Assembly: GCF_020991085.1 (NCBI RefSeq) | Contig: NZ_CP087719.1 | Location: forward strand, 62,001 to 126,000 | Length of the DNA: 64,000 nucleotides | Origin: Roseomonas sp. OT10 | Lineage (GTDB): Bacteria; Pseudomonadota; Alphaproteobacteria; Acetobacterales; Acetobacteraceae | Direction of reading: 5' to 3' | Part shown: positions 1-64,000 of the stretch, one piece after another | How positions within the stretch are numbered: position 1 is the first letter of the stretch | How the letters are laid out: each line of letters begins with the position of its first letter | Notes under the pieces: model-generated | What the model was told of the DNA's origin: nothing | Seen by the model: the letters and a program-made list of their open reading frames with translations, nothing else | Database searches by the model: none | Translations under genes and position numbers: made by a program

Positions 1-147
1 AGCCTGGAGGGCGTCGAGTTCGCCACCCTCGAATGGGTGGACTGGTTCAACAACCGCCGCCTCCTCGAGCCGATCGGAAACATCCCGCCCGCCGAGGCGG
101 AGGCGCGCTACTATGCCGCCCAGGAGGCCATAGCCCTGGCGGCCTGA
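1..147 (+). CDS. IS3 transposase OrfB, C-terminal fragment
   Basis: These are the last 48 codons of the DDE transposase of the IS3 element, in frame from base 1 ([12 protein letters not shown]...) to TGA at 145-147. The protein is identical to the C-terminus of the complete OrfB at 23433-24338. It holds the region after the catalytic Glu, with the WVDWFNNRR stretch typical of IS3 OrfB. The gene is truncated only because the window starts here; whether the whole copy is intact cannot be seen. Confidence 0.92.
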   Translation, partial: SLEGVEFATLEWVDWFNNRRLLEPIGNIPPAEAEARYYAAQEAIALAA

Positions 148-186
148 CTCACGCCAAACAGCCTCCGCCAAACCCGGCGCGGTTCA
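1..186 (+). mobile_element. IS3-family element, right end only
   Basis: This is the 3' end of an IS3-family insertion sequence whose left part lies outside the window. The 186 nt are identical to 24192-24377 of the complete copy at 23054-24377, including the 27-bp terminal inverted repeat (here 160-186, beginning AGCCTCCGCC and ending GCGGTTCA). The orientation matches the complete copy, so the ~23 kb between them is bracketed by directly repeated IS copies. The element ends inside an ssb gene, whose tail follows at once. Confidence 0.93.
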
Positions 187-297
187 GCCGGCGCTCCCGC
201 CGCCGAGCGTCCCGCCCGCGGCCGTGCCCGGGGTGGCCAAGCCCCCGCCCCCGTCGGGGCGACCGCCGGCGACCTGGGCGACGACGTGCCGTTCTGA
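187..297 (+). pseudogene. ssb: ssb C-terminal tail cut by IS3
   Basis: Directly after the IS3 terminal repeat, a reading frame of 36 codons runs to TGA at 295-297. It is rich in Ala, Gly, Arg and Pro and ends in DLGDDVPF. That is the hallmark of single-stranded DNA-binding protein: a disordered linker and an acidic tip ending in Pro-Phe (DDDIPF in E. coli) that recruits partner proteins. The OB-fold half is absent, and the junction coincides with the IS end, so the IS appears to have interrupted or deleted ssb. Plasmid and ICE ssb genes commonly sit beside conjugation genes, which fits the neighbours. The call rests on a short tail only. Confidence 0.7.
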
Positions 298-404
298 GCG
301 GCCCGACCAGGTGCCCTACGGGCACCCGGCGGCCGTCCTCCCCTTCCATCCCCTCCTTGCCCGGGCGGCTCCGCAGCCGCGCCGGCCCACGAGGATTCCA
401 GCCC

Positions 405-668
405 ATGCCGAACGTCCTGACGCGTCCGCCCGCGCTCACCACCATCGTCTTCGAGGACATTCACGAGGAGGGCATCATCGGCAGCTACGGACGCTGCCAC
501 CTCCTGACCACCTGCCATCCATACCGCTTCGTCTCTCGCCAAGCGGCCGGCCGCTTCGCGACGGTTCTGTGCGAACGCGGTCATTGCGACGGCTTCCGCC
601 TCCACACCCCGGGCTTCGTGCCGCCGAAGCCGCTGCACACCTTCGACGACAGCGAGATCCCCTTCTGA
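405..668 (+). CDS. small plasmid-type hypothetical protein
   Basis: This is an 87-residue protein of unknown function (MPNVLTRPPALTTIVFEDIH...). The ATG at 405 was chosen because the sequence upstream in this frame is the out-of-frame shadow of the ssb tail and is Arg/Pro-rich. The protein has two Cys-His-containing stretches (GRCHLLTTCHPYRF and CERGHCDGF) that could bind metal, but this is inference. Its stop overlaps the next start (TGATG), so the two genes are probably translated together. No domain is recognised. Confidence 0.6.
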   Translation: MPNVLTRPPALTTIVFEDIHEEGIIGSYGRCHLLTTCHPYRFVSRQAAGRFATVLCERGHCDGFRLHTPGFVPPKPLHTFDDSEIPF

Positions 669-1053
669 TGCTGCGCCAGTACCACGCCCCGCGCCGCCTC
701 GGCGGTGACAACCCCCTCGGCGTCGGCACAGTCGCCATCGGCGCCGTCTTCTACCTCCAGGACGATGGCCACTGGCACGACCGCACCCGCGGCGGCGCCA
801 TCTGCCGCGCCCCTGGATCGTCGAGGCCTTCCTCAACGGCGAGTACCACGCCGCCCGGCACGATCCCGCCACCGGGCGCTGGCTCGGCCTCGCGGTCGCC
901 AACCGCACCGACCTCGCCCTGGTCCGCTCGCTGCGCGACGGCCGCCGCGCCACGGTCGCGATCCGCACCCTGCAGTTGTACGACAACGAGGGGCTCGCCT
1001 GGCCCGACAATCCACGGCCCCGTCTGCCCGCGCTCCTGCCGCACCACGCCTGA
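668..1053 (+). pseudogene. hypothetical protein with one-base frameshift
   Basis: An ATG at 668 overlaps the previous stop and opens a frame (MLRQYHAPRRLGGDNP...) that reads sensibly to about 790-800. It then degenerates, while the next frame continues with coherent coding (PWIVEAFLNGEYHAARHD...) to TGA at 1051-1053. Moving from one frame to the other needs one missing base in the GC-run near 788-806. The joined product would be about 128 residues, with no recognised function. It is either a real mutation or an assembly error; two more one-base losses occur in this island (near 4135 and 6070). Confidence 0.55.
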
Positions 1054-1104
1054 TCGCCGCACGGCCAGTCGCCGCCGGCGTCACCTAGACCCTCGGAGGA
1101 CCCC

Positions 1105-1323
1105 ATGTCGACCGCACCCCATCACGGGCAGCCCGACCCGCTTGCCGTCACCAGCTGTCTCGCCTCCGTCCTGGGCGAGCACGCCGAGGCACCACGCCTG
1201 ACCCCTACCGAGCGCAGGTCCCTCCTGCGCGGCGCCGTTGCCGCCGACCGCCAGGCCGAGTTCTGGCTTGCCGGCTGCCGCCAGGTGGCAGTCCTCAGCC
1301 CCCAGGCCGACCCGTGGCGCTGA
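1105..1323 (+). CDS. small hypothetical protein
   Basis: A 72-residue protein (MSTAPHHGQPDPLAVTSCLA...) has a good ribosome-binding site (CGGAGGA) ahead of ATG 1105. It is mostly helical in appearance with an RRSLLRGAVAADRQAEFW stretch. It follows the frameshifted gene in the same orientation, and its end overlaps by 29 bp the end of the convergent gene at 1295-1888. No family is recognised; genes of this size are common on alphaproteobacterial plasmids. Confidence 0.5.
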   Translation: MSTAPHHGQPDPLAVTSCLASVLGEHAEAPRLTPTERRSLLRGAVAADRQAEFWLAGCRQVAVLSPQADPWR

Positions 1324-1888
1324 CCTTCACGGTCGCCTGCTGCACCGGCTGCGCCCAGGACAGGTCGTCCACCGCCTGCGCCGGCCAGGGCCGCCACGCC
1401 TCGCCTCGGCGCGCCAAGCCCACTACCGTCGCCGCCGCCGAGGCCTGCACAGACAGCTCGTAGGCCTCCAGCAGCAGCCGCGCCGCCTCGCCGCTCATTT
1501 CGTCCGCCCGGCGCCGCAGCACCTCCATCCCGCTGTCACCGCGATGCTGCGACAGCTCCACCACCCGCGCCTGCGCCGCCTCGGCCGCCGCCCAGGCCTC
1601 GTCCGACACCTGCCGCGCCGCCGTCGCCCGGTTGGTATAGTCCGCGAGCAGATCCCTCAGCGCGGCCTCCCGGCGGGCGCCACGCTCCGGCGGGACACTC
1701 GCCTCCACATGCGCCGTGACTGCCGCCTCCGTCTGCTCCCGCAGCGCGCGCCACGGCGTCTCCAGCTGGAACGCCTCCGCCACCTGCAGCACCACCCGCA
1801 CGTCCGGCACCGTCGCGTGCGCGGCGTCTTCCTGTGCCGGTAGCGCCCGCAGCAGCGGGAAGCGCACCACCTTCGCATCGTGGGTCAT
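1295..1888 (-). CDS. Ala-rich helical hypothetical protein
   Basis: A 197-residue protein begins MTHDAKVVRFPLLRALPAQ. The start at 1888 is preferred over a longer upstream frame because a strong ribosome-binding site (GAGGAGT, minus strand) lies just ahead of it and the codons beyond it have unusual AT-rich composition. The middle is rich in Ala, Glu and Arg with long amphipathic stretches (EAAVTAHVEASVPPER, EAAQARVVELSQ) compatible with a coiled coil. No catalytic motif is seen. The ribosome-binding site lies in one arm of an inverted repeat (1896-1919), described separately. Confidence 0.6.
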   Translation of the reverse strand: MTHDAKVVRFPLLRALPAQEDAAHATVPDVRVVLQVAEAFQLETPWRALREQTEAAVTAHVEASVPPERGARREAALRDLLADYTNRATAARQVSDEAWAAAEAAQARVVELSQHRGDSGMEVLRRRADEMSGEAARLLLEAYELSVQASAAATVVGLARRGEAWRPWPAQAVDDLSWAQPVQQATVKVSATGRPGG

Positions 1889-1895
1889 CGTTCCC

Positions 1896-1919
1896 ACTCC
1901 TCTGCTCACGGAGAGGAGT
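1896..1919 (-). promoter_or_regulatory. hairpin covering a ribosome-binding site
   Basis: ACTCCTCT at 1896-1903 and AGAGGAGT at 1912-1919 form a perfect 8-bp inverted repeat with an 8-nt loop. On the minus-strand transcript the proximal arm is the Shine-Dalgarno (AGAGGAGT) of the gene starting at 1888, so pairing would hide it. This could be a translational switch or a protein-binding site. The pairing is seen; its role is inferred. Confidence 0.4.
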
Positions 1920-2100
1920 CTAAGCCCGAACGGACATTTCATCCAACATATACTATTGTTATTGCTGTATAATTTCTGCGGATGGGCGTTGGAGGAAGCC
2001 CGTGCTGCCCTCGCGGACGCCTCGTCGGCTTTCGCCGGCGGCTTCATCTCCCCACATCCTTCCGAGATGACCGATGCCTCCCCGTGCTAGGAAGCAGGCC

Positions 2101-2709
2101 ATGAGCCAAGCCCGCCACCGCAAGCCCAGCATGACCCTCACCGAGTTCCTCGCCTGGGAGGAGCAGCAGCTCGTCCGCTATGAGTTCGACGGCTTCCAGC
2201 CCGTCGCCATGACCGGCGGAACCGCCGCGCACGCCCGCATCCAGCGGAACCTTTCCACCGCACTCGACACCAGATTGCGGGGCTCCCCCTGCGAGTTCCT
2301 CGGCAGCGACATCAAGGTCCTGACGGCGCGGACCTGTCGCTATCCGGACGGCATGGTCACCTGCACCAGGGCCGGCGACAGCGACACGGCGGCCCCGGCA
2401 CCGGTCATTCTCTTCGAGGTGCTCAGCCGCAGCACCGCCGACGACGACTTCGGCGCGAAGAACATCGAGTACATGAATCTGCCCTCCGTCCGGCGCTACG
2501 TCCTCATCGATCAGAAGCACGTCCACGCCACCGTCTTCTCGCGCATCGACGGGCAATGGCAGGGCCGCGTTCTCACCGATGGCGATACCCTCGATCTCCC
2601 AGAGGTTGGCGTGGAGCTTCCCCTGCGCGAGCTCTATCGCGGCCTGGACCTGACAGCCGAGGCAGCAGAGGAACCAGGCGCCTCCGCCAGGATCGATGAG
2701 ATGAACTGA
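2101..2709 (+). CDS. Uma2-family (DUF820) PD-(D/E)XK nuclease-like protein
   Basis: A 202-residue protein of the Uma2/DUF820 family, which has the restriction-endonuclease fold and is usually annotated as a putative nuclease of unknown biological role. Family features are visible: the YEFDGFQPVAMTGG start region, YPDGMV with the first acidic residue, ILFEVLSRST with the catalytic Glu, and the closing YMNLPSVRRYVLIDQ stretch. ATG 2101 was chosen (ribosome-binding site AGGAAG about 8 bp upstream) over ATG 2074. The gene is followed 15 bp later by another small gene. Confidence 0.85.
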   Translation: MSQARHRKPSMTLTEFLAWEEQQLVRYEFDGFQPVAMTGGTAAHARIQRNLSTALDTRLRGSPCEFLGSDIKVLTARTCRYPDGMVTCTRAGDSDTAAPAPVILFEVLSRSTADDDFGAKNIEYMNLPSVRRYVLIDQKHVHATVFSRIDGQWQGRVLTDGDTLDLPEVGVELPLRELYRGLDLTAEAAEEPGASARIDEMN

Positions 2710-2724
2710 GCTGGAGGTCGGCGG

Positions 2725-3024
2725 ATGGAGCCCGTCCAGCGCATGCCCTACAAGTCCTTCTGCGATACGTCTGCCGATGAGCCGGAGCTCCGTCTCAACC
2801 GCTATGTCTCCTTCGATCCGTTCGGGCACGACTGCAAAGAGTGCAACGCCTGGGGCGGCTTCGGCTTCGTGAGCGACACCAACCCAGCCCGTCCAGGTGT
2901 TTGGTACTGCGGCAGACATCGTCAAGTCGGCCAGGAGCGCCTCCCCGCTGCGCGGGGACCGGGTGCTACTCGGCCACTGCGCGGCCTCCCAGAGCCCACT
3001 GCGTGGTCTCTGCCCTGCGGGTGA
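2725..3024 (+). CDS. small Cys-containing hypothetical protein
   Basis: A 99-residue frame starts at ATG 2725 with GGAGG about 8 bp upstream. The first ~65 residues look like real protein (MPYKSFCDTSADEPELRLNR, then HDCKECNAWGGFGFV and WYCGRHR). The Cys pairs CKEC and the later C..H could form a zinc site. From about residue 66 the composition turns to Pro/Arg/Gly, as in out-of-frame GC-rich DNA, so the true C-terminus may have been lost to a frameshift. No family is recognised. Confidence 0.5.
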   Translation: MEPVQRMPYKSFCDTSADEPELRLNRYVSFDPFGHDCKECNAWGGFGFVSDTNPARPGVWYCGRHRQVGQERLPAARGPGATRPLRGLPEPTAWSLPCG

Positions 3025-3599
3025 CGTCCCCTGGCGCAGCTCGTGGCAGCCACCTTCGCCAGATCCCGGCCGAGGCACCCATGGCCAGCGTCGCCGGTCG
3101 GCCACTCGACCCACCCCCCTGAAGGGGGTGGGCACGGGCAAGCAGCCTGGCGCGCCGTCTTGGCGGCAAGTCTGAGGCCCGCCAACGGCTGCCGTCAAAG
3201 GGTGGGTCCTCGCCGTGCTCGCCGTCCTCGGCTTCGCCTGCGGGCTGCTCCGCGCGGCTCCGGTCCCGGCCTTCGGCCGCCTTTGACGCCATCCGCCGCC
3301 GAACCTCCAAGGCATTCGCAGGACGGGACGAAGAAAAGCCAACCTCCTTCCCCTCTCCTGGCCGACACTGGGCCTCGCCGGCCCAGACCCGCAGGACGAA
3401 CACAGAAAAGATCGGGAAGAAAGCAGGTAATCAAGCAGATTTATCAATTAAATCAGCGATTTAACCGCGTTTTCCTGTTGAGTGTGTTGGTGGACCAGGT
3501 AATATCCAGATGCGGCCAACGAGGACCGCAACAACAAGTCGCCCCCGCCCGGACTGGTACTCCGAACGGGGGCTGACCCAAGACAGGATGCTTCAGATC
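3025..3599. other. gene-free stretch with hairpin and AT-rich segment
   Basis: I find no convincing gene here; the open frames are short and Arg/Pro-rich on both strands. A perfect 9-bp stem with a 5-nt loop (3110-3132, CCCACCCCC...GGGGGTGGG) lies near the start but lacks a T-run, so it is a poor intrinsic terminator. From about 3420 to 3510 the composition becomes markedly AT-rich, unlike its surroundings. That is where a promoter or operator for the gene at 3600 would be expected. Confidence 0.5.
3448..3464. promoter_or_regulatory. AT-rich perfect palindrome, candidate operator
   Basis: TTAAATC and GATTTAA form a perfect 7-bp inverted repeat around AGC. It lies in an AT-rich island about 135 bp upstream of the gene at 3600. 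The symmetry suggests a dimeric repressor or a plasmid-maintenance protein site. No adjacent regulator gene is present to name it. Confidence 0.35.
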
Positions 3600-4315
3600 A
3601 TGTCTCAGGCTTCGCAGAACATCGCTTCCGCCAACGACGAGAACAAGGGCGCCGCCGCCGAGACCGCCATGGGCCGCGTCATGACCGCTACCCGCGCCAC
3701 CAAGCCGCGCACCGCTGGTAAGCCCTCCGGCAAGGCCGCCACGACGCAACTGCCGCAGGCTCCCGCTCGCCGCCCCCAGGGCACCCGCCAGGGCATCACC
3801 CTCGTCGACGCTGGCCGTCAGGCCCCCACCCACGATATGATGAGCAAGCTCTACCGCCTCTTCGGCCTCGACCCGGTAGACGTGGACGGGATCGCCACCT
3901 CGACCGAAACCAGCCTCGTCCAGCAGTCCGAGGACCTGCGCCCCGCCCTCAGCGACAAGGCGATGGAGATGCATTTCCAGCGCATCGTCGGCGCCTATGT
4001 CGGCAGCGCCTACGGGGCCGCCCAGTTCTTCGACAGTAAGCGCGCCATCGCCCGCGACATGGCCAGCAAGCTGAACAGCGACCGCGACGAGGACCGGGAC
4101 GGGCCGAGCGGTTTCGAGAGCCGCGTCGAGCGTGCCAGATCTTCGCCGCCGAGATGGCCCGACAGAGCTACGCCACCCTGGCCGCTGCAGAGGGGGCCGT
4201 CCGCGCCTACGAGACGATCACCGGCAACGCCTGGAAGCCCTACGTCGCCAGCACCCCGGAAAGCCAGAGCGTCGGCCGTCAGGCCGCCCAGGCCCGCGCC
4301 TCCGCCTTCGACTGA
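3600..4315 (+). pseudogene. plasmid-type hypothetical protein, frameshifted
   Basis: From ATG 3600 (an alternative ATG lies at 3588) the frame encodes MSQASQNIASANDENKG, a basic Pro/Thr-rich segment, then a well-ordered helical part (LYRLFGLDPVDVDGIATSTE, HFQRIVGAYVGSAYGAAQFF). Near 4135 the coding sense jumps one frame: the frame holding QIFAAEMARQSYATLAAAEG continues to TGA at 4313-4315. One missing base (about 4134-4137) would join them into about 238 residues. The function is unknown. The gene sits between an AT-rich segment and a toxin-antitoxin pair. Confidence 0.55.
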
Positions 4316-4502
4316 TCCTCCCAGCGGGGGCTCCCAAGGCCCCCGCCTCTCCGCCACCCGCGGCCAGGGGGGCCTCGCCCCCCTGGCCCCCCATCGCTCC
4401 CCGGCCTCTCACCGTCTGCCCAGCTCTACCCCGGCTATCCGGAATACTGGCGGTCACTACGCAGACCCACTACGTTCTCGCTTTGCCGTCGCTGAGGCTC
4501 GC

Positions 4503-4742
4503 ATGGGCGCCCCCATTTCCATCCGCCTGGACGAGGATGTCCGCCAGACCCTGGAGGGAGAGGCGCGGGCCCAGGGCCTGCCTCTGGCCACCCTGCTGCG
4601 CCAGATCGCGGCCGACGCGGCCCGGCAGGTCCGCCGCACCCGCATCCGCGCCGGCAGCGAGGCGGTCGGCCGCCACGTCGCCGCCTCGCCGGACGCCCAG
4701 GACTTCCTGGCGGATCTGGGCCGGCCGGTGGACGCCGCCTGA
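4503..4742 (+). CDS. ribbon-helix-helix-type antitoxin
   Basis: A 79-residue protein begins MGAPISIRLDEDVRQTLEGEARAQG. This is the short N-terminal strand plus two helices of ribbon-helix-helix DNA-binding antitoxins, and the C-terminal part would bind the toxin. It is directly followed (1 bp gap) by a PemK/MazF-type toxin gene, the standard antitoxin-first order. Such antitoxins usually repress their own operon. The assignment rests on the N-terminal pattern and the context. Confidence 0.75.
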   Translation: MGAPISIRLDEDVRQTLEGEARAQGLPLATLLRQIAADAARQVRRTRIRAGSEAVGRHVAASPDAQDFLADLGRPVDAA

Positions 4743-4743
4743 C

Positions 4744-5097
4744 GTGTCCGAGTTCCGGGCCGGGCACATCGTCATCGCCGACTGGCGCGACGCCCAGCCA
4801 CGGGAGGCCAACAAGCGGCGCCCGGCCGTGGTGGTGCAGGATGACGGGCTGTTCGGCCCCGGCTACCCGGCCGTGATCCTGGTGCCGATCACCGAGGATG
4901 CGGGCCTGGCCATCCCTGACCTCTCCGTCCGGCTGGAGCCCACGGCGGAGAACGGCTGCAGCAAGCCGAGCTTCGCCGTCTCGCACTTCGTGACCACCAC
5001 CTCGGTGCGGCGGGTGCAGGCGACGCCATCGCGCATCACGCCGGAGCAACTCGCCACGATCCGGGCGCAGATCGCGCTTGCCCTCGGGATCGGCTGA
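4744..5097 (+). CDS. PemK/MazF-type toxin
   Basis: A 117-residue protein starts at GTG 4744, one base after the antitoxin stop. The sequence has the PemK/MazF fold pattern: FRAGHIVIADW, then KRRPAVVVQDD (the usual RPavVvq strand), YPAVILVPIT, and a basic TSVRR stretch. MazF-family toxins are ribosome-independent mRNA endonucleases. Length and position match a type II module. The pair probably stabilises the surrounding mobile DNA. Confidence 0.8.
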   Translation: MSEFRAGHIVIADWRDAQPREANKRRPAVVVQDDGLFGPGYPAVILVPITEDAGLAIPDLSVRLEPTAENGCSKPSFAVSHFVTTTSVRRVQATPSRITPEQLATIRAQIALALGIG

Positions 5098-5115
5098 CTC
5101 CCGCTCGGGCCGTCG

Positions 5116-5718
5116 TCAGGACCGCGCTCCTCCGGGCGCCGCGGTGGCAGGGGCATCGTCCAGCCACAGCGGCACGGCACAGGCGCGCCGACCGCTGGTC
5201 TCCGTCCACACCGCGCGCCCCTCGCAGCGCGCCAGCAGGCCCACGAGGTCGTTGCGGCGGATGGCCTCGGCCCAGGCGGTGGCGGAGGCGGAGCCGTCCG
5301 ACAGCGCGGCGCGGATCACGCCCGAGGCCGCACGCACCTCCGCCGCTTCCGTGGCGCGGCCCCACCGGTAGCCGCCACCGAGCGCCCCGAGCAGCAGCAC
5401 CGCGGCGCCGAGGCCCGACAGCACCGCCAGCCGGCGGGACTGCACCCCGGCCAGGCGCACCACATCGGCCCGGCACGCCTGCACGAGCTGGCGCGCCAGC
5501 TCCGCCCGCGCCTTGGCATCCAGCGGCTGGCGGGTGGCCTCGACCTGCTCCAGCACCTCGCCCAGGGCACCAAGGCTGGTGGAGAACGCCTCCAGCACCG
5601 GGGCCAGCGGATCGCCCTCCAGCCCGGCCTTGACCGTCGCCTGCTCCAGGTCGAGCCGGGCGCGGCTGATGGCCGCGCGCGGGTCGGGCGGTGACGCGGC
5701 GCCCGCCGCCCCGCTCAC
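5116..5718 (-). CDS. single-pass membrane protein of a conjugation region
   Basis: A 200-residue protein starts at GTG 5718, chosen because it overlaps the upstream stop as GTGA (translational coupling). The N-terminal half is a helical Ala/Glu-rich segment (LEAFSTSLGALGEVLEQVEA), followed by one membrane segment (LAVLSGLGAAVLLLGALGG, about residues 97-115). The C-terminal soluble part has two Cys (LLARCEGRAVW, RRACAVPLWLDD). Genes of this design sit next to relaxase genes on alphaproteobacterial conjugative elements. Its exact job is unknown, and it is convergent with the toxin-antitoxin pair. Confidence 0.65.
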   Translation of the reverse strand: MSGAAGAASPPDPRAAISRARLDLEQATVKAGLEGDPLAPVLEAFSTSLGALGEVLEQVEATRQPLDAKARAELARQLVQACRADVVRLAGVQSRRLAVLSGLGAAVLLLGALGGGYRWGRATEAAEVRAASGVIRAALSDGSASATAWAEAIRRNDLVGLLARCEGRAVWTETSGRRACAVPLWLDDAPATAAPGGARS

Positions 5719-5996
5719 GGCAGCCAGGAGCGGAGGGGCGAGAGGGCGGCCGCCATCTCCGCCATCCACTTGCGTACGCGCGAGCGGTTGAACGGCCCCA
5801 GCACCGCCCCGGGCTGCCCTTCCGGCGCCTGGCCGTCGCGCGCCTGGGCAAAGCGCAGCCGCTTGCCCTCGATCTCGGCAGCGACCCCGGCATCCAGCCG
5901 CGGCATCCAGATCGGCGCCGCGCCGCGTTCGATGGCGGCGCGGAAGGCGCTGTGGCGGCAGCGCCGGGAGGCGAACGCCGGGGATGCCGGCTTCTC
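5715..5996 (-). pseudogene. 5'-truncated hypothetical protein beside relaxase
   Basis: The last ~93 codons of a minus-strand gene end ...RKWMAEMAAALSPLRSWLP, with the stop overlapping the next start (GTGA). The segment is coherent (HSAFRAAIERGAAPIWMPRL, EIEGKRLRFAQARDGQAPEG) back to about 5990. There it runs into a plus-strand relaxase fragment, so its 5' part is missing. The head-to-head junction of two partial genes suggests a deletion or recombination scar. The function is not recognised. Confidence 0.5.
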
Positions 5997-7120
5997 GATC
6001 AGCGTCACGGCGCCGACGAACGCCGACGCCCGCGCCGTGGCCCTGGCGCTGCGCGAGGAGCGTCGGGCGATGGCGAGCTGGGGGCGGACGTGGTCAGCCT
6101 CCGCGCGACCGACCAGGCCGGCGTCGCCTACAACCTCACCCTGGCGCCGGGCGACCGGGTGCGGCTGTTCGACCGCCTGAACGCCCGCTTTCTCGACGGC
6201 GGCCGGGGCAACATCGGCAACAACGGCAGCGTGCTCGAGGTCCGCGGGGTGAACGCGGCGGGGATCGTGCTGCGGACGGCCGCGGGCCGCGACGGGGCGG
6301 TGTCGTGGGAGAGCCTGGCGGACAAGAAGACCGGCCGCACGCGGCTGGCGCCGGGCGACGTGCTGACCATCGACGCGGCGCAGGGGATCACCAGCCGCGA
6401 GCACATCAACGCCATGCCGGCGGGCTCGGCGGGGGTGCAGGGCTTCAAGGGCTACACGGCCGAGAGCCGGCACAGGGATTCCGCCTTCCTTGTCACCTCG
6501 GATGGGGCCGAGCGCCGGGAGGTGATGGGGCGCCGCGCCCTGGGCGACGCCCGACCGGTGGGCGCGGGCGACGTGTGGGAGAACGTGGCGCGGAACCTGG
6601 CGCGCCAGCCGGCGAAGGCATCGGCGCTCGACTTCATGGACCGCGCCCGCGACCTCGGACGCACGGCGGCGCACGCCATGCAGGCCGGGTTCCGCCGGGC
6701 CGAGGCGCGGGAGCTGGCCGGGGAGCCGCGGGCGACGCTGGGGGCGCAACTCCGCGATCGACGCGACGGCCGGGCGGTGGGTCAGGCGGTGGAGCGGCTG
6801 CGGCAGGCGCTCGAGGCCCGCTGGCAGGCGGTGCGCGAGCTGGTCGACCGGCTGCGGCGGGCCGGCGGGACCGTTCTGCACGACCGCGGGCGTGAGGACG
6901 GGCGGCCGACCGAGGGCGAGGCCAGGGCGGTGCGCGACCGGGCGGCGGACAACCAGGCGCGCAGCCGGGCGTCAGCCGAGCGGCACCGGGCGCCGCGGCC
7001 GAGGCAGGCCGGCCCAGCACAGCCGGTGGACGCGGCGGCCTACTGGCGGCGGACGGCGGTGGGAGCCGAGAGAGCACCGCGGCCGAGCGTGCGGCGGACG
7101 GCGCAGCGCAAGCGCGAGGA
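5980..7120 (+). pseudogene. TraA-type relaxase, C-terminal helicase remnant
   Basis: This is the C-terminal part of a TraA/MobF-like conjugative relaxase, the enzyme that nicks oriT and unwinds DNA for transfer. Visible are the helicase portion VTAPTNADARAVALALREE, the SH3-like GDRVRLFDRLNARF...NGSVLEVRGV, and the UvrD-C-type motif LTIDAAQGITSREHINAMP. The relaxase domain with its catalytic Tyr is absent. Near 6070 the coding frame shifts by one lost base (ERRAM to GELGADVVSL), and the C-terminal end runs without its own stop into the next gene. It is non-functional as it stands. Confidence 0.75.
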
Positions 7121-7128
7121 GGGTGGTG

Positions 7129-8394
7129 GTGGCGGATCGCCTGGCACTGGCCCTGGACGAGCGCGGGGCGGTGCTGGCGGGGATGGGGCAGGGCAGGGGC
7201 CAGAGGGACGTCCGAGCGGCCCAGGGGCCTCGCCAGGGCCGCGACGGGGCACAGGCGTCCGCACGCCCCGTGCAGCCTACCCAGGCGGTTCCTGCGCCCG
7301 CTCAGGCCGTTCCCGCGCCGGCCGCGCGAGCGGGCGCCGCTCCGGGACGGCGCAGGGCGCCGCGCTTCACCGAGGCCGACGCCGCGGCGGACTTCGCCGC
7401 GGCCCTGCACCGGGCGGGGCTGCGCGTGGCCGGGCCAGTGGAGATGGACGGACGGATGCACCGGGTTCCCGTGGAGGGGGACCGGAAGGGGCAGAAGTCG
7501 GGCACCTACATCGGGCATCTGGACGGCTGGCCGGCGGGCTACATCCGCAACCACAGGACCGGGACCGAGATCCGCTGGAAGGCCGAGCGGCCGGTCGCGC
7601 AGATGGCGCCGGCCGAGCGGGCGGCGTTCGCGGCCGAAGCAGCGGCCCGATCCGCGGAGCGGGCGCGGGAGCGCCACGACACCCAGGAGCGGGCGGCGAA
7701 GATGGCACACCGGCTGTGGGCGGCGGCGGCGCCGGCCAAGGATCATCCCTACCTCGCGGCCAAGGGGGTGCGGGCGCACGGGCTGCGGCAGGACCGGCGC
7801 GGCCGGCTGCTGGTGCCGGTGCGCGGGGTGGACGGCCGTCTCTGGGGCATCCAGCGGGTGGACGTGGACGGGTCCAAGCTGTTCCTGAAGGGCGCCAGGA
7901 CCGAGGGCGGGCACGCGCTGATCGGCGACCGGCCGAAGCCGGGGGTGCCGTTGCTGGTGGCCGAGGGCTATGCCACGGGGGCGACGCTGCACGAGGCAAC
8001 GGGCCTGCCGGTGGCCGTGGCCTTCAACGCCGGGAACCTGGCGGCCGTGGCGAAGGCATACCGGGCGGCCGATCCGTCGCGGCCCATCGTCATCGCCGGG
8101 GACAACGACCACCACTTGCCGAGACGGGCTGTGCCGCTGCCGAACGTGGGAAAGGAGAAGGCCGAGGCTGCCGCTATCGCAGTGAGAGGCGTTGCCGTCC
8201 TGCCGTCCTTTCTTCCAACCGACCGCGGTAGCGATTGGAATGACGTGGCGCGGCACCAGAGACATCAGCCCGTTGCCGCTGCCGTGCGAACCGCGCTGGA
8301 GCATCTACAAAAGATGGTAGCAGAAAAAGTAGAGTTCACGATCGCCAAGAGCACAAAGATGCAGCGAGATTGTCGCTCCAGGGTGAAAATGTGA
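7129..8394 (+). CDS. TOPRIM-domain primase-like protein
   Basis: A 421-residue protein with a TraC/phage-primase-like TOPRIM domain. GTG 7129 was picked from three consecutive GTGs because an AGGAGG lies 6 bp upstream. After a Pro/Ala-rich linker comes a domain with DGRMHRVPVEGDRKGQKSG, then GRLLVPVRGVDGRLWGIQRV. The TOPRIM core follows (LLVAEGYATGATLHEATG with the catalytic Glu, IVIAGDNDHH with the D-x-D) and then GSDWNDVARHQ. Plasmid primases of this type prime the transferred strand. The last 40 residues become Lys/Arg-rich as the DNA turns AT-rich toward the cas locus. It could be a fragment of a larger fusion. Confidence 0.75.
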   Translation: MADRLALALDERGAVLAGMGQGRGQRDVRAAQGPRQGRDGAQASARPVQPTQAVPAPAQAVPAPAARAGAAPGRRRAPRFTEADAAADFAAALHRAGLRVAGPVEMDGRMHRVPVEGDRKGQKSGTYIGHLDGWPAGYIRNHRTGTEIRWKAERPVAQMAPAERAAFAAEAAARSAERARERHDTQERAAKMAHRLWAAAAPAKDHPYLAAKGVRAHGLRQDRRGRLLVPVRGVDGRLWGIQRVDVDGSKLFLKGARTEGGHALIGDRPKPGVPLLVAEGYATGATLHEATGLPVAVAFNAGNLAAVAKAYRAADPSRPIVIAGDNDHHLPRRAVPLPNVGKEKAEAAAIAVRGVAVLPSFLPTDRGSDWNDVARHQRHQPVAAAVRTALEHLQKMVAEKVEFTIAKSTKMQRDCRSRVKM

Positions 8395-8529
8395 AGCCAA
8401 GCGACCTCGAAGGAGCATGGCCAACGCGTGACCAGAAAACTTCCCTCGACCAGATGTCGCGGCGATCTGAAAGGAAGTTTGAGAGAATATGAGAAGAAAT
8501 GCTGCACCTCGTGACGGCGCATCCACGTC
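8395..8529. promoter_or_regulatory. intergenic region ahead of cas3
   Basis: This is 135 bp with lower GC than the flanks. AAACTTCC (8437-8444) and GGAAGTTT (8473-8480) form a perfect 8-bp inverted repeat with 28 nt between, which could be a regulator site or RNA hairpin controlling cas3. No clear -35/-10 pair stands out, and no good ribosome-binding site precedes ATG 8530. Confidence 0.35.
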
Positions 8530-11286
8530 ATGAACCTTTCATCGCTTTGGGGAAAAGCCCGGCCGCATCTCGACAATCAGGTCACCGCTCATCCGCTTGT
8601 GGCCCACGCCCTGGACGTCGCCGCCGTCGCGATGCTCCTCCCGGATGCGGATCGCCTGAATCTCGACAGGCGCTGCCTCGGCTTCTTCGTGTCCCTGCAT
8701 GACATCGGGAAGATCTCGCGCGCGTTCCAGGCGCAGGCGCCTGCCCATTGGCCCGCCTCCATTCTCGGTCCTGTCCCTGATGCCGTTCCGGGCTTTCCGC
8801 ACGACGTCATGGGATTGCACCTCCTTACCCACACCGTGCAGACGGAACTGGAGCCGGCCTTCCTGCCCGATGCGAAGGGGCGGCGGAGCTGGGTCAATCC
8901 CCTCCTGCAGGCCCTGGCGGGTCATCACGGCCGTCCGGCTGACGACGGCATCCCTAACGAGGCCGCACTCGGACCCTTGGCGACCGCCGCGGCGAAAGCC
9001 TTCGTCGCCGCCATGCGGGATGCCTTCCGGCCGCCGCCGCTTCCCTGCCCCGGCCGGGATCGTGCCGTGGAACGCCTGGGCTGGCAGCTCGCCGGGCTCG
9101 TCACCCTGGCGGACTGGATCGGCTCCCGGCAGGAATGGTTCCCCTATGTCGCGCCGGATGCGGTGGACGACCCGGCCGGCTACCTCCTGAACCGGGCGCT
9201 GCCGCAGGCGGCGCGGGCGATCGACGCGGCCGGGCTGGGCGCCGCCCCGGTGGCGCCCTTCGGCGGCGTGCGGCGGCTGTTCCCGGGCATCGACCGGCCC
9301 ACCCCCGTCCAGTCCTGGGCGGAGACGGTGGCGCTGCCCCCCGGCCCGGTCCTGGCGGTGATCGAGGACCTGACGGGCAGCGGCAAGACGGAGGCCGCCT
9401 TGACCCTGGCGCATCGGCTCCTGGCCGACAGGAGGGCCGACGGGCTGTTCCTCGCCCTGCCCACCATGGCGACGGCGGGGGCCATGTTCGGCCGGCTGGC
9501 CGGGGCCTACCATCGGCTGTTCGAGGCGTCGGCGCATCCTTCCCTGGCCCTGGCGCATGGCCGCGCCGATCTCGACCCGCGCTTCCGTGCCGCCATCGCC
9601 CGTGAAGGGGAAGCTGCGGCGCCGGACCGCGGCCGCTCCCCGGACGACCCCGCCGACGAGGCGGCCGAGGCGCATTGCGCCGCCTGGCTGGCCGATGACC
9701 GCCGCCGCGCCCTGCTGGCGCAGGTGGGGGTGGGAACGATCGACCAGGCGCTGCTGTCCGTGCTGCCCGTGCGCCACGCGGCGCTGCGGCAGCGCGGGCT
9801 GGCCGGCAAGGTGCTGATCGTGGACGAGGCGCATGCCTTCGACCCGTACATGAACCGCGAGCTGCAGACGTTGCTTTGCTTCCACGCGGCGCTGGGCGGC
9901 TCGGCGATCCTGCTGTCGGCCACGCTGCCGCAGGCCGTGCGACAGGGGCTGGCGGATGCCTTCCGCGAGGGGCTGGAGGCGCCGCGCGCCGCGCTCTCCG
10001 CCACCGCCTATCCGCTGGCGACGCTCGTGGGCGCGACGGGCATCGCCGAGACGCCCTGCGCCCCGCGCGAGGGCCTGCCGCGCCGCGTCGCCGTGACCCA
10101 CCTGCCGGACGAGGCTGCGGCGGTCGCGCGGATCGTGGAAGCCGCGTCGGCCGGCGCCGCCGTGGCCTGGGTGCGCAACACGGTGGACGAGGCGATCGCG
10201 GCCGCGGCCGCGCTGCGCGCGCAGGGCCTCGATCCGATGCTGTTCCACGCCCGCTTCGCCATGGTGGACCGCCTGCGGGTCGAGGCGGAGGTGCTGCGCC
10301 GCTTCGGCCGCGACGGCGACCCGGCCGAGCGGCCCGGCGTGCTGGTGGCGACCCAGGTGGTGGAGCAGTCGCTAGACCTCGACTTCGACCTGCTGGCGAC
10401 GGACCTCGCGCCGATGGACCTGCTGATCCAGCGCGCCGGGCGGCTCTGGCGGCATGCGTGGCGCGGCCCGCGGCCGGTGCCGGGACCGGAGCTGCTGGTG
10501 GTCTCGCCCGAGCCGGCGGCGGACCCGCCCGTGGGCTGGCTGCGCGATGCCCTGCCGGGCACGGCGGCAGTGTACCGCGATCCTGCGCTGCTGTGGCGCA
10601 CGGCGCGGGAGGTGTTCAGGCGCGGCGCGATCGCGACGCCCGAGGACATGCGGCCGCTGATCGAGGCGGCGTATGACCGCGACGCCCCCGGCGCCGTGCC
10701 GCCCGCCCTGGCCCGCGCGGCGCAGGAGGCGGAGGGGAAGGCGCATTCCGCGACCGGGCTGGCCGCGCAGAACGTCCTGGACGTGTGGAAGGGCTACAAG
10801 CGCGAACACGGCGCCTGGGACCCCGACACGAACACGCCGACGCGGCTGGAGGAGCGGGAGACGGTGACGCTGCGGCTCGCGGTGGTGCGGGACGGAAAGG
10901 TGCTGCCCTATGCCGAGGACGCGGACGTGCGGCGGGCCTGGGCGCTGTCGGAGGTGAGCGTCGTGCGAAGCCGCGTCGCGGCCTGCCCGGTGCCGGCGGG
11001 TCTGGGGGCGGCGGCCGAGGAGGCAAGGAAGGGGTGGGGGCGGTGGGAGCGGGAATCGCCGCGGCACCTGCTGGCAGTGGTGGGAGAAGTGCCGAGTATC
11101 CTCCGTACAGGCAACCTCGGGTCGGAAGGCCTAGGTGACGAGGACTGCTTATATTACACAGGGCAGGAGGGTGTATCGTTCAAGCCCAATCCCCGCGCTC
11201 GCGGGGATGATCCGGTGTGTGGGCGGGCAGAGGTGTTCGTTTGCATACAGCAATGTTCCCCGCGCTCGCGGGGATGGCCTCGCTAA
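8530..11286 (+). CDS. cas3: Cas3 nuclease-helicase (type I-E)
   Basis: A 918-residue fusion of an HD nuclease and a DExD/H helicase, recruited by Cascade to degrade target DNA. HD-domain ligands are visible: SLHDIGK (H57-D58), the GHH at 131-133 and TLADWIGS (D195). The helicase follows: Walker A LTGSGKTE (about 281-288), LIVDEAH (about 429-435), ILLSATLP (about 459-466) and QVVEQSLDLDFD. The length fits the family. The odd part is the end: after a plausible native C-terminus (LYYTGQEGVSF), the last ~33 codons are translated from two degenerate CRISPR repeats and their pseudo-spacer, giving PNPRARGDDP and SPRSRGWPR. It is separated from cas8e by 314 bp and is probably transcribed apart from it. 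Confidence 0.95.
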   Translation: MNLSSLWGKARPHLDNQVTAHPLVAHALDVAAVAMLLPDADRLNLDRRCLGFFVSLHDIGKISRAFQAQAPAHWPASILGPVPDAVPGFPHDVMGLHLLTHTVQTELEPAFLPDAKGRRSWVNPLLQALAGHHGRPADDGIPNEAALGPLATAAAKAFVAAMRDAFRPPPLPCPGRDRAVERLGWQLAGLVTLADWIGSRQEWFPYVAPDAVDDPAGYLLNRALPQAARAIDAAGLGAAPVAPFGGVRRLFPGIDRPTPVQSWAETVALPPGPVLAVIEDLTGSGKTEAALTLAHRLLADRRADGLFLALPTMATAGAMFGRLAGAYHRLFEASAHPSLALAHGRADLDPRFRAAIAREGEAAAPDRGRSPDDPADEAAEAHCAAWLADDRRRALLAQVGVGTIDQALLSVLPVRHAALRQRGLAGKVLIVDEAHAFDPYMNRELQTLLCFHAALGGSAILLSATLPQAVRQGLADAFREGLEAPRAALSATAYPLATLVGATGIAETPCAPREGLPRRVAVTHLPDEAAAVARIVEAASAGAAVAWVRNTVDEAIAAAAALRAQGLDPMLFHARFAMVDRLRVEAEVLRRFGRDGDPAERPGVLVATQVVEQSLDLDFDLLATDLAPMDLLIQRAGRLWRHAWRGPRPVPGPELLVVSPEPAADPPVGWLRDALPGTAAVYRDPALLWRTAREVFRRGAIATPEDMRPLIEAAYDRDAPGAVPPALARAAQEAEGKAHSATGLAAQNVLDVWKGYKREHGAWDPDTNTPTRLEERETVTLRLAVVRDGKVLPYAEDADVRRAWALSEVSVVRSRVAACPVPAGLGAAAEEARKGWGRWERESPRHLLAVVGEVPSILRTGNLGSEGLGDEDCLYYTGQEGVSFKPNPRARGDDPVCGRAEVFVCIQQCSPRSRGWPR
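11150..11155 (+). promoter_or_regulatory. candidate -10 box for the pseudo-CRISPR RNA
   Basis: TATATT stands in a short AT-rich island (GCTTATATTACACA) inside the GC-rich cas3 3' end. A start about 7 nt downstream would put a leader of some 24 nt before the first degenerate repeat at 11186. No good -35 box is visible at 16-18 bp, so the evidence is weak. Confidence 0.3.
11186..11281 (+). ncRNA. degenerate two-repeat CRISPR, CreA/CreR-like guide RNA
   Basis: Two degraded copies of the array repeat lie in the array orientation. The first (11186-11214) keeps the stem and the handle end GATGATCCG (24 of the last 25 bases). The second (11253-11281) keeps TGTTCCCCGCG...GGGGATG but has lost the AACCG end. 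They are 67 nt apart (array period 61), flanking a 38-nt pseudo-spacer that begins GTGTGTGGGCGGGCAGAGG. Cas6e could process the RNA into a crRNA-like guide. In known CreA antitoxins and CreR regulators, such guides carry partial matches to a nearby promoter, and one is present here at 11349. The alternative is a dead remnant of a second array. Confidence 0.7.
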
Positions 11287-11345
11287 CTTTCCAGTTCATG
11301 CTTCGAATGAAAGCATCAGTTCGACGACCGTCAATACCATATCTC

Positions 11346-11380
11346 AAGGTGTGAGGGTTAGCAGAAAGTGTTAGTTCGTT
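11346..11380 (+). promoter_or_regulatory. Cascade target site (PAM plus partial protospacer)
   Basis: AAG at 11346-11348 is the canonical type I-E PAM. The following bases GTGTGAGGGTTAGCAGA match the pseudo-spacer of the degenerate CRISPR at positions 1-5, 7-9 and 13-17. Position 6, which is flipped out in type I-E and not read, is one of the mismatches. Beyond position 17 the match is lost, so binding without cleavage is expected. The site lies in the AT-rich stretch (about 11340-11405) where the promoter for the mini-ORF and cas8e should be. The match is seen; repression is inferred. Confidence 0.65.
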
Positions 11381-11441
11381 TTCATTAAAAGTTCTACCTA
11401 AAAAGACTTGACGAGCGATCGCAGGTGCGCCAGCGTCACAG

Positions 11442-11473
11442 GCGACCGACGGGGAGGCACCCCCATCGGTCGC
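11442..11473 (+). promoter_or_regulatory. stem-loop in the cas8e leader
   Basis: GCGACCGACGGGG (11442-11454) pairs with CCCCATCGGTCGC (11461-11473), with one mismatch and a 6-nt loop (AGGCAC). It sits 30 bp ahead of the AGGAGG of the mini-ORF at 11514. It may stabilise the leader RNA or form part of a regulatory fold. Confidence 0.45.
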
Positions 11474-11502
11474 ACTTGTGTCTTGTAAACGCTGGCAAAG
11501 TT

Positions 11503-11590
11503 AGGAGGAGCTGATGTGGCAAACACGCCCCAGAAGAGTCGTTTCGGGCTAAGCCCGTTTACGGCCCTGGAGTGCAAACTCACTCCAGGG
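11503..11590 (+). ncRNA. CreT-like mini-ORF RNA with tandem AGA codons
   Basis: A perfect AGGAGG (11503-11508) lies 5 bp before ATG 11514. The ORF is 12 codons (MWQTRPRRVVSG) and ends TAA at 11550-11552. Codons 7-8 are AGA-AGA (11532-11537), rare arginine codons in a genome that uses CGC/CGG. A short stem (CGGGC/GCCCG, 11545-11557) encloses the stop, and a perfect 10-bp hairpin (11565-11574 with 11581-11590) follows, 10 bp before cas8e. Known CreT toxins are tiny RNAs with a strong Shine-Dalgarno, a start codon, rare codons (AGA) and a stem-loop, which stall ribosomes and sequester a rare tRNA. Alternatively it is a leader-peptide attenuator for the cas operon. Confidence 0.55.
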
Positions 11591-11600
11591 CAACTAAGCC

Positions 11601-13241
11601 ATGAGAGCCCCGATGTTGTCGAGGGTCGAAAATTTGCCGTTCAATCTCGTTGCCGCCCCGTGGCTACCTGTTCTCCGCCATAGCGGAACCCGCAACACCA
11701 TCCGCCCCGCGCAGCTCACCGACCGCATCGACGACGATCCCATCGTCGCACTCGACTGGCCGCGCGCCGACTTCCGGGTTGCCGGGCTGGAATTCCTGAT
11801 CGGCCTGCTCTCCACCACCCTGCCGCCCGCCGAGCACAATGACTGGCTGGACGGCTGGGACACGCCGCCCCTGCCCGAGGCGCTGGACGCCGCCTTCGCG
11901 CCGATCGCCCATGCCTTCGACCTCGACGGCCCCGGCCCGCGCTTCCTGCAGGACCGCGAAGACCTCGTCTCCGACTCCGAACCCGTCGAGCGGCTGCTGA
12001 TCGAGAGTCCCGGCGGCAGCACGAACAGCAAGAACACCGACCTGCTGGTGCGCCGCAACCGCTTCTCGGCCCTCGGCCGCCCGGCGGCGGCGATGGCGCT
12101 CTACACCTTCCAGTCCTGGGCACCGGCGGGCGGCGCCGGCAACCGCACGGGGCTGCGCGGCGGCGGCCCGATGGTGACGCTGGTGGCGCCGGGCAAGGCG
12201 GAGACGCTGTGGCACCTGCTCTGGGCCAATGTCCTGGTGGGCGAGGCGCCGGCGCCCGAGGAGCTGCCGCGCGTCTTCCCGTGGCTGGCACCGACCCTCA
12301 CCTCCGAGGGCGCGACGGTGGTGGTGCCGGAGGTGAATGCCCATCCGCTGCAATGCTGGTGGGGCATGCCGCGCCGCATCCGCCTGGACTTCGCCGAAGC
12401 CGGAGCGCCGACGCCCTGCGACCTGACCGGCGTTCCCGACACGCTGCGCGTCACCGGATGGCGGCAGCGGCCGCGCGGGGCGAACTACGCCGCCTGGGGC
12501 GGACGCCACCCGCTGACGCCGTGCTACCGGCTCAAGCCCGGCAGCGAGGTGCTGCCCCTGCACCCACAGCCCGGCGGTGTCGGCTATCGCCACTGGCTCG
12601 GCTTGGTGACGGAGGGCGATGGCGGGCTGCGGAGCCCGGCCCCTGTCGTCGCCGCGTGGCGGCGCATCGACCGGCGTGCCTATGACGTGGGCCCGCGCAC
12701 CCGCCTGCTCGCGGCCGGCTACGACATGGACAACATGAAGGCCCGCGGCTTCGTGGAAAGCGAGATGCCGCTGCCTGGCGCCGCCGAGCCGGAGGCGCAG
12801 GACGCTCTCGCCCGCGCCCTGGTGCGGTCGGCCGACGCGGTGGCGGGGCTGTTGCGGAACGCGGTGCGCCAGGCGCTGTTCTCCGCCGGCACCACGGTGA
12901 AGCTCGATGCCGAGCTGCTGGCCAGCCAGCGGGAGCGGCTGTGGGAACGCACGGAGGCCGCCTTCTTCGACGCCTTGCTGCGCCAGGGCGAGGAGGCGGA
13001 GCAGGAGGCGATGGCCAAGTGGCTGCGCCTGCTGCGCAGCACGGCGCTGAGCCTGTTCGACGAGGCGGCGCCGCTGCGCCCCGAAACCAGCATGGCCACG
13101 GCCGCCCCACGCATCGCCGCCGCGCGCCGGCGCTTGCTCTTCGCCCTGACAGGCCATGGCAAGGATGGCGTCGCGTTGTTCGGAACCCTCGGCCTGCCCC
13201 TGCCGGTGCCGGCCGCCCAGAGGAAGGGGAAAGCTGCGTGA
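11601..13241 (+). CDS. cas8e: Cas8e (Cse1/CasA), Cascade large subunit
   Basis: A 546-residue type I-E large subunit, which recognises the PAM and recruits Cas3. The family N-terminus is clear (NLPFNLVAAPWLPVLRHSGT, then RPAQLTDRIDDDPIVALDWPRADF). The C-terminal four-helix part is Ala/Leu-rich (LLASQRERLWERTEAAFFD). ATG 11601 is taken as start; ATG 11616 is possible, and neither has a strong ribosome-binding site, although a hairpin ends 10 bp upstream. Its stop overlaps the cse2 start (GTGA). It is the first gene of the tightly packed Cascade-cas1-cas2 operon. Confidence 0.93.
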   Translation: MRAPMLSRVENLPFNLVAAPWLPVLRHSGTRNTIRPAQLTDRIDDDPIVALDWPRADFRVAGLEFLIGLLSTTLPPAEHNDWLDGWDTPPLPEALDAAFAPIAHAFDLDGPGPRFLQDREDLVSDSEPVERLLIESPGGSTNSKNTDLLVRRNRFSALGRPAAAMALYTFQSWAPAGGAGNRTGLRGGGPMVTLVAPGKAETLWHLLWANVLVGEAPAPEELPRVFPWLAPTLTSEGATVVVPEVNAHPLQCWWGMPRRIRLDFAEAGAPTPCDLTGVPDTLRVTGWRQRPRGANYAAWGGRHPLTPCYRLKPGSEVLPLHPQPGGVGYRHWLGLVTEGDGGLRSPAPVVAAWRRIDRRAYDVGPRTRLLAAGYDMDNMKARGFVESEMPLPGAAEPEAQDALARALVRSADAVAGLLRNAVRQALFSAGTTVKLDAELLASQRERLWERTEAAFFDALLRQGEEAEQEAMAKWLRLLRSTALSLFDEAAPLRPETSMATAAPRIAAARRRLLFALTGHGKDGVALFGTLGLPLPVPAAQRKGKAA

Positions 13242-13801
13242 CGCGCGACGAGAGGATCCTCGCCACCGTCGCCTGGTGGCGTCAGCTGCAGCCGGACCCG
13301 CCGCATCGCGCGGGCGACCGCGGCGCCCTGGCCCGACTGCGCCGCTGCGCCAGCGTGGCGGAGGCGATGAACGAGCCCGCCACCATCGACCTCGCACGCC
13401 GTTGCGGCGTCCGCCACCCCGACGCGCTGGTGGAGGTGGCCCTGGCCGCCGCCGTGCTGGCGCATCTGCGGGAGGACCGGCAGGGCATGACGGTGGCGCG
13501 GCAGGTCGGCCCGCAGAACGGGCCGGAGGCGCTGGACACCGCGCTGATGAAGCCGCTGCGCTTCCAGCGGATGATGACGGCCGTCACGCCGGACGAGCGG
13601 CTGGCCGCGATGCGCCGCCTCGTCGCGCTGGCCGGCGGCGCGCTGAACCTGCGCGATCTGGCCGGGGCGCTGCTCTACTGGACGGAGGAGCGCCGCCGCC
13701 ACTGGACCTACGACTACTGGGGCGTCGGCCAGCCGGCCAACCCCCGCCCCTCCCCGAACGCGCCCTCCCCGACCGCGCCCGACAAGGACGACGCCGCATG
13801 A
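13238..13801 (+). CDS. cse2: Cse2 (CasB), Cascade small subunit
   Basis: A 187-residue protein starts at GTG 13238, overlapping the cas8e stop. Cse2 forms a dimer along the Cascade belly and holds the displaced DNA strand. The basic helical pattern is typical: WWRQLQ, GALARLRRC, HPDALVEVALAAAVLAHL, RFQRMMTA, then LAGALLYW near the C-terminus. The length is usual (about 160-200). The end overlaps the cas7 start by ATGA. The Pro-rich tail (about residues 165-187) is longer than in E. coli. Confidence 0.88.
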   Translation: MTRDERILATVAWWRQLQPDPPHRAGDRGALARLRRCASVAEAMNEPATIDLARRCGVRHPDALVEVALAAAVLAHLREDRQGMTVARQVGPQNGPEALDTALMKPLRFQRMMTAVTPDERLAAMRRLVALAGGALNLRDLAGALLYWTEERRRHWTYDYWGVGQPANPRPSPNAPSPTAPDKDDAA

Positions 13802-14877
13802 GCCGCTTCCTGCAGCTCCACCTCCTCACCTTCTTCCCGCCCGCCAACCTCAACCGCGACGACACCGGCCGCCCCAAGACCGCCGTGGTGGGCGGCGCCA
13901 CCCGGCTGCGCCTGTCCTCCCAGGCGCTCAAGCGCGCCTGGCGCACCTCCGAGGTCTTCGCGGCGGCGCTGGCGGACCATATGGGCCAGCGGACCCAGCG
14001 CCTGGGCGAGGATGTGCTGGCGCATCTCAAGGCGGGCGGCATGGCGGAAGACAAGGCGCTGGCCGTCGCCCGCGCCATCGCGGACGTCTTCGGCAAGGTC
14101 AAGGACGCCAAGGACAAGAACCCCGCGCGGATCGAGCAGCTCGCCTTCGTCGCGCCGGAGGAGCGTGCGGCGGCACTGGCGCTGGCCGACCGCGCTCTCG
14201 CCGGGGAGAAGGTGGGCGAGGCCGAGGTCAAGGCCGCCGGCCTGCTGCGCCGCACCGACACCGCGGCCGACATCGCGCTCTTCGGCCGCATGCTGGCCGA
14301 AACCCCCGACTACAACCGCGAGGCGGCGGCGCAGGTGGCGCACGCGATCACCACCCACCGTGTCGCGGTGGAGGACGACTACTACACCGCCGTGGACGAC
14401 CTGAAGCGCCCCAGCGAGGATGCGGGCGCGGGCTTCCTGGGCGAGGCCGCCTTCGGCTCGGGCGTGTTCTACCTCTACCTCTGCGTGGACACCGCGCTGC
14501 TGGCGCGCAACCTCGGCGGCGACGCGGCGCTGGCCGCCACCGCCCTGGGCGCCCTGGCCGAGGCGGCGGCGACCGTGGCGCCGCGCGGCAAGCAGAACTC
14601 CTTCGCCGCGCATGGCCGCGCCGGCTACGTGCTCGCCGAGCGCGGCGACGGCCAGCCGCGCACCCTCGCCGGCGCCTTCGCCGCCCCGGTCGAGCCGGAG
14701 GAGGGGCGCGGCCCCGGCGGATCGGGGAGCGACGTCATGGCCGCCTCGATCGGCCGGCTGCGCGCCTTCCGTGCCGCGCTCGACAAGGCCTATGGCAGCG
14801 CCGCCGAAGCCTCGGCCGAGATGGTGGTGGGCGGCGAGGGGACGCTCGCCGAGATCGTCGCCTTCGCGCGCGGCTGA
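13798..14877 (+). CDS. cas7: Cas7e (Cse4/CasC), Cascade backbone
   Basis: A 359-residue RAMP protein; six copies coat the crRNA guide and cause the flipped-out base every sixth position. Typical features are MSRFLQLHLLTFFPPANLNRD at the start with the RPKTAVVGGATRLRLSSQALK stretch, EDDYYTAVDDL, and the PRGKQNSFAAHG segment near residue 261. ATG 13798 overlaps the cse2 stop. The length is normal. Confidence 0.95.
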   Translation: MSRFLQLHLLTFFPPANLNRDDTGRPKTAVVGGATRLRLSSQALKRAWRTSEVFAAALADHMGQRTQRLGEDVLAHLKAGGMAEDKALAVARAIADVFGKVKDAKDKNPARIEQLAFVAPEERAAALALADRALAGEKVGEAEVKAAGLLRRTDTAADIALFGRMLAETPDYNREAAAQVAHAITTHRVAVEDDYYTAVDDLKRPSEDAGAGFLGEAAFGSGVFYLYLCVDTALLARNLGGDAALAATALGALAEAAATVAPRGKQNSFAAHGRAGYVLAERGDGQPRTLAGAFAAPVEPEEGRGPGGSGSDVMAASIGRLRAFRAALDKAYGSAAEASAEMVVGGEGTLAEIVAFARG

Positions 14878-14881
14878 GCCG

Positions 14882-15649
14882 GTGCCCGCCTACCTCACCT
14901 TCGCCCTCGTCGCGCCGCTGGCCTCCTTCGGCGGCATCGCGGTGGGGGAGCGGCGCGGCGGCTGGGACCGTCCGGCGCGCTCGGCCGTGCTCGGCCTGCT
15001 CGGGGCCTGCCTGGGCGTGGAGCGGGAGGACGATGCGGCCCAGGCGGCGCTGGCGGCGGATTACGGCCTCGCGCTGCTCTGCCACGCGCCCGGCCGGCTG
15101 CTGCCGGACTACCACACGGCCCAGATGCCGCCCGCGCTGCGCAACCGGCGCTTCGCGACCCGGGCGGAGGAGCTGGCCGCGCCGGGGCTGAACACCGTGC
15201 TCTCGCGCCGGGACTACCGCAGCGGCGCCTGGCACCTCGGCGCCCTCTGGGCCCGGGGAGAGGCGCCGCGCTGGTCCCTGGAGCAGTTGCGGGACGCCAT
15301 GGCCCGGCCGACCTTCGTGCCCTATCTCGGCCGCAAATCCTGCCCGCTGGGCCTGCCCCTCGCCCCGGAGATCGCGACGGCGGACGACCCGACCGCCGCC
15401 CTGGAGCGTCGCCGCGCGGAGGGACCGGAGGCGCGCCTGCTTCTGCCCCGGGCGGGCCGGCGCGAGACCCCGCTGCGCGACCTGTTGGCGGACCAGCCCG
15501 CCGATCCGCTCATCGTGCTCGACGCGGCCGATGCGGGCGCCGATCCGCGCCTGCTGCGGGTGGAGATGCGGCGGGACCAGCCGCGCTCCCGCCGCCGCTG
15601 GCAGTTCGACCTGCGGCCGGAGGCCGTGCTGCGCGGGACGGCATCGTGA
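14882..15649 (+). CDS. cas5: Cas5e (CasD), crRNA 5'-handle binder
   Basis: A 255-residue RAMP subunit that grips the 5' handle of the crRNA. GTG 14882 lies 4 bp after the cas7 stop. The Cas5e signature is seen: FALVAPLASFGG, the Arg-rich RPARSAVLGLLGACLG, LLPDYHTAQ, LSRRDYRSGAW, and YLGRKSCPLGLPL around residue 145-160. The stop overlaps the cas6e start (GTGA). Confidence 0.93.
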   Translation: MPAYLTFALVAPLASFGGIAVGERRGGWDRPARSAVLGLLGACLGVEREDDAAQAALAADYGLALLCHAPGRLLPDYHTAQMPPALRNRRFATRAEELAAPGLNTVLSRRDYRSGAWHLGALWARGEAPRWSLEQLRDAMARPTFVPYLGRKSCPLGLPLAPEIATADDPTAALERRRAEGPEARLLLPRAGRRETPLRDLLADQPADPLIVLDAADAGADPRLLRVEMRRDQPRSRRRWQFDLRPEAVLRGTAS

Positions 15650-16346
15650 GCGGACCCTCGGGAGAGCTCTGGCTGTCGCGCATCCGGCTGCGGCGGGAGG
15701 CGCCGGTGGCGGCGCTGGCGCGGCTGCTGGTGCCGGAGGGCGAAGGTGCGCGCACCGCGGCGGGACACCACCTGATCTGGTCCGTCTTCTCCGACGGGCC
15801 GGAACGCCGCCGCGACTTCCTGTGGCGGGAGGAGGCGCCGGGCCGCTTCCTCGCCCTCTCCGCCCGTCGGCCGGAGGACGCCACCGGCCTGTTCACGGTG
15901 GAGAGCCGCCCCTTCGAGCCGGCCCTCGCGCCCGGCGACCGGCTGGGCTTCGCGCTGCGGGCCAACCCCGTGGTGTCCCGCACCGCCGGGCCGGGACGGC
16001 GCGGCCAGCGGCACGACGTGGTGATGGATGCGCTACGCCATGTGCCGCCCGGGCCGGAACGGGCCGAGGCGCGGCCGGCGACCATCCTCTCGGCCGGGCG
16101 CGCCTGGCTGGCGGGACAGGGCGAGCGCCACGGCTTCCGCCCGGACGGCACGGTGGCGGTGGACGGCTATGAGCGCCGGCCGGTGCCGCGGGAGGGGGGC
16201 GGCACGGCGGTCCTCGGGGTGCTGGAGTTCGAGGGCGTGCTGACGGTGGAGGACCCGGCCCGCTTCCTCGCCGCGCTGGCCGCGGGCTTCGGCAAGGCGC
16301 GCGCCTTCGGTCTGGGCCTGATGCTGATCCGCCGCGACAGGCGCTG

Positions 16347-16347
<1 letters not shown>
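15646..16347 (+). CDS. cas6e: Cas6e (CasE), crRNA-processing endonuclease
   Basis: A 233-residue RAMP nuclease that cuts the repeat hairpin and stays on the 3' end. It starts at GTG 15646, overlapping cas5. The likely catalytic His is in AAGHHLIWSVF (H41 or H42), a position comparable to characterised Cas6e enzymes. The C-terminal Gly-rich loop GFGKARAFGLGLMLIRRD is clear. The array repeat it would cleave has a 6-7 bp GC stem that fits. Confidence 0.93.
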
Positions 16348-17628
<1,281 letters not shown>

Positions 17629-17677
17629 ATCATTTGACAACCAAATATAGAAGCCAGAACAATTGGTTATAAGAAGG
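17629..17677 (+). promoter_or_regulatory. CRISPR leader
   Basis: The 49 bp between cas2 and the first repeat are the only AT-rich stretch here, as expected of a leader. It holds TTGACA (17634-17639) and TATAAG (17668-17673), but these are 28 bp apart and do not make one promoter. An AACCAA...TTGGTT inverted repeat spans most of it and could bind IHF-like or regulatory protein. Transcription and new-spacer insertion are expected from this side. Confidence 0.6.
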
Positions 17678-20600
17678 GTGTTTCCCGCGCTCGCGGGGAT
17701 GAACCGGCGCAGTACGCCACCTATCTGCGCGAATTGGAGTGTTTCCCGCGCTCGCGGGGATGAACCGAGCCTGATCGCTCGGGAGAGCGCAGAGGGCGAG
17801 TGTTTCCCGCGCTCGCGGGGATGAACCGCGCAAGGGCGCCGGCGGCATCCGCCTGCCTCGGTGTTTCCCGCGCTCGCGGGGATGAACCGATCACGGCGCT
17901 GGAGGCCAAGGCTCTGGAGATGTGTTTCCCGCGCTCGCGGGGATGAACCGGCCGGGCGGATCGTGGGCCGTCAGGTCAGGATGTGTTTCCCGCGCTCGCG
18001 GGGATGAACCGAGTGCGCGCGGGAGCGCGAGGCGGAGAAGGCAGTGTTTCCCGCGCTCGCGGGGATGAACCGTTCGCCAGCAGCGTGTCCGCCGACGCCT
18101 CGGGGTGTTTCCCGCGCTCGCGGGGATGAACCGCCGGTGCCGCCCGAGCTGGCCGAGTGGCTGCGGTGTTTCCCGCGCTCGCGGGGATGAACCGCGCCGC
18201 ATGCCCGTCTCGCCGCCGAGATGCGCGTGTTTCCCGCGCTCGCGGGGATGAACCGGAGAGAGCCGCGCGAACGGCGGCAGCATGGGCGTGTTTCCCGCGC
18301 TCGCGGGGATGAACCGGCTCGGGTTGCGGAGAATCTGCCAGGAATCCCGTGTTTCCCGCGCTCGCGGGGATGAACCGGCGTGGCAGCTCCATCACGGCAT
18401 GCAGGACGTGTGTTTCCCGCGCTCGCGGGGATGAACCGACGAATATGGCGCGCAATATAATCAATCCCTTGTGTTTCCCGCGCTCGCGGGGATGAACCGT
18501 CCGTCTTGCCCGTGGCGGCGGACGTAACCATGTGTTTCCCGCGCTCGCGGGGATGAACCGCCCGGGGCCTCCCCGGATGCCAAGCAAAAGGCGTGTTTCC
18601 CGCGCTCGCGGGGATGAACCGCAGCGGGAGGATGAGGAAAACGACGGGTGGATGTGTTTCCCGCGCTCGCGGGGATGAACCGCGACACGAGCTGCGAAGG
18701 CGCCTTCGAGAGCAGTGTTTCCCGCGCTCGCGGGGATGAACCAAGCAAGCGGCGTCGATCACGCCGACAACAGGCGTGTTTCTCGCGCTCGCGGGGATGA
18801 ACCGCCTTGGCCAAAGCCCTCGACAGGCAAGCCATGGTGTTTCCCGCGCTCGCGGGGATGAACCGGGGCGGTGGTTCTGGGAGCCGCCTGCTCGGCTGTG
18901 TTTCCCGCGCTCGCGGGGATGAACCGGACAGGACACGAAGCTCCACCGACACCACGCCGTGTTTCCCGCGCTCGCGGGGATGAACCGGTATAGGTGGCCG
19001 CCGTGGCGCCGGAGATGTCGTGTTTCCCGCGCTCGCGGGGATGAACCGGCCTCGGAGATGCGCGAGCGGGGCACGGCGACGTGTTTCCCGCGCTCGCGGG
19101 GATGAACCGGAACTCTCGAACAGGCCGTCGAGCAGGGAGGAGTGTTTCCCGCGCTCGCGGGGATGAACCGGCTGTCCAGGGCGCTCCCGTTGCTCACGGA
19201 GCGTGTTTCCCGCGCTCGCGGGGATGAACCGACCGGGTTGGCGGCGTTGCTCTGGATCGTGGCGTGTTTCCCGCGCTCGCGGGGATGAACCGCTCACAGG
19301 TCTTCGTCGTTCTCGATTCCGCCGGTGTTTCCCGCGCTCGCGGGGATGAACCGGCACTGCGGCTGCTGTTCACCCCGGGCGGCAGGTGTTTCCCGCGCTC
19401 GCGGGGATGAACCCTCACCACCACCGCCACGACGCGAACCCAGTCCGTGTTTCCCGCGCTCGCGGGGATGAACCGGTCAGGGCGGTCACGGCGGTTTCCA
19501 TAGGGGGGTGTTTCCCGCGCTCGCGGGGATGAACCGGTGCAGTGGTGGCTCGCCCAGTTGGATCGCTAGTGTTTCCCGCGCTCGCGGGGATGAACCGAAC
19601 GGCGGCTTCATGATGGACCGCTGGCGCCCGTGTTTCCCGCGCTCGCGGGGATGAACCGACCTGGGGAGATCACCCTCCGGGCCGCCCGGGGTGTTTCCCG
19701 CGCTCGCGGGGATGAACCGACCTGGGGAGATCACCCTCCGGGCCGCCCGGGGTGTTTCCCGCGCTCGCGGGGATGAACCGGTATGGCCCGAGGGGGCGGT
19801 CAGGCGCGTATCGTGTTTCCCGCGCTCGCGGGGATGAACCGGCCCGCGCCACCGCCTCGGTGACGCCCCACATGTGTTTCCCGCGCTCGCGGGGATGAAC
19901 CGCCCTCGCCCGACACGTCCGGCTCGATGTACGCGTGTTTCCCGCGCTCGCGGGGATGAACCGCCATCCTCGCGGGGGATTCCGAGGACGAGGACGTGTT
20001 TCCCGCGCTCGCGGGGATGAACCGACGAAGTGCGCCCGGATGTCATCGTCCCATTGGTGTTTCCCGCGCTCGCGGGGATGAACCGGAGGGCGATACGCTC
20101 TCCGTGGCCTACGGCAAGTGTTCCCCGCGCTCGCGGGGATGAACCGTTGGCGCCGGCAATGGAATGCACGGAGGTACCGTGTTCCCCGCGCTCGCGGGGA
20201 TGAACCGGGCGATACCCCTCCGATTCCTGGCATGCCGGAGTGTTCCCCGCGCTCGCGGGGATGAACCGACCCCCGTGGTGCCGGAGCAGTACAGGCCCCG
20301 GTGTTCCCCGCGCTCGCGGGGATGAACCGACGTTGGTGATCGTGCCGCCGGCGATGGTGACGTGTTCCCCGCGCTCGCGGGGATGAACCGTTGCCCGCCG
20401 CGGCGAGGTCGGGGCAGTCGGAGTGTTCCCCGCGCTCGCGGGGATGAACCGCTGGTCTTCGGGGGCAGGGATCCGGATGCGTTGTGTTCCCCGCGCTCGC
20501 GGGGATGAACCGGACTCCGTCTCGGCTGCCCTCGCGGTGCGGATGTGTTCCCCGCGCTCGCGGGGATGAACCGCTCGCCGCCTACCTGCCGCGGCAGCCG

Positions 20601-20756
20601 GAGCAGTGTTCCCCGCGCTCGCGGGGATGAACCGCCGCTCCCGCTGGCCGCCACCCGGTACTCGGAGTGTTCCCCGCGCTCGCGGGGATGAACCGTACCA
20701 GCGCGCCCGCCCGCAGCCGGCGTTATGGTGTTCCCCGCGCTCGCGGGGATGAACCT
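17678..20756 (+). CRISPR. type I-E CRISPR array, 51 repeats, 50 spacers
   Basis: Repeats of 29 bp alternate with 32-bp spacers at an exact 61-bp period from 17678 to the last repeat at 20728. The repeat starts GTGTTTCCCGCG or GTGTTCCCCGCG and ends GGGGATGAACCG; a GC stem surrounds CT. Repeats 1-40 carry T at position 6 and repeats 41-51 carry C, with a clean switch at 20118. Single variants: repeat 18 (18715) ends A, repeat 19 (18776) has TTTCTCGCG, repeat 29 (19386) ends C, and the last ends T. Two adjacent spacers (19659-19690 and 19720-19751) are identical. Orientation is set by the cas2-side leader and the terminal degeneration. Confidence 0.99.
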
Positions 20757-20762
20757 AATACT

Positions 20763-20797
20763 GGACTAAGTCTAGTCCGACCTGATATAAGAAGCAT
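20763..20797 (+). promoter_or_regulatory. operator and promoter of the Phd/VapC pair
   Basis: GGACTA (20763-20768) and TAGTCC (20773-20778) form an inverted repeat, followed by a -10-like TATAAG at 20786-20791. The start codon is at 20798, about 6 bp after the -10, so the mRNA may be leaderless or nearly so. The operator overlaps the -35 position, fitting autorepression by the antitoxin. It begins only 7 bp after the last CRISPR repeat. Confidence 0.55.
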
Positions 20798-21040
20798 ATG
20801 GAAACCGTCAATATCCACGCGGCCAAGACGCAGCTCTCGCGCTTGGTCGATGCCGCCGCCGCCGGGCAGGAGATCGTGATCGCTCGCGCCGGCAAGCCTG
20901 TGGCCAAGCTCGTGCCCCTCGACGGTCCGATAAGGAGGCCGCGGAGAGTGCTGGGCAGCTTGTCCGGCCACCTGCGGGTGCCGACAGACTTCGACGTGCC
21001 ACTGCCAGACGAGGTACTGGACGCCTTCGGGACGCGCTGA
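20798..21040 (+). CDS. Phd/YefM-family antitoxin
   Basis: An 80-residue protein with the Phd/YefM N-terminus: METVNIHAAKTQLSRLVDAAAAGQEIVIARAGKPVAKLVPL. This fold binds operator DNA, while the C-terminal tail (VPLPDEVLDAFGTR) would wrap the toxin. It overlaps the toxin gene by one base (TGATG). It is the first gene after the CRISPR array, in the same orientation. Confidence 0.9.
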   Translation: METVNIHAAKTQLSRLVDAAAAGQEIVIARAGKPVAKLVPLDGPIRRPRRVLGSLSGHLRVPTDFDVPLPDEVLDAFGTR

Positions 21041-21429
21041 TGCGCCTGTTGCTGGACACCCATGTGCTGCTGTGGGCGTTGGCGGAGCCGGGACGACTGG
21101 ATGCCGGGGTCCGGGCTCTGCTCGAGGACCCGGAGAACGACGTGCTGTTCAGCGCTGCCAGCATCTGGGAGATCGCCATCAAGGCTGGTCTCGGCCGCAC
21201 CGACTTCGCGGTGCGGCCGGAGGAGGTCGCCAGCGCGGCGGTCGCGACCGGCTTCACGGAGCTGCCGGTGCGGGCCGAGGTTGCCGCCCGGGTAGTGGAA
21301 CTGCCACCATACCACCGCGACCCTTTCGACCGGCTGCTGGTGGCGCAGGCCATGGCCGGGCCGCTGCGGCTCTACACCGCCGACCCGTTGCTACCGCCCT
21401 ACACGGAACTGGTCACGCTGATCGGCTGA
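21040..21429 (+). CDS. PIN-domain toxin (VapC-like)
   Basis: A 129-residue PIN-domain ribonuclease. Acidic active-site residues are visible: MRLLLDTHVLLWAL (D6), FSAASIWEIAIKAGLG (E), and HRDPFDRLLVAQA (D). The TADPLLPPY end is typical of PIN toxins paired with Phd antitoxins. It is coupled to the upstream antitoxin. VapC toxins usually cut tRNA or rRNA. It ends convergent with the conjugation remnants. Confidence 0.9.
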   Translation: MRLLLDTHVLLWALAEPGRLDAGVRALLEDPENDVLFSAASIWEIAIKAGLGRTDFAVRPEEVASAAVATGFTELPVRAEVAARVVELPPYHRDPFDRLLVAQAMAGPLRLYTADPLLPPYTELVTLIG

Positions 21430-21450
21430 TGCCGCCCAAACGGACGCCGG

Positions 21451-21672
21451 CTACACGCGAATGCCGCGCTGCCGTGCTGGTTTGGCAGTGTCTGCCTGCG
21501 TGGCTGCGCGCTTCGCAGCTCGGCCGGCGGCGGCCATCCCCTGCCAGTATTGCGTCGCGGCCAAGGCTTGCCCCTGCGCCAGCTTTGACGAGCTGGCGCC
21601 GGCCGTGGGGGACGCTTCCGCCCGGCGCGGCGCGGTGCCGCGGGATGGGTTGGAACCCCTGGTGTCGGACAT
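21451..21672 (-). CDS. small protein downstream of the coupling protein
   Basis: A 73-residue Ala/Ser/Arg-rich protein (MSDTRGSNPSRGTAPRRAEA...LAATQYWQGMAAAG). A good ribosome-binding site (AGGAGG on the minus strand) stands about 5 bp before ATG 21672 and overlaps the end of the T4CP fragment, so it belonged to the same transfer operon. It is likely disordered at the N-terminus with one helix. The function is unknown. Confidence 0.5.
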   Translation of the reverse strand: MSDTRGSNPSRGTAPRRAEASPTAGASSSKLAQGQALAATQYWQGMAAAGRAAKRAATQADTAKPARQRGIRV

Positions 21673-21681
21673 GCCGTCCTC

Positions 21682-22262
21682 CTATTCCGCCGCCTGCTTG
21701 TGGAAGCGGCTGGCCTCGATCGCCGCGCACAGTTCGGGTCGGCGGAAGTAGATCGCGCGCCCGCAGCGCAGCGGCCTGGAGCCACGGGCGAACACGAAGG
21801 CCTCGTCACCGCGCACGTCCTGCAGCAGTTCGTCGGGGCGGATCAGCGCGCGCGCCATCTCGTGCCGGTTCATGCTGGTGCCCTTGGAGCGCGACCCGGC
21901 TTCCAGGGGCTTGCCCTGACTGCCGGTGCTGCGGCCCTCGCTCTCGGCCAGCACCGAGTGCCCGCCGGCCGCGTCCGAGACCGACTTCGCGGTGTCGGTG
22001 TTCTGCACGGCGGCGTACATGCGCCAGCTCACGCTGTCGAACCAGGCGTTGCGGCCCTGTCGGCCCCACTGTTCCAGGAGCTGGTCCTCGGCCTGGTAGA
22101 GCAGTTGCAGGGTGATCCCGTACTTGCGGCCGGCGTCGCGGGCGACCTCCAGGATCTTCATCGGCCCCAGCCGGCGGACCTCGTCGAGCAGAAACAGCAC
22201 CCGGCCCTGCACGGCGCCGTCCGCCTCGTAGATGGTCACGGCCACCGAGACGATCCGTCCGA
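21682..22262 (-). pseudogene. VirD4/TraG coupling protein, C-terminal remnant
   Basis: The last ~190 residues of a type IV coupling protein, the ATPase that feeds the relaxosome to the mating channel. Visible are VLFLLDEVRRLGPMKILE (Walker B region), GITLQLLYQAEDQLLEQWG and WRMYAAVQNTDTAKSVSDAAG. The usual arginine/proline-rich region and LIRPDELLQDVRGDEAFVFARG with the RCGRAIYFRR closing segment follow. The N-terminal membrane part and Walker A are missing. The frame is joined near 22262 to the 5' end of an IS256-type transposase. Confidence 0.82.
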
Positions 22263-22405
22263 GCCTTTCGCCAGCATCTCGCGAAGGTCAGTCTTGTCGT
22301 CGGTCATCGTGGTGGTCCGAGGTTCAGGTTGTCGGTCTCAGCAACCCAACCCTGCCATGAACCACCGCGGTGACCGCCCACTCAGGAACGGACAGCCCCT
22401 ACACC
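22236..22405 (-). mobile_element. IS256-family (Mutator) 5'-end remnant
   Basis: On the minus strand an ATG at 22307 begins MTDDKTDLREMLAKGSD, the usual N-terminus of Mutator/IS256 transposases. After ~17 codons it runs into the coupling-protein sequence and stops at 22236. The ~100 bp upstream (to about 22405) should be the IS left end with its inverted repeat. The rest of the IS is gone, so a deletion joined IS256 to the T4CP gene. The outer limit is approximate. Confidence 0.6.
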
Positions 22406-22963
22406 ACCTGCCGGGACACGACCGAACGGCCTTGGCAACCAGGCGTCCGCCTGACTGTCACTCGGATAGTAGTTCCCGCCCGGGATCGACTGAAGCTCGA
22501 TGAGGCCACCCCAGGGCGGGACCACATAGACGCTGCCGTTCCCGGGCGTGTCTTCGTGGCGTGAGTTGCCGTGCACTTCGGACAGTGGCCTTGCACCGGC
22601 ATCAACGATCCGCCGCAGCGCGCTTTGGAGATCGTCGCAGTAGACGCTGATGTGGTTCCATCCGCGGTCGGCAAGTCCAATGGGCTCTGCCGGATCTCTC
22701 GTCTGGACCTCGAATATCTCCAGGTTGGGGCCGTTGCCGATGCGCATCAGGCGCTGGCGGACGATACGTGAACCGGGCGGCAGTCCCAGCTGGCGTTCCA
22801 CCTCCGGTCCCTCGCGTGGCGGATCGTCCTGTGTCAGGCCGTCGTAGCACCAGCGCGCACCCAGCCCGTCCGTGAGGAAGCGCGTGGCGATATCGAGGTC
22901 CGGAACGGTCAGCCCGAGATGATTGATCCCCCGCGGCAGCACGCCATACTGGTCCTCGCTCAT
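22382..22963 (-). CDS. VOC-family (glyoxalase/dioxygenase fold) protein
   Basis: A 193-residue protein from ATG 22963 (MSEDQYGVLPRGINHLGLTV). The vicinal-oxygen-chelate pattern is clear: INHLGLTVPDLDIATRFLTD, NLEIFEVQ, WNHISVYCDDLQSALRRIVDAGA and a metal-binding end GGLIELQSIPGG. Its substrate is unknown. The last ~15 residues (FGRVPAGGVGAVRS) lie over the presumed IS256 end and may replace the native C-terminus. Confidence 0.8.
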   Translation of the reverse strand: MSEDQYGVLPRGINHLGLTVPDLDIATRFLTDGLGARWCYDGLTQDDPPREGPEVERQLGLPPGSRIVRQRLMRIGNGPNLEIFEVQTRDPAEPIGLADRGWNHISVYCDDLQSALRRIVDAGARPLSEVHGNSRHEDTPGNGSVYVVPPWGGLIELQSIPGGNYYPSDSQADAWLPRPFGRVPAGGVGAVRS

Positions 22964-23103
22964 TCCGGCCTCTGTCCTTTGCTCATGCCCACGGGCACAC
23001 CCTACGGGATCGTCCCGCAAGCTGAGAACCTTGTCCGGCCGGACCCGCGTCCCTGAACCGCGCCGGGTTTGGCGGAGGCTCCAACCGTTGAGAGGATGGA
23101 GCG

Positions 23104-23436
23104 ATGACGGCGAAGAAGACGGCGGCGAGCTACTCGCCTGAGGTTCGGGAGCGGTCGGTGCGGCTGGTGCTGGACGGCGCCGGGGAGCATGGCTCGCAAT
23201 GGGCGGCGATTGGCTCGATCGCGGCGAAGATCGGCTGCACGGCGGAGACGCTGCGTCGCTGGGTCCGGCAGGCCGAGCGTGACCGCGGCAAGCGTGCCGG
23301 GCCCACGAGCGAGGATCGGGATCGCATCAAGGCGCTGGAGCGGGAGAACCGCGAGCTGCGCCAGGCGAACGAGATCCTGCGCAAGGCATCAGCGTATTTT
23401 GCCCTGGCGGAGCTCGACCGCCGGTCGAAGCCATGA
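23104..23436 (+). CDS. IS3 transposase OrfA
   Basis: A 110-residue protein with an N-terminal helix-turn-helix ([14 protein letters not shown]...[17 protein letters not shown]) and a C-terminal leucine-zipper-like coiled coil ([25 protein letters not shown]). This is the standard IS3 OrfA design. ATG 23104 lies 24 bp inside the left repeat. The stop overlaps the OrfB start, and a programmed -1 frameshift would give the OrfAB transposase. Confidence 0.93.
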
Positions 23437-24338
23437 TCGCCTTCATCGACGATCATCGGGGCGTGTACGGGGTCGAGTCGATCTGCCGGGTTCTGCCGAT
23501 CGCCCCGTCCACCTACCACGCCCATGCCGCGCGCCGCGCCGATCCCACTCTGGGCTCGGCCAGGTCGCAGCGGGACAGCATGCTGCGGGCGGAGGTGCGG
23601 CGGGTCCACGCCGAGAACTTCGGCGTCTACGGCGTGCGGAAGGTCTGGCGCCAGCTCGGCCGCGAGGGGACGTCGGTCGCCCGCTGCACGGTGGCGCGGC
23701 TGATGCGCCAGATGGGCCTGCGCGGCGTGGTGCGTGGCAAGGAGACCAGGACGACGGTGCCCGACAAGGGCGCGCCATGCCCGGCCGACCGGGTAAACCG
23801 GCAGTTCCTGGCGCCGCGGCCGAACCTGCTCTGGGTGTCGGACTTCACCTACGTCGCGACCTGGCAGGGCTTCGTCTACGTCGCCTTCGTCATCGACACC
23901 TTCGCGCGGCGGATCGTCGGCTGGCGGGTGTCGCGCACCTCCCATGCTGGCTTCGTCCTGGATGCCCTGGAGCAGGCGCTGCATGACCGGCGGCCTGTCC
24001 AGGGCATGGGGCTGATCCATCACAGCGATCGCGGGGTCCAATACGTGTCTATCCGCTACACCGAGCGCCTGGCGGAAGCGGGCATCGAGCCGTCGGTCGG
24101 CAGCGTCGGCGACAGCTACGACAACGCGCTGGCCGAGAGCGTCATCGGCCTGTTCAAGACCGAGGTCATTCGGCGCCGCGGCCCGTGGCGCAGCCTGGAG
24201 GGCGTCGAGTTCGCCACCCTCGAATGGGTGGACTGGTTCAACAACCGCCGCCTCCTCGAGCCGATCGGAAACATCCCGCCCGCCGAGGCGGAGGCGCGCT
24301 ACTATGCCGCCCAGGAGGCCATAGCCCTGGCGGCCTGA
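23433..24338 (+). CDS. IS3 transposase OrfB (DDE)
   Basis: A 301-residue DDE-type integrase-core transposase. The catalytic residues sit in [10 protein letters not shown] (first Asp), [11 protein letters not shown] (second Asp) and [14 protein letters not shown] (Glu, 35-spaced). The HTH_21 segment ([20 protein letters not shown]) is N-terminal. It is full length, without a break, so the element may be active. Confidence 0.94.
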
Positions 24339-24637
24339 CTCACGCCAAACAGCCTCCGCCAAACCCGGCGCGGTTCATCCCTGGTCCGAAGGGACGGTCC
24401 ATCCCCACCGGTAGGAACCGGAGGCCCGGATGCGGAAGAGGTCGCCGAATACCCCAGCCTGCGGAACGTCTCCGCCGGGGTGTCGCGCAAGGAAGCTTCG
24501 GCCCGTCTTGCCTCCCTGCCGTCGCGGCAAGGGGCCGCGATGGCGGTGGCCGGGAGGTGAGAAGGCGCAGGCCCGGACGGGAGGCGGCGGAACCCCCCTC
24601 GGCAACGGCGGATGATGCCCCGCACCCGCCTCGCGAC

Positions 24638-24994
24638 CTACAGAAGCTTGGTGACCAGTGAGATCAGTTCGGTCGGCTTGAACGGCTTTGGCAGGGCGCG
24701 CTCATTCGACCGCAGCGGCCGGTCCTCCAGCCGCCAGACCCTGCCCGTCATGAAGATGACCCGGACATCCGGCTGAACCCGCCGCGCCTGGGTCGCCATC
24801 TCGAAGCCGTCCAGGCCCTGCACGCCCAGGTCGATATCCGTCACCAGGACGCCGCAATGAGGCTCGGAGCCCAGGATCTGGAGCGCCTCGGCCGGGTCCG
24901 AGGCGCTCCTCACCACGAAATCCTCCTCCTCCAACGCCATCAGCAGCGCCTCGCGGACGAGTTCATCGTCTTCCACCAAAAGGACGTCACACAT
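24638..24994 (-). CDS. single-domain response regulator (CheY-like)
   Basis: A 118-residue receiver domain with no output domain. MCDVLLVEDDELVREALLMA holds the acidic pocket (E-D-D), VLVTDIDLG holds the phosphoacceptor Asp (about residue 53), IFMTGR supplies the Thr, and PKPFKP the Lys. The start at 24994 was chosen because sequence beyond it is not protein-like. No histidine kinase is adjacent. The gene is 260 bp from the IS3 end, a gap in which I see nothing. Confidence 0.85.
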   Translation of the reverse strand: MCDVLLVEDDELVREALLMALEEEDFVVRSASDPAEALQILGSEPHCGVLVTDIDLGVQGLDGFEMATQARRVQPDVRVIFMTGRVWRLEDRPLRSNERALPKPFKPTELISLVTKLL

Positions 24995-25364
24995 GGCCGG
25001 GTCCCGCCACTGAGTTGCAGCCCTGGAAACGACAAGGCCGCAGCGTGGATGCCAGGGCGTGGCATACTGGGCTGCGTATCGTGGCCCGGAAGCATCGTGC
25101 CGGGTTTGCAACCCCTGGCCCACCCGGGCCTGGCGCCCGGGGCAAGGAACCGGCCCAGGCGACCGCGAGGGTTGGGGCCCGTCGAACAGGGGCGGCGGGA
25201 ATGGCGCCGGTGCTCTCTCGGCTCGCCCTCATCCTGGCCTGGCCGGCCTGCCTTCCCAGCCGCCCGCCCCGGCGGCACGCTGCGCCCGCACCGCAAGGCG
25301 CTCCGGCGCAGCCGCATCGCGGCTCCCGCGGGACAGACTGAAGAATTCGCTAGGGAACGCCCGC
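24995..25364. other. 370-bp divergent intergenic region
   Basis: Between the response regulator (minus) and the SMP-30 gene (plus). It is uniformly GC-rich, with only shadow frames. It must contain both promoters, but I see no convincing -35/-10 pair or palindrome. Confidence 0.4.
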
Positions 25365-26276
25365 ATGAAGATCCTGGCCGATGGCCTGCGCTTTCCCGAG
25401 GGGCCGGTCGCCATGCCGGATGGCAGCGTCGCCCTGGTGGAGATCGAGGCGCGGCGCATCACCCGCGTGGCGCCCGACGGTGGCACGTCCACCATCGCCG
25501 CGGTGCCCGGCGGGCCGAACGGGCTGGCCCTGGGCGCGGACGGGCTCCTCTTCCTCTGCAACAACGGCGGCTTCGCCTTCACCGAGGAGGGCGGGTACCT
25601 GCGCCCCTGCGGCCAGGCCGCCGACTACGAGACGGGGCGGATCGAAACGGTCGATCCCCGGACCGGCGCGATCCGGCGCCTCTACGACCGGGTGGACGGG
25701 CACCCGCTCAAGGGTCCCAACGACCTGATGTTCGACGGGCAGGAGGGCTTCTGGTTCAGCGACCTCGGCAAGTCCCGGGCGCGGGACCGCGACCATGGCG
25801 GGCTCTACTGGGCCGCCGCCGACGGCTCGCGCATCGTCGAGGCGGCGCATCCCATCCCGGGCGGCGGCAATGGCGTCGGCGTCTCGCCGGACGGCCGCGT
25901 GGTCTATGTCGCCGAGACGGAGACGGGCCGGCTCTGGGCCTGGGACGTGACCGGCAGCGGCACGGTGCGGAAGGCGCCCTGGCCGAGCCCGCATGGCGGC
26001 CGGCTGGTCTGCCAGTTCCCCGGCTACCGCCGGCTGGACAGCCTGGCCATCGCGGCGTCGGGCAACATCGTCGTCGCCACGCTGGTGGCGGGCGAGATCA
26101 CCACCGTCTCGCCGGAGGGGAGGATCGTGGACGTGGTGGCGATGCCCGACCCGATGCCAACCAACATCTGCTTCGGCGGGCCGGGGATGACCACCGCCTG
26201 GGTCACGCTCTCCGCCACGGGCCGGCTGGCCGAGCTTCCCTGGCGCGAGCCGGGGCTGCGCCTGCCGTTCGGCTGA
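25365..26276 (+). CDS. SMP-30/gluconolactonase-like hydrolase
   Basis: A 303-residue six-bladed beta-propeller of the SMP-30/gluconolactonase/LRE family, which hydrolyses sugar lactones or related esters with a divalent metal. Metal-site and blade motifs are visible: ADGLRFPEGPVAMPDGSV (Glu ligand), GGPNGLALGADG, KGPNDLMFDGQEGFWFSD (Asn and Asp), NGVGVSPDGRVVYVAE. ATG 25365 was taken. It is convergent with rsmB. The exact lactone is unknown. Confidence 0.88.
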   Translation: MKILADGLRFPEGPVAMPDGSVALVEIEARRITRVAPDGGTSTIAAVPGGPNGLALGADGLLFLCNNGGFAFTEEGGYLRPCGQAADYETGRIETVDPRTGAIRRLYDRVDGHPLKGPNDLMFDGQEGFWFSDLGKSRARDRDHGGLYWAAADGSRIVEAAHPIPGGGNGVGVSPDGRVVYVAETETGRLWAWDVTGSGTVRKAPWPSPHGGRLVCQFPGYRRLDSLAIAASGNIVVATLVAGEITTVSPEGRIVDVVAMPDPMPTNICFGGPGMTTAWVTLSATGRLAELPWREPGLRLPFG

Positions 26277-26321
26277 CGGGGCCGGCCGGGCCCTTCGGCC
26301 AGGGGGACCGGCCTGGACGGA

Positions 26322-27647
26322 TCAGCCCGCCCCGCGGAAGCGCGCCATGAAGAAGCCGTCCATCCCGCCCTGCTCCGCCCACAGGTCGGGCCGGGTGCGC
26401 ACCGCGCCGTCCGGGGTCAGCGCCGCCTCCAGCCCCGGCAGCTCCTCCGGCCGCACCGGATCGGGGCGCAGACCCAGCGCCGCGGCGGCAGCCAGGTGGG
26501 CCTCCCCCTCCTCCGGCTGCAGTGAGCAGGTGGCCAGCACCAGCCGCCCGCCCGGCGCCAGGCGCCTCGCCGCCACCGCCAGCAGGGCGCGCTGTAGCTC
26601 CGCCAGGGCCGGCACGTCGCTCGCGCGCTTGAGGTAGGGCACATCCGGGTGGCGGCGGATGGTCCCCGTCGCGGTGCAGGGGGCGTCCAGCAGGATGGCG
26701 TCGAAGCGCTCCTCCTCACCCCATTGCAGCGCATCGGCCTCCACCACCTCGGCCGGCAGGGCCAGGCGGGCGAGGTTCTCGCGCAGCCGGATGGCGCGGC
26801 GGGACTCCTTCTCCACCGCCACCACCGTCGCGCCGGTCGCGGCGAGCTGCGCGGTCTTGCCTCCCGGCGCGGCGCAGAGATCGGCCACCCGCTCGCCCGG
26901 CCGCGCCGCCAGCAGCCGCGCCGGCAGGGCCGCCGCCGCATCCTGGGCCCAGAAGCCGGGACCCTCGGCGCCGGGCAGGTCGGCGAAGCGCGTCCCGGCC
27001 GGCAGGCGGGCGGTGCCGGTGGGCAGCAGCACGGCGCCCTCCGGGGGCACGGTACCGGGTGCCAGGGAAAGGTCCAGCGGCGCCGGGCTCCGGTGCGCCC
27101 GGGCGATGGCCCGCACCGCAGGGCCGTAGGCGGCGTGCCAGGCGGTCCAGAGCCAGCCGGGCGTGTCCAGCCGCTCGCCGTCCAGCTCCTCCAGCGCGGC
27201 CGGGCCCGCGGCGGCCGCCTTGCGCAGCACCGCGTTCACCAAGCCGGCCAGGGGGCGCGGCGCCAGATCCACGGCCGCGGAGACGGCGGCGTGTGGCGGC
27301 GTGCCCAGCAGCCACAGATCGGCCGCGCCGATGCGCAGCGCCAGCCGGGCCGGCGCCGGCGGCTCGCGCCGCAGCCACGGCTCCAGCGCCGCGTCCAGCG
27401 AGCCCAGGCGGCGCAGCACGGCGGAGGCGATGCGGTGCGCGGCGGAGCGGTCGCGCGCCTCGATCGGCGGCAGCGCGTCCAGTGCCTCCTCCAGCGGGCG
27501 GTGCTGCTCCAGCACCGCGGCCAGCAGGGCGGCGGCGGCGCGCCGGGTGGGGTTGCCGCCCGCTGCGGCTGCGGCAGGGGGCCTGGGGGCGATGGGGCGA
27601 GCCGGCCCCCGGCGGGGGCGGTCGGGGCGGCGGGGTGTCTCGGCCAT
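26322..27647 (-). CDS. rsmB: 16S rRNA m5C methyltransferase (RsmB-like)
   Basis: A 441-residue protein with the RsmB layout: an N-terminal NusB-like helical domain (NPTRRAAAALLAAVLEQ...LVNAVLRKAA), then a SAM-dependent methyltransferase (DLCAAPGGKTAQLAATGATV). The two catalytic-cysteine motifs are DAPCTATGTIRRHPDV and LATCSLQPEEGE. RsmB methylates C967 of 16S rRNA in E. coli. A Pro/Arg-rich ~30-residue extension precedes the NusB domain. ATG 27647 was taken as start. Confidence 0.9.
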   Translation of the reverse strand: MAETPRRPDRPRRGPARPIAPRPPAAAAAGGNPTRRAAAALLAAVLEQHRPLEEALDALPPIEARDRSAAHRIASAVLRRLGSLDAALEPWLRREPPAPARLALRIGAADLWLLGTPPHAAVSAAVDLAPRPLAGLVNAVLRKAAAAGPAALEELDGERLDTPGWLWTAWHAAYGPAVRAIARAHRSPAPLDLSLAPGTVPPEGAVLLPTGTARLPAGTRFADLPGAEGPGFWAQDAAAALPARLLAARPGERVADLCAAPGGKTAQLAATGATVVAVEKESRRAIRLRENLARLALPAEVVEADALQWGEEERFDAILLDAPCTATGTIRRHPDVPYLKRASDVPALAELQRALLAVAARRLAPGGRLVLATCSLQPEEGEAHLAAAAALGLRPDPVRPEELPGLEAALTPDGAVRTRPDLWAEQGGMDGFFMARFRGAG

Positions 27648-27777
27648 GCGTGCGGTATGTCGCCATGCGCCGCGGCTTGCCAGGGGGCGGGCGCAGCCGG
27701 CACGGCGCGGGACAGACCCGCGCCGCACGGTCACGCATGGCCTTCGCGCGTAAAGCGGTCTAGAGGCGCGGCCCATC

Positions 27778-29532
27778 ATGGCCCAGCTCTTCCTCGACCG
27801 GCTGCCGGAAACGCAGCGGCCCCGGCTCCTGCTGAGCCTGCTCTGCCTGCTGCTCTGGCTGCCCGGCTTCTTCACGCTTCCTGCGGGCGACCGGGACGAG
27901 AGCCGCTTCGCCCAGGCCTCCCGCCAGATGGTCGAGACGGGCGACTGGGTGCGGATCCGCAACCAGGAGGAGGAGCGGAACAAGAAGCCGGTCGGCATCC
28001 ACTGGGCCCAGGCCGGGACGGTGACGGCGCTGGAGGCGGTGGGCATCCCCGCGCGCGACGCCATCTGGGCCTATCGCTTCCCCTCGGCGCTGGGCGCCTG
28101 GATCGCGGTGCTGGCGACCTTCTCGCTCGGCCGGGCGCTGGTCGGCCGGCGGGCGGCCTTCCTCGGCGCGGCGCTGCTGGCGGCCGCCCTGGTGCTGTGC
28201 GTCGAGGTGCACATCGCCAAGACCGACGCGGCCTTGCTGGCCACGGTCGCGGTCGCCATGGGGCTGATGGGCCGCGCCTACCTCTCGCCCGAGACCTTCA
28301 CCCCGCGGCAGGCGGCGGGCTTCTGGCTGGCGCTGGGCGTGGGCGTGCTGCTGAAGGGCCCGATCGGGCCCATGGTGCCGCTGCTGGCCGGCATCACCCT
28401 GGCCGCGGCCGACCGCAGCTGGGGCGGCACCGCCGCGACCGGCCGGCGCACCGCACCCTCTGCCCTCCCCGGACAGGAGATGCCGCATTCCTGGTGGCGC
28501 GCGCTGCGTCCGGGCTGGGGCGTGCCGCTGATGCTGGCCATCGCCCTGCCCTGGCTGGTCGCCATCGGGATCGCCACGGAGGGGCGCTTCTTCGCCCAGG
28601 CCGTGGGCGGCGACATGCTGTCCAAGGTCGGCTCCGGCGAGGAGGCGCATTGGGGCCCGCCCGGCTATTACCTTCTGACCTTCGGCCTCACCGCCTTTCC
28701 CGGGGCCTTCCTGGTGCTGCGGGCGTTGCCCTATGCCTGGACCCGGCGGCTCCAGCCGCCCGTGCGCTTCCTGCTGGCCTGGGCGGCGCCGACCTGGCTG
28801 CTGTTCGAGGCGGTCTCGACCAAGCTGCCGCACTACGTCCTGCCGGCCTTCCCGCCGCTGATGCTGCTGGCCGCCGCCTGGGCGCTGGACCCCCTGCGCC
28901 GCCCGACGCCGCGCTGGCTGGCCGGGCTGGGCTGGCTGGCCCTGGGCGGGGTGGCGACGGGGCTGGGGATCGGCGCGGCGCTGCTGCCCTGGCTGGCCGA
29001 CCGGCGCGTCGATCCGGCGGCGCTGCTTGCCGTGCCGGCGGCGGCGCTGCTGGTCTGGCGTGTTGCCGTGCACGGCCGGTCGGGGGAATGGGGCCGGGCC
29101 GGGCTGGCCGCCGCGCTGCTCGCCATCCCGCTGCAATGGGTGGTGATGCAGGCGGTGCTTCCCCGGCTCCAGGCCCCCTGGGTGTCGCGCCAGCTGGGTG
29201 TGGCGGTGGCCAGCGCCGCGGCCGCGGTGCCGGGTGGCATCCCGGCTGGGCAGGTCGGGCTGGTCGGGCACCACGAGCCCTCCGCCGTCTTCACCCTCGG
29301 GACGCCGGTGCGGCTGCTGCGCGACGGCGCGGAGGCGGCCCGCTTCCTGGCGGAGGGGCAGCGCCTCGGCGAGACGCGGCTGGTCGCGGTGGAGGAGCGC
29401 CAGGCCACCGCCTTCGCGGCGGAAGTCGCCGCCCTCTCCCTCTCGCCGGCCGCGGCCGGACAGGTCGAAGGCTTCAACTACACCCGTGGCCGCCGCGTCA
29501 CCCTGCGTCTCTGGCGCGCGGGGCCGTCCTAG
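27778..29532 (+). CDS. ArnT-like GT39-type membrane glycosyltransferase
   Basis: A 584-residue integral membrane protein with about 10-12 membrane segments. The first periplasmic loop has the catalytic Asp signature (LPAGDRDESRFAQASRQMVETGDW) typical of the ArnT/PMT (GT39/GT83) clan, followed by KKPVGIHWAQA. Such enzymes move sugars from polyprenyl-phosphate to lipid A, proteins or glycans. A Gly/Ala-rich C-terminal periplasmic part follows. It is divergent from rsmB by 130 bp. The acceptor is unknown. Confidence 0.87.
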   Translation: MAQLFLDRLPETQRPRLLLSLLCLLLWLPGFFTLPAGDRDESRFAQASRQMVETGDWVRIRNQEEERNKKPVGIHWAQAGTVTALEAVGIPARDAIWAYRFPSALGAWIAVLATFSLGRALVGRRAAFLGAALLAAALVLCVEVHIAKTDAALLATVAVAMGLMGRAYLSPETFTPRQAAGFWLALGVGVLLKGPIGPMVPLLAGITLAAADRSWGGTAATGRRTAPSALPGQEMPHSWWRALRPGWGVPLMLAIALPWLVAIGIATEGRFFAQAVGGDMLSKVGSGEEAHWGPPGYYLLTFGLTAFPGAFLVLRALPYAWTRRLQPPVRFLLAWAAPTWLLFEAVSTKLPHYVLPAFPPLMLLAAAWALDPLRRPTPRWLAGLGWLALGGVATGLGIGAALLPWLADRRVDPAALLAVPAAALLVWRVAVHGRSGEWGRAGLAAALLAIPLQWVVMQAVLPRLQAPWVSRQLGVAVASAAAAVPGGIPAGQVGLVGHHEPSAVFTLGTPVRLLRDGAEAARFLAEGQRLGETRLVAVEERQATAFAAEVAALSLSPAAAGQVEGFNYTRGRRVTLRLWRAGPS

Positions 29533-29598
29533 CCGGCATCCTACGGGATTCCGCCTGAGACCGGCCGCCGGGCGTGGCCTGGCTCCGCCGGCCGCCCG

Positions 29599-30696
29599 TC
29601 AGCGTCCTGACCGCTTCTCCCTGGCGGCTGGGAGGCTGAGGAGGGCGAGGACGGCCGCTTCCTCCGGGCGCAGGCTGGCGATGTCCTCGCGCAGTTCCGT
29701 CCGGGCCGCCTCGGCCACGTCCAGGGCGAGGCGGCCGTCCATGTACCGCGCCATCACCCCGGGATGGATGTAGCACTGGCGGCAGACGGTTGGCGTGTTG
29801 CCCAGCCGCGCCGCCACGCGCCCGATCGCCGCGCGCAGGTTGCGCTTTGCCGCCGCCTGGCTGTCCACCCGCTCGAACTCGCGCAGCGCCATGGCCGCCA
29901 GGACCGTCCCGGCCCAGGTGCGGAAGTCCTTCGCGGTGATGTCCTGGCCGCTGATGTCGCGCAGGTAGGCGTTGACCTCCGCCGAGCCGACGGATTGCGG
30001 CACGCCCTCCTCGTCCACATAGCGGAACAGTTCCTGCCCCGGCAGGTCCTGGCAGGCGCGGACGATCCGCGCCACGCGGCGGTCCGAGACCTTCAGCCTC
30101 CAGGTACGGCCGCTCTTGCCCTTGAAGGCGAAGCGCAGGGCGCCGCCCTCCACCGCCACGTGCCGGTTCCGCAGCGTCGTCAGCCCGTAGCTGCCGTTGC
30201 TGGCCGCGTAGTCCTCGTTGCCCACGCGGATGAGCGTCGTCTCCAGCAGGTGGACGATGGTGGCCAGCACCGTCTCGCGCGACAGGCCGCGCCGGGCCAT
30301 GTCCGCCGCCACCCGGGCGCGGATGCGTGGCAGGGCGCGGGCGAAGTCCAGCATGTGCCCGTACTTCGTCGCATCGCGCACCGCGCGCCAGCGGGGGTGG
30401 TAGCGGTACTGCTTGCGCGCGCGCTCGTCCCGGCCGGTGGCCTGGATGTGCCCGTCCTCGCGCGGGCAGATCCAGACGTCGCGATAGGCGGGCGGGATGG
30501 CCAGGGCACGGATGCGGGCCAGCGTGGCCGGGTCGGACAGGCGCGTCCCGTCCGGCATGCGGTAGGAGAAGCCTCGCCCGGCACGGTGCCGGCGGATGCC
30601 GGGCGCCTCGTCGGAGACGTAGCGCAGCCCGGCGGACGCCGCGGCCTCCTGCGGCGCCACGATAGCGGCGTCCTCGCTGGCGGTGTCACGCGGCAT
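29599..30696 (-). CDS. DNA topoisomerase IB
   Basis: A 365-residue bacterial type IB topoisomerase of the poxvirus-like family, which relaxes supercoils through a 3'-phosphotyrosine. The N-terminal domain (GIRRHRAGRGFSYRMPDG) is followed by the catalytic core: KYGHMLDFARALPRIR, TTLIRVGNEDYAASNGSYGL, FKGKSGRTWRLKVSDRRVARIV. The active-site Tyr is in NTPTVCRQCYIHPGVM. The length is usual. ATG 30696 was chosen. Confidence 0.92.
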   Translation of the reverse strand: MPRDTASEDAAIVAPQEAAASAGLRYVSDEAPGIRRHRAGRGFSYRMPDGTRLSDPATLARIRALAIPPAYRDVWICPREDGHIQATGRDERARKQYRYHPRWRAVRDATKYGHMLDFARALPRIRARVAADMARRGLSRETVLATIVHLLETTLIRVGNEDYAASNGSYGLTTLRNRHVAVEGGALRFAFKGKSGRTWRLKVSDRRVARIVRACQDLPGQELFRYVDEEGVPQSVGSAEVNAYLRDISGQDITAKDFRTWAGTVLAAMALREFERVDSQAAAKRNLRAAIGRVAARLGNTPTVCRQCYIHPGVMARYMDGRLALDVAEAARTELREDIASLRPEEAAVLALLSLPAAREKRSGR

Positions 30697-30889
30697 GCGC
30701 TGCGGCCCTCCCTGGCCGCCGGCCCTTCGGGCGCGGCAAGCCAGAACGGCCGGGCATCCCGGGGTGTTGCCCGGCCCGGGCCGCACATCCGCGACACCGG
30801 GCCGGCGCGACACCGGGCCGGCCCCGGGGGCAGCGCCCGAAGACGCGGGGGGAGGGGGCGGGGCCGGTTGGCGCCGCCCCCGAAGGGGC

Positions 30890-31087
30890 TCAGGCCGAGG
30901 GGCGGTCCTCCGGCGCCGGTGCCCTCAGTCGTTCCATCTCCTCCTTGATCTTCAGCTTCTCCCGCTTCAGCCGGGCGAGCTCCAGCTCATCGGGGCGGGG
31001 ACGGCTGGCCTCGGCGGCCAGCTTGTCCTCCAGGGAGGCATGACGATCCTCGAGCGAGCGCAGGCGTGGCGCGGTCTGCATGAGCAT
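30890..31087 (-). CDS. DUF465 (YdcH-like) small coiled-coil protein
   Basis: A 65-residue helical-hairpin protein (RLRSLEDRHASLEDKLAAEA, then RLKREKLKIKEEMERL). This is the pattern of DUF465, whose function is unknown. ATG 31087 or 31081 may start it. It is divergent from another DUF465 gene about 100 bp away. Between it and topoisomerase IB are ~190 bp with a tandem GACACCGGGCCGG motif. Confidence 0.8.
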   Translation of the reverse strand: MLMQTAPRLRSLEDRHASLEDKLAAEASRPRPDELELARLKREKLKIKEEMERLRAPAPEDRPSA

Positions 31088-31192
31088 CCGGTTCCTTCTC
31101 CCGTTCTTGGCGGCTGTCGCGGCCGCCGCCGTCATGTTATGGCCGGCCCGCCCCTCGGGGCGACCCCCCTGGAAACTGCCGCGCCCGACACG

Positions 31193-31393
31193 ATGCTCGC
31201 CGACCGTGACAGCCTCCTCCGCCGCTTGCACGAACTTCGCAGCGAGCATCGCGACCTGGACACCGTGATCGCGCGCATGGGCGAGGGGCCGATGGACCAG
31301 CTCCAGCTGCAACGCCTCAAGAAGCGCAAGTTGCGGCTGAAGGACGAGATCGCCTGGCTGGAAAGCCGCCTGCTGCCGGACATCATCGCATGA
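31193..31393 (+). CDS. DUF465 small coiled-coil protein
   Basis: A 66-residue protein ([26 protein letters not shown]...[25 protein letters not shown]) with the DUF465 signature, including the late KxLxLKDEI segment. ATG 31193 gives the usual family length; an upstream ATG at 31139 would add 18 residues. The stop overlaps purE (ATGA), so it is co-translated with the purine genes. Confidence 0.85.
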
Positions 31394-31908
31394 GCGACAT
31401 CCCGAACCCGCCGGAGGCGCCGCTGGTCGGCGTCATCATGGGCAGCCGCTCCGACTGGGAGACGATGCGCCACGCCGCCGAGATGCTGGTGGCGCTGGAG
31501 ATCCCGCACGAGACCCGGGTGGTTTCCGCGCACCGCACGCCGGACCGGATGTACGCCTATGCGAAGACCGCCGCCGACCGCGGGTTGCGCGTCGTCATCG
31601 CCGGGGCCGGGGGGGCCGCGCACCTGCCCGGCATGGTGGCGTCCCTGACCACGCTGCCGGTGCTGGGCGTGCCGGTGGAGAGCCACGCGCTGCGCGGGCA
31701 GGACTCCCTGCTCTCCATCGTGCAGATGCCGGCCGGCATCCCGGTGGGGACGCTGGCGATCGGCCGGGCCGGGGCGATCAACGCGGCGCTGCTGGCGGCG
31801 GCTATCCTGGCCGGTACCGATCCGGCGCTGGCGCAGCGGCTCGCCGCCCACCGGGCGGCGCAGACCGAGGCGGTGCCGGACTCCCCGCAGCCGGAGGCCG
31901 CAGAGTGA
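31390..31908 (+). CDS. purE: N5-carboxyaminoimidazole ribonucleotide mutase
   Basis: A 172-residue class I PurE that converts N5-CAIR to CAIR in purine synthesis. The active-site segments are clear: [23 protein letters not shown] (His), and [14 protein letters not shown] short Ala-rich tail follows. It overlaps both the DUF465 gene and purK (GTGA), forming one coupled operon. Confidence 0.96.
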
Positions 31909-33074
31909 GCGGGACCGTCGCGCCCCTGCCGCCCGGCGCGGCCATCGGCATCCTGGGCGGCGGCCAGCTGGGGCGGATGACGGCCCTGGCGGCGGCCTCG
32001 CTGGGCTATCGCTGCCACGTCTACGCGCCCGAGGACGACAGCCCGGGCATGCAGGTCGCGGCGGCGCGGACCGTCGCGCCCTACGAGGACGTGGCGGCGC
32101 TGCGCCGCTTCGCGGCTGCCGTGGACGTGGTGACCTTCGAGTTCGAGAACGTCCCCGCCGACACGCTGGCGACGCTTGGTGGGCTGGTCCCCTGCCGGCC
32201 CGGGCCGCGTGCCCTGTCCATCTGCCAGGACCGGCTGCGGGAGAAGGCCTTCCTGGCCGAGGCCGGGGTGCCGGTCGCGCCCTGGCGCGCGGTGCGGGAC
32301 CGGGCGGAGCTGGATGCCGCGGTGGCCGCGATCGGCCTGCCGGCAGTGCTGAAGACCTCGCGCCTCGGCTATGACGGGCGCGGCCAGGCGGTGCTGCGCG
32401 ATCCCGCGGATCTCGATGCGGCCTGGGAGCGCCTGTCGCCCCGGCCGCTGATCCTGGAAGCCTTCGTGCCCTTCGTGCTGGAGGTCTCGGCCATCGCGGC
32501 GCGGGGCGTGGACGGCACCACCGTCACCTACGACGTGGTGGAGAACCGGCACCGTCATCACATTCTCGATACCAGCTTCGCCCCTGCCCGGGTGCCCGAG
32601 GCCGTCGCCCGCCGGGCGCGGGAGCACGCGGCCCGGGTCGTGGAGGAGCTGGAGCTGGTGGGGGTGGCGGCGGTCGAGCTGTTCCTGCTGCCCGATGGGC
32701 GGCTGCTGGGGAACGAGATCGCGCCCAGGCCGCACAACTCCGGCCACTGGACCATGAATGCCTGTGGAATCAGCCAGTTCGAGCAGCATGCCCGGGCCGT
32801 GGCGGGGCTGCCGGTCGGGGATGCCGCGCGGCATGCCGATGCGGTGATGCGGAACCTGATCGGTGCCGAGGGCATGTCGGCCTGTGCTGGCCTGCTGCAC
32901 GCGCGGGACGTGCATCTTCACCTTTACGGGAAGTCGGCGGCGCGCCCGGGCCGAAAAATGGGCCATGCCAACCTGTTGCTGCCGCTCGGAAGCCTGCGGG
33001 ACGCGGCGGAAGACCCCCTCCTGGCCCGTCTGGGGCGGCTGCAGGAAGGGCCCGTGTCACCTGCGCCACAGTGA
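31905..33074 (+). CDS. purK: N5-carboxyaminoimidazole ribonucleotide synthase
   Basis: A 389-residue ATP-grasp enzyme that makes N5-CAIR from AIR, ATP and bicarbonate. GTG 31905 overlaps purE. Landmarks: [57 protein letters not shown] and FEQHARAV. It works with PurE in the two-step bacterial route. It is full length. Confidence 0.96.
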
Positions 33075-33209
33075 TGCGGAAACGAGACGTAGGCCGATGC
33101 ACGGCCGCGTCGGGAGTGTTAGTTAGCTGGTGCACGTCGCGTCGGACTCGGGGGCTGTTCCCAGTGCGCGGCGGAATTGGCCCTTAGGGATCGAGGGGAG
33201 AATTTGAAG

Positions 33210-34355
33210 ATGAGCCTTCGGAAGGCGCTACTGGCTGCGACGATGCTGTCGCTGCCGCTCGCCGCCCAGGCGCAGCCTGTCACTGGCCTGTACATCGGTG
33301 CCGGTGCCGGCGCGAACTGGCTGCAGAGCGACAGCAGCGGCTACGCCGTGAACACCCCGCTCGCCGCCGTCCTCGGCAACGCGACTGGCCTGCAGAACCG
33401 CACCGTCAAGACGACCTACGACCTCGGCTTCGGCGGCGTCGTCGCGCTGGGTTATGGCTTTGGCAACGGCGTGCGCGTCGAGGTCGAGGGCACCTATCGC
33501 CAGAACGACATCGACAACGTCCGGGCCTTCGGCGTCCCGACCTACGGCGTGGGCGGCACCGCCCGCACCTACGGCGCGATGGCCAACGTCCTGTACGACT
33601 TCGTGATGCCGTCCTTCATCCCGCAGTTCACCCCGGTCGTGCCGTACATCGGCGCCGGCCTGGGCTACCTGTGGCATGACTACGACGACGTGACCGCGCG
33701 CTTCGGCTCGGGCACCGCCGGCGCCTCGCGCCTGAAGATCGACGACCGTGAGGGCCAGTTCGGCTACCAGGGCATCGTCGGTCTGGCCTTCCCGATCCAG
33801 GGCGTGCCGGGCCTGGCCCTGACCGCCGAGTACCGCTACCAGGGTTCGCTGTCGTCCGACCTCGACGCCAACGTGACCAACGTCGCGAGCGGCGACGTCG
33901 TGTCCCGCAGCAAGGTCTCGGTCGACAACAACAACCACTCGGCGTTCATCGGCCTGCGCTACGCGTTCAACGCGCCGCGTCCGGCTCCGGTGCCCGTGGC
34001 CCCGGCCCCGGCGCCGGCCGAGGCGGCCCGGACCTACCTGGTGTTCTTCGACTGGGATCGCGCCGACCTGACGGACCGCGCCCGGCAGATCATCGCCGAG
34101 GCGGCGCAGAACGCCCGCCGGGTGTCCAGCACGCGCATCGAGGTGGCCGGCCACGCCGACCGCTCCGGTTCGCCGCAGTACAACCAGCGCCTGTCGCAGC
34201 GCCGCGCCGAGGCGGTGGCGGCCGAGCTGGCCCGCAACGGCATCTCCCGCTCCGAGATGGTCATCCAGGCGTTCGGCGAGAGCCGCCCGCTGGTGCCGAC
34301 CGCCGACGGCGTGCGCGAGCCGCAGAACCGCCGCGTGGAGATCGTCCTGCGCTGA
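33210..34355 (+). CDS. OmpA-family outer-membrane porin
   Basis: A 381-residue precursor with a signal peptide (MSLRKALLAATMLSLPLAAQAQ, cut about residue 22). An 8-strand beta-barrel follows (GLYIGAGAGANW..., YGFGNGVRVEVEGTYRQND, ending FIGLRYAF), then a Pro/Ala linker (APRPAPVPVAPAPAPAEAA). The peptidoglycan-binding OmpA C-terminal domain closes it (FFDWDRADLTDRARQII, AGHADRSGSPQYNQRLSQRRA, ENRRVEI-type end). ATG 33210 has GAGGGGAG upstream. It ends in a strong terminator. Codon use is highly uniform, as in abundantly made proteins. Confidence 0.92.
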   Translation: MSLRKALLAATMLSLPLAAQAQPVTGLYIGAGAGANWLQSDSSGYAVNTPLAAVLGNATGLQNRTVKTTYDLGFGGVVALGYGFGNGVRVEVEGTYRQNDIDNVRAFGVPTYGVGGTARTYGAMANVLYDFVMPSFIPQFTPVVPYIGAGLGYLWHDYDDVTARFGSGTAGASRLKIDDREGQFGYQGIVGLAFPIQGVPGLALTAEYRYQGSLSSDLDANVTNVASGDVVSRSKVSVDNNNHSAFIGLRYAFNAPRPAPVPVAPAPAPAEAARTYLVFFDWDRADLTDRARQIIAEAAQNARRVSSTRIEVAGHADRSGSPQYNQRLSQRRAEAVAAELARNGISRSEMVIQAFGESRPLVPTADGVREPQNRRVEIVLR

Positions 34356-34432
34356 TCGCGAGGACGGGCTGGCCTTCCGGCTGGCCCGTCCGAGCGGCCT
34401 GCAGGGCGGCCTTCCCGGGTCGCTTCAGGAAC

Positions 34433-34462
34433 AGGGCCGGTCCGCAAGGACCGGCCCTTTTT
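34433..34462 (+). terminator. intrinsic terminator of the OmpA-like gene
   Basis: An 11-bp perfect stem (AGGGCCGGTCC / GGACCGGCCCT) with a GCAA tetraloop is followed by TTTT. It is 77 bp after the stop and is the clearest intrinsic terminator in the window. Confidence 0.92.
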
Positions 34463-34576
34463 CGTTTCCGGCCTGTCCGACCGGAGGCGCGGCGGAAGCT
34501 CCGGCGCCGCCGAAGGCCCGTCGCCGGCGCAGGGCGTCGAGAGGCCCTGCGGCGTCAGGCCCGGGCAGCCGCCACC

Positions 34577-35341
34577 TCAGCGGCGGACGAAGTAGCGGTA
34601 GCGGTAGATCTCGGTGAGGCCGAGGGCCGCGTACAGCGCCCGCGCCGTCGTGTTGGAAGGGGCGACCTGCAGCCAGGCGATCGAGGCGCCATGGCCGGCG
34701 GCCCAGGCGGCACCCTCCGCCAGGACCTGCCGTGACAGGCCACGGCGCCGGTGTGCCGGGTCGGTCGCCACGTCGAAGACGCCGCAGAGGGGGCCGTCCG
34801 CCACCATCTGGGCCGCGGCGGCGGGGATCCCTTCCTCCCGCCGCAGCAGCCAGACGGCAGGGCGGGCCATCATCGGCAGCGCTTCCGCCTTCTCGGCCCG
34901 GCGGGCCTCCGTCTGGTAGTCCGCCGTGGCGAGCACGGCCAGCCAGTCCGGTGCCGGACCGTCCAGCCGTTCCACCACCGGCGGCCGCCCGGCCAGGCTC
35001 AGCCCCGCCAGGGGACCGGCCATGACGCAGGCCCCCTCCGCCTCGGCATAGCCGCGTTCCCGCAGCAGGGCCTCCAGCCCCGGCGGGTCCAGCGGGGTGC
35101 TGCGGAAGCGCGCCGACAGGCCCCAGCGGGCGTAGTCCGACTCGATGCGCTCCACCCGGGCGGCCAGCCCGGGGTCGGGCGAGGGGTCGAGCGAGCAGGC
35201 GGCATTGGCGCGCCCCGTCCCGCCGTGGAAGCCGCGGATGACGAACGGACCGTCCCAGGCGACGCGCGGCGCCGGGACGGCGGTGAGGGCGGCCTGCTCC
35301 AGCCGCAGCAGGGTGGCGATATCGCGGACGGGGTCGGACAT
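34577..35341 (-). CDS. GNAT-family N-acetyltransferase
   Basis: A 254-residue protein whose C-terminal half is a GNAT domain: GVFDVATDPAHRRRGLSRQVLAEGAAWA is the acetyl-CoA pyrophosphate-binding motif A, then WLQVAPSNTTARALYAALGLTEIYRYRY. The N-terminal half is a divergent second GNAT-like lobe (FVIRGFHGGTGRANAACSL). The substrate is unknown. It follows the RidA-like gene on the same strand. Confidence 0.88.
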   Translation of the reverse strand: MSDPVRDIATLLRLEQAALTAVPAPRVAWDGPFVIRGFHGGTGRANAACSLDPSPDPGLAARVERIESDYARWGLSARFRSTPLDPPGLEALLRERGYAEAEGACVMAGPLAGLSLAGRPPVVERLDGPAPDWLAVLATADYQTEARRAEKAEALPMMARPAVWLLRREEGIPAAAAQMVADGPLCGVFDVATDPAHRRRGLSRQVLAEGAAWAAGHGASIAWLQVAPSNTTARALYAALGLTEIYRYRYFVRR

Positions 35342-35406
35342 GCCCCCGGCCTTCGCCGGTTTCCGATCGCCTGTCGAGAGGCGCGCCGCGGCCGCCCGGC
35401 CCTGGG

Positions 35407-35865
35407 CTACTGCACCAGCAGGATCGCCTCGATCTCCACCGTCATGCGGTTGGGCAGCGAGCCCATGCCGACCGCGGACCGGGCGTGGCGCCCGGCCTCG
35501 CCCAGAACCTCCACCAGCAGGTCGGAGCAGCCGTTGATGACCTGCGGGTGCTCGCCGAAATCGGGCTCCGCGTTGACCATGCCCAGCAGCTTCACCACGG
35601 CGGAGATGCGGCTGAGCTCCCCCACCGCCAGCTTGGCCGTGGCCAGCAGGCCAAGCCCGACCGTGCGGGCATGCCGGTAGGCCTGCTCCGTCGTCACCTC
35701 CCGGCCGACGCGGCCGGTCTCATAGCCGCCATCCGGCCTGCGGGGTCCCTGGCCGGAGAGGAAGAGCAGGTTCCCCGCCAGGCGGAAGGGCACGTAGTTG
35801 GCGGAGGGCATGGCCGCCTGCGGCAGCACCAGGCCCAGGGCGGCAAGCTTCTCTTCCGGGGTCAT
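35407..35865 (-). CDS. RidA/YjgF-family protein
   Basis: A 152-residue RidA-superfamily protein (MTPEEKLAALGLVLP...LLFLSGQGPRRPDGG). The pattern ANYVPFRLAGNLLFLSGQGP and YRHARTVGLGLLATAKLAVG is typical of the longer RidA subgroup. The canonical RidA Arg that handles imines is not certain. Family members remove reactive enamine/imine intermediates or do related chemistry. Confidence 0.87.
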   Translation of the reverse strand: MTPEEKLAALGLVLPQAAMPSANYVPFRLAGNLLFLSGQGPRRPDGGYETGRVGREVTTEQAYRHARTVGLGLLATAKLAVGELSRISAVVKLLGMVNAEPDFGEHPQVINGCSDLLVEVLGEAGRHARSAVGMGSLPNRMTVEIEAILLVQ

Positions 35866-36005
35866 CGGATGGTCTCCGGCCGTGGCGGGGATGGGGCGCC
35901 AGCTTTCGTGCTTCGGGCCGGGAGGTCAAATGCCGGCCGGGACTCGATCAACGGCACCGTCCTTGCTAACCCGCCCGCCATCGCGCCGTCCCCGAGGGTT
36001 CCGTC

Positions 36006-37172
36006 ATGTCCGCCATCGACCACATCCGCCGTTACCAGGAGGAGCTGGTCGCGCTCCGCCACGACCTGCACCAGCATCCGGAGCTGGGGATGGAGGAGCA
36101 CCGCACCGCGGAGATCGTCGCGACGCTGCTGGAGAGCTGGGGCATCACCGTGCATCGCGGCGTCGGCAAGACCGGCGTGGTCGGCGTGCTGACCAGTGGC
36201 AACGGCCACCGCGCCATCGGCCTGCGCGCCGACATGGACGCGCTGCCGCTGACGGAGCTGACGGACCTGCCCTTCAAGTCCACCGTGCCCGGCAAGATGC
36301 ACGCCTGCGGCCATGACGGGCACACGACGATGCTGCTCGGCGCGGCGCGGTATCTCGCGGAGACGCGGAACTTCGACGGCACGGTGACCTTCATCTTCCA
36401 GCCGGGCGAGGAGGGCTGTGGCGGCGCGCTGGCGATGCTGGAGGACGGGCTGTTCGACCGCTTCCCCTGCGACGCCATCTTCGGCATGCACAACCGCCCC
36501 GGCATGCCCGTGGGCCGGTACGGGATCGGCGCCGGCTCCTTCGCCGCCGGCGGCGCCTTCTTCGACATCACCGTGTCCGGCAAGGGCGCGCACGGCGCGC
36601 GGCCGGAGATGAGCGTCGATCCGGTGCTGGCCGCCTGCCACATCGCCACCGCGCTGCAATCCATCGTCGCGCGCAACGTCAACCCGCGCGAGGCGGCGGT
36701 GGTGAGCGTGACCAAGGTGACGGGCGGCGACGCCTACAACGTCATCCCCCAGACCGCCTCGCTGGCCGGCACGGCGCGCTTCTTCGCCCGCGAGGTCAGC
36801 GAGCAGATCGAGGCCGGCATCCGCCGCGTGGCGGAGGGCGTGGCCGCCGGGCTCGGCGCGACCGCCACGGTGGACTATCGCCTGATCTTCGCCCCCACCG
36901 TGAACGACGCCGCCCTGACCACCGCCTATGCCGACGCCGCCGCCGAGCTGGTGGGCGAGGCCGCCGTGGAGCGCGACACCGCGCCCGGCATGGGGTCGGA
37001 GGACTTCTCCTTCATGATGGAGAAGGTGCCCGGCGCCTACATCCACCTGGGCAACGGCGACGGCTTCTCGCCGCACCACCCGGGCTATGCCTTCAACGAC
37101 GACGCCATCCCATTCGGCGCCGCGCTCTATGCCCGCCTCGTCGAGCGGGAGGCGCCGAAGGGCAAGGGCTGA
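36006..37172 (+). CDS. M20-family amidohydrolase (hippurate hydrolase-like)
   Basis: A 388-residue metallo-amidohydrolase. Metal ligands are visible: GLRADMDALPL (Asp), KMHACGHDGHTTM (Cys/His), FQPGEEGCGGA (Glu-Glu), and FGMHNRPGMPVG (His). The dimerisation lid follows (FFDITVSGKGAHGARPE). It belongs to the IAA-amino acid hydrolase/hippuricase subgroup that cleaves N-acyl amino acids. It is convergent with the phthalate-type cluster; no link is shown. Confidence 0.93.
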   Translation: MSAIDHIRRYQEELVALRHDLHQHPELGMEEHRTAEIVATLLESWGITVHRGVGKTGVVGVLTSGNGHRAIGLRADMDALPLTELTDLPFKSTVPGKMHACGHDGHTTMLLGAARYLAETRNFDGTVTFIFQPGEEGCGGALAMLEDGLFDRFPCDAIFGMHNRPGMPVGRYGIGAGSFAAGGAFFDITVSGKGAHGARPEMSVDPVLAACHIATALQSIVARNVNPREAAVVSVTKVTGGDAYNVIPQTASLAGTARFFAREVSEQIEAGIRRVAEGVAAGLGATATVDYRLIFAPTVNDAALTTAYADAAAELVGEAAVERDTAPGMGSEDFSFMMEKVPGAYIHLGNGDGFSPHHPGYAFNDDAIPFGAALYARLVEREAPKGKG

Positions 37173-37210
37173 GGCCGGGCCGGAGCGCGTCGGCGCCTAC
37201 AAATGGGCGC

Positions 37211-38200
37211 CTACAGCCGGAAGACCTCCAGCGACGCCGGGTGGAACAGCTCCTCCGGCGTCAGGCGGCGGGGGGAGAGGCCCTGGGCGTGGTGCGCCTC
37301 GAGGAAGGCGTCGAGCACGTGGCGGTTCGGCTCCAGGCCATAGGACCAGAAGTCCGGGCCCATCAGGGCGCGGGCGCGCTGCAGCTGCTCCTCCACGAAG
37401 GGCAGGGTCACCTTGGTGGCGGCGGTGTTGGAAAGCTTCGCCAGCGCCGCCGACTTGGCCTCCTCGAAGGCCTTGTACAGCGCCCCGGGCAGGTAGCGGT
37501 GCTGCTCCGCCACATCCTTGCGGATGCCCAGCAGGTGCATGATCGGGAAGATGCGGGTCCGGCCGTACCACTCCGACGCCGCCTGCACCGGATCGGCCCA
37601 GAGCCGCCCCACCTGCGGATGGCCGCGATCGAAGCAGGACGGGGCGCGCGGCCCGATCACCGCGTCCAGCGTCCCCTCCGCCAGGGCGGAGGACAGGGTG
37701 GCGCCGGGCGGCAGATTCTCCAGCCGCACCTCCGGCGGCAGGTTCAGCGCGATCTTCTCCTCGCGCCCCGGATGCTCGTAGCCGCCGCGCACCCAGGTGA
37801 CGTCGGCGGGGCGGACGCCGTACTCCTCCAGCAGGGCGCGCACCCAGACATTGGCGGTGAGCTGGTACTCCGGCAGCCCGATGCGCCGCCCCTTCAGGTC
37901 CTCCGGCCGCTCGATGCCGCGGTCGGTGCGGATGTAGACGGAGGTGTGCCGGAAGGCGCGGGAGGGGAAGACGGGGATACCGACATAGGGGCAGTTCCCG
38001 GCCGCGGTCTTCACCGTGAAGGAGGAGAGCGAGAGCTCGCAGATGTCGAAATCCGCGTATTTGAAGGCGCGGAAGAAGATCTCCTCCGGGTCCAGGATGC
38101 TGAAGACCGGGTCCACCCCGTCGATCTGCACCGTGCCGTCCACCAGGGGGCGGATGCGGTCGTAGTCGCCGATGGCGAGGGACAGGCGAAGCTTGGTCAC
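37211..38200 (-). CDS. pht5: 4,5-dihydroxyphthalate decarboxylase-like
   Basis: A 329-residue protein beginning MTKLRLSLAIGDYDRIRPLVDG at GTG 38200, with FDICELSLSSFTVKTAAG and GLPEYQLTANVWVRALLEEYGV. It is the Pht5/OphC family (periplasmic-binding-protein fold used as a decarboxylase of 4,5-dihydroxyphthalate to protocatechuate). It is often mis-annotated as an ABC binding protein; no signal peptide is present, which supports the enzyme. It is the last gene of the five-gene minus-strand cluster. Confidence 0.82.
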   Translation of the reverse strand: MTKLRLSLAIGDYDRIRPLVDGTVQIDGVDPVFSILDPEEIFFRAFKYADFDICELSLSSFTVKTAAGNCPYVGIPVFPSRAFRHTSVYIRTDRGIERPEDLKGRRIGLPEYQLTANVWVRALLEEYGVRPADVTWVRGGYEHPGREEKIALNLPPEVRLENLPPGATLSSALAEGTLDAVIGPRAPSCFDRGHPQVGRLWADPVQAASEWYGRTRIFPIMHLLGIRKDVAEQHRYLPGALYKAFEEAKSAALAKLSNTAATKVTLPFVEEQLQRARALMGPDFWSYGLEPNRHVLDAFLEAHHAQGLSPRRLTPEELFHPASLEVFRL

Positions 38201-38282
38201 GGGCGACTCCCGGATGGCTGGCGGGCACCCTGCCGCATCCGGCAGGGCAGGCAAGGGGGCGGCCGGGGCTGGCCGCCCGGAT

Positions 38283-38477
38283 TCAGCCGCCCTGGCGGCG
38301 CGGCATGCTGGCCGCGGCCGCGAGGATGGCGATGGCGTCGTTCTCCGCCGCCGCGGCCGACTGGTAGCGCGGCTGCGTGGTGACGAAGGGGGAGGGCGCG
38401 TCATGCGGCCGGTAGATCTCGAGGAAGTATTTCCCCGAGGCCTCGTCGCGCGCCGCCTCGATCCGGATCAGGGCCAT
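38283..38477 (-). CDS. small protein of the phthalate-type cluster
   Basis: A 64-residue protein (MALIRIEAARDEASGKYFLEIYRPHD...AAENDAIAILAAAASMPRRQGG). It stands alone between the Bug gene and the decarboxylase with short gaps, and its stop and start fit the operon. The sequence is amphipathic. The function is unknown; it is too short to be an enzyme. Confidence 0.65.
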   Translation of the reverse strand: MALIRIEAARDEASGKYFLEIYRPHDAPSPFVTTQPRYQSAAAAENDAIAILAAAASMPRRQGG

Positions 38478-38487
38478 GGCCGGCGCC

Positions 38488-39471
38488 CTATTCCGGCCGG
38501 ATGCCGGCGGCGCGGATGATCGCGCCGTTGCGATCCTGCTCCGCGATCTGCAGCTTCGCGAAGTCGGCGCTGCTCTCGTGGATCGGGGCGCAGCCGAGCT
38601 CGGTCAGGCGCTGCACGATCGCGGGGTCGCGCAGGGCGGCGTCGGCGGATTTGCGGATCTCCTCCACCTTGGCCGCCGGCAGGCCCTTCGGGCCCCAGAT
38701 CGCCGTCCAGCCCTCGAACAGCATCTCCGGATGGCCGGCCTCCGCCATCGTCGGCACCTCCGGCAGGATGGCGACGCGCCCTGGCGCGGTGACGGCGAAG
38801 GCGCGGAGTTGCCCGCCCTGGATCAGCGGCAGCACGGCACCGAGCGGGGCGAACATCAGCGCGACCGAGCCGGCGATCAGGTCGTTCACCGCGGGGCCGG
38901 AGCCGCGATAGGCCACGATCGTCAGATCCGCCCCCAGCTTCTGCCCCAGCGCCGCGGCGCCGAGCTGGCCGACGGAGCCCAGGGTGGAGCCGGCGAAGGC
39001 GAAGCGGTTGGGCTCGCGCCTCACCGCGTCGACCAGGCTGCGGATCTCCGCCTGCTTCACGTGCTCCGCCCCGCCCACCAGCACGTAGGGGATGCTGACC
39101 GTGCGCGTGACCGGGGTGAAGTCGGCGATGGCGTCGAAGGGCACGCCGCGCTGCACGAACTTCAGCACGAGGTGGACCTCGTTCGAGTAGAGCAGCGTCT
39201 GCCCGTCCGGCGCGGAACGCGCCACCTCCTGCGCCCCCACGGCACCGTTGGCGCCGGAGCGGTTCTCGATCACCAGCGTCTGGTTCAGCGTCTCCGCCAT
39301 GCGGTTGACCAGCAGACGCGCGGTGACGTCGGTGGTGCCGCCGGGCGGATAGGGCACGACCACGCGCGCGACGCCGCGCTGTGCCCGCGCCTGCCCCGCC
39401 AGCGCCAGCCCCAATGTCGTGCCGAGCCCCAGCCGCAGCGCGGCGCGGCGCGAGAATGGATCGTCCAGCAT
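38488..39471 (-). CDS. Bug-type solute-binding protein (TTT family)
   Basis: A 327-residue tripartite-tricarboxylate-transporter binding protein. It has a twin-arginine-like signal (FSRRAALRLGLGTTLGLALAG, cut about residue 30). The Bug core follows: VVVPYPPGGTTDVTARLL, LVIENRSGANGAVGAQEVA, YRGSGPAVNDLIAGSVALMF and a C-terminal PTMAEAGHPEM. In aromatic-acid clusters these proteins bind phthalate or similar carboxylates. No membrane partners lie nearby. GGGGAGAG precedes ATG 39471. Confidence 0.9.
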   Translation of the reverse strand: MLDDPFSRRAALRLGLGTTLGLALAGQARAQRGVARVVVPYPPGGTTDVTARLLVNRMAETLNQTLVIENRSGANGAVGAQEVARSAPDGQTLLYSNEVHLVLKFVQRGVPFDAIADFTPVTRTVSIPYVLVGGAEHVKQAEIRSLVDAVRREPNRFAFAGSTLGSVGQLGAAALGQKLGADLTIVAYRGSGPAVNDLIAGSVALMFAPLGAVLPLIQGGQLRAFAVTAPGRVAILPEVPTMAEAGHPEMLFEGWTAIWGPKGLPAAKVEEIRKSADAALRDPAIVQRLTELGCAPIHESSADFAKLQIAEQDRNGAIIRAAGIRPE

Positions 39472-39521
39472 CGTTCTCTCCCCAGAATCCCCGGCGCCGC
39501 CGCCTGGCGGGCCGCCCTGAC

Positions 39522-40715
39522 TCACCCAGCCCCCTGATGGCGCAGCGCGACCTCCCGCCCCGTGCGGGCGGATTCCAGCAGCGCCAGGCAGATCTCCAGC
39601 GTGGCCAGGCCCCACTCGCCGGAATGCAGCGGCGGGATGCCCCGCGCGACCGCGTCGTACAGCTCCTCCGCCACCTCCTGCCGCGCGACGGCGGGGGGCG
39701 GCAGGGCCTCGAAGCGGCGCTCCGTGTCGCCATGGACCATCACGCCCTGCGGCGTCGGCCGCAGCGCGGCCCGCTCGCAGGAGACCAGGACCAGGCCGAA
39801 ATGGTTGTAGGCGGGCGGGGGCGCCGCGCTCCGCGCCTCGCCGGCATCGAGGTTCGTGCCGTAGGCGCGCCGGTTCTTCAGCGCCGCCTCCTCCTCGCGC
39901 GAGCGGATATGGGCGAGCGCGGCCCGCGCCTCGCCGTAGCGGCCGGGGTCGCGCGGCAGGCCCATCTCGCCGAACCAGCCCTGGAACTCGTCCGTGTCGA
40001 AATGCGCATGGCCGTCGTAGGTCAGCGTCGCCGACAGCCCCTCGCCGAAGTCGAGCAAGGCGTTGTACGCGCCCTCCGTCCCGCGGGCCGGGTCCCAGAC
40101 CGAGGCCGCGGCGCGGATGGACCGCGCGGGCCGCCCGGCCAGCAGGCGCACCACCTCCACCTGATGCGGCGCCTGGGAGAAGATCGCGCCGCCCCCCTGC
40201 GCCGTGTCCAGCTCCTCCGGCCGGCGCGGGCGGTAGAGGTAGTCCGTGGCGTTCAGCGCGGTGATCATGCGCGGCGCGCCGTAGGCGCCGGAGCGGATCA
40301 TCTCCCGCGCCAGGCGATAGGGCGCATCGAAGGAATGGCTATGCCCGACCAGCAGATGCACGCCGCCCGCCCGCGCCGCCGCGATCATCGCCTGCGCCTC
40401 CTCCAGGCTCAGCGCGAGCGGCTTCTCCACCAGCACGTGCTTGCCGGCCGCGGCGGCCGCACGGACGTGATCCAGGTGGAACTGGTGCGGGGAGGCGACA
40501 TAGACCGCCTGCACCGCCGGATCGGCGCAGAGGGCGGCGACATCCTCGTGGGTGCGGGCGCCCGCGAAGTCGCGCGCGAAGCAGGCGCGCGCTTCCGGCC
40601 GCGGGTCGCAGGCGGCGACGAGGCGGAGGCGCGGATGCTGCACCAGGGTCGGCAGCATCAGCATGAAGGCGCGGCCGAGGCCGACCACGCCGAGCTGGAC
40701 GGCGTCCTGCCGCAT
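39522..40715 (-). CDS. pht4: Gfo/Idh/MocA oxidoreductase, Pht4-like
   Basis: A 397-residue NAD(P)-dependent oxidoreductase: QLGVVGLGRAFMLMLPTL (nucleotide-binding), VLVEKPLALSLEEAQAMI (EKP motif), and the GGAIFSQAPHQVEVVRLL catalytic region. Phthalate dihydrodiol dehydrogenase (Pht4/OphB) belongs to this family. The start ATG 40715 overlaps the reductase stop (TGATG), so it is coupled to it. Its position between reductase and decarboxylase supports the role. Confidence 0.75.
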   Translation of the reverse strand: MRQDAVQLGVVGLGRAFMLMLPTLVQHPRLRLVAACDPRPEARACFARDFAGARTHEDVAALCADPAVQAVYVASPHQFHLDHVRAAAAAGKHVLVEKPLALSLEEAQAMIAAARAGGVHLLVGHSHSFDAPYRLAREMIRSGAYGAPRMITALNATDYLYRPRRPEELDTAQGGGAIFSQAPHQVEVVRLLAGRPARSIRAAASVWDPARGTEGAYNALLDFGEGLSATLTYDGHAHFDTDEFQGWFGEMGLPRDPGRYGEARAALAHIRSREEEAALKNRRAYGTNLDAGEARSAAPPPAYNHFGLVLVSCERAALRPTPQGVMVHGDTERRFEALPPPAVARQEVAEELYDAVARGIPPLHSGEWGLATLEICLALLESARTGREVALRHQGAG

Positions 40716-41680
40716 CACAGGTCGAGCACGAGGGTGCCGGACTTCGCCCGGGAGACGCAGATCATCAGCGCCGACTTCCGCTCCGCCGGCGTCAGCACCA
40801 TGTCGCGATGGTCCACCTCGCCATCGAGGTAGCGGGTGCGGCAGGTGCCGCAGGTGCCGCTCTCGCAGGAGGAGGGCGCCTTGCGGCCATGGGCGCGCAG
40901 CACCTCCAGGATCGTGGTGCCGACGGGGACGTTCAGCGTCTCCCCCCCGCGGCCCAGGCGGATGTCGAAGGGCGCGTCGTCGGCGCGCGGGCGGACCAGG
41001 TCGGAGCCGAAATCCTCGAAGTGGACCGTGTTCTCCGGCCAGTGGCCGGTCATGTCCTTCACCGCATCCATCAGCGGCCGGGGGCCGCAGCAGTAGATGT
41101 GCGCCTTGCCCGGCTCCTCGAAGACCGGCCAGAGGTCGTAGGCGTTGGCGATGTCGCCCTCATCGTGATGGATCAGCACGTGGTCGGCGAGGCCGGGGTC
41201 GGACAGGTCGCCCAGGAAGGCGGTGCCGGCGGCGTTGCGGGTCAGGTAGTAGAGGCGGAAGGGCTTGTCGCCCCGGCTGCGGATCGTGCGGATCATCGAC
41301 AGGATCGGGGTGATGCCGATGCCGCCGGCGACGAAGATGTATTCGGGGGCGCGCAGGTCGAGGGCGAACAGGTTGCGCGGCTCCGACACCTCCAGCGTGT
41401 CGCCCTCCTTCACCCCGTCGATCAGGCTGACCGAGCCGCCGCGCCCGCCCTCCTCGCGCTTCACCGCGATGACGTAGCGGTCGCGCTCGGCGGCGTCGTT
41501 GCAGATCGAGTAGTTGCGCATGGCGCCGCTGGGCACGCGGACGGACAGGTGCGCGCCGGGGGTGAAGGCCGGCAGCTCCGCGCCCTGCGGGTGGCGCAGC
41601 TCGAAGAGGCGGATGCCATCGGCGGCCGGTTCCGAACGCAGGACTCGCAGCGGCAGCAGCGCCGGCTCTCCGGTATCCAT
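40715..41680 (-). CDS. pht2: phthalate dioxygenase reductase-like (FMN, 2Fe-2S)
   Basis: A 321-residue class IA reductase. The N-terminal flavin domain shows RNYSICNDAAERDRYVIAVKRE. The NAD-binding domain has FVAGGIGITPILSMIRTI and YCCGPRPLMDAV. The C-terminal plant-type ferredoxin has Cys at 272, 277, 280 and 308 (SSCESGTCGTCRTRYLDGEV...ICVSRA). It passes electrons from NADH to a Rieske oxygenase, here encoded divergently at 41960. Confidence 0.88.
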   Translation of the reverse strand: MDTGEPALLPLRVLRSEPAADGIRLFELRHPQGAELPAFTPGAHLSVRVPSGAMRNYSICNDAAERDRYVIAVKREEGGRGGSVSLIDGVKEGDTLEVSEPRNLFALDLRAPEYIFVAGGIGITPILSMIRTIRSRGDKPFRLYYLTRNAAGTAFLGDLSDPGLADHVLIHHDEGDIANAYDLWPVFEEPGKAHIYCCGPRPLMDAVKDMTGHWPENTVHFEDFGSDLVRPRADDAPFDIRLGRGGETLNVPVGTTILEVLRAHGRKAPSSCESGTCGTCRTRYLDGEVDHRDMVLTPAERKSALMICVSRAKSGTLVLDL

Positions 41681-41740
41681 GCCTGTCTGTCCTCCCCGTA
41701 CCCTAGCCCGGCCTGGCGGGCCTGCCGTTCGTCGGGATTT

Positions 41741-41760
41741 GATTAGAAGACTAAGTAAAT
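41741..41760. promoter_or_regulatory. operator, reductase-proximal
   Basis: The 20-bp site GATTAGAAGACTAAGTAAAT differs at only three positions from the site at 41881-41900. The core TTAG-N4-CTAA is an inverted repeat. It lies 60-80 bp ahead of the reductase start, where a repressor would block that promoter. Confidence 0.65.
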
Positions 41761-41880
41761 ACCGGCAAGGGGATTCTGGACGATTTTGGGCCTCTTTCCA
41801 AAGTTGCGAGACGTTCTCACATATCGCGCCGACGGTCCGGAGATTCGGGCTCGACAGGAGTAACCCCTTCCGCTAAAGAT

Positions 41881-41900
41881 ACTTAGAACACTAAGTAAAT
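41881..41900. promoter_or_regulatory. operator, oxygenase-proximal
   Basis: ACTTAG-AACA-CTAAGT is a perfect 6-bp inverted repeat, 60 bp before the oxygenase start. With the sister site 140 bp away it suits a dimeric MarR-type regulator, and such a gene lies just downstream (43381). Confidence 0.7.
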
Positions 41901-41959
41901 GGACGGCGGGCGATCAGCCCGGCCGGCCGCCTGGTCCCGAGCGAGCGAGGAAGCGACCC

Positions 41960-43294
41960 ATGCTCACCGCCGAAGAGAACGAACTGCTCTGCCGCATCGA
42001 GGGCGATGCCCCGATGGGCCAGCTCATGCGCCGCCACTGGGTGCCCGCCCTGCTGACCGAGCAACTGGCGGAGCCGGACGGCAAGCCGGTCCGCGTCACC
42101 CTGTTCGGCGAAAGGCTCGTCGCCTTCCGCGACAGCGAGGGCCGCATCGGGCTGCTGGGCGAGTTCTGCCCGCACCGGAAGGCGTCGCTGGCCTTCGGCC
42201 GCAACGAGAATTGCGGCCTGCGCTGCCTCTACCACGGCTGGAAGTTCGACGTGGACGGCAACGTCACCGACATGCCCTCCGAGCCGAAGGAGAGCGGCTT
42301 CGCCGAGCGCGTGAAGCACAAATCCTACCCGACCCGCGAGGCAGGCGGCTTCGTCTGGGCCTATATGGGCCCGCCCGAGCTGATGCCGGAGTTCGAGGCG
42401 CCGGCCTGGGCGCCGACGCCGGACACCAGGGTCGCGGTGGTGCGCATCCAGCTTCCCTGCAACTGGGCGCAGATCATGGAGGGGCAGATCGACAGCGCCC
42501 ACTCCTCCTCGCTCCACTCCTCCGACATGAAGCCGGCGCGCGGCGAGGCGCAGGCGCTGGAGACGCACTGGGTGCGCCCCTCCACCGACAAGAACCCGCG
42601 CATCCAGGTGCAGGTGACGAATTACGGCATGCGCTACGCCGCGATCCGCCGCCCGATCATGAATGCCGCGACGCACGACTACGTGCGAATCACCTGCTTC
42701 GTCGCGCCCTTCGCCGCGCTGATCCCGCCCAACGCCTCCTACAACGTGGCGAGCGTGATCGTGCCGCGCGACGACACCAGCAGCTACTTCCACTTCATCG
42801 CCTGGAACAACACGGGCGGCGGCATCGACACCGAGGCCTGGCGGAAGTTCTGCGTCGCCCAGGTGGGCGTCGACCTGGATTCCGACTTCCGCCCGGTCAA
42901 GCGGCTGGCGGAGAACGACTACCTGCAGGACCGCGAGGCGATGCGGAGCGGCTCCTTCACCGGCATCCCGGGCATCCCGAACCAGGATATCGCCATGTGG
43001 GAGTCGATGGGCCCGATCGCCGACCGCACCGCCGAGCGGCTGGGCGCGAGCGACATCGCGGTGATCCAGTTCCGCCGCATCATGCTCGATGCCCTGGCGC
43101 GCTTCCAGGAGGGGGCGGAGCCGATCGGCCTCGCCGCGCCGCACCTGGCCCAGGCCGCCCTGCGCTCCTATCAGGGCGTGGTGCCGAAGACGGAGAACTG
43201 GCGCCTGCTCGGCACCTCCAAGGAGGAGGCCGCGTACCTCTCCGGCATGGAGATGGAGGAGGACGAGCGGGAGATGGCGCAGGCCGTCGCATGA
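41960..43294 (+). CDS. pht3: Rieske oxygenase, phthalate 4,5-dioxygenase-like
   Basis: A 444-residue oxygenase alpha subunit. The Rieske centre ligands are C70, H72, C89 and H92 (FCPHRKASL, CLYHGWKF). The mononuclear iron ligands probably include D178, H181 and H186 (GQIDSAHSSSLH). The length and the GDAPMGQLMRRHWVPALL start fit the Pht3/OphA2 group. With the reductase, dehydrogenase and decarboxylase it gives the 4,5-route from phthalate to protocatechuate; the substrate could be a related aromatic acid. Confidence 0.87.
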   Translation: MLTAEENELLCRIEGDAPMGQLMRRHWVPALLTEQLAEPDGKPVRVTLFGERLVAFRDSEGRIGLLGEFCPHRKASLAFGRNENCGLRCLYHGWKFDVDGNVTDMPSEPKESGFAERVKHKSYPTREAGGFVWAYMGPPELMPEFEAPAWAPTPDTRVAVVRIQLPCNWAQIMEGQIDSAHSSSLHSSDMKPARGEAQALETHWVRPSTDKNPRIQVQVTNYGMRYAAIRRPIMNAATHDYVRITCFVAPFAALIPPNASYNVASVIVPRDDTSSYFHFIAWNNTGGGIDTEAWRKFCVAQVGVDLDSDFRPVKRLAENDYLQDREAMRSGSFTGIPGIPNQDIAMWESMGPIADRTAERLGASDIAVIQFRRIMLDALARFQEGAEPIGLAAPHLAQAALRSYQGVVPKTENWRLLGTSKEEAAYLSGMEMEEDEREMAQAVA

Positions 43295-43360
43295 GGAGCC
43301 GGGGCGGCGCCGCCGCCGCCCCCATCCGGCCCCGCCGGGGCGAGGTTTCCCCCGGCGGCG

Positions 43361-43380
43361 GCGCCATCCTAGGATGGCGC
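43361..43380. promoter_or_regulatory. 20-bp perfect palindrome at marR start
   Basis: GCGCCATCCT and AGGATGGCGC form a perfect palindrome that abuts the marR start codon. Its right arm holds the AGGA of the likely ribosome-binding site, so it could act as an autoregulatory operator or as an RNA hairpin that hides the site. It does not resemble the ACTTAG-type operators. Confidence 0.55.
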
Positions 43381-43842
43381 ATGGACATGCCGCCTTCCGC
43401 CGCCGGGCTGACGGAACCGCTGCCCTTCGACCAGAGCCTGGGCTTCCTCGTGCGCGACCTGAACCGCGCCATCCAGCGCCACCTGCAAGCCCGGCTGCAG
43501 GCGCATGGCGTGGCGCCGGGCGGGTGGTACTTCCTGCGCGTGCTGTGGGAGGAGGACGGGCTGACCCAGAGCGAGCTGGCCAGGCGCGTCGGCATGATGG
43601 AGCCCACCGCCGTCATCGCCCTGCGCGGGTTGGAGGAGGGCGGCTGGATCCATCGCGTCCGCTCCGAGACGGACAGGCGCAAGGTCCATATCCACCTCAC
43701 CCCCTCCGGCCGGGCGTTGCGGGCCGAGCTGATGCCGGAGGCCCACGGGGTGAACCGGCGTGCGACGCAGAACCTCACGGCGGATGAGGTGCGGATGCTG
43801 CTGTCCCTCCTGCGCCGCGCCCGCAGCAACTTCGAGGACTGA
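43381..43842 (+). CDS. MarR-family regulator
   Basis: A 153-residue winged-helix regulator: LGFLVRDLNRAIQRHLQARL, then LTQSELARRVGMMEPTAVIALRGLEEGGWIHRV (recognition helix) and SETDRRKVHIHLTPSGRAL (wing). MarR proteins respond to aromatic acids. Its place next to the oxygenase suggests it binds the two TTAG-N4-CTAA sites. ATG 43381 directly follows a perfect palindrome. Confidence 0.9.
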   Translation: MDMPPSAAGLTEPLPFDQSLGFLVRDLNRAIQRHLQARLQAHGVAPGGWYFLRVLWEEDGLTQSELARRVGMMEPTAVIALRGLEEGGWIHRVRSETDRRKVHIHLTPSGRALRAELMPEAHGVNRRATQNLTADEVRMLLSLLRRARSNFED

Positions 43843-43850
43843 ACGGCGCC

Positions 43851-44834
43851 CTACGCCGCCACCCGCACCGGCTGGCCGGTCCGCGCGGATTCCGTCGCCG
43901 CATCCGCCAGCAGCAGGGCCTTCAGCCCGTCCTCGCCGGTCGGCGCCGCCGGCTTGCCGTCCAGCACCGCGGCAATGAAGGCGTCCAGCTCGGCGCGGTA
44001 GGCGGCGTCGTAGCGTTCCAGGAAGAAGGGCAGCGCCGGGTCGGTGGTGAAGCCCGACCTCCCGGCGGATTCCACCGTGGTCTGCGTCATGTTCCCCGCC
44101 CGCAGCAGGCCGAGCGACCCATGCGCCTCGATGCGCTGGTCGTAGCCATAGGTGGCGCGGCGGGAGTTGCTGATCTGGCAGAGCTTCCCGCTGGCCGTCT
44201 TCAGCGTCACGGCGGCGGAATCCACGTCGCCCGCCGCGCCGATCGCCGGGTCCACCAGGGCGGCCGCGGCCGCGTAGATCTCCACCGGCTCCTCGCCCAG
44301 GAGGAAGCGCGCCATGTCCAGGTCGTGGATCATCATGTCGCGGAACAGCCCGCCGGATTGCGCGACATAGCTGGCGGGGGGCGGCGAAGGATCGCGGCTG
44401 ATGATGGTCAGCATCTCCAGCGCGCCGATCTCGCCCGCCGCCAGGCGCCGTTGCAGGGCGGCGAAGCTGGGGTCGAACCGCCGGTTGAAGCCCACCATCA
44501 GCGGCACGCCCGCCCGCTCGACCGCCGCAAGGCAGTCGCGCACCCGCCGGGCCGAGAGGTCCACCGGCTTCTCGCAGAACACCGCCTGGCCGGCCGCCGC
44601 CGCGCGCTCGATGTAGTCGGCATGGGTGGGGGTGGGCGAGCCGATCAGCACCGCCCGGGCCTGGAACGCCGCCTCCAGCGGGATCGCCCGGCTGCCGCAG
44701 GCGGCGGCCAGGGCCTCCGCCGCGGCGGTGTCGGGGTCCGAGACCCCGGAGAGGCGCGCCCGCGGGTGCAGGGCGATGTTGCGCGCATGGATGCGGCCGA
44801 TCCGACCGGCCCCGATCACGGCGATGTCCAGCAT
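43851..44834 (-). CDS. iolG: inositol 2-dehydrogenase
   Basis: A 327-residue Gfo/Idh/MocA enzyme that oxidises myo-inositol to 2-keto-inositol (scyllo-inosose). Features: IAVIGAGRIGRIHARNI (Rossmann), VFCEKPVDLSARRV (EKP Lys), GFNRRFDPSFAAL, and GGLFRDMMIHDLDMARFLLG (catalytic Asp-His). It is divergent from iolC, with a palindromic operator between them. Context makes inositol the likely substrate. Confidence 0.9.
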   Translation of the reverse strand: MLDIAVIGAGRIGRIHARNIALHPRARLSGVSDPDTAAAEALAAACGSRAIPLEAAFQARAVLIGSPTPTHADYIERAAAAGQAVFCEKPVDLSARRVRDCLAAVERAGVPLMVGFNRRFDPSFAALQRRLAAGEIGALEMLTIISRDPSPPPASYVAQSGGLFRDMMIHDLDMARFLLGEEPVEIYAAAAALVDPAIGAAGDVDSAAVTLKTASGKLCQISNSRRATYGYDQRIEAHGSLGLLRAGNMTQTTVESAGRSGFTTDPALPFFLERYDAAYRAELDAFIAAVLDGKPAAPTGEDGLKALLLADAATESARTGQPVRVAA

Positions 44835-44880
44835 GGCCGTTCCTCCCTGATGTCGCGCGAAGGCTGATTTCGCACGGATG

Positions 44881-44898
44881 TTCTGAAATTATTCAGAA
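44881..44898. promoter_or_regulatory. iolG/iolC intergenic operator
   Basis: TTCTGAA-ATTA-TTCAGAA is a perfect 7-bp inverted repeat in the 159-bp divergent region. A TTGACA lies 5 bp to its right (44904-44909). It is the natural site for an inositol-responsive repressor (RpiR/LacI/GntR type), but no such gene is in the window. Confidence 0.65.
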
Positions 44899-44993
44899 TG
44901 GAATTGACATTTTGTACGCCGCTCCCGAGAGTCGCCGCAAGGGAGGATGGCTGACCGCGACACGCGGCCGGCCACCAGGACAGCAAGGGCGCC

Positions 44994-46934
44994 ATGGCAG
45001 AATCGCCGCAGCTCGACGGCATCACGCTCGATGTCATCACCCTGGGCCGTTGCTCGGTCGACCTCTACGGCCAGCAGATCGGCGGCCGGATGGAGGACAT
45101 GGCGAGCTTCGCCAAGGCGGTCGGCGGCTCCCCCACCAACATCGCGGTCGGCAGCGCCCGGCTCGGCCTGCGCGCCGGCCTCGTCACCCGCGTCGGCGAC
45201 GAGGCCTTCGGGCGCTTCATCCGCGAGCAGTTGACGCGCGAGGGGGTGGATACCTCCACCGTCGTCACCGACCCGCACCGCCTCACCGCGCTGGCCGTCG
45301 TCGGCGTGCGCGACGACCACGGCTTCCCGCTGATCTTCTATCGCCAGGACTGCGCCGACATGGCGCTCTCGGCGGCCGACATCGACGCCGGCGCCATCGC
45401 CCGCGCGGGCGCGCTGGTGGTGACGGGCACGCATTTCAGCACGCCGGGCGTCGAGGGCGCCTCCCGCGCCGCGATCGACGCCGCGCGCGCCGCCGGGCGG
45501 CGGGTGGCGCTGGACATCGACTACCGCCCCAACCTCTGGGGCCTGGCGCATGCCGGGGCGGGGGAGGACCGCTACGTCGCCTCCGCCCGCGTCACCGGGG
45601 TGCTGCGCAGCGTGCTGCCGCTCTGCGACCTGATCGTGGGCACGGAGGAGGAGTTCCGCATCGCCGGCGGCGCCGAGGATGTCCACGACGCCCTGCGCGC
45701 CGTGCGCGCCGCGAGCCCGGCCGCGCTGGTGCTGAAGCAGGGGCCGATGGGCTGCACCGTCTTCCCCGGCCCCATCCCCGACCGGCTGGAGGACGGGCTG
45801 CGCGGCCGCGGCTTCCCGATCGAGGTGTACAACGTGCTCGGTGCGGGCGACGGCTTCATGGCCGGCTTCCTGCGCGGCTGGCTGCGCGGCGAGGGGTGGG
45901 AGACCTGCTCCACCTGGGCCAATGCCTGCGGCGCCTTCGCCGTCTCCCGCCTGCTCTGCGCGCCCGAATACCCGAGCTGGGCGGAGTTGCAGCACTTCCT
46001 GACCGAAGGCAGCCCGCACCGCGCGCTGCGCAAGGACGCCACCCTCAACCACCTGCACCACGCCACCACGCGCCGCGTGCTGCCCGACAGCCTGATGGCC
46101 TTCGCCATCGACCATCGTTCCCAGCTGGAGGAGATGGCGGAGCGCGCAGGCGCCGACCCCGCGCGCCTCGCCGCCTTCAAGCGGCTGGCGGTGCAGGCGG
46201 CGCGCCAGGTCGCCGGCGGCCGCCCGGGCTACGGCATGCTGCTCGACGGCACCCATGGCCGCGAGGCGCTGTTCGAGGCGGAGGGCACGGAGCTGTGGCT
46301 CGCCCGCCCGATGGAGCGCCCCGGCTCCCGCCCGCTGCGCTTCGACGGCGCGCACGACCCGGGCATGGCCATGCTGGAATGGCCCGTCACCCAGACCGCC
46401 AAGTGCCTCTGCTTCTACCACCCCGACGACCCCGCCCCGCTGCGCGCCGAGCAGGAGGAGGCCCTGCTCGCCTATCACGAGGCCTGCCGCCGCCAGGGCC
46501 GCGAGTGCCTGGTTGAGATCATCGCCTCCCGCCACGGCCCGCTGGGGAGCGGCACCACCGCCGCCATCCTCGAACGCCTCTACGCCCTCGGCCTGCGCCC
46601 CGACTGGTGGAAGCTGGAGGCCCAGCCCGACGCCGCCGCCTGGGCCGCCATCGCCGAGGTCATCGACGCGCACGACCCCTATTGCCGCGGCATCCTCCTC
46701 CTCGGCCTCGACGCCCCCCTGCCCGAGCTGGCCCAGGCCTTCGCCCTCGCCGCCCGCTGCCCCCACCTTCGCGGCTTCGCCATCGGCCGCAGCATCTTCG
46801 CCGAGCCCGCCGAAGCCTGGCTCGCCGGCCGCACCACCGACGCCGAGGCCGTCGCCGCCATGGCCCACCGCTTCGCCACCCTCTGCGCCGCCTGGCAGGA
46901 CGCCCAGGCCGCCGCGCCGGCAGTGGCGGCATGA
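44994..46934 (+). CDS. iolC: 5-dehydro-2-deoxygluconokinase fused to DUF2090
   Basis: A 646-residue fusion. The N-terminal ~330 residues are a PfkB-type kinase (ITLGRCSVDLYGQQIGG, GGSPTNIAVGSARLGLRAG, and VLGAGDGFMAGFLRG with the catalytic Asp). The C-terminal ~310 residues are DUF2090, an aldolase-like barrel (SLMAFAIDHRSQLEEMA, KCLCFYHPDDPAPLR). The fusion probably does both phosphorylation of 2-deoxy-5-keto-gluconate and its cleavage (IolJ step). This layout is common in alphaproteobacteria. Confidence 0.92.
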   Translation: MAESPQLDGITLDVITLGRCSVDLYGQQIGGRMEDMASFAKAVGGSPTNIAVGSARLGLRAGLVTRVGDEAFGRFIREQLTREGVDTSTVVTDPHRLTALAVVGVRDDHGFPLIFYRQDCADMALSAADIDAGAIARAGALVVTGTHFSTPGVEGASRAAIDAARAAGRRVALDIDYRPNLWGLAHAGAGEDRYVASARVTGVLRSVLPLCDLIVGTEEEFRIAGGAEDVHDALRAVRAASPAALVLKQGPMGCTVFPGPIPDRLEDGLRGRGFPIEVYNVLGAGDGFMAGFLRGWLRGEGWETCSTWANACGAFAVSRLLCAPEYPSWAELQHFLTEGSPHRALRKDATLNHLHHATTRRVLPDSLMAFAIDHRSQLEEMAERAGADPARLAAFKRLAVQAARQVAGGRPGYGMLLDGTHGREALFEAEGTELWLARPMERPGSRPLRFDGAHDPGMAMLEWPVTQTAKCLCFYHPDDPAPLRAEQEEALLAYHEACRRQGRECLVEIIASRHGPLGSGTTAAILERLYALGLRPDWWKLEAQPDAAAWAAIAEVIDAHDPYCRGILLLGLDAPLPELAQAFALAARCPHLRGFAIGRSIFAEPAEAWLAGRTTDAEAVAAMAHRFATLCAAWQDAQAAAPAVAA

Positions 46935-46963
46935 GCGGCGTCGGCACCCGTGGCCCGTGGGAA

Positions 46964-47158
46964 GGGCTCCGCCCTCCCCACACCCCACCCGCCAGGAGCA
47001 GAGCCCCTGGACCCCCTTTCACAAATGCGCTGGCTGGACCGGGGGTGCCTCGACGGCGTAGCCGCGTCGAGGCACCCCCGGTCCAGCCAGCGCCACTCTT
47101 TTACGAATATGGGTCCAGGGGCTTTGCTCCTGGCGGGGGGTGCAGGGGGGCGGAGCCC
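46964..47158. repeat. nested palindromic element between iolC and iolD
   Basis: About 195 bp form two nested inverted repeats. The inner one is a perfect 29-bp stem (47027-47055 with 47065-47093) around a 9-nt loop. The outer arms (46992-47014 with 47111-47133) match at 22 of 23 bases and extend with small gaps to 46964 and 47158 (GGGCTCCG...CGGAGCCC). It has no ORF and resembles a REP- or MITE-like extragenic element. It lies inside the iolCDEB operon. Confidence 0.85.
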
Positions 47159-47187
47159 GCCCTGCGAGTCACGGGAGCCACGCAGCC

Positions 47188-49008
47188 ATGACCCGCCTCA
47201 CCACCGCGCAGGCGCTCGTGCGCTACTTGGCCGCGCAGCAGGCGGGCGACGGGGCGGCGTTGTTCGCCGGGGTTTGGGCGATCTTCGGGCATGGCAACGT
47301 GGCCGGGATGGGCGAGGCACTGTGGGGCGTGCGGGAGACGCTGCCGACGCTGCGGGCGCATAGCGAGCAGGGGATGGCGCATGCGGCCGTGGCCTTCGCC
47401 AAGGCCAGCGGGCGGCGGCGGATGATGGCCTGCACCAGCTCCATCGGGCCGGGGGCGACGAACATGGTGACGGCGGCGGCGCTGGCGCATGTGAACCGCC
47501 TGCCGGTGCTGCTGCTGCCCGGCGACGTCTTCGCGGGGCGGCGACCCGATCCGGTGTTGCAGCAGGTCGAGGATTTCGGGGACGGCACCGTTTCCGCCAA
47601 TGACTGCTTCCGGCCGGTGTCGCGCTACTTCGACCGCATCGCGCGGCCGGAGCAGTTGCTGACCGCCTTACCGCGCGCGATGGCGGTGCTGACCGATCCG
47701 GCGGAATGCGGGCCGGTGACGCTGGCGCTGTGCCAGGACACCCAGGCGGAGGCCTTCGACTGGCCGGAGGAATTCTTCGCGCCGCGCCGCTGGGCGCCGC
47801 GCCGGCCGCGGCCGGACCGCGCGGAGCTGGAGGAGGCGGCGCGCCTGCTGCGTGCGGCGCAGCGGCCGCTGATCGTGGCGGGCGGCGGCGTGCACTACAG
47901 CGGCGCGACGGGGGCGCTGGCGGAGTTCGCGACGGCGCACGGCATCCCGGTGGCGGAGACCCAGGCGGGGAAGGCCGCCATGCCGCACGGGCACCCGCTG
48001 AACCTGGGCGCCATCGGCGTCACCGGGACGGCGGCCGCGAACGCGCTGGCGGAACGGGCCGATCTGGTGCTGGCGGTGGGGACGCGGTTGCAGGACTTCA
48101 CCACCGGCTCCTGGGCGCTGTTCCGCGATCCCGGGCGGGTGCTGGTGGGGCTGAACGTGCAGCCCTTCGATGCCGGCAAGCACTTCGCGCGGCCGCTGGT
48201 GGCGGATGCGCGAGAGGGGCTGGCGGCGCTGGACGAGGCGCTGGCGGGGCACCGCGCGCCCGAAGCCTGGGCGGTGGCGGGGCGCACGGCGCTGGCCGCC
48301 TGGGAGCGGGAGGCGGCCGCCGTGACCGCCCCCACCAACGCGCCGCTGCCTTCGGACGCGCAGGTGATCGGCGCGGTGCAGCGTGCGGCGGGGCCACGGA
48401 CCGTGGTGGTGGGCGCGGCCGGCGGACTGCCGGGCGAGCTGCACAAGCTGTGGCAGGCGACGGCGCCGGGCGGCTACCACCTGGAATACGGCTTCTCCTG
48501 CATGGGCTACGAGATCGCCGGCGGGTTGGGCGTGAAGCTGGCGCGGCCGGACACCGACGTGATCGTGATGCTGGGCGACGGCAGCTACCTGATGCTGAAC
48601 TCCGAGCTGGCGACGGCGGTCGCGATGGGCGCGAAGCTGACCGTCGTGCTGCTGGACAATCGCGGCTTCGGCTGCATCGGCCGCTTGCAGGGGGCCACGG
48701 GCGGCGCGCCGTTCAACAACCTGCTGCCCGAGGAGACGCCGCGCATCGACTTCCGCGCCCATGCGGAGAGCCTGGGCGCCGTGGCCGAGCATGTCGCCTC
48801 GGTGGCGGAGCTGGAGGCGGCGCTGGCCCGGGCGAAGGGATCGCCCCGCACCACGGTCCTGGTGATCGACACCGACCCGCGCGAGTCCACCGCGGCGGGC
48901 GGGCACTGGTGGGATGTGGGCGTGCCCGAGGTCTCGGACCGCGCCGAGGTGCGCGAGGCCCGCGCCCGCTACGAGGAGGCCCGCGCGGAACAGGCGCTGG
49001 GACGATGA
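47188..49008 (+). CDS. iolD: trihydroxycyclohexane-1,2-dione hydrolase
   Basis: A 606-residue ThDP-dependent enzyme that opens the inositol ring. The order of domains is pyrimidine-binding (VWAIFGHGNVAGMGEAL, SIGPGATNMVTAAA), central, and the ThDP-binding segment (GYEIAGGLGVKLA, VIVMLGDGSYLMLNSELATAVAMGAKLTVVLLDN). ATG 47188 is 30 bp after the palindromic element. The stop overlaps iolE (ATGA). Confidence 0.94.
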   Translation: MTRLTTAQALVRYLAAQQAGDGAALFAGVWAIFGHGNVAGMGEALWGVRETLPTLRAHSEQGMAHAAVAFAKASGRRRMMACTSSIGPGATNMVTAAALAHVNRLPVLLLPGDVFAGRRPDPVLQQVEDFGDGTVSANDCFRPVSRYFDRIARPEQLLTALPRAMAVLTDPAECGPVTLALCQDTQAEAFDWPEEFFAPRRWAPRRPRPDRAELEEAARLLRAAQRPLIVAGGGVHYSGATGALAEFATAHGIPVAETQAGKAAMPHGHPLNLGAIGVTGTAAANALAERADLVLAVGTRLQDFTTGSWALFRDPGRVLVGLNVQPFDAGKHFARPLVADAREGLAALDEALAGHRAPEAWAVAGRTALAAWEREAAAVTAPTNAPLPSDAQVIGAVQRAAGPRTVVVGAAGGLPGELHKLWQATAPGGYHLEYGFSCMGYEIAGGLGVKLARPDTDVIVMLGDGSYLMLNSELATAVAMGAKLTVVLLDNRGFGCIGRLQGATGGAPFNNLLPEETPRIDFRAHAESLGAVAEHVASVAELEAALARAKGSPRTTVLVIDTDPRESTAAGGHWWDVGVPEVSDRAEVREARARYEEARAEQALGR

Positions 49009-49913
49009 GCATGAGCACGCCACGCATCCGCCTGGGCACCAACCCCATCGCCTGGTCGAACGACGACCTGCGCACGCTGGGCGGCGCCACCCCGCTGGAG
49101 ACCTGCCTGCGCGAGGCGCGCGAGGCGGGCTTCGACGGCATCGAGCTGGGGCACAAGTTCCCCCGCACCGCGCCGGAGCTGCAAGCGGTGCTGTCGGCGC
49201 ACGACCTCGCCTTGGTCTCCGGCTGGTATTCCTGCGAGCTGCTGGTCCGCGACGCCAAGGCGGAGATCGCGGCGATGCAACCGCATCTCGACCTGCTGCG
49301 CGGCTGCGGCGCGGAGGTGCTGATCATCGCCGAGACCTCCAACGCCATCCATGGCGACCAGGGCATCCCCCTCTCCCGCCGCCCGGTGCTGGCCGACGCG
49401 GACTGGGCGACGTTCGGCGCGCGGCTGACCGAGGTGGGCAAGGCCGTGGCCGATGCGGGCCTCGCGCTGGTCTACCACCACCACATGGGCACGGTGGTGC
49501 AGAGCGGGGCGGAGATCGACCGGCTGATGGACTCCACCGGCTCGGCGCTGCACCTGCTGCTGGACACGGGGCACGCGACCTTCGGCGGCGCCGATCCGGT
49601 GGCGCTGGCCCGCCGCTGGCGGGAGCGCATCCGCCACGTCCACACCAAGGACATCCGCCGCGCGGTGATGGAGGAATCCCGGGCGAAGGATTGGAGCTTC
49701 CTCGACAGCGTCGTGGCCGGCGTCTTCACCGTGCCCGGCGACGGCATGGTGGATTTTCGGGCCGTGCTGGCGGAACTCCCCGGCTATCACGGCTGGCTGG
49801 TGATCGAGGCGGAGCAGGACCCGGAGAAGGCGAACCCGCTGCGCTATGCCCGGATGGGCCACGACAATCTCGCGCGCTTCGCGGCCGGCGCCGGGATGGA
49901 GCGCGCGGCATGA
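49005..49913 (+). CDS. iolE: 2-keto-myo-inositol dehydratase
   Basis: A 302-residue xylose-isomerase-like TIM-barrel enzyme (LGTNPIAWSNDDLRTLGG, HKFPRTAPELQAVL, LVYHHHMGTVVQ, LLLDTGHATFGG with metal ligands, HVHTKDIR). It dehydrates 2-keto-inositol to the trione substrate of IolD. It overlaps iolD and iolB by four bases each, showing a coupled operon. MSMS at the start gives two possible ATGs (49005, 49011). Confidence 0.93.
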   Translation: MSMSTPRIRLGTNPIAWSNDDLRTLGGATPLETCLREAREAGFDGIELGHKFPRTAPELQAVLSAHDLALVSGWYSCELLVRDAKAEIAAMQPHLDLLRGCGAEVLIIAETSNAIHGDQGIPLSRRPVLADADWATFGARLTEVGKAVADAGLALVYHHHMGTVVQSGAEIDRLMDSTGSALHLLLDTGHATFGGADPVALARRWRERIRHVHTKDIRRAVMEESRAKDWSFLDSVVAGVFTVPGDGMVDFRAVLAELPGYHGWLVIEAEQDPEKANPLRYARMGHDNLARFAAGAGMERAA

Positions 49914-50722
49914 GCAGCGCCCTGCTGCGCCGCGCGGGCAAGCCGGACGCCCAGGGGCGCGTGCACCACGTCACGCCGGAGAATGCGGGCTGGACGCATG
50001 TCGGCTTCGACCTCTACCGGCTGGAGGCGGGGCAGTCCGTCTCGGGCGGCGAGGCGGCGCGGGAGTTCTGCCTCGTCCCCGTCACCGGCCGCGCCGCCGT
50101 CAGCACGGGCGGCGTGCGGGTGGAGGGGGTCGGCGGCCGCGCCTCGCCCTTCGAGGGCAGGCCGGATGCCGTCTACGTCCCCGCCGGCACCGACTGGCGG
50201 GTGGAGGCGGAGACGGCGCTGGAACTGGCCGTCTGCTCCGCCCCCGGGAAGCCCGGCCTGCCGCCGCGCCGCATCGCGCCCGAGGGCATCGCGCCGGAGA
50301 CGCGCGGCGAGGGCAGCAACCGCCGCGTCGTCCACAACATCCTGCCGGAGACGGAGCCCGCCGAGGGGCTGCTGGTGGTGGAGGTGCTGACGCCCGCGGG
50401 GAACTGGTCCTCCTATCCGCCGCACAAGCATGACCGCGACGCCTTCCCGGACGAGACGCTGCTGGAGGAAACCTACTACCACCGGCTCGACCCGGCGCAG
50501 GGCTTCGCGGTGCAGCGCGTCTACACGGACGAACGCGACCTGGACGAGGTGCTGGCGGTGGGCGACGGCGACGTGGTGCTGGTGCCGCGCGGCTACCATC
50601 CGGTGGGGGCGCCGCATGGCTACCGGCTCTACTACCTGAACGTCATGGCGGGGCCGCGCCGCGCCTGGCGCTTCCACAACGACCCTGCTCACGAGTGGAT
50701 GCTGCGGCGCCCCGCGGAGTAG
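49910..50722 (+). CDS. iolB: 5-deoxy-glucuronate isomerase
   Basis: A 270-residue cupin that isomerises 5-deoxy-glucuronate to 2-deoxy-5-keto-gluconate. The double cupin pattern is visible with the metal motif NWSSYPPHKHDRDAFPDETLLEETYYHRLDP near residues 164-195, and GDGDVVLVPRGYHPVGAPHGYRLYYLNVMAGP. It overlaps iolE. It completes the ring-opening steps; iolA is not in the window. Confidence 0.92.
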   Translation: MSSALLRRAGKPDAQGRVHHVTPENAGWTHVGFDLYRLEAGQSVSGGEAAREFCLVPVTGRAAVSTGGVRVEGVGGRASPFEGRPDAVYVPAGTDWRVEAETALELAVCSAPGKPGLPPRRIAPEGIAPETRGEGSNRRVVHNILPETEPAEGLLVVEVLTPAGNWSSYPPHKHDRDAFPDETLLEETYYHRLDPAQGFAVQRVYTDERDLDEVLAVGDGDVVLVPRGYHPVGAPHGYRLYYLNVMAGPRRAWRFHNDPAHEWMLRRPAE

Positions 50723-50776
50723 GGTGGCGAGACCGGGCAGCGCCGCGAACGGCGCGCCCCTGATGGGAGTGATGGG

Positions 50777-51817
50777 ATGTCCAAGGGTGTGATGCGGCGC
50801 GCGGCGCTGCTGCTGGGCGGCGTTCTCGCGGTCGCCATGGCGCCGGGCGGGGCGCGGGCGCAGGGCAACAGCCTCGTGATGTATTGCGGCGTGAACGAGG
50901 CCTGGTGCCGCGCCGCCGCCACCGCCTTCCAGGCGCAGACGGGCGTGCGCGTGGACATGACGCGCCAGAGCGCGGGCGAGATCTTCGCCCGCCTGCGCGC
51001 CGAGCGGACCAACCCGCGCGGCGACGTGTGGTACGGCGGCACGGGCGACCCGCACCTCCAGGCTGCCTCCGACGATCTGACGGAGCCCTATCGCTCCGAG
51101 GCGCTGCCACAACTGCGCGACTGGGCGCAGCAGCAGGCGGCGCGGTCGCAGAACCGCACCGTCGGCATCTACATGGGCGCGCTGGGCTTCGGCTACAACG
51201 AGCGGGAGCTGAAGCGCCGCAACCTGCCCGTGCCGGCCTGCTGGGAGGACCTGCTGAAGCCCGAGTACAAGGGCGAGGTGCAGATGGCCAACCCCAACGC
51301 CTCCGGCACCACCTGGACCATGCTGGCGACGCTGGTGCAGCTGATGGGCGAGGACAAGGCCTTTGACTACCTCAAGCGCCTGAACGTCAACATCGACCAG
51401 TACACCAGCGCCGGCGCCGCCCCCGCCCAGGCGGTGATGCGCGGCGAGACGCTGATCGGCATCGCCTTCCAGCACGACCTGGTGGACGCGGCGAAGCAGA
51501 ACCCGGCGGTGAAGGTGGTCTCGCCCTGCGAGGGCACGGGCTTCGAGATCGGCTCGATGAGCATCATCCGCGGCGCCCGCCATCCGGAGGAGGCGAAGCG
51601 CTTCTACGAATGGGCGCTGACCCCCGCGGCCCAGGCCATCGCGGCGCAGCACGGCTCCTACCAGCTTCCTTCCAACACCGGCACGCCGGTGCCGCCGGAG
51701 GCGCCGGACATCAGCTCCATCAAGCTGATCAACTACGACTTCGAGAAGTACGGCTCCTCGGCCGAGCGCACCCGCCTGCTCTCGCGCTGGACGCGCGAAG
51801 TGCAGAACGCGCGCTGA
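50777..51817 (+). CDS. ABC substrate-binding protein, AfuA/FbpA-like
   Basis: A 346-residue periplasmic binding protein with a signal peptide (about residues 1-29, ...PGGARAQ). The fold is the iron/spermidine class (NSLVMYCGVNEAWCRAAATAF, GDVWYGGTGDPHLQAA, LKPEYKGEVQMANPNASGTTWTML). Some relatives (AfuA) bind sugar phosphates rather than iron. Adjacent iol genes and a downstream inositol-monophosphatase favour a phosphorylated polyol here. The typical Tyr-Tyr iron ligands are not evident. Confidence 0.85.
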   Translation: MSKGVMRRAALLLGGVLAVAMAPGGARAQGNSLVMYCGVNEAWCRAAATAFQAQTGVRVDMTRQSAGEIFARLRAERTNPRGDVWYGGTGDPHLQAASDDLTEPYRSEALPQLRDWAQQQAARSQNRTVGIYMGALGFGYNERELKRRNLPVPACWEDLLKPEYKGEVQMANPNASGTTWTMLATLVQLMGEDKAFDYLKRLNVNIDQYTSAGAAPAQAVMRGETLIGIAFQHDLVDAAKQNPAVKVVSPCEGTGFEIGSMSIIRGARHPEEAKRFYEWALTPAAQAIAAQHGSYQLPSNTGTPVPPEAPDISSIKLINYDFEKYGSSAERTRLLSRWTREVQNAR

Positions 51818-51823
51818 CGCCCG

Positions 51824-54058
51824 GTGAGCGCCGCTCTCCTTTCTGTCCCCCGCCAGGGCAAGGCCCGCAGCATCCGCCACGCGGCGTGGTGGTGGCTGGC
51901 CGCCTGGGCCGCCTCGCTGCTGGCGCTGCCCTGGTACGGGCAGGAGGGCGGGCTCTCCTCCCTGCTGCGCGGCGCCGGCGCCGAGGCGCTGCCGGCCGCG
52001 TGGCAGGCGACGCTCGGCGGCCGCCCCTGGCTGCTGCCGCTGCTGGTCCCGCCGCTGCTGGCCGCCTGGGCCGTGGCCGGGCGCCGCCCCGGGCCGCTGG
52101 TGGCGGCGGGCATCGCCGCGCTGGCCTGGCTGGTGCTGGAGGCCTTCGGCATCCGCGCGCATGGCTGGCGGCTGGAGGGGCTGGGCTGGCTGTTCGGCGC
52201 CACCGCCGCGCAGCCGGCCCTGGGCTGGGGGGCGCTGCTCTACGCCGTGGCCGCCATGGTGCTGCTGGCCTATGGCCTCGCCTGGAAGGGCTGGTGCAAG
52301 GGCGAGGTCTTCACCATCGCCTCGATCGGGCTGGTCTGCGGCTCGATCCTCGTCTTCGTCGGCTATCCCGTGCTCTGCGTCCTCGTCTCCGCCTTCCAGG
52401 ACAATGACGGCAACCTCGACCTGCCGCTCTTCGCCGGCAAGCTGACGGCGGAAGCCATCTGGGGGCTGGACTGCGTCACCGGGCCCGGGCGCTGCGGCGT
52501 CGCCTGGAACTCGCTGGCCCAGGCGATCCTGGTGGGGGTGCTGAGCACGCTGCTCGGCCTCGCCTTCGCGCTGGTGGCCACCCGCACCCGCTTCCCCTTC
52601 CCGCGCCTGCTGAAGCTGCTCTCGCTGCTGCCCGTCATCACGCCGCCCTTCGTCATCGGCCTCGCGCTGATCCTGTATTTCGGCCGCGCCGGGCTGGTGA
52701 CGGTGTGGCTGCAGGAGTGGTTCGGCCTGCCGCGCTCGCGCTGGATCTACGGCATGCCGGGGCTGACCATCGCCCAGCTCCTGGCCTTCACGCCGATCTC
52801 CTTCCTCGTGCTGCAAGGCGTGCTGCAAGGCGTCAGCCCCAGCCTGGAGGAGGCGTCGCAGACCCTGCGCTCCGGCCGCTGGCGCACCTTCCGCCACGTC
52901 ACCTGGCCGCTGATCCGGCCGGGTCTCGCCAATGCCTTCCTGATCGCCTTCATCGAGAGCCTGGCCGATTTCGGCAACCCGATCATGATCGGCGGCAACT
53001 TCCAGGTGCTCTCGGTCGCCATCTACTTCGCCGTGGTGGGGGCGGCGCACGACCAGGGGCAGGCGGCGGTGCTGGCCATCGTGCTGCTGATCTTCACCCT
53101 CTCCGCCTTCCTGCTGCAACGGCTCTGGCTCGGGCGGCGCTCCTACGTGACGGTGACGGGCAAGGGGGATTCCGGCCAGCCGCTGCGCCTGCCGCGGGGG
53201 TTGCGGATCGCCTGCCTCGCCGTCGTCATCCCCTGGCTGCTGCTGACGGTCGCGATCTACGGGCTGATCCTGGTCGGCGGCTTCATCACCGCGATCGGCA
53301 GCGACAACAGCTTCACGCTGCGCCACTTCCTGACCGCCTTCGCCATCGAGCGGGGGGTGGATGGCTGGTTCCTGGCCGGTTCCGCCTGGAGCTCGCTGCT
53401 GACCACGCTGCGGGTGGCGCTGCTGGCCATGCCGCTGACGGCCGCCCTGGGCATCCTCACCGCTTGGCTGCTGAACCGGCAGAGCTTCGCCGGGCGCGGC
53501 GCCTTCGAATTCCTGACGATGATGAGCTTCGCCATCCCCGGCACGGTGATCGGCATCAGCTACATCCTGGCCTTCAACGTGCCGCCGCTGGAGCTGACGG
53601 GGACGGGGCTGATCATGGTGATCGCCTTCATCTTCCGGAACATGCCGGTGGGTATCCGCGCCGGGCTCGCCAACCTCAGCCAGGTGGACCGCAGCCTGGA
53701 CGAGGCGTCGCTGACCCTCGGCGCGCGCTCCGCCGCCACCCTGCGGCGCGTGCTGCTGCCGATCCTGCGGCCGGCCATCGCCACCGCCATGGTCTACAGC
53801 TTCGTGCGCGCCATCACCTCCGTCAGCGCGGTGATCTTCCTGGTCAGCGGCGAGTACAACCTCGCCACCGTCTACATCGTCGGCCGCGCCGAGTACGGCG
53901 AGTACGGCATCGCCATCGTCTACTCCGCCGTGCTGATCGCCATCATGGTCGCGGCGCTGCTGCTGATCCAGGCCCTGGTGGGCGAGCGGCGGATCGGCCG
54001 CCGCTCCGCCACCGAGGCGTTGCCGGTTCCGGGCGAGAAGGTCCCTGCGAGGGCATGA
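51824..54058 (+). CDS. ABC permease, fused two-domain (AfuB/FbpB-like)
   Basis: A 744-residue membrane protein with two tandem permease domains, each with an EAA loop (LEEASQTLRSGRWRTFRHVTWPLI about 344-367, LDEASLTLGARSAATLRRVLLPIL about 625-648). An extra ~130 residues of hydrophobic sequence precede them. GTG 51824 is the likely start, 6 bp after the binding-protein stop. It overlaps the ATPase gene (ATGA). The fusion matches FbpB/AfuB-type permeases. Confidence 0.9.
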   Translation: MSAALLSVPRQGKARSIRHAAWWWLAAWAASLLALPWYGQEGGLSSLLRGAGAEALPAAWQATLGGRPWLLPLLVPPLLAAWAVAGRRPGPLVAAGIAALAWLVLEAFGIRAHGWRLEGLGWLFGATAAQPALGWGALLYAVAAMVLLAYGLAWKGWCKGEVFTIASIGLVCGSILVFVGYPVLCVLVSAFQDNDGNLDLPLFAGKLTAEAIWGLDCVTGPGRCGVAWNSLAQAILVGVLSTLLGLAFALVATRTRFPFPRLLKLLSLLPVITPPFVIGLALILYFGRAGLVTVWLQEWFGLPRSRWIYGMPGLTIAQLLAFTPISFLVLQGVLQGVSPSLEEASQTLRSGRWRTFRHVTWPLIRPGLANAFLIAFIESLADFGNPIMIGGNFQVLSVAIYFAVVGAAHDQGQAAVLAIVLLIFTLSAFLLQRLWLGRRSYVTVTGKGDSGQPLRLPRGLRIACLAVVIPWLLLTVAIYGLILVGGFITAIGSDNSFTLRHFLTAFAIERGVDGWFLAGSAWSSLLTTLRVALLAMPLTAALGILTAWLLNRQSFAGRGAFEFLTMMSFAIPGTVIGISYILAFNVPPLELTGTGLIMVIAFIFRNMPVGIRAGLANLSQVDRSLDEASLTLGARSAATLRRVLLPILRPAIATAMVYSFVRAITSVSAVIFLVSGEYNLATVYIVGRAEYGEYGIAIVYSAVLIAIMVAALLLIQALVGERRIGRRSATEALPVPGEKVPARA

Positions 54059-55170
54059 GCATGAACGAGATGACCCGTGGCCGGCCCGCGGCAGATGCCC
54101 TCTCCGCCGCCCCGCCGGCAGTGCGCTTCGAGGCGGTGGTGAAGCGCTACGGCCCGGTGTTGGCGGTGAACGCCGTCAGCTTCGACATCGCGCGCGGCAC
54201 GCTGGTGACGCTGCTCGGGCCCTCGGGCTGCGGCAAGACCTCCACCTTGCGTCTCGTCGCCGGGCTGGAGCACCCGAATGGCGGGCGCATCCTGATCGAC
54301 GGGCAGGACGTGACCCACCTCTCGGCGGCCGAGCGCGACGTCTCCATGGTGTTCCAGTCCTACGCGCTGTTCCCGCACATGACGGTGATGGAGAACGTCT
54401 GCTACGGGCTGCGCGCCGCCGGCACCCCGCGCGCCCGGGCGGAGGCGATGGCGGCGGAGAAGCTCGCGGCCGTCGGCCTCGCGGGCTTCGAGAAGCGCCT
54501 GCCCAGCGAGCTGTCCGGCGGGCAGCAGCAGCGCGTGGCGGTGGCGCGCGCCATCGTGCTGGAGCCCAAGGTGCTGCTGTTCGACGAGCCGCTCTCCAAC
54601 CTCGACGCCAAGCTGCGCCGGCGGGTGCGGGCCGACATCCGCGCGCTCCAGCAATCCCTCGGCCTGACCGTGGTCTACGTCACCCATGACCAGGAGGAGG
54701 CGCTCGCCGTCTCCGACCGGATCATCGTCATGCGTGGGGGTGTGATCGTGCAGGACGGCGCGCCGCGCGACCTCTACGAACGGCCGAGCAGCCGCTTCAT
54801 CGCCGACTTCATCGGCAACGCCAACCTCCTCCCCGTGACGCTGCGGCGGGAGGACGAGACGGTGGCGCAGGTCCGGCTCGGTCCCCTCCTCCTGCGCCTG
54901 CCGCATCGCGGGCTGGCGGACGGGCCGGCGGAGCTGGCGGTGCGGCCGCAATGCCTGCGCCTGACCCCGGGCGCCGCCACGGCGGACGCCGTCCCGGGCA
55001 CCGTCCGCAAGGCCGCGTATCTCGGCGACCACATGGAATACGAGGTGGTGCTGGAAGGCGTGCCGGACGACGTGCTGGTGATCGACCCCGACGTGCTTTC
55101 CGCCCTGCCGGAGGGCAGCGCGGTGGGCGTGCGGATCGACGCCGACGGCGCGGTGGTGGTGCCGGCATGA
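54055..55170 (+). CDS. ABC ATPase (AfuC/FbpC-like)
   Basis: A 371-residue ABC ATPase of the MalK/FbpC group: Walker A LLGPSGCGKTSTLRL, signature ELSGGQQQRVAVAR, Walker B VLLFDEPLSNLDAKL, switch His in YVTHDQEEAL. The C-terminal ~120 residues are a TOBE regulatory domain. ATG 54055 overlaps the permease stop. It precedes an inositol-monophosphatase-family gene, with which it also overlaps. Confidence 0.94.
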   Translation: MSMNEMTRGRPAADALSAAPPAVRFEAVVKRYGPVLAVNAVSFDIARGTLVTLLGPSGCGKTSTLRLVAGLEHPNGGRILIDGQDVTHLSAAERDVSMVFQSYALFPHMTVMENVCYGLRAAGTPRARAEAMAAEKLAAVGLAGFEKRLPSELSGGQQQRVAVARAIVLEPKVLLFDEPLSNLDAKLRRRVRADIRALQQSLGLTVVYVTHDQEEALAVSDRIIVMRGGVIVQDGAPRDLYERPSSRFIADFIGNANLLPVTLRREDETVAQVRLGPLLLRLPHRGLADGPAELAVRPQCLRLTPGAATADAVPGTVRKAAYLGDHMEYEVVLEGVPDDVLVIDPDVLSALPEGSAVGVRIDADGAVVVPA

Positions 55171-55967
55171 GCGGCGACCCGATCGCCGACCGCCTGGCCT
55201 TCGCCATCGGCCTCGCCGTGGAATGCGGCGCGCTCGCGCAGCGCATGCGCCACGGGCTGGGCAAGCCGGACGCCAAGAACCCGATCGACTTCTGTACCGA
55301 GGCCGACCGCGCCGTGGAGGCGCTGATCCGCACCCGCGTGGCCGACGCCTTCGGCGATGCGGTGATCGGCGAGGAGGAGGGGGGCGAGGCGGCCGACAGC
55401 GTCTGGGTGGTGGACCCGATCGACGGCACCGCCGGCTACATCCACGGCACGCCGCGCTGGTGCGTCTCGCTCTCCTACGTGCGCGACGGACGCACGCAGG
55501 TCGGCGTGATCTTCGCCCCCGACAGCGACCGGCTCTTCGCCGCACGACGCGGCGGCGGGGCGGTGCTGAACGGGCGGCCCATCGCCGTCAGCCACCTGCG
55601 GCACGGCGCCGCGCCGGTGATCGAGCTGGGCTGGTCCGGCCGCCGCGGCCTGGACGAATTCTGCGCCCTGCTGCACCGGCTGACCGAGGCGGGGATCGAG
55701 TTTCGCCGCCACGGCTCCGGTGCACTGGGCCTGGCCGAGGCCGCCGCCGGGCTGAGCGACGGCTATGTCGAGCTGCACATGAACGCCTGGGACTGCCTCG
55801 CCGGCCTGCTGCTGGTCGAGGAGGCAGGCGGGCAGGTCAACGACGTGCTGGCCGGGAACGGGCTGACCGAGGGCAACCTCGTTCTGGCCGCGACGCCGGA
55901 GGTCGCGCCTCGCCTCGCCGCGATGCTGGGCACCACGCTCGTCGGGGCGGATTCCGCCCTGGCCTGA
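55167..55967 (+). CDS. inositol monophosphatase-family phosphatase
   Basis: A 266-residue Mg-dependent phosphatase. The metal-site motifs are present: IGEEEGG (Glu), WVVDPIDGTAGYIHG (Asp-Pro-Ile-Asp-Gly-Thr) and MNAWDCLAGLLLVEEAGGQV (Asp). ATG 55167 overlaps the ATPase gene, so it is co-translated with the transporter. Family members act on inositol-1-phosphate, histidinol phosphate or 3'-phosphoadenosine compounds; the iol neighbourhood suggests an inositol phosphate. Confidence 0.92.
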   Translation: MSGDPIADRLAFAIGLAVECGALAQRMRHGLGKPDAKNPIDFCTEADRAVEALIRTRVADAFGDAVIGEEEGGEAADSVWVVDPIDGTAGYIHGTPRWCVSLSYVRDGRTQVGVIFAPDSDRLFAARRGGGAVLNGRPIAVSHLRHGAAPVIELGWSGRRGLDEFCALLHRLTEAGIEFRRHGSGALGLAEAAAGLSDGYVELHMNAWDCLAGLLLVEEAGGQVNDVLAGNGLTEGNLVLAATPEVAPRLAAMLGTTLVGADSALA

Positions 55968-55984
55968 CCGGACCGCCGCGGCGG

Positions 55985-56143
55985 TCAGCGCATCCCGCCC
56001 TCCGCACCGACCCGCCCGCCTTCGCGGATCACCGTGCCACGGCCCTCGCCCGCCAGGACGAGGCGCTGGCGATAGGCGTCGTGGCCGGTTTCCACCACCC
56101 GCCGTGCGCGTGGCTCGGCGGCGAGCAGGGAGCGCCCGGCCAT
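55985..56143 (-). CDS. possible 52-residue ORF or gene remnant
   Basis: On the minus strand, ATG 56143 opens 52 codons (MAGRSLLAAEPRARRVVETGHDAYRQ...) to TGA at 55985. The codons upstream (CETCTRIALSGVAPVAP) also read sensibly before a stop, which hints at the C-terminal end of a larger gene, perhaps a CoxM-like FAD-binding subunit. It may be a remnant. It faces the phosphatase and follows msrQ on the same strand. Confidence 0.35.
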   Translation of the reverse strand: MAGRSLLAAEPRARRVVETGHDAYRQRLVLAGEGRGTVIREGGRVGAEGGMR

Positions 56144-56209
56144 GGGGGCGACCGGCGCCACGCCCGAGAGGGCAATCCGCGTACAGGTCTCACAGTACCG
56201 GCCCGCAGA

Positions 56210-57103
56210 TCAGCTCGCCGGCACCAGCCGGCGCAGCGGCACCAGCGCTGCCGCCCCCAGCCCGGCGATCCCCACCCACAGCGCCGGGCGCAGGCCGAAG
56301 GACACGTCCAGATTCGCCTGCAGCACCAACAGCGGCGGGATCGGCGTGGCCAGCGCGTACCACGCGTACTCGATCCCGGCGGTGCCGAGCGCCGCGGCGG
56401 CCGCCAGCCCCAGCAGCGCCGGCAGGCTGGCCTGCCACGTGGCCGGCAGCAGCCGCCACAGGATTAGCCAGAGGAACAGGCCGGCCATCAGCACCGCCTG
56501 GGTGACGTCGATCTTCGATTGCAGGAAGAAGTGCACCAGGGCCAGTCCCGCGGCGGCGAAGACCAGCCGGTGCAGCCGCTTCCAGTCCCGGCCCAGCCGG
56601 CGCAGCCACCCGTCGGTGGAGGTCCAGCCCAGGGTGCAGAGGATGATCACCGCCACCAAGCCGAGCGTCAGGTAGTTCCGCCGCAGCATCTCGGACAACA
56701 CGTGCCACAGCCGGAACTGCTGGTCGGCGGCATAGAGCGCGACGTGCAGCAGGGCATAGGCCAGCGCCGCCAGCCCTAGCATGCGGCGCAGGAGCACGAC
56801 GCGCGGCCAGTCCGCCAGCCGGCGCAGCGGCGTGACGACCAGGGAGATGGCGAGGAAGCGGATGGCCCAGAGGCCGGCGACGTGGATCGCCTCCGTATAG
56901 GGTTCCGGCCCCAGATCCATGGCCATCCAGCGCCCGGCCAGGATGCCGGCGGGCACCAGCGTGCCCAGGAAGGCCAGCGCCTTGAACCAGGAGAAGCGGC
57001 CACCGCGGTCGCGCCAGGGCAGCGGCCAGGCGGCGAGGCGCGGCGCTGCCCGCGGGCCGCTGCGGCGCTCCCGGCGCGGACGGGGAAGGGCGGTGTCGGA
57101 CAT
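56210..57103 (-). CDS. msrQ: MsrQ haem-binding membrane protein
   Basis: A 297-residue six-to-eight-segment membrane protein of the ferric-reductase-like family. It has AIHVAGLWAIRFLAISLVV, RRMLGLAALAYALLHVALY and WKRLHRLVFAAAGLALVHFF with likely haem His. MsrQ passes electrons to the periplasmic methionine sulfoxide reductase MsrP. No msrP is adjacent; the neighbour at 57138 is a different exported protein. Confidence 0.88.
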   Translation of the reverse strand: MSDTALPRPRRERRSGPRAAPRLAAWPLPWRDRGGRFSWFKALAFLGTLVPAGILAGRWMAMDLGPEPYTEAIHVAGLWAIRFLAISLVVTPLRRLADWPRVVLLRRMLGLAALAYALLHVALYAADQQFRLWHVLSEMLRRNYLTLGLVAVIILCTLGWTSTDGWLRRLGRDWKRLHRLVFAAAGLALVHFFLQSKIDVTQAVLMAGLFLWLILWRLLPATWQASLPALLGLAAAAALGTAGIEYAWYALATPIPPLLVLQANLDVSFGLRPALWVGIAGLGAAALVPLRRLVPAS

Positions 57104-57137
57104 CAGGCGGCGGTCGCGGGGCGGGATGGGCGTGGCG

Positions 57138-57785
57138 TCACATGGGCGGCGCCACGCCGTCCTTGCCCACGGTGACGCGGCCGGTGGCAAGCTGGCCCGC
57201 GGCATTGCGGGTGGCGGAGAGGAAGACCGGCGCGCCCGGTACCAGGTCCGCGCGGCTGGCGGGGATCAGGGTGACGACCGGCGCCTCGGGCGGCACGCGG
57301 ACCTGCACGCTCTGGCCCTTGTAGTTCAGCGTCAGCTCGCGCCCGGCGCGGCCCTCCACCGTGGCGCCGACGGTGGCGTTGGTCATGGTGGAGCCGGGGG
57401 CGAGATCCCAGGGGAAGTGCCCCTCTCCGGTGCCGCGCATCGCCTCGGGAAAGACCAGCACCTCCAGCGCCTGCAACTGCCCGTCGGGGCCCGGCGCCGC
57501 CGCCGTGCCGATGTAGCTGTTCGGCGCGATGTCGGAGAGGGCGAGGCGGCGCAGGGCGGACACCGTCAGGGGATCGTTCAGTGCGACCTCCACCGAGGGG
57601 CCTTCCCGCGTCACGACCGTCATCCGGTCGCCGGCGATGGCGGCGATGGTGCCGCGCAGGCGGGTGGGGGGCTGGGCCGCGCCAGTGGGCTGGCCGAGGG
57701 CCGGAGCCGCGAGGCCGAGGCCCAGGGGGGCGAGCGCGAGGCCGGCGCGGAGAAGCCGCCGGCGAGGGAGATGATGCTGCGTCAT
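57138..57785 (-). CDS. exported protein of unknown function
   Basis: A 215-residue protein with a twin-arginine-like signal (RRRLLRAGLALAPLGLGLAAP, cut about residue 31). The mature part is a series of beta strands (LRGTIAAIAGDRMTVVTREG..., VEVALNDPLTVSALRRL...). This resembles a metal- or oligosaccharide-binding OB-type domain, but the family is not certain. It sits 34 bp before msrQ on the same strand, so it is probably co-transcribed. Confidence 0.65.
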   Translation of the reverse strand: MTQHHLPRRRLLRAGLALAPLGLGLAAPALGQPTGAAQPPTRLRGTIAAIAGDRMTVVTREGPSVEVALNDPLTVSALRRLALSDIAPNSYIGTAAAPGPDGQLQALEVLVFPEAMRGTGEGHFPWDLAPGSTMTNATVGATVEGRAGRELTLNYKGQSVQVRVPPEAPVVTLIPASRADLVPGAPVFLSATRNAAGQLATGRVTVGKDGVAPPM

Positions 57786-57874
57786 GGCAGGCCTCATGAT
57801 CCGGACAGGCAGGGCGGGCCCGTCCGGATACGGGTCTCCGCCCCCCGGGGAGCACGGGCTCTCCGTCGGGTCGG

Positions 57875-58288
57875 CTAGGCTATGTGCGTGCGATCCGGCG
57901 ATCCGGAAGGGGGCGCCCCCGGCCGCCGGGGCGGATCGCGTGACAGCCCCCGTGCCCCCAGCTCCGCTTCATAGGCGGCCCAGCGGGCCGGGTATTCCTC
58001 GCCCAGCCGCCGCAGCTCCTCCCAGCTGTAGATCCCCGTGTCGTGCAGGTCGTCGAAGACCAGGCGCAGGGCGTAGCGCCCCACGGGCTCCAGCTTCAGG
58101 ATGCCGACATGGCGTCGCCCGGACACCAGCTTCCGCTGACCGGGACCGTGCCCCTGGACCTCGGCGGAGGGGCTCTCCACCCGCAGGTACTCGGCCGGCA
58201 GCCGATGCCGGGCGCCATCGGCCCAGGCGACCTCCAGCAGCCGCTCTGCCCGCAGCAGGCGGATCTCCACCGGGGCGGTGACCGGCAC
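57875..58288 (-). CDS. DUF971 (GBBH-like N-terminal domain) protein
   Basis: A 137-residue DUF971 protein: EIRLLRAERLLEVAWADGARHRLPAEYLRVESPSAEVQGHG, then IYSWEELRRLGEEYPARW. The domain is also found at the N-terminus of gamma-butyrobetaine hydroxylase; standalone members have been linked to iron-sulfur protein assembly. A disordered Pro-rich tail closes it. It overlaps no gene and is 7 bp from the Trm112-like gene. Confidence 0.87.
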   Translation of the reverse strand: MPVTAPVEIRLLRAERLLEVAWADGARHRLPAEYLRVESPSAEVQGHGPGQRKLVSGRRHVGILKLEPVGRYALRLVFDDLHDTGIYSWEELRRLGEEYPARWAAYEAELGARGLSRDPPRRPGAPPSGSPDRTHIA

Positions 58289-58295
58289 GGCCGGC

Positions 58296-58502
58296 TCAGC
58301 CCTCCAGCTTGCGCGCCTCGTCCGGCAGCATGATCGGGATGCCGTCGCGGATCGGATAGGCGAGTCCCGCCTGCTCGCTGACCAGCTCGCCCCGCGCGCG
58401 ATCGTAGCGCAGAGGACCCTTGGTCACGGGGCAGACCAGGATCTCCAGCAGCCGGGGGTCCACAGCGCCCGCCTCGTCGGGCCGCGTCGCGCTCTCGCTC
58501 AT
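58296..58502 (-). CDS. Trm112-family small protein
   Basis: A 68-residue protein ([48 protein letters not shown]). This is the Trm112/YcaR pattern. Many family members bind zinc through four Cys, but here only one Cys is visible. Such proteins activate methyltransferases. It is next to DUF971 on the same strand. Confidence 0.9.
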
Positions 58503-58603
58503 CGATCGTCCATTCCTGTTCCGGGCCCCGGGGCCGATCCACCGCTGCCACGCGGAGAGCGGGTCCTGGGGCCGATCCTTATCCCGCGATCCGGCGGCCG
58601 GGC

Positions 58604-59308
58604 CTAGCTCGGCAGGCCGGGGCCGCCCGGGGCATCCGGGCCGGCCAGGGCATCCATCTGCAGGAGCGTCACCAGCACCCTGGCCCGCTCCTCCTCGGTC
58701 GCTGCCTCGAGCAGCGCCTGCTTCTCGCGCGGATCGAAGGGACAGACCATGGCCAGGGTGGTGACCAGCATGCTGTCCGCCATCTGTTCCAGCGCCTCCC
58801 AGTTCGCCTCGATCCGCCGCGCGCGAAAATAGGGCCGCAGGGCGCCAAGCACGGCAGCGCGGTCGAGCGGCGGGGGTGACCGGTCGACGGCGAGGTCTTC
58901 CTCCCAGCCCGCATAGTCGGCTCGCACCTGCCGGTAGCCGCCCCGCAATGGCAGTTCCTCCGCGACGCGGAAGCGGGCCACCCCGGTCAGGGTGATCAGC
59001 AGCCGCCCATCCTCCGTCTCCGCGAAGGAGGATATCCGGCCGAGGCAGCCCACCCGGTAGAGCGCGGGTTGGACGCGTCGCGTCCCTGTCCCCCTCTGGT
59101 CCCCCGTCTGGACCTCCGCCTGGGCGGGGTCGGGCTGGATCATGCCGAACATCCGCCCCTGGCCGAGGCTGTCCTGCACCAGGGCCAGGTAGCGCGGTTC
59201 GAAGATGTTCAGCGGCAGCCGCCCCTGCGGCAGCAGCAGCGCACCCGTCAGCGGGAAGACCGCGATCTCCGCCGGCAGGCTTTCGAGCCGGGGGTGGAAG
59301 GCGGCCAC
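58604..59308 (-). CDS. LON-substrate-binding-domain protein
   Basis: A 234-residue protein with the LON N-terminal fold only ([73 protein letters not shown]). It lacks the ATPase and protease parts, as in standalone LON-domain proteins. Its role is not established. It sits 14 bp after the thioredoxin-like gene. Confidence 0.9.
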
Positions 59309-59322
59309 GGGCGCGCTCGCCG

Positions 59323-60279
59323 CTAGCTGAACAGCAGCGAGGAGAGCTTGCGCCGCGCCGCGACGGAGGCCGGGTCGGCAAAGCCCCAGGCCTCGAGGAA
59401 CTTCAGCAGCTGCTTGCGGGCCGCTTGCTCGTTCCAGTCGCGGTCGCGCCTGACCGACTCCAGCAGCGCGTCGGCCGCGGCCGCGCGGTCCTCGGCCGCG
59501 TTCAGCGCCACGGCCAGTTCGATGCGGGCGGCGTGGTCGTCCGGATCGGCGGCGAGGCGGCTCTCGAACTCGGCCAGCTTGGAGCGGGCGGCACGGCCCT
59601 GCTCGGCCAGCTCCAGCGCGCTCCGGACCGAGGCGATCTCGGCGTGCTGGGCGATCTTGGCCGGGATCTGGTCGATTACCGCCTTCGCCTGGTCCTCATG
59701 GCCCAACGCCATCAGGGCGCGAGCGACGCCGGCCAGCGCCTCGGCATTCTCGGGCTCAGCCTGGGCGAGGGCGCCGAACAGCTCCAGCGCGCCCTGGTGG
59801 TCACCCTCCTCCACGGCGGCCTTGGCCTCGGCCAGCAGGTCCTGGGCCGGCATCTGGCCGCCGGCGGCCTTCAACAGCGCCTCGATGAAGCGCTTCACCT
59901 CGCTCTCGGGCAGGGCGCCCTGGAACAGGTCGGCGATCTGGCCTTGCCAGAAGGCGACGACCGTCGGCACCGACTGCAGCGGCAGGCCCATCTGGGCGAG
60001 CTGGCGGACCAGCGCCTGGTTCTTGTCGATGTCGATCTTGACCAGCCGCACCCGGCCCCCGGCGGCCTTGACCGCCTTCTCCAGCGCAGGGGTGAGCTGC
60101 TTGCAGGGGCCGCACCACGTCGCCCAGAAGTCGACCAGGACAGGGACTTGGCGGGAGGCCTCCACCACGTCCTGCATGAAGGTCTTCTGGTCGCCGTCGC
60201 GGATGACGTCGGCATCGCCCCCGGCCATGGGGCCGCCGAGAGGGCCTACGGGGCGGTTCGGGTCCAGGATGGTGTCCAT
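59323..60279 (-). CDS. thioredoxin-TPR protein (CnoX/YbbN-like)
   Basis: A 318-residue protein with an N-terminal thioredoxin domain whose active site is the canonical WCGPC ([20 protein letters not shown], about residue 57). A TPR-like C-terminal half follows ([25 protein letters not shown]). This is the YbbN/CnoX plan; those proteins assist folding and protect from oxidation, and an intact CXXC suggests redox activity. ATG 60279 was chosen. Confidence 0.92.
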
Positions 60280-60424
60280 GATCGTGCAGTTCCGGCAATC
60301 CTTTGTGCATAGATGCGCCTGAGGGGGCGCGGCGCAATGGCCTGCCGCTGGCGGTCTGCCTTGCGCGTGCCCGGGGCGGCGCGGAGGCGGGGCGCGGGGG
60401 CTGCCGGCTTCGGCTGTGGTGGCC

Positions 60425-60928
60425 TCACCCGGGTTCGTCGAGATCCAGGCGAAGCGGCGCATGCCCCAGGCCACGGAGGAAGGACAGCAGGTCCTCCGGC
60501 GCCAGGGCCGTGGTCGCGGTGTTGACCAGGGGGTGGATGTTCACCTGGCCGCCGCGCAGCAGCATGGAGTCGATGGCGCAGGCGACGCTGCCCGGCGGGG
60601 CGTTCACCAGGGCGAGCGGGGTGACGGCCCCTGGCCGCACGCCGAGGGTGGCCCAGAGATCCTCGGCGCTGCCCATGGAGACCCGGCCGGCGTCCAGGCG
60701 GCGGGCAAGGGCGTTGATGGAGACCGTGCGATCTTCCTCCAGCACCACCAGCCATGCCGTGCCGGACTTCGCCCGCAGAAAGAGGTTCTTGACGTGGAAG
60801 CCAGGCAAATCCCCACGCAGAACCTTGCTTTCCGCGACCGTATGCAGGGGCGGGTGGTGGACGGTGCGGGCCGCGATGCCGGCGCGGGCGAGGCGCTGCA
60901 GCAGGCCTTCGGGGGTTTCAAGCGTCAT
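60425..60928 (-). CDS. ProX-type aminoacyl-tRNA deacylase (YbaK family)
   Basis: A 167-residue YbaK/ProRS-INS-like protein (HPPLHTVAESKVLRGDLPGFHVKNLFLRAKSG, SINALARRLDAGRVSMGS, ALVNAPPGSVACAID). Standalone members such as ProXp-ala hydrolyse mischarged tRNA. The usual catalytic Lys lies in the FHVKNLFL motif. Either GTG 60934 or ATG 60928 may start it. Confidence 0.88.
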   Translation of the reverse strand: MTLETPEGLLQRLARAGIAARTVHHPPLHTVAESKVLRGDLPGFHVKNLFLRAKSGTAWLVVLEEDRTVSINALARRLDAGRVSMGSAEDLWATLGVRPGAVTPLALVNAPPGSVACAIDSMLLRGGQVNIHPLVNTATTALAPEDLLSFLRGLGHAPLRLDLDEPG

Positions 60929-61140
60929 GCCCACAAGGAAACACGATCAAGGTCCTGCGCGACGGGGCGGAGCCATGCGGGTAGCGGGGGGCAGGTCCCT
61001 TGTCCGGCCTTGGCCGCCCTGGGCCTGGTCCCGGAAAGGAAGAAATCCGCGTGAGCGAAAGAGCCACCGCTGAAGAAACCCCGCCGGAGTGACTTGCCAG
61101 ACCCGGAAGTGCGTGCGATACGCCCCGCCACCAACGGAGC

Positions 61141-61215
61141 GCGGGCGTAGCTCAGGGGTAGAGCACAACCTTGCCAAGGTTGGGGTCGAGGGTTCGAATC
61201 CCTTCGCCCGCTCCA
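61141..61215 (+). tRNA. tRNA-Gly (GCC)
   Basis: A 75-nt cloverleaf with encoded CCA. The acceptor stem GCGGGCG (61141-61147) pairs with CGCCCGC (61205-61211), discriminator T. The anticodon stem CAACC/GGTTG surrounds TTGCCAA with anticodon GCC at 61173-61175, and the T-loop is GGTTCGAATCC. It is 18 bp from the IS5-type element and lies at the start of a likely new island. Confidence 0.97.
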
Positions 61216-61233
61216 GTCGGACTTCCAACCTCA

Positions 61234-62187
61234 GAGCCTGATCCGAAATTAAGTTGAGTGGTATCAGCGGGTTAGCTTGACGCCAGCCCAGGTCATTGAT
61301 TCAGGGGTTTTTGCGAAAACTTCCGGAGATCAACGATGTGGACCGATACCACTCGGGCGCAGTATGCCCGTGCGGAACTGGCTTTGCCAAGCGATTTGAC
61401 CGATGCCGAATGGGCACTGCTGGAGCCGTTCTTTCCGCCAGCATCGCATGTGGGCCGCCCGCGCAAGTGGCCACTCAGGCGGATTGTCGAGGCGATCCTG
61501 TATCTGCTGCGTGGCGGCCTGCCGTGGCGGATGCTGCCGCCCTGCTTTCCGCCGGTCTCGACGGTGCGGCGCTGGTTCTACCTGTGGCGGGACAATAGGC
61601 TGTGGTTGTCATTGAACCATGCTCTGTTGCTGATCGCCCGTGAGGGGACGGGTCGCGAAGCCTCGCCCAGCGCCGGGGTAATCGACAGCCAAAGCGTCAA
61701 AACCACGGAAAGCGGCGGACCTCGGGGCTATGATGCGGGCAAGAAGACCAAGGGCCGCAAGCGCCACATCCTGACCGACACCGACGGCAATCTCGTCCAT
61801 GCGGTAGTCCACACCGCCGACATCCAGGACCGTGACGGTGCGCCGCTGGTGCTGGCCGAGATCATCAAGCGCTTCCCGTGGCTGCGCCATGTCTTCGCCG
61901 ATGGTGGATATGCTGGCGACAAGCTCAGGGACGCCCTCCGGCGGATCGGCAAATGGACCGTCGAGATCGTCAAACGGTCAGATGCCGCAAGAGGGTTTGT
62001 CGTCCTCCCGCGCCGTTGGGTTGTCGAACGCACACTGGCTTGGCTCAATCGGAACCGCCGCCTCGCCAAGGACTTCGAGCAGACCATCGCATCGGCTACC
62101 GCATGGCTCTTCATCGCCTCGATCCAGCTCTTCGCACGCCGCATCGCAAGGCCATGAAATCACGCCGGATAATTATGAATCAGACTC
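61234..62187 (+). mobile_element. IS5-family insertion sequence
   Basis: A 954-bp element with 17-bp imperfect inverted repeats (61234-61250, GAGCCTGATCCGAAATT, and 62171-62187; 13 of 17 match). TCA occurs on both outer sides, a likely 3-bp target duplication. It carries one full transposase gene. It has inserted just downstream of tRNA-Gly. Confidence 0.88.
61336..62157 (+). CDS. IS5-family transposase
   Basis: A 273-residue DDE transposase: LPSDLTDAEWALLEPFFPPA (N-terminal DUF4096-like), GGLPWRMLPPCFPPVSTVRRWFY, then GVIDSQSVKTTE (first Asp), VFADGGYAGDKL (second Asp) and RRWVVERTLAWLNRNRRLAKDFE (Glu). It is intact in one frame, so the element could be active. Confidence 0.95.
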   Translation: MWTDTTRAQYARAELALPSDLTDAEWALLEPFFPPASHVGRPRKWPLRRIVEAILYLLRGGLPWRMLPPCFPPVSTVRRWFYLWRDNRLWLSLNHALLLIAREGTGREASPSAGVIDSQSVKTTESGGPRGYDAGKKTKGRKRHILTDTDGNLVHAVVHTADIQDRDGAPLVLAEIIKRFPWLRHVFADGGYAGDKLRDALRRIGKWTVEIVKRSDAARGFVVLPRRWVVERTLAWLNRNRRLAKDFEQTIASATAWLFIASIQLFARRIARP

Positions 62188-62462
62188 TCACATGTCTTCT
62201 GCGCCGTTGGCGCCGTGAACCGCAGGTTTCCTGGGGTTTCTCCGTGTCGGCTTGAGGGTTGGAGAACGCAACGATCCCGGAAATCGTTCTCCGGATGCGC
62301 GAGAGTCTCCGAAGCTCGGGGGTGGGGCGATTTAACCCTCAAGCTCCAAAACTCTGATTTTCCACAGATTTCCCGGCCAGAGCCTTGAGGGTTTTTTGCA
62401 TCGGCATTGGCTCTCGGAAGCAACTGGCGTGCGAATTGCCCGGCGTCCCCGGCCCCCAAACC

Positions 62463-64000
62463 TCACAAGTCCCAAGCCTGAGCGATCTTCGAAATCAATG
62501 CATCCTGACGCTTTTGCAATACGTCGAGCGTCCACACAGGCTCAGCAAGCACCTGATTGGTGAGGGCGAAGTTGCTCGTTCCGCCTTTCGCGCTGAAATA
62601 CTTCGCCTTCTTCACTGCAAAATCCGCGTTGTTCGCCTGCGCGTTCTTTCGCCGGGTCAGCAGAAGCAGGTTGGCCAACTTGTGGACCCAGGCCTCGCGC
62701 TGCGCGGGATCGGGGAAGTCCGCCGCCCACTGCCCGCCCGCCTGCACCGTTTGCGGCAGCACATGCTCCACGCTGATGGTCGCGTGATCGTAGATGGCGC
62801 CCCCTGCCGCCAGCATCGAATCGAGGCGTAGCAGCAGCGGGAGGCGGATACGGGTCTCGGTGTAGATGTCGCCCGCCAGCGCCTGGCGCACCCCTGCCTT
62901 ATCGGCGGATGTCAATTGCAGGGGTGAATTCGCCGCGAGCAGGTCCGCGCCCTGCTGAAACGCCTCGAGCGCCGCTCCATACCGTCGCAGCCGCGCATTG
63001 GTATCCGCGCGCGTCAGGAACAGCCCATACGCGAAGCGCTCCAGCGCGTTCACGAAGCGCAGCAGATGGGCCGGGTCACCGCCGTGCCGCGCGAAGACCT
63101 GGATGGCGAGCGGCTGCCAGTCGAAATTGTCGATCCGCGCGAGGTGGCGGAGTGCCGCGTTGATAGCGTCCGCGTGCTGAAAGGTCTCGAAACTCGCGTC
63201 GCTGATGGCGTGGAAGGCCTCGCCGTAGGGGATGAGTTCCTGGTCCACGAAGAGTGCGGGCTGCTTTGCGGTGGGTACGTGTTTTCGGAACTCAGCGATC
63301 AGCGTCTCGCTCATCTTCTGCTTGCGGTGGATGGTTCGGATGTGGCCGAACAGTTCGGCGAAGCGCACCCGGCCGAGCTCCGCTTCCAGCTCCTCCCACT
63401 TCTCGGTGTAGTCATCCTGCTGCGCCTGCGGGATAGCGCCGATGATTTCGGCCTTCAGGATGTCGGCGGGCGAAAGGTCGAGCCCCCGCGAATTCATCAC
63501 CGAGAAGATGCGGAACGCCGATTCCTGATCAGACGCTGCCACCAGCACGAGGTAACAGTGCTGGACCAAGTAGCTGGCCAGCGCGCTGCGGTCGGCCTCC
63601 GGCATGGCCGAGAGCCTGTCTCGGAACAGAGCAGCGTTCTCCACCATCCGGGCGCGCGAATCTTCCAGACTGCGCGGATCGGGCAACGCATCGGTCGCCG
63701 TGCGGCGCTGGATCATATCCCGGAAGAAGGCCGCATCACGCTCCCGCAGCGTCAGTCGGAAGCGGTCCTGGGTGCGCTTCATCTTGTTGCCCACTTCGCA
63801 GACGAAGCCATGCGCGTCGTCGGCGATGCCGGGCGAGAGATCGCGCAGCACGCAGAGCAGGATGGTCAGTGTGGTCAGGCGCTGCTGCCCGTCCACAACA
63901 TCCGCCTCGGGCTTCTGTGGAGCCTTGATCAACACCACGCTGCCCAGGAAGTAAGGGTCGTCCGGGTCGCGCCCGCGGGCGGCCTCGATGTCGCTCAGCA
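62463..64000 (-). CDS. GmrSD-like DUF262/DUF1524 protein, 5' end off-window
   Basis: The C-terminal ~512 codons of a long gene that enters from the right edge. The DUF262 part has the DGQQR motif (ADVVDGQQRLTTLTILLCVL) and RIFSVMNSRGLDLSPADILKAEIIG. The C-terminal DUF1524 part has ATISVEHVLPQTVQ (His) and HKLANLLLLTRRKNAQANNADF. This single-chain arrangement is that of GmrSD type IV restriction systems, which cut modified phage DNA with NTP help. The 275 bp before its stop hold no gene I can support. Confidence 0.88.
   Translation of the reverse strand, partial: LSDIEAARGRDPDDPYFLGSVVLIKAPQKPEADVVDGQQRLTTLTILLCVLRDLSPGIADDAHGFVCEVGNKMKRTQDRFRLTLRERDAAFFRDMIQRRTATDALPDPRSLEDSRARMVENAALFRDRLSAMPEADRSALASYLVQHCYLVLVAASDQESAFRIFSVMNSRGLDLSPADILKAEIIGAIPQAQQDDYTEKWEELEAELGRVRFAELFGHIRTIHRKQKMSETLIAEFRKHVPTAKQPALFVDQELIPYGEAFHAISDASFETFQHADAINAALRHLARIDNFDWQPLAIQVFARHGGDPAHLLRFVNALERFAYGLFLTRADTNARLRRYGAALEAFQQGADLLAANSPLQLTSADKAGVRQALAGDIYTETRIRLPLLLRLDSMLAAGGAIYDHATISVEHVLPQTVQAGGQWAADFPDPAQREAWVHKLANLLLLTRRKNAQANNADFAVKKAKYFSAKGGTSNFALTNQVLAEPVWTLDVLQKRQDALISKIAQAWDL

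Follow-up and report, generated by a model that had tools for sequence, protein, structure and literature searches.

A likely type I-E CreTA module at the cas3-cas8e junction of Roseomonas sp. OT10

The cas locus, creA and the CreT cassette

The window analysed in this study is a 64,000-nt stretch of Roseomonas sp. OT10 (NCBI RefSeq GCF_020991085.1; NZ_CP087719.1, 62,001-126,000), to which all coordinates refer, and the features described below lie on its plus strand. In a profile search, the cas3 ORF (8530..11286) matched cas3_core over the cut-off and PRK09694.1 with an E value of 1.3e-132, under its cut-off. It is followed by cas8e (Cse1/CasA; 11601..13241; TIGR02547, E 3.1e-78), by the remaining type I-E operon genes cas7, cas5, cas6e, cas1e and cas2 (13156..17628, the outer ORF limits) and by a CRISPR array (17678..20756) of 29-nt repeats and 32-nt spacers with a 61-bp period. 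An earlier note on this DNA had placed the cas8e start at ATG 11601; the start is instead probably TTG 11634 (ORF residue 12), because near-full-length matches to homologues start between residues 4 and 14, commonly at 10-14.

Two degenerate copies of the array repeat flank a pseudo-spacer next to the cas operon, as the earlier note had described. The first copy, psiR1 (11186..11214), has lost its 5' end and keeps the hairpin together with the last 8 nt of the array repeat, the 5' handle (ATGATCCG vs ATGAACCG; 7/8 retained). The second, psiR2 (11253..11281), keeps the hairpin half, which holds the 3' handle, and has lost the handle of the first. Both were computed to fold as the repeat hairpin, and the division of parts follows the published CreTA rule that psiR1 retains the handle and psiR2 the other part (PMC8501985; PMC9458426). 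An Rfam search of the locus with E up to 1 gave three matches, all under the family cut-offs, one of which was a CRISPR repeat family on psiR2. Between the repeats lies the 38-nt (32+6) pseudo-spacer, psiS (11215..11252). Across modules, psiS lengths fall into 6-nt steps (20-21, 26-27, 31-34 and 38), a periodicity that was spotted post hoc and for which P values assume uniform lengths. The module had been assigned to the interval between cas3 and cas8e; the cas3 ORF, however, runs through all of creA (11186-11281) and stops 2 nt past psiR2. A cas3 stop inside repeat 1 was found in 17 of 24 modules, a feature that is new here.

The elements of the CreT cassette were located where they had been anticipated. 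A 5' stem-loop (11442..11473; z -5.3), whose counterparts in relatives differ in sequence, is followed by the Shine-Dalgarno motif AGGAGG (11503..11508), a 12-codon mini-ORF (MWQTRPRRVVSG-stop; 11514..11552, ATG at 11514) with AGA-AGA at codons 7-8 (11532-11537), and a 3' stem-loop (about 11564..11591) that lacks a T-run. The folding z-scores were -6.1 for 11545-11600 and -5.6 for the whole of 11437-11600. A strong Shine-Dalgarno, a start codon, tandem rare codons and a stem-loop make up the layout of a tRNA-sequestering CreT; the same elements (with tandem AGA) are described as critical in the CreT of Haloarcula hispanica (PMC8501985), and an enlarged H. hispanica CreT is described to kill Escherichia coli as well (PMC12362730). 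A second start, GTG, lies 2 nt further on in a frame without AGA and was ranked slightly above ATG by the automatic rule. We prefer ATG because of its start strength and because its frame is common to the relatives.

The mini-ORF survey covered 19 loci, 15 of which were counted after L034, L037, L066 and L074, where none was convincing, had been left out; in L048 the mini-ORF is interrupted at codon 2. Codons of the rare set {AGA, ATA, TTA, CTA, TCA}, a set chosen after the mini-ORFs had been seen, occupy codon 7 in 10/13 and codon 8 in 10/13 mini-ORFs against a background of 0.9%, with the choice of start in the window, L008 and L048 made in awareness of the AGA frame. The pair itself is AGA-AGA in the window and ATA-ATA or AGA-TTA in other modules. 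In the GC3-filtered ORFs of the genome, AGA accounts for 36 of 96,189 codons and AGA-AGA for 0 of 95,975 pairs; moreover, AGGAGG sites leading to a start and AGA-AGA numbered 0/645 in the genome, and tRNA-Arg(UCU) has one gene among 45 tRNA places. AGA frequencies were 2.8-3.0 per 1000 in the window ORFs when the GC3 filter was omitted, and 0 to 6.4 per 1000 in the ORFs of the individual loci, with L092 highest.

Pairing of the guide with its target

The PAM AAG (11346..11348) precedes the CreA target (11349..11380), which matches psiS at positions 1-5, 7-9 and 13-17. The partial copy of the pseudo-spacer reported earlier was thus borne out: within the first 17 nt, 13/15 non-flipped positions match, with mismatches at 6, 10, 11 and 12, and only 6 of 200,000 shuffles of psiS did as well when an AAG PAM was required in that region. 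Furthermore, a single copy of the gapped AAG-target pattern is present in the 5.69-Mb genome, and the reversed-pattern control gave 0. A PAM-flanked seed match therefore lies upstream of creT, although seed positions 10 and 11 are mismatched and positions 13-17 pair instead. This departure counts against CreTA, as a change at any of positions 1-5 or 7-11 of the Halobacterium hubeiense CreA is described to abolish repression (PMC8501985).

Of 79 regions located upstream of related cas8e genes, 23 gave a guide-target pair in a de novo scan, compared with 1/3950 randomised regions and 0/79 reverse complements. Conservation of the pairing in relatives, on which the earlier note had made its proposal depend, was thereby observed. 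When modules were defined by their hairpins, 11/13 scored 11-15 of 15 after an AAG PAM, none of 156 cross-locus psiS-target pairings exceeded 10, and among 26,000 psiS shuffles 22 reached 11 or 12 and none 13. The relatives share a common layout and conserved pairing, with different sequences. In the position profile of the 11 pairing modules, all matched at 1-5 and 7, and 2/11 matched at 6 and 12. These two positions are described as bases flipped out in the type I-E crRNA (PMC5965380) and as dispensable in the H. hubeiense CreA (PMC8501985). Judged from the sequences, the guide-target match is evolved targeting and not chance, since matching is complete at 1-5 and 7 and mostly lost at the two positions that type I-E Cascade flips out.

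The module is not present at every related locus. In L008 and L046, creA-like repeats are present and a good AAG target was not found; in Roseomonas mucosa and two further genomes from this genus, cas8e is present and the module absent. cas8e was found in pieces in G012, G005 and G030, whose regions (L014, L012 and L016) have no guide-target match; a link between module absence and a broken cas8e was considered, with too few cases to count. A looser reverse-strand scan with A[AT]G PAMs gave a single match with a poor handle, in L043 and the duplicate of that locus, L020; it was taken as a mirror of the locus's own pair or as chance, and the stricter control gave 0.

The CreTA reading and its alternatives

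The locus likely represents a type I-E CreTA addiction module whose CreT sequesters tRNA-Arg(UCU). The degenerate repeats, the guide-target match with its Cascade signature at positions 6 and 12, the conserved arrangement, the fixed rare-codon slot and the scarcity of AGA and of the gene for its tRNA all argue for this reading, which is that of the earlier note; the transcription and processing of creA, the repression and the toxicity of creT are what we infer from them. creA would be transcribed together with the 3' end of cas3, and cleavage by Cas6e at both degenerate hairpins would release the guide, which would load into the cell's own Cascade. At the AAG target upstream of creT, Cascade would form no full R-loop and would repress without cutting, because little of psiS beyond its first 17 nt can pair. 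If Cascade were lost or blocked, the structured creT RNA, with its very strong Shine-Dalgarno, would be made; its mini-ORF would draw ribosomes onto the consecutive AGA codons and tie up the single-gene tRNA-Arg(UCU), and growth would stop.

The promoters are less clear. A consensus scan of 11000-11700 scored no sigma-70 promoter for creA or creT, including the AT-rich stretch that had been thought promoter-like, and found no terminator. A weak candidate creT promoter that the scan missed (TTGACG-17-CAGCGT; 11408..11436) has its -35 element 62 nt after the PAM, whereas in 15/20 relatives a -35-like TTG motif, loosely defined, follows the PAM at 23-40 nt; therefore Cascade may sit too far upstream of the candidate promoter, or the true promoter may be another.

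The same scan found neither promoter nor terminator between the CreA target and cas8e in the window. Because it gave no terminator and no second promoter in the stretch from the mini-ORF to cas8e, the two may share one promoter, and the combination of CreTA and CreR functions conjectured earlier, with the mini-ORF in the cas8e leader, is permitted rather than demonstrated. This lends something to a CreR without CreTA. Under that reading, repression by the guide would fall on the cas8e operon promoter, and the structured leader and its mini-ORF would be non-toxic and serve only to adjust cas8e expression. Moreover, the H. hispanica creTA interval is described to carry a strong promoter for the downstream cas genes (PMC9458426), and L019, L040, L043 and L060 have creA and a PAM 66-133 nt before the cas8e match, with no mini-ORF cassette seen. 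These four look like CreR, and as such CreT-less relatives have their target just before cas8e, both CreTA and CreR types seem to be present at the cas3-cas8e site. For the window, however, a CreR on its own is rather unlikely. It leaves unexplained the conserved rare pair at codons 7-8, its switch to ATA-ATA or AGA-TTA and the strong Shine-Dalgarno; CreR is generally uncoupled from a toxin gene, and the window has a CreT-like cassette. In addition, 292 nt separate the start of the L008 mini-ORF from the cas8e match, and a terminator-like site follows the mini-ORF in L048 and L110 (2/15).

The classic attenuator has a short leader containing tandem codons, with stem-loops between it and the operon downstream. 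The window has this layout, and part of its mini-ORF is base-paired in the fold prediction, so that the mini-ORF might be read as a leader peptide in which stalling at AGA-AGA switches the downstream stem-loops and controls cas8e. This is very improbable: a T-run terminator was not found by the scan in the window, codon identity in the relatives varies among Arg, Ile, Leu and Ser, and the Cascade target is left unexplained. The partly decayed look of some relatives (L046 without a good target, L048 with its interrupted mini-ORF) might speak for a mini-array in decay whose partial self-match arose by chance. This is very unlikely indeed in view of the shuffle and cross-locus controls, the pairs in 23/79 regions and the position-6/12 signature.

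Comparison with known systems and significance

In the published descriptions compared, the CreTA modules of H. hispanica (type I-B) and H. hubeiense resemble the window in their degenerate repeats, in a PAM-flanked partial target upstream of creT, and in a start codon, tandem AGA-AGA or AUA-AUA and a stem-loop, to which H. hispanica adds a strong Shine-Dalgarno (PMC8501985). They differ in being archaeal and in mini-ORF length (4 or 6 codons), with AGA directly after the start in H. hispanica, and a 5' stem-loop is not mentioned in those descriptions; the window module is a bacterial type I-E one, with rare codons at 7-8, matching to about position 17 and cas3 overlapping creA. The CreTA of Citrobacter rodentium is likewise type I-E, lies in the cas3-casA interval and has a toxin that genetics shows to be repressed by Cascade, whereas its creA is on the opposite strand, its PAM is ATG, and its toxicity requires translation of a 96-bp ORF described as free of rare codons (PMC12055562). 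That of Acinetobacter WCHA45 is also bacterial, with a Shine-Dalgarno and mini-ORF in the cas3-csy1 interval; it is type I-F, its mini-ORF diverges from creA, the seed rule is not followed and, by the account compared, RNA toxicity is linked not to rare codons but to a hairpin and specific codons (PMC10097628). CreR, as described in PMC12737573, similarly uses a crRNA-like guide to send Cascade to the cas operon promoter, in general with no coupled toxin gene, unlike the window with its CreT-like cassette. Li et al. 2021 (Science) predicted bacterial CreTA modules, as stated in PMC8501985, and some loci here may already be among them; a literature search found no paper naming CreTA in Acetobacteraceae.

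Tentatively, and with rather less than even confidence, the modules may together form a widespread bacterial type I-E CreTA group, one that did not turn up in the literature compared. In such a group, CreT would be a modular cassette whose slot at codons 7-8 would be re-aimed in evolution between tRNA-Arg(UCU), tRNA-Ile(CAU) and rare Leu/Ser tRNAs; creA would be fused to the 3' end of cas3, and cas3 transcription would therefore make the antitoxin; and the 6-nt steps of psiS would reflect Cascades built specially for regulation, in which the number of Cas7 subunits is lower or higher than usual (here probably higher by one). If true, this stepping would amount to natural evidence that regulatory Cascades exist in altered sizes. 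Cascades of altered size are otherwise familiar from altered crRNAs. The number of Cas7 subunits is described to depend on crRNA length (PMC6828817).

The common layout offers a practical route to such modules without sequence similarity. If the interpretation is true, one cassette would have been re-aimed at different rare tRNAs with codons 7-8 kept, and CRISPR addiction by tRNA sequestration, whose natural cases in the literature compared are all haloarchaeal, would enter a large bacterial family.

Predicted guide and target between cas3 and cas8e

The 5.69-Mb genome carries a type I-E system, in which cas3 (8530-11286) and cas8e (11601-13241) share a locus with cas7, cas5, cas6e, cas1e and cas2, and a CRISPR array (17678-20756) with 29-nt repeats and a 61-bp period. 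All sequence elements that the earlier note had listed in the cas3-cas8e interval were found. The predicted crRNA-like guide, creA, consists of a 38-nt pseudo-spacer, psiS, with the degenerate repeats psiR1 (11186-11214) on its 5' side and psiR2 (11253-11281) on its 3' side. The target directly follows an AAG PAM (11346-11348) and matched psiS at positions 1-5, 7-9 and 13-17, with mismatches at 6, 10, 11 and 12. Type I-E crRNAs are described as having flipped bases at 6, 12, 18, 24 and 30 that do not pair (PMC5965380); therefore, 13 of the 15 usable positions were matched. An equal score with an AAG PAM was reached by 6 of 200,000 composition-preserving psiS shuffles, and the gapped target pattern occurred once in the whole genome. 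The weak points were the mismatched seed positions 10-11 and the candidate -35 element, which lies 62 nt past the PAM; by a loose motif, 15 of 20 relatives have it at 23-40 nt.

By eye, the array repeat changed distally, from about 20117, from GTGTTTCCC to GTGTTCCCC, the form that psiR2 resembles, and an adjacent spacer pair (19660-19781) seemed identical. The first 34 residues (20800-20901) of the ORF directly 3' of the array matched the Phd/YefM antitoxin family, suggesting that a type II toxin-antitoxin may adjoin the array. In addition, the first ATG of the cas8e ORF (11601) is probably not the true start, and TTG 11634 fits better, because near-full-length homologue matches commonly began at residues 10-14.

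Guide-target pairs and pseudo-spacer lengths in relatives

The cas8e upstream regions of the window and 110 loci, one of the searches supplying the best 80 of 416 candidates, were reduced to 105 by exact deduplication, to 87 by shared-50-mer clustering and to 79 by removal of 8 with a real array inside. A repeat-hairpin pattern revealed psiR1-psiS-psiR2 in 13 regions (four known duplicates excluded), and the best downstream AAG-flanked site scored 11 to 15 of 15 in 11 of them; no such site was found downstream of the creA-like repeats in loci L008 and L046. When each psiS was compared with the regions of other loci, none of 156 comparisons exceeded 10, and 26,000 shuffled psiS scored 11 in 17 cases, 12 in 5 and higher in none. 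Over the 11 modules, positions 1-5 and 7 matched in all, 8-10 in 9, 11 in 8, 13-15 in 9-10 and 16-17 in 7; positions 6 and 12 matched in only 2, and 18-30 in 1 to 6. The psiS sequences were mostly unlike one another yet paired locally, which indicates that guide and target changed together. Moreover, a de novo scan that asked for no more than an 8-nt handle resembling the repeat and, after an AAG, a target scoring 12 or more of 15 was positive in 23 of the 79 regions, in 1 of 3950 Markov-randomised regions and in no reverse complement. The guide-target pairing, whose absence from relatives the earlier note had listed among its refuting outcomes, was conserved. Named hosts included Humitalea rosea, Siccirubricoccus phaeus, Roseomonas sp. 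GC11, Gluconacetobacter diazotrophicus, Komagataeibacter melomenusus, Acetobacter farinalis, A. indonesiensis, Stella vacuolata, a Paracoccus MAG and a Roseinatronobacter. At L012, L014 and L016 (genomes G005, G012 and G030), cas8e was matched piecewise, and the scan of the cas3-cas8e interval gave no module.

Lengths of 25 psiS, read in one register (L081 by eye; L034, readable as 20 or 40, taken as 20; L102 omitted), were 20 (2), 21 (4), 26 (4), 27 (1), 31 (1), 32 (4), 33 (6), 34 (2) and 38 nt (1), and 22 equalled 32+6k or one more. This periodicity was spotted post hoc; all 12 psiS outside the 32 class fitted 6-nt steps (P 2e-5, uniform null; 9 once look-alikes were collapsed, P 2e-4), and of periods 4 to 11, 6 fitted best, followed by 5. 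Because each Cas7 is described as kinking the crRNA at every sixth position (PMC5965380), we infer that Cascades on these guides would carry two fewer, one fewer, the usual number or one more Cas7, according to psiS class.

The mini-ORF cassette and its rare codons

In many loci, a strong stem-loop (of unrelated sequence), a Shine-Dalgarno and a mini-ORF lay 3' of the target, as in the putative creT of the window (Shine-Dalgarno 11503-11508, mini-ORF 11514-11552). Inspection of 19 loci gave 15 usable mini-ORFs, and no convincing one was found in L034, L037, L066 and L074; starts were set by Shine-Dalgarno spacing, those of the window, L008 and L048 being chosen with the frame already known. 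Thirteen were countable at codons 7-8, as L116 ends sooner and L048 is interrupted at codon 2. A rare set (AGA, ATA, TTA, CTA, TCA), picked after the mini-ORFs had been inspected, occupied codon 7 in 10 of the 13 mini-ORFs and codon 8 also in 10, against 0 to 3 at each other codon of 2-12 and a background of 0.9%. The tandem was AGA-AGA in the window, L041, L058, L092 and L008, ATA-ATA in L059, AGA-TTA in L064 and L033, and TCA-AGA in L042; L052 had TTA at codon 7 alone, L083 had ATA-TTA at codons 8-9, and L069, L110 and L116 had rare codons at other positions.

Host AGA usage was 0.37 per 1000 (96,189 codons, 214 ORFs with GC3 of at least 0.8, a filter that favours GC-ending codons) and 2.8-3.0 per 1000 in unfiltered window ORFs, a rate presumably due in part to spurious ORFs. 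The filtered set contained no AGA-AGA among its 95,975 codon pairs; of 645 AGGAGG sites in 500 kb, not one led to a start with AGA-AGA; and tRNA-Arg(UCU) had one gene among 45 tRNA places. The Haloarcula hispanica CreT mechanism is described as depending on the Shine-Dalgarno, start, tandem rare codons and stem-loop, and the Halobacterium hubeiense CreT as having AUA-AUA as tandem codons (PMC8501985). Furthermore, an H. hispanica-derived CreT with extra rare codons is reported to poison E. coli (PMC12362730).

Possible regulation, probable source of CreA and placing of the module

At L019, L040, L043 and L060, creA and an AAG target were present, only 66-133 nt separated the PAM from the match to cas8e, and inspection showed no mini-ORF cassette. 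Both features make these loci probable autoregulators of the CreR type, occupying the position that CreTA has in relatives. The other six scan-positive regions (L034, L037, L066, L074, L081 and L102) were put in neither class. In the window, a scan found no terminator or second promoter between creT and cas8e, so Cascade could govern both creT and its own operon. The H. hispanica creTA interval is described as bearing a promoter for the downstream cas genes (PMC9458426).

Among 24 of 26 modules surveyed (the 23 from the scan plus L008, L033 and L046; L081 and L102 left out), the cas3 stop codon lay within psiR1 in 17, 11 of these being the TGA of gggaTGAaccg, and 5' of psiR1 in 5. In the other two, the window and L043, the cas3 frame continues past psiR1, and in the window it stops just 3' of psiR2. 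Thus, creA is at the extreme end of cas3, or inside it. An internal promoter for creA is a possible alternative; the simplest inference from this arrangement is that cas3 transcription supplies CreA.

A type I-E CreTA has been published for the cas3-casA interval of Citrobacter rodentium (PMC12055562); it resembles the window module in system type and, as described there, differs in its toxin and in having creA on the other strand. In the literature covered, of which Li et al. 2021 was not part, no paper describing these Acetobacteraceae loci turned up. At the sequence level, the window module is filed as a member of CreTA, in which the new element would be a bacterial, type I-E, tRNA-sequestering variant.
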